Shown here: positions 1 to 5,130 of the stretch, piece after piece
Layout of the letters: the number at the start of each line of letters is the position of its first letter
How positions within the stretch are numbered: the first letter of the stretch is position 1
From: Nitrospiraceae bacterium
Lineage (GTDB): Bacteria > Nitrospirota > Nitrospiria > Nitrospirales > UBA2166
DNA: 5,130 nucleotides
Direction: 5' to 3'
Assembly: GCA_002726235.1 (NCBI GenBank)
Contig: PBSN01000010.1
Coordinates: forward strand, 2,181 to 7,310
Translations under genes and position numbers: made by a program
The notes under the pieces: generated by a model
The model's input: only the letters and a program-made list of their open reading frames with translations
Databases searched by the model: none
What the model was told of the DNA's origin: nothing

Positions 1-48
1 CCCCCATGCACCACATCATCCCCTACCCCTCTCTATATCACCGACGGT

Positions 49-1656
49 ATGGTGACCTTGAGTATCACTCCGCGTGGACTAAGGGAAATCGAAGCCCAAA
101 CTCTACATCCCGATCAGCCTCAACCGCCCCGCACAGCAATACAGAACGCTGGCAGAATATTCAGGCTTCATGTATCCGCGCAGAACATCCACACAGCACA
201 CGATATCCCAGCCAACGGATACTGTGCATACGGAACCCTCCATCGATTGCACATGCTCATGACCAGCAAACGACCTACAGCCACCTATTGGGAGCTCGAC
301 TTCCGGCGACCAGAGCACAGGACCTACGCAGGACAGTGGCTCAGCAACCTACTTCGAGACGTGCTCCTCCACCCTAGCTGTGACCAAACCACCATCGTCA
401 AGCTACAACATGCTCTCACAGCCATGACCAGCAGGCATCAACACACATACACCACCCCGGACGACATTCGTCACTGGTTATCTGTCCGCGAAATGCACTG
501 GCTCGCCACATTCTTCACCCCCACAACCACATGGGCCACTGATGGAGAATCAATCAGCATTGTTGGCATACCCAGCGACCCCCACGCGTACGGCCCTGCG
601 TGGACGTCAGACGAACTCCGTGAAGCCATACTTCTGAATCTCCCTCACATAGTCCTGCACAACGCACACTTCTACATCATCAACCCTGCCGGCCTCGCCA
701 TCAACCTTGACAACGCTCTACTCAACCTTGAACCACACATTCAAGTGCGTGAACCCAGCGTTCAGCGCGACGTCCCGCCCATTAATGCACGCCCACAACA
801 TCCCACCAGCCCCGTAGCCACACCCACATGCCCTCCTGCGCCTTCAGAGACCACAGTGGCCGACATCATACCATCACCAGACACCATAAACTCCTCCCCC
901 CACAATTCTACATCTAGGCCACGGAAAACTCCCCGGACAAAAGGCAACCGGACCCCCACACTCCCCACCAGGACACAGCCCCCTCGTAAAGCCCGACACG
1001 CCCAGTCCTATGCAGACCTCCCTGACACAGTCCCTACACATACATTATACTGTCCACACGTGCCCTTCCGCACCTTACTCCAAGCAGCGAATCCACCCCA
1101 ACCGCTCACATGGGACCCTACACTCAAATATAAAGTCCTGATGGGCCTAGCAGACACCCTGCCCAAAGGAAATGCCTTATACGCCGGAGAGCAGATCCCG
1201 GCCCATGCCATCATTTCCGAGTGCACTGGCCAAAGACTCTCTATCCTGGAAGCCCGGTCCACGGAGCGTTCCTCCGACTATCTCGTCCAAGACACACAAG
1301 GAACATTCGTAATAGACGCCAGGGACAGGAAAAGCAAACGCATACTTTGCGCAGCCGGATACATCAACGACCCGCTACAGGCCAATGCCGCCAACGTAGA
1401 GTTCTACACAAAAACGGGACGGATATACATACGAGCATTACGCAAAATCAACCCCCACGAAGAACTCCTCGTCAACTACGGGTACCAGTATTGGGAAGAC
1501 CAAAAGTGGTCGACAGAGAGATCCTCCTCCAAGCAAGAGCGGCGTATGCCGAAGATATTGCGCTCCGAGAGCAGGAATGGCACACCTTACTCTCCCAAAA
1601 GCAGTCGCCACCACGGCAGACCCTCACCCTCCCCGAACCTTCGCGCAGTCCATTAA
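49..1656 (+). CDS. N-terminal retrotransposon protein with OTU-like and SET domains
   Basis: This is a 535-residue frame. Residues about 41-212 resemble an OTU cysteine protease, about 240-330 are a Pro/Thr/Ser-rich linker with a basic patch, and about 361-482 are a SET methyltransferase domain ending in NYGYQYW. The ATG at 49 has G at -3 and G at +4, a good eukaryotic start context. However, frame 1 has no stop between base 1 and 49, so the true start may lie upstream of the window. The last 50 or so residues, after YQYWEDQ, are Ser/Arg-rich and probably not native. Over the same bases frame 3 reads a helical, coding-like stretch that leads into the endonuclease. I infer that the stop at 1654-1656 is a product of a frameshift near 1500, and that this region was originally the N-terminus of one long polyprotein. 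It could instead be a genuine ORF1 followed by an overlapping ORF2. Confidence 0.8.
   Translation: MVTLSITPRGLREIEAQTLHPDQPQPPRTAIQNAGRIFRLHVSAQNIHTAHDIPANGYCAYGTLHRLHMLMTSKRPTATYWELDFRRPEHRTYAGQWLSNLLRDVLLHPSCDQTTIVKLQHALTAMTSRHQHTYTTPDDIRHWLSVREMHWLATFFTPTTTWATDGESISIVGIPSDPHAYGPAWTSDELREAILLNLPHIVLHNAHFYIINPAGLAINLDNALLNLEPHIQVREPSVQRDVPPINARPQHPTSPVATPTCPPAPSETTVADIIPSPDTINSSPHNSTSRPRKTPRTKGNRTPTLPTRTQPPRKARHAQSYADLPDTVPTHTLYCPHVPFRTLLQAANPPQPLTWDPTLKYKVLMGLADTLPKGNALYAGEQIPAHAIISECTGQRLSILEARSTERSSDYLVQDTQGTFVIDARDRKSKRILCAAGYINDPLQANAANVEFYTKTGRIYIRALRKINPHEELLVNYGYQYWEDQKWSTERSSSKQERRMPKILRSESRNGTPYSPKSSRHHGRPSPSPNLRAVH
169..684 (+). other. OTU-like cysteine protease-type domain (residues ~41-212)
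   Basis: The motif HDIPANGYCAYGTL (residues 51-64) has the form of the OTU catalytic loop (D-x-P-x-[GN]-x-C followed by a small/aromatic helix), with C59 as candidate nucleophile. Downstream, W143 and the helix VREMHWLATFF match the usual OTU pattern in which a Trp precedes an E..aLA..f helix. A strand ISIVGI follows. The end of the domain, HNAHFYII, places H207 where OTU enzymes carry their general-base His before an aromatic residue. OTU enzymes cleave ubiquitin or polyprotein links, and OTU-like domains are known in several LINE and viral polyproteins. Here the role could be polyprotein processing or deubiquitination, which is inference. The match is to motif order and spacing only, and another papain-like fold is possible. 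Confidence 0.5.
766..1038 (+). other. Pro/Thr/Ser-rich linker with basic patch
   Basis: Residues about 240-330 of the first frame are dominated by Pro, Thr and Ser. Around residues 289-315 there is a cluster of Arg and Lys (SRPRKTPRTKGNR, then PPRKARH). The stretch has no clear secondary structure and looks like a disordered hinge between the OTU-like and SET domains. The basic part could bind nucleic acid or act as a nuclear localisation signal, which is inference. No CCHC zinc knuckle is present here. Confidence 0.55.
1129..1494 (+). other. SET domain, protein-lysine methyltransferase type (residues ~361-482)
   Basis: The domain starts with LPKGNALYAGEQIPAHAIIS (370-389), which matches the SET N-motif G.glfA...I..g..I.e. 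CTGQRLS follows, the usual 'y.G..i' turn. AAGYINDPLQANAANVEF (435-452) corresponds to the cofactor and pseudoknot motif R.INHs..pN, with IND in place of INH. The end, RALRKINPHEELLVNYGYQYW (462-482), matches the I..GEEL..dYG..YW block, with Y477 in the place of the catalytic Tyr. SET domains transfer methyl groups from S-adenosylmethionine to lysines, mainly of histones. No pre-SET or post-SET cysteine cluster is visible. Being inside a retrotransposon it could mark or read chromatin at insertion sites, which is inference. The fold call is firm; activity is not shown. Confidence 0.85.
1495..1530 (+). other. Frameshift 1: SET frame (1) to endonuclease frame (3)
   Basis: Frame 1 loses protein-like character after YQYWEDQ. 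Frame 3 begins a plausible helix at VVDREILLQARAAYAED from about 1506 and stays coding through the endonuclease. Two simple repairs work: one A added to AAAA at 1502-1505, giving WEDQKVVDREILLQ, or AG removed from AGAGAG at 1515-1520, giving WSTEILLQARA. No canonical X_XXY_YYZ slippery heptamer is present in frame 1 here. Confidence 0.65.
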
Positions 1657-2228
1657 CACACGCCACACATTTCAAATTCTCAACGTGGAACGTCAATGGC
1701 AACCCTTCCAGCAACCCCGGAAAAATAGAGGCCATACTCCACTACTTTCGCTCTCAAAGTCTAGATTGCCTTTACCTCCTCGACGTACGGCTCTCACAAA
1801 GACAAGCAGCCTACCTAGACGACTATATACAGGACCAGATCCCAGGGGTTCTCGTATGCCGCTTTCTTAACACGAAACCGAAGCTCGGACCCACTGACCC
1901 ACACATGGGGGGCGCCCTCGCGGTGATAAGTGAAACATGGAAAGGGCGCATCCGATATACCAATTCTGACTGTACGGGCCTCGGCCTCATATCTCGCATC
2001 GAATTTCACACTGGCAGACCAGACATCGACGACCGACTCACCATAATAGGAGCATACCTACCCCCTAAACCTGCGACTGCTGGCCCGTGCACACTGTGGA
2101 CACATCACTACGAGCCTTTGGAAGAGCGACGCCCAAAAATGGTGCCTCACGACCGTATTCCATCCTCACGAACATCCTTACAAAATGGATTGTTAAAGCC
2201 AGGGCCAACGGCCACACAGTCCTTGTAG
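1500..2228 (+). CDS. APE-type endonuclease, N-terminal part (frame 3)
   Basis: The LINE endonuclease nicks target DNA to prime reverse transcription. After a helical lead-in (1506-1600) and a Pro-rich spacer, the domain opens at about 1668 with FKFSTWNVNG; Asn at 1689-1691 corresponds to the catalytic Asn of the APE fold. CLYLLDVRL follows, where Asp (1782-1784) stands at the usual metal-binding Glu. Next come GGALAVIS, GLGLISRIEF and LTIIGAYLPP, the last carrying the conserved Tyr-x-Pro motif. LINE-like sequence ends at GPCTLWT (about 2100); the remainder to the TAG at 2226-2228 is out of frame. There is no ATG in this frame near the domain, the nearest upstream being at 1221 within SET coding. 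This suggests translation as a continuation of the upstream frame, not from its own start. The second half of the domain lies in the next frame. Confidence 0.8.
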   Translation, partial: PKVVDREILLQARAAYAEDIALREQEWHTLLSQKQSPPRQTLTLPEPSRSPLTHATHFKFSTWNVNGNPSSNPGKIEAILHYFRSQSLDCLYLLDVRLSQRQAAYLDDYIQDQIPGVLVCRFLNTKPKLGPTDPHMGGALAVISETWKGRIRYTNSDCTGLGLISRIEFHTGRPDIDDRLTIIGAYLPPKPATAGPCTLWTHHYEPLEERRPKMVPHDRIPSSRTSLQNGLLKPGPTATQSL

Positions 2229-4429
2229 GCGGTGACTTCAATGCCTCTCTCGAGGGCCATGCTGGAAAGCGAGACCTACGTGGAATAGCAACATCCCTCC
2301 AACTTACAGCCCCTCTTATACAGACCCTAAACACTGAGGACCCGTACTTCACCTTCTTCCGGAAAGACCGCGGAATCTCCAGAATAGACCACATTCTACA
2401 TACACCTCTTCCCACATACATACAAATTTCTGGCAACGGGTGCTACACCTCGGACGCCCTCACGGCAGCAACTTTTGACCACAGACCGGTCTGGACCGAC
2501 CTCTGCATCAGTGGAACAGGACCCCCCCTGCCGAAGGAGCAACACCTTCAGATCCCGCCAAGGCTTAACATCAATCCCGCCGATCAGGAAATGGTGGAGG
2601 AATACCAACAGCATCTCAGCACACATCATCAATCCCTCCCGGAGCCCTCGGAACACCCACACCCTGCCGACCGCGCCGCCACCAAACTAGCACTAATCCA
2701 TCGCATCACCATCGACGCGGCTCACGACACACGTAGCGCAGATAGAACGAAGAAAACACGCATTCACCACCTCTGCCAACGCAAACGTTCCCGCTTCAAA
2801 GACGGCTTTTCTGCGGAAATGAGAGTTATTCAAACAGCACTCCACTTAGTCATCTACCTAAAGAGAAAGTTTTTCAACAGAGCCGGCTATCTCCACCCTC
2901 ATGTAGATGACACACGTCTCTACAGTCTTACACGAAGAGGCCTCCAGCGATGGGAGGTCACCATAGCCGCCCTGGACCACGCTTCAGAGGACCCATCCCA
3001 CCCACCCACCACCATCATCAAGCCTGCCGTGGATCCACGCCAGATGCTGACATGGACTGTTGCGACCATCAATAGCACACACTTTGACACCCTACGGGAT
3101 AACCTTACCCGAATGCTCCAAGGAAGAGCAAGAACAGAAATGCGGAAGCGTATGACCCACAGGACCCACACCATCCAAGCCCACCTGGAACTCCAACACA
3201 TCGGAAAAGTCCTTCAGACAATAGGATTGAAGCGCAAACAGACGCCACCCCTCACCCGACTCACCCTAGAGGACGGAGCCACCCTAACCCTCCCCATAGA
3301 CATACAGGACGAGCTGAACAAACATTTCACAGCCCACCACTCCATCCCATCCGGACTTGACCCAGTCGCCCACAAGCTACATCATGACGACACCTGGTGG
3401 CACGAGCTCGCAGCTGGCGCCGACATGAACACACCCTTGCATCCACACTCCGCCATTCCCGATCACCACCAGCTCGGCCTACGAAACCTATGCAAAACAA
3501 AGGTTACCTCCGCCACAGCTAAAAAGATCCAAGACGCTCTACGACAGCAGATCACAATAAGCGAGTTCCACTCCACTCTGGACGGGATGGCCAAGGATAA
3601 AGCGCCCGGACCATCCATGGTCACCACCAACATGATAAAGAAATGGACCCCTGAAATAAAGATTGAAGTTTTAGGCCTCCTCCAAACCCTCTGGACCCAT
3701 CGCCATGTGCCACGCTGGTGGAGAGACAGAGTCATGACGCCACTTCTTAAAAAACCAGGACACACGTCTCTAAAGAACCTCCGACCGATAGGGCTCCTAG
3801 AGGTTTTGCGCAAACTAATGACCCGTATCATCACCCACCGGCTCCTCCACATATGGGAAGAAGATGAAGTCCTACACCCTGCGCAACACGGCTATCGATG
3901 GCGACACGGCACGGACACGGCCATTCTACGAGTCCTCGCGGCCACGGAACTGGCCAAACTTACCGGGCATGTGAAACTCTGCACCTTCTGGGACTTTCAA
4001 AAGGCCTTCGACTCCATCGCACCCAATCTTCTCAAATTAGCATGGGCAAGACTTGGTGTCCCCGATGACACGATCAAATGGCTAAGCGACCTCGACGATG
4101 GGGGTCGCACCTTCATCTGGACCCCACACATGGCCGACAACATCGATCCCCGATCACTCGAAGAACTGCTTGGCTCAGATGGCTCCTTTATCCAGCACCC
4201 TGACATGGGATTCTCCGCGGAGAGAGGGGTCACACAAGGTGGAACTGAATCCACAGTTGCATGGATCGTCATCTTTGACATGATCCTATGCTGGTCTGAC
4301 CTACATGATGATATAGCCAAGATGAGGCGTACGCAGATGACCTCTCCCAAATCACAACTTCCATTGAGGCCACTCAGCTCAAGGCCGACAAACTCTCATC
4401 CTTCTGCGCCTTCTCCGGAATGCAACTAA
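2087..4429 (+). CDS. Endonuclease C-terminal part plus reverse transcriptase, through motif B
   Basis: The frame is open from 2069; the GTG at 2087 is not a believable start, and translation would have to come from the frame upstream. Residues counted from 2087: the endonuclease is completed by VLVGGDFNAS (D50, N52), ISRIDHIL (D101) and FDHRPVW (D131, H132), the catalytic Asp and His blocks. A 370-residue linker rich in His, Arg and Lys follows, probably RNA-binding. RT blocks then appear in order: DKAPGPS (504-510); RVMTPLLKKP and NLRPIGLLEVLRKL; HPAQHGYR; motif A LCTFWDFQKAFDS with catalytic D636; and motif B GFSAERGVTQGG (713-719). LINE-like sequence ends at FDMILCWSDLHDD; the tail to the TAA at 4427-4429 is out of frame. 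The YADD motif is missing from this frame and present in the next, so this piece alone would be an inactive RT. Confidence 0.9.
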   Translation: MHTVDTSLRAFGRATPKNGASRPYSILTNILTKWIVKARANGHTVLVGGDFNASLEGHAGKRDLRGIATSLQLTAPLIQTLNTEDPYFTFFRKDRGISRIDHILHTPLPTYIQISGNGCYTSDALTAATFDHRPVWTDLCISGTGPPLPKEQHLQIPPRLNINPADQEMVEEYQQHLSTHHQSLPEPSEHPHPADRAATKLALIHRITIDAAHDTRSADRTKKTRIHHLCQRKRSRFKDGFSAEMRVIQTALHLVIYLKRKFFNRAGYLHPHVDDTRLYSLTRRGLQRWEVTIAALDHASEDPSHPPTTIIKPAVDPRQMLTWTVATINSTHFDTLRDNLTRMLQGRARTEMRKRMTHRTHTIQAHLELQHIGKVLQTIGLKRKQTPPLTRLTLEDGATLTLPIDIQDELNKHFTAHHSIPSGLDPVAHKLHHDDTWWHELAAGADMNTPLHPHSAIPDHHQLGLRNLCKTKVTSATAKKIQDALRQQITISEFHSTLDGMAKDKAPGPSMVTTNMIKKWTPEIKIEVLGLLQTLWTHRHVPRWWRDRVMTPLLKKPGHTSLKNLRPIGLLEVLRKLMTRIITHRLLHIWEEDEVLHPAQHGYRWRHGTDTAILRVLAATELAKLTGHVKLCTFWDFQKAFDSIAPNLLKLAWARLGVPDDTIKWLSDLDDGGRTFIWTPHMADNIDPRSLEELLGSDGSFIQHPDMGFSAERGVTQGGTESTVAWIVIFDMILCWSDLHDDIAKMRRTQMTSPKSQLPLRPLSSRPTNSHPSAPSPECN
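2096..2112 (+). other. Frameshift 2: within the endonuclease, frame 3 to frame 2
   Basis: Frame 3 reads GPCTLWT up to about 2102. Frame 2 reads SLRAFGRATPKNGASRPYSI from about 2105, a normal continuation for LINE endonucleases after 'tLW'. Removing one AC from ACAC at 2100-2103 restores a seamless LWTSLRAF. Frame 2 is open only from 2069 and frame 3 closes at 2228, which bounds the site. A single lost base would also restore frame. Confidence 0.75.
3580..4341 (+). other. Reverse transcriptase catalytic core (finger and palm blocks to YADD)
   Basis: The core runs from MAKDKAPGPS to AYADDL and spans two frames. Catalytic aspartates are the motif A Asp at 3992-3994 and the Asp pair at 4336-4341. 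Motif A to B spacing (about 78 residues) is normal. Motif B reads RGVTQGGTEST, with GG..ST where many LINEs have G..SP. Motif B to C spacing is short at about 29 residues, and the frame break falls in that gap. Confidence 0.88.
4309..4327 (+). other. Frameshift 3: between RT motifs B and C, frame 2 to frame 1
   Basis: Frame 1 has a TGA at 4309-4311, so the join must come after it. By 4327 frame 1 must already be in use to give AYADDL. Within this gap of under 20 bases, removing AT from ATAT at 4311-4314 gives HDDSQDEAYADDL. A small deletion of a number of bases not divisible by three is also possible, since the loop before YADD is short. No slippery heptamer is seen. Confidence 0.8.
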
Positions 4430-4986
4430 ACATCCCCAAAACTGAATGCATTGCCCTGGGAGCCCCATTTGCGGTGACGGCCATGTTAGAATCAAACCCA
4501 CACATCATCATAAGAGACTGGAACTGGTGCCCACACCCCATCCCCATCCGAACAACCACCAATTCCACCAAGTATCTCGGCGTACAACTTCCATTCTCAG
4601 TAAAGGACACCGACTCCCACAGCTGGTGCACCACCTACATAGCCACATCCACGGCAGTTCTACGATCCAAATGCGCGACACCTGACTGCAAGCTACTCGT
4701 CCTCAACACACAAATACTCCCGACCCTACTATACAAGGCCACCAAAGCATCCTGGACATACGCTAAATACATCGCCATAGACAAACTACTCGCGCAGGCC
4801 GCTAGGAAAATACTCCGTCTCCCCCCTGGATATCCCACGGATCTTATCTACCTTCCCCCGAAATACAAAGGGCTTGGACTGCGCAAATTTTCAACCCACG
4901 CCCAGACTCAGAAATGGCATACTCTTCAACGAGCCCTCACACTCGGAGGACAGCCCAGAGTGCGACCTGGGCATAAAACCTGGTGA
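4312..4986 (+). CDS. Reverse transcriptase C-terminal part: YADD motif and thumb (frame 1)
   Basis: Frame 1 opens after the TGA at 4309-4311 and reads YSQDEAYADDLSQI, with the catalytic YADD at 4330-4341. Further blocks are typical of LINEs: KADKLSSFCAFSGMQLNIPKTE (motif D region, whose Met is the ATG at 4420), STKYLGVQL (block 7, Tyr at 4573), LPTLLYKATKASW, and the thumb sequence KLLAQAARKILRLPPGYP followed by YLPPKYKGLGLRKF. The product ends at GGQPRVRPGHKTW before the TGA at 4984-4986. Nothing recognisable as RNase H or a Cys/His finger follows. The protein either ends naturally here or was cut by loss of the 3' part. Starting translation at the ATG at 4420 would omit YADD, so independent expression would give no functional RT. 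This is best read as the continuation of the upstream frame. Confidence 0.85.
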   Translation, partial: YSQDEAYADDLSQITTSIEATQLKADKLSSFCAFSGMQLNIPKTECIALGAPFAVTAMLESNPHIIIRDWNWCPHPIPIRTTTNSTKYLGVQLPFSVKDTDSHSWCTTYIATSTAVLRSKCATPDCKLLVLNTQILPTLLYKATKASWTYAKYIAIDKLLAQAARKILRLPPGYPTDLIYLPPKYKGLGLRKFSTHAQTQKWHTLQRALTLGGQPRVRPGHKTW

Positions 4987-5002
4987 ACGGTCGAAACCTG
5001 GG
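4964..5002 (+). repeat. Short ACCTGG repeats across the 3' end of the coding region
   Basis: GACCTGGG (4964-4971), AAACCTGG (4976-4983) and AAACCTGGG (4994-5002) form three imperfect direct copies around the stop codon, just before the change to AT-rich sequence. LINE 3' ends often carry short tandem repeats, but three copies of a 6-base core can also arise by chance. Confidence 0.35.
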
Positions 5003-5130
5003 AAAATTTTACAAATGATACTGCTAACTAAAATTAGACAGCGTTTTGTTTAAACTAGTGTAGTAGGTATTGCATTGATGCATTTTTAATGCATTTTGAT
5101 TATATTTTAAAGTCATTAGAGTGGTTATAA
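4987..5130. other. AT-rich, gene-free 3' UTR or host flank
   Basis: These last 144 bases are markedly AT-rich and lack the C-rich bias of everything before them. No reading frame of note, poly(A) run or AATAAA signal is seen. It may be the element's 3' UTR or the genomic DNA it inserted into. Confidence 0.6.
5071..5097. repeat. TGCATT short repeats
   Basis: TGCATT occurs at 5071, 5079 and 5090, the last two inside identical 9-mers ATGCATTTT (5078-5086 and 5089-5097, 11 bases apart). The core ATGCAT is its own reverse complement. It could be a minor tandem duplication or simple AT-rich drift; no function is evident. Confidence 0.4.

Follow-up and report, generated by a model that had tools for sequence, protein, structure and literature searches.

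Does the SET domain that stands just before the endonuclease of a retrotransposon in this stretch of DNA belong to the element, or did a LINE merely come to lie beside a foreign gene, and what could such a domain do there? The window, as the whole analysed stretch of 5,130 nucleotides is called here, corresponds to bases 2181-7310, that is the final 5130 bases, of the 7310-base contig PBSN01000010.1 (C10). This contig is part of a bacterial genome bin of 1.87 Mb and 27 contigs whose own 16S gene is bacterial. C10 itself is of eukaryotic and not of bacterial origin, since it encodes a LINE and since other small contigs of the bin also look like eukaryotic retroelements. The finding therefore bears on a eukaryote that lives together with the bacterium or was sequenced along with it. 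In the same bin, C11 and C24 (L009 and L022) resemble by eye Copia-type polyproteins, and C5 and C9 (L006 and L008) hold long repetitive open frames with the look of eukaryotic retroelements; despite these contigs, the bin was scored just 0.49% contaminated. Upstream of the window, positions 661-2180 of C10 (L002) belong to a stretch with ambiguous bases, eight single Ns being found within the first 2180 bases and zero beyond, and these are perhaps polymorphic positions of a multi-copy repeat. Only one copy of the element was found in the bin.

All features of the element lie on the forward strand. The frame that encodes the SET domain (frame 1) is already open before the window begins and spans 688 codons in the contig. 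Its N-terminal part (1-1128), the second half of which is rich in proline, threonine and histidine, gave no family match in Pfam and PDB sequence searches, and its codon usage is like that of the SET and reverse transcriptase (RT) parts (r 0.72-0.75). In all parts of the element C-ending codons are preferred, with a correlation of 0.76 between the SET and RT parts vs 0.54 and 0.40 in the wrong frames. Two stretches of the N-terminal part, at 202-249 (DIPANGYCAYGTLHRL) and 658-684 (HNAHFYIIN), look like the Cys motif and the His motif of OTU proteases, enzymes known from other mobile elements, and a peptide similar to this OTU-like stretch, GRGFCSVAA, occurs further upstream in the contig (about 1485-1510 of L002). 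An OTU protease had thus been suspected by eye; it found no Pfam or PDB support and was set aside.

The preliminary description had reported a well-formed SET domain with an N-motif and an INDP..N motif, and this was confirmed at 1129-1509 in frame 1, where Pfam PF00856 is matched over its full length (model positions 1-105; 42.7 bits against a cut-off of 22.4; E 8.5e-11). A second, related Pfam family, PRDM2_PR, also matches there (E 1.9e-7), and an independent profile, for which 70 viral SET domains were the sole input, detects the domain with an E-value of 9e-27. The motifs could be located as PKGNALYAGE within 1138-1191, YINDPL..ANVEF at 1360-1404 and ELLVNYGYQYW at 1462-1494. The tyrosine of the Tyr-Gly pair and two asparagines are present, while the GxG motif reads GNA and the NHS motif reads ND. 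A tyrosine named Tyr477 in the preliminary description is most likely the one whose codon starts at base 1477 (codon 493 counting from base 1). The SET fold was modelled, as had been proposed there, from a 6-sequence alignment, and the result is of moderate confidence (mean pLDDT 53, pTM 0.52); in fold comparison the 50 PDB matches listed were all SET or PR domains, with SETD8 first. A 2-sequence model was poor (pLDDT 37) and was replaced by this one, and a 12-sequence SET alignment was visibly misaligned and dropped.

The viral profile was supplied by 73 IMG/VR contigs (L029-L101) that carry the SET motif EE[LIMV]x[VI]xYGxxYW, many of them as short free-standing SET proteins; no LINE protein was matched in any of these loci. 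Several of the viral domains show an AND..NN variant of the NHS motif, akin to the ND of the window.

Downstream of the SET domain, a linker of about 58 codons (1495-1667) contains a shift from frame 1 to frame 3 near 1500, frame 1 ending at 1654 and frame 3 being open from 1134 to 2225. It leads to an APE-type endonuclease (1668-2494, frame 3 and then frame 2) recognized by its motifs, by Pfam Exo_endo_phos (E 2.5e-6, on the C-terminal half) and by alignment to the endonuclease of a second element described below. The metal-binding and catalytic motifs are present: TWNVNGN within 1668-1703, LLDVRLS at 1776-1796, GAYLPP at 2049-2066, GGDFNA at 2228-2245, SRIDHIL at 2378-2398 and DHRPVW at 2477-2494. 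The glutamate of the usual QExxL is replaced by aspartate (LLDVRL). An aspartate is likewise seen in the second element (LLIDTR, protein residue 755), and glutamate in most LINE endonucleases.

The RT core extends over about 3600-4344, in frame 2 and then in frame 1 from about 4320. It matches RVT_1 (E 1.3e-11) and has its YADD at 4330-4344, and the closest solved structures by sequence are R2 (1.5e-8) and human LINE-1 ORF2p (1.8e-7). The element has a LINE-type RT with an APE-type endonuclease N-terminal to it, as expected of an APE-type LINE. The thumb and C-terminal region follows at 4345-4986 (RVT_1 tail match, E 0.0013) with a stop codon at 4984-4986, and an AT-rich tail (4987-5130), either 3' untranslated region or flanking host DNA, reaches the contig end. 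G+C falls sharply from 52% to 29% right behind the stop codon (4984-4990).

The frame breaks of this copy were left unmended for the analysis. The earlier claim that an APE-type endonuclease follows the SET domain within about 60 codons, across one frame break and without a start codon of its own, holds for this junction, where no start codon is needed. Besides this break, which had been listed there, the copy has two others, one within the endonuclease (about 2067-2118) and one just before the YADD (about 4315-4330). With three breaks the window copy looks broken, via decay or assembly error.

A relative of the element was found with a codon pattern for the RT motif A of this clade, applied to a collection with one genome per species for 84,980 bacterial and archaeal species (genome_contigs). 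Three contigs matched, and one of them, CANJPX010000144.1 (L026; 5424 bases, from the bin 'Bacteroidetes bacterium RH-23may17-678'), shares 24% identity with the window element across 759 residues of endonuclease and RT (E 6e-41). L026 is a single stop-free frame of 1807 codons, open at both ends, and has the same domain order, SET, endonuclease and RT, without any break. Its SET domain is divergent: the viral SET profile finds it with a single-target E-value of 4.4e-6, the best of 200 shuffles reaching 0.017, and the Pfam SET match is full length and sub-threshold (E 0.17 with 24,736 models searched, which corresponds to about 7e-6 for a single model). Aligned pairwise and on their own, the two SET domains show weak similarity, with a score of 50 vs 35.8 for shuffled sequences (s.d. 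4.5), 5/300 shuffles being as good. The C-terminal YG..Y(C)W.D.KW is common to both, and several core residues (two asparagines, Tyr-Gly and the C-terminal Y/W) are kept between elements of about 24% identity. L026 departs further from the canonical motifs, with GKR for GxG and NE for NHS, and its linker between SET and endonuclease counts about 275 codons vs about 58 in the window element.

Other searches yielded no additional relative. Exact peptides of the RT, the endonuclease and the N-terminal and SET parts had no match in viral contigs, and neither did those of the RT in genome contigs. In viral contigs no match was obtained with RT patterns, with the two-element alignment of the window and L026, or with an alignment whose second row was modelled on related RTs and which served only to loosen the patterns, not as evidence. 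Finally, whole-genome searches of 395 genomes from the bin's phylum and of about 800 genomes from the phylum, class, order and family of L026's bin gave no further copy.

The central claim of the preliminary description, a LINE with its own SET domain, is thus supported by a second member of the same RT clade with SET, endonuclease and RT in one frame, which is also the kind of continuous copy that it had advised searching for. The frame break between SET and endonuclease, and the contig itself, which comes from a mixed bin and has eight single Ns upstream, might raise the suspicion of a chimera or of a LINE that landed in or next to a host SET gene. Yet codon usage is continuous, and an unrelated data set shows the same order without a frame break in L026, which led us to reject this reading; we regard it as very improbable. 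A unique host SET gene beside the LINE, named at the outset as the case that would speak against the claim, is likewise unlikely, since the distant L026 has a SET domain in the same position. Two independent captures of SET at the same place are less likely, and because two elements so far apart both keep the domain there, it appears to be an old, functional part of the protein.

What this function is can be read in several ways. The preliminary description had suggested histone modification at or near the target, shielding of new copies from silencing, or methylation of the element's own protein as roles that the domain could have. The domain may be real and kept in the LINE protein and act on the element's own protein or RNP, by self-methylation or on a host cofactor, and not on histones; its place inside an endonuclease-RT polyprotein agrees with this, as do similar SET domains in viral contigs, which are mostly short free-standing proteins and some of which may come from phages, whose hosts are without histones. 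However, we know of no self-methylating LINE, and histones are the substrate of most studied eukaryotic SET domains, so that we consider this reading rather unlikely. It is also conceivable that the fold has been retained for binding DNA, RNA or a histone tail, or for a structural purpose, without methyltransferase activity. Such a non-catalytic role has a place among the readings because the GxG and NHS motifs are changed in both elements, more so in L026, but two elements of 24% identity still have the tyrosine of YG, both asparagines and the C-terminal Y/W in common, and the ND variant is common among the viral SET domains found here; we hold it to be improbable.

Several known systems come close to this arrangement. 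SETMAR, a primate fusion of SET and mariner, is reportedly a single host gene derived from a DNA transposon; it is similar in having SET joined to a transposon protein and differs in being a host gene, not the cargo of a retrotransposon. SET genes are already reported in another kind of mobile element, since an ORF with a SET domain is part of proto-Helentron-Pi from Phytophthora infestans (PMC4067079), and Helentrons also have an APE-type endonuclease and an OTU protease. In contrast to the window element, in which SET is joined to endonuclease and RT, a Helentron is a rolling-circle DNA transposon with Rep/helicase and its SET is a separate ORF; no Rep/helicase match was obtained in the window frames scanned, an RT being present instead. 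LINE proteins with gained enzymatic domains are also known, as a Ulp1-like protease can be present in the nematode LINEs NeSL and Utopia and RNase H occurs in several LINE clades (PMC4640811). The Ulp1-carrying LINEs have a restriction-like endonuclease, and no SET domain is reported in that study. Next to the Helentron with its SET gene, the nearest precedent is SymbioLINE-Dnmt of Symbiodinium, LINE retrotransposons with a cytosine methyltransferase in ORF1 (PMC5890265). Both are LINEs with an epigenetic methyltransferase, but in SymbioLINE-Dnmt a separate ORF1 encodes a DNA methyltransferase, and in the window element and L026 a SET domain shares its frame with endonuclease and RT. No Pfam match to DNA_methylase was found in the frames scanned, and the element may begin upstream of the contig's 5' end. 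The full-text literature searched, which lies outside Repbase and most subscription papers, contains no LINE with a SET domain, and an earlier description is possible.

Taken together, the architecture of SET, endonuclease and RT is in itself highly probable. In the reading that we favour, the window element would be one copy of a eukaryotic APE-type LINE whose polyprotein has a SET lysine-methyltransferase domain directly ahead of the endonuclease. As known from the biology of LINEs, the endonuclease would nick the target and target-primed reverse transcription would follow. Beside the nick, the tethered SET domain may then act on histones or chromatin proteins by methylating their lysines, which would either suit integration or determine the chromatin state that the new copy takes on. 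That a LINE clade keeps a SET domain in its polyprotein for methylating histones or chromatin proteins at the insertion site is about evenly balanced between true and false. The matches to the SET, endonuclease and RT families, the existence of L026, the correlation of codon usage between SET and RT (r 0.76) and the precedent of a LINE with a chromatin-type methyltransferase in SymbioLINE-Dnmt (PMC5890265) argue for it. Against it stand the three frame breaks of the window copy, the small number of elements known here, two, the much different linker lengths and the altered motifs (GNA and GKR for GxG, ND and NE for NHS), which make activity uncertain.

LINEs are usually regarded as targets of histone methylation. 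This view would be reversed by a LINE whose target-cutting and copying protein includes a SET domain, and the question would arise whether a retrotransposon can set the chromatin state of its own insertion. Such an element may be seen as the protein-methylating counterpart of the dinoflagellate LINEs with a DNA methyltransferase, a parallel which suggests that the capture of epigenetic writers by retrotransposons may recur. It is a tentative proposal, somewhat more doubtful than not, that in aquatic protists a LINE clade has for a long time retained a histone lysine methyltransferase of its own within the endonuclease-RT protein and marks chromatin with it where and when it inserts. If true, this would be the first known case of a retrotransposon that delivers a histone-modifying enzyme to the site it targets.
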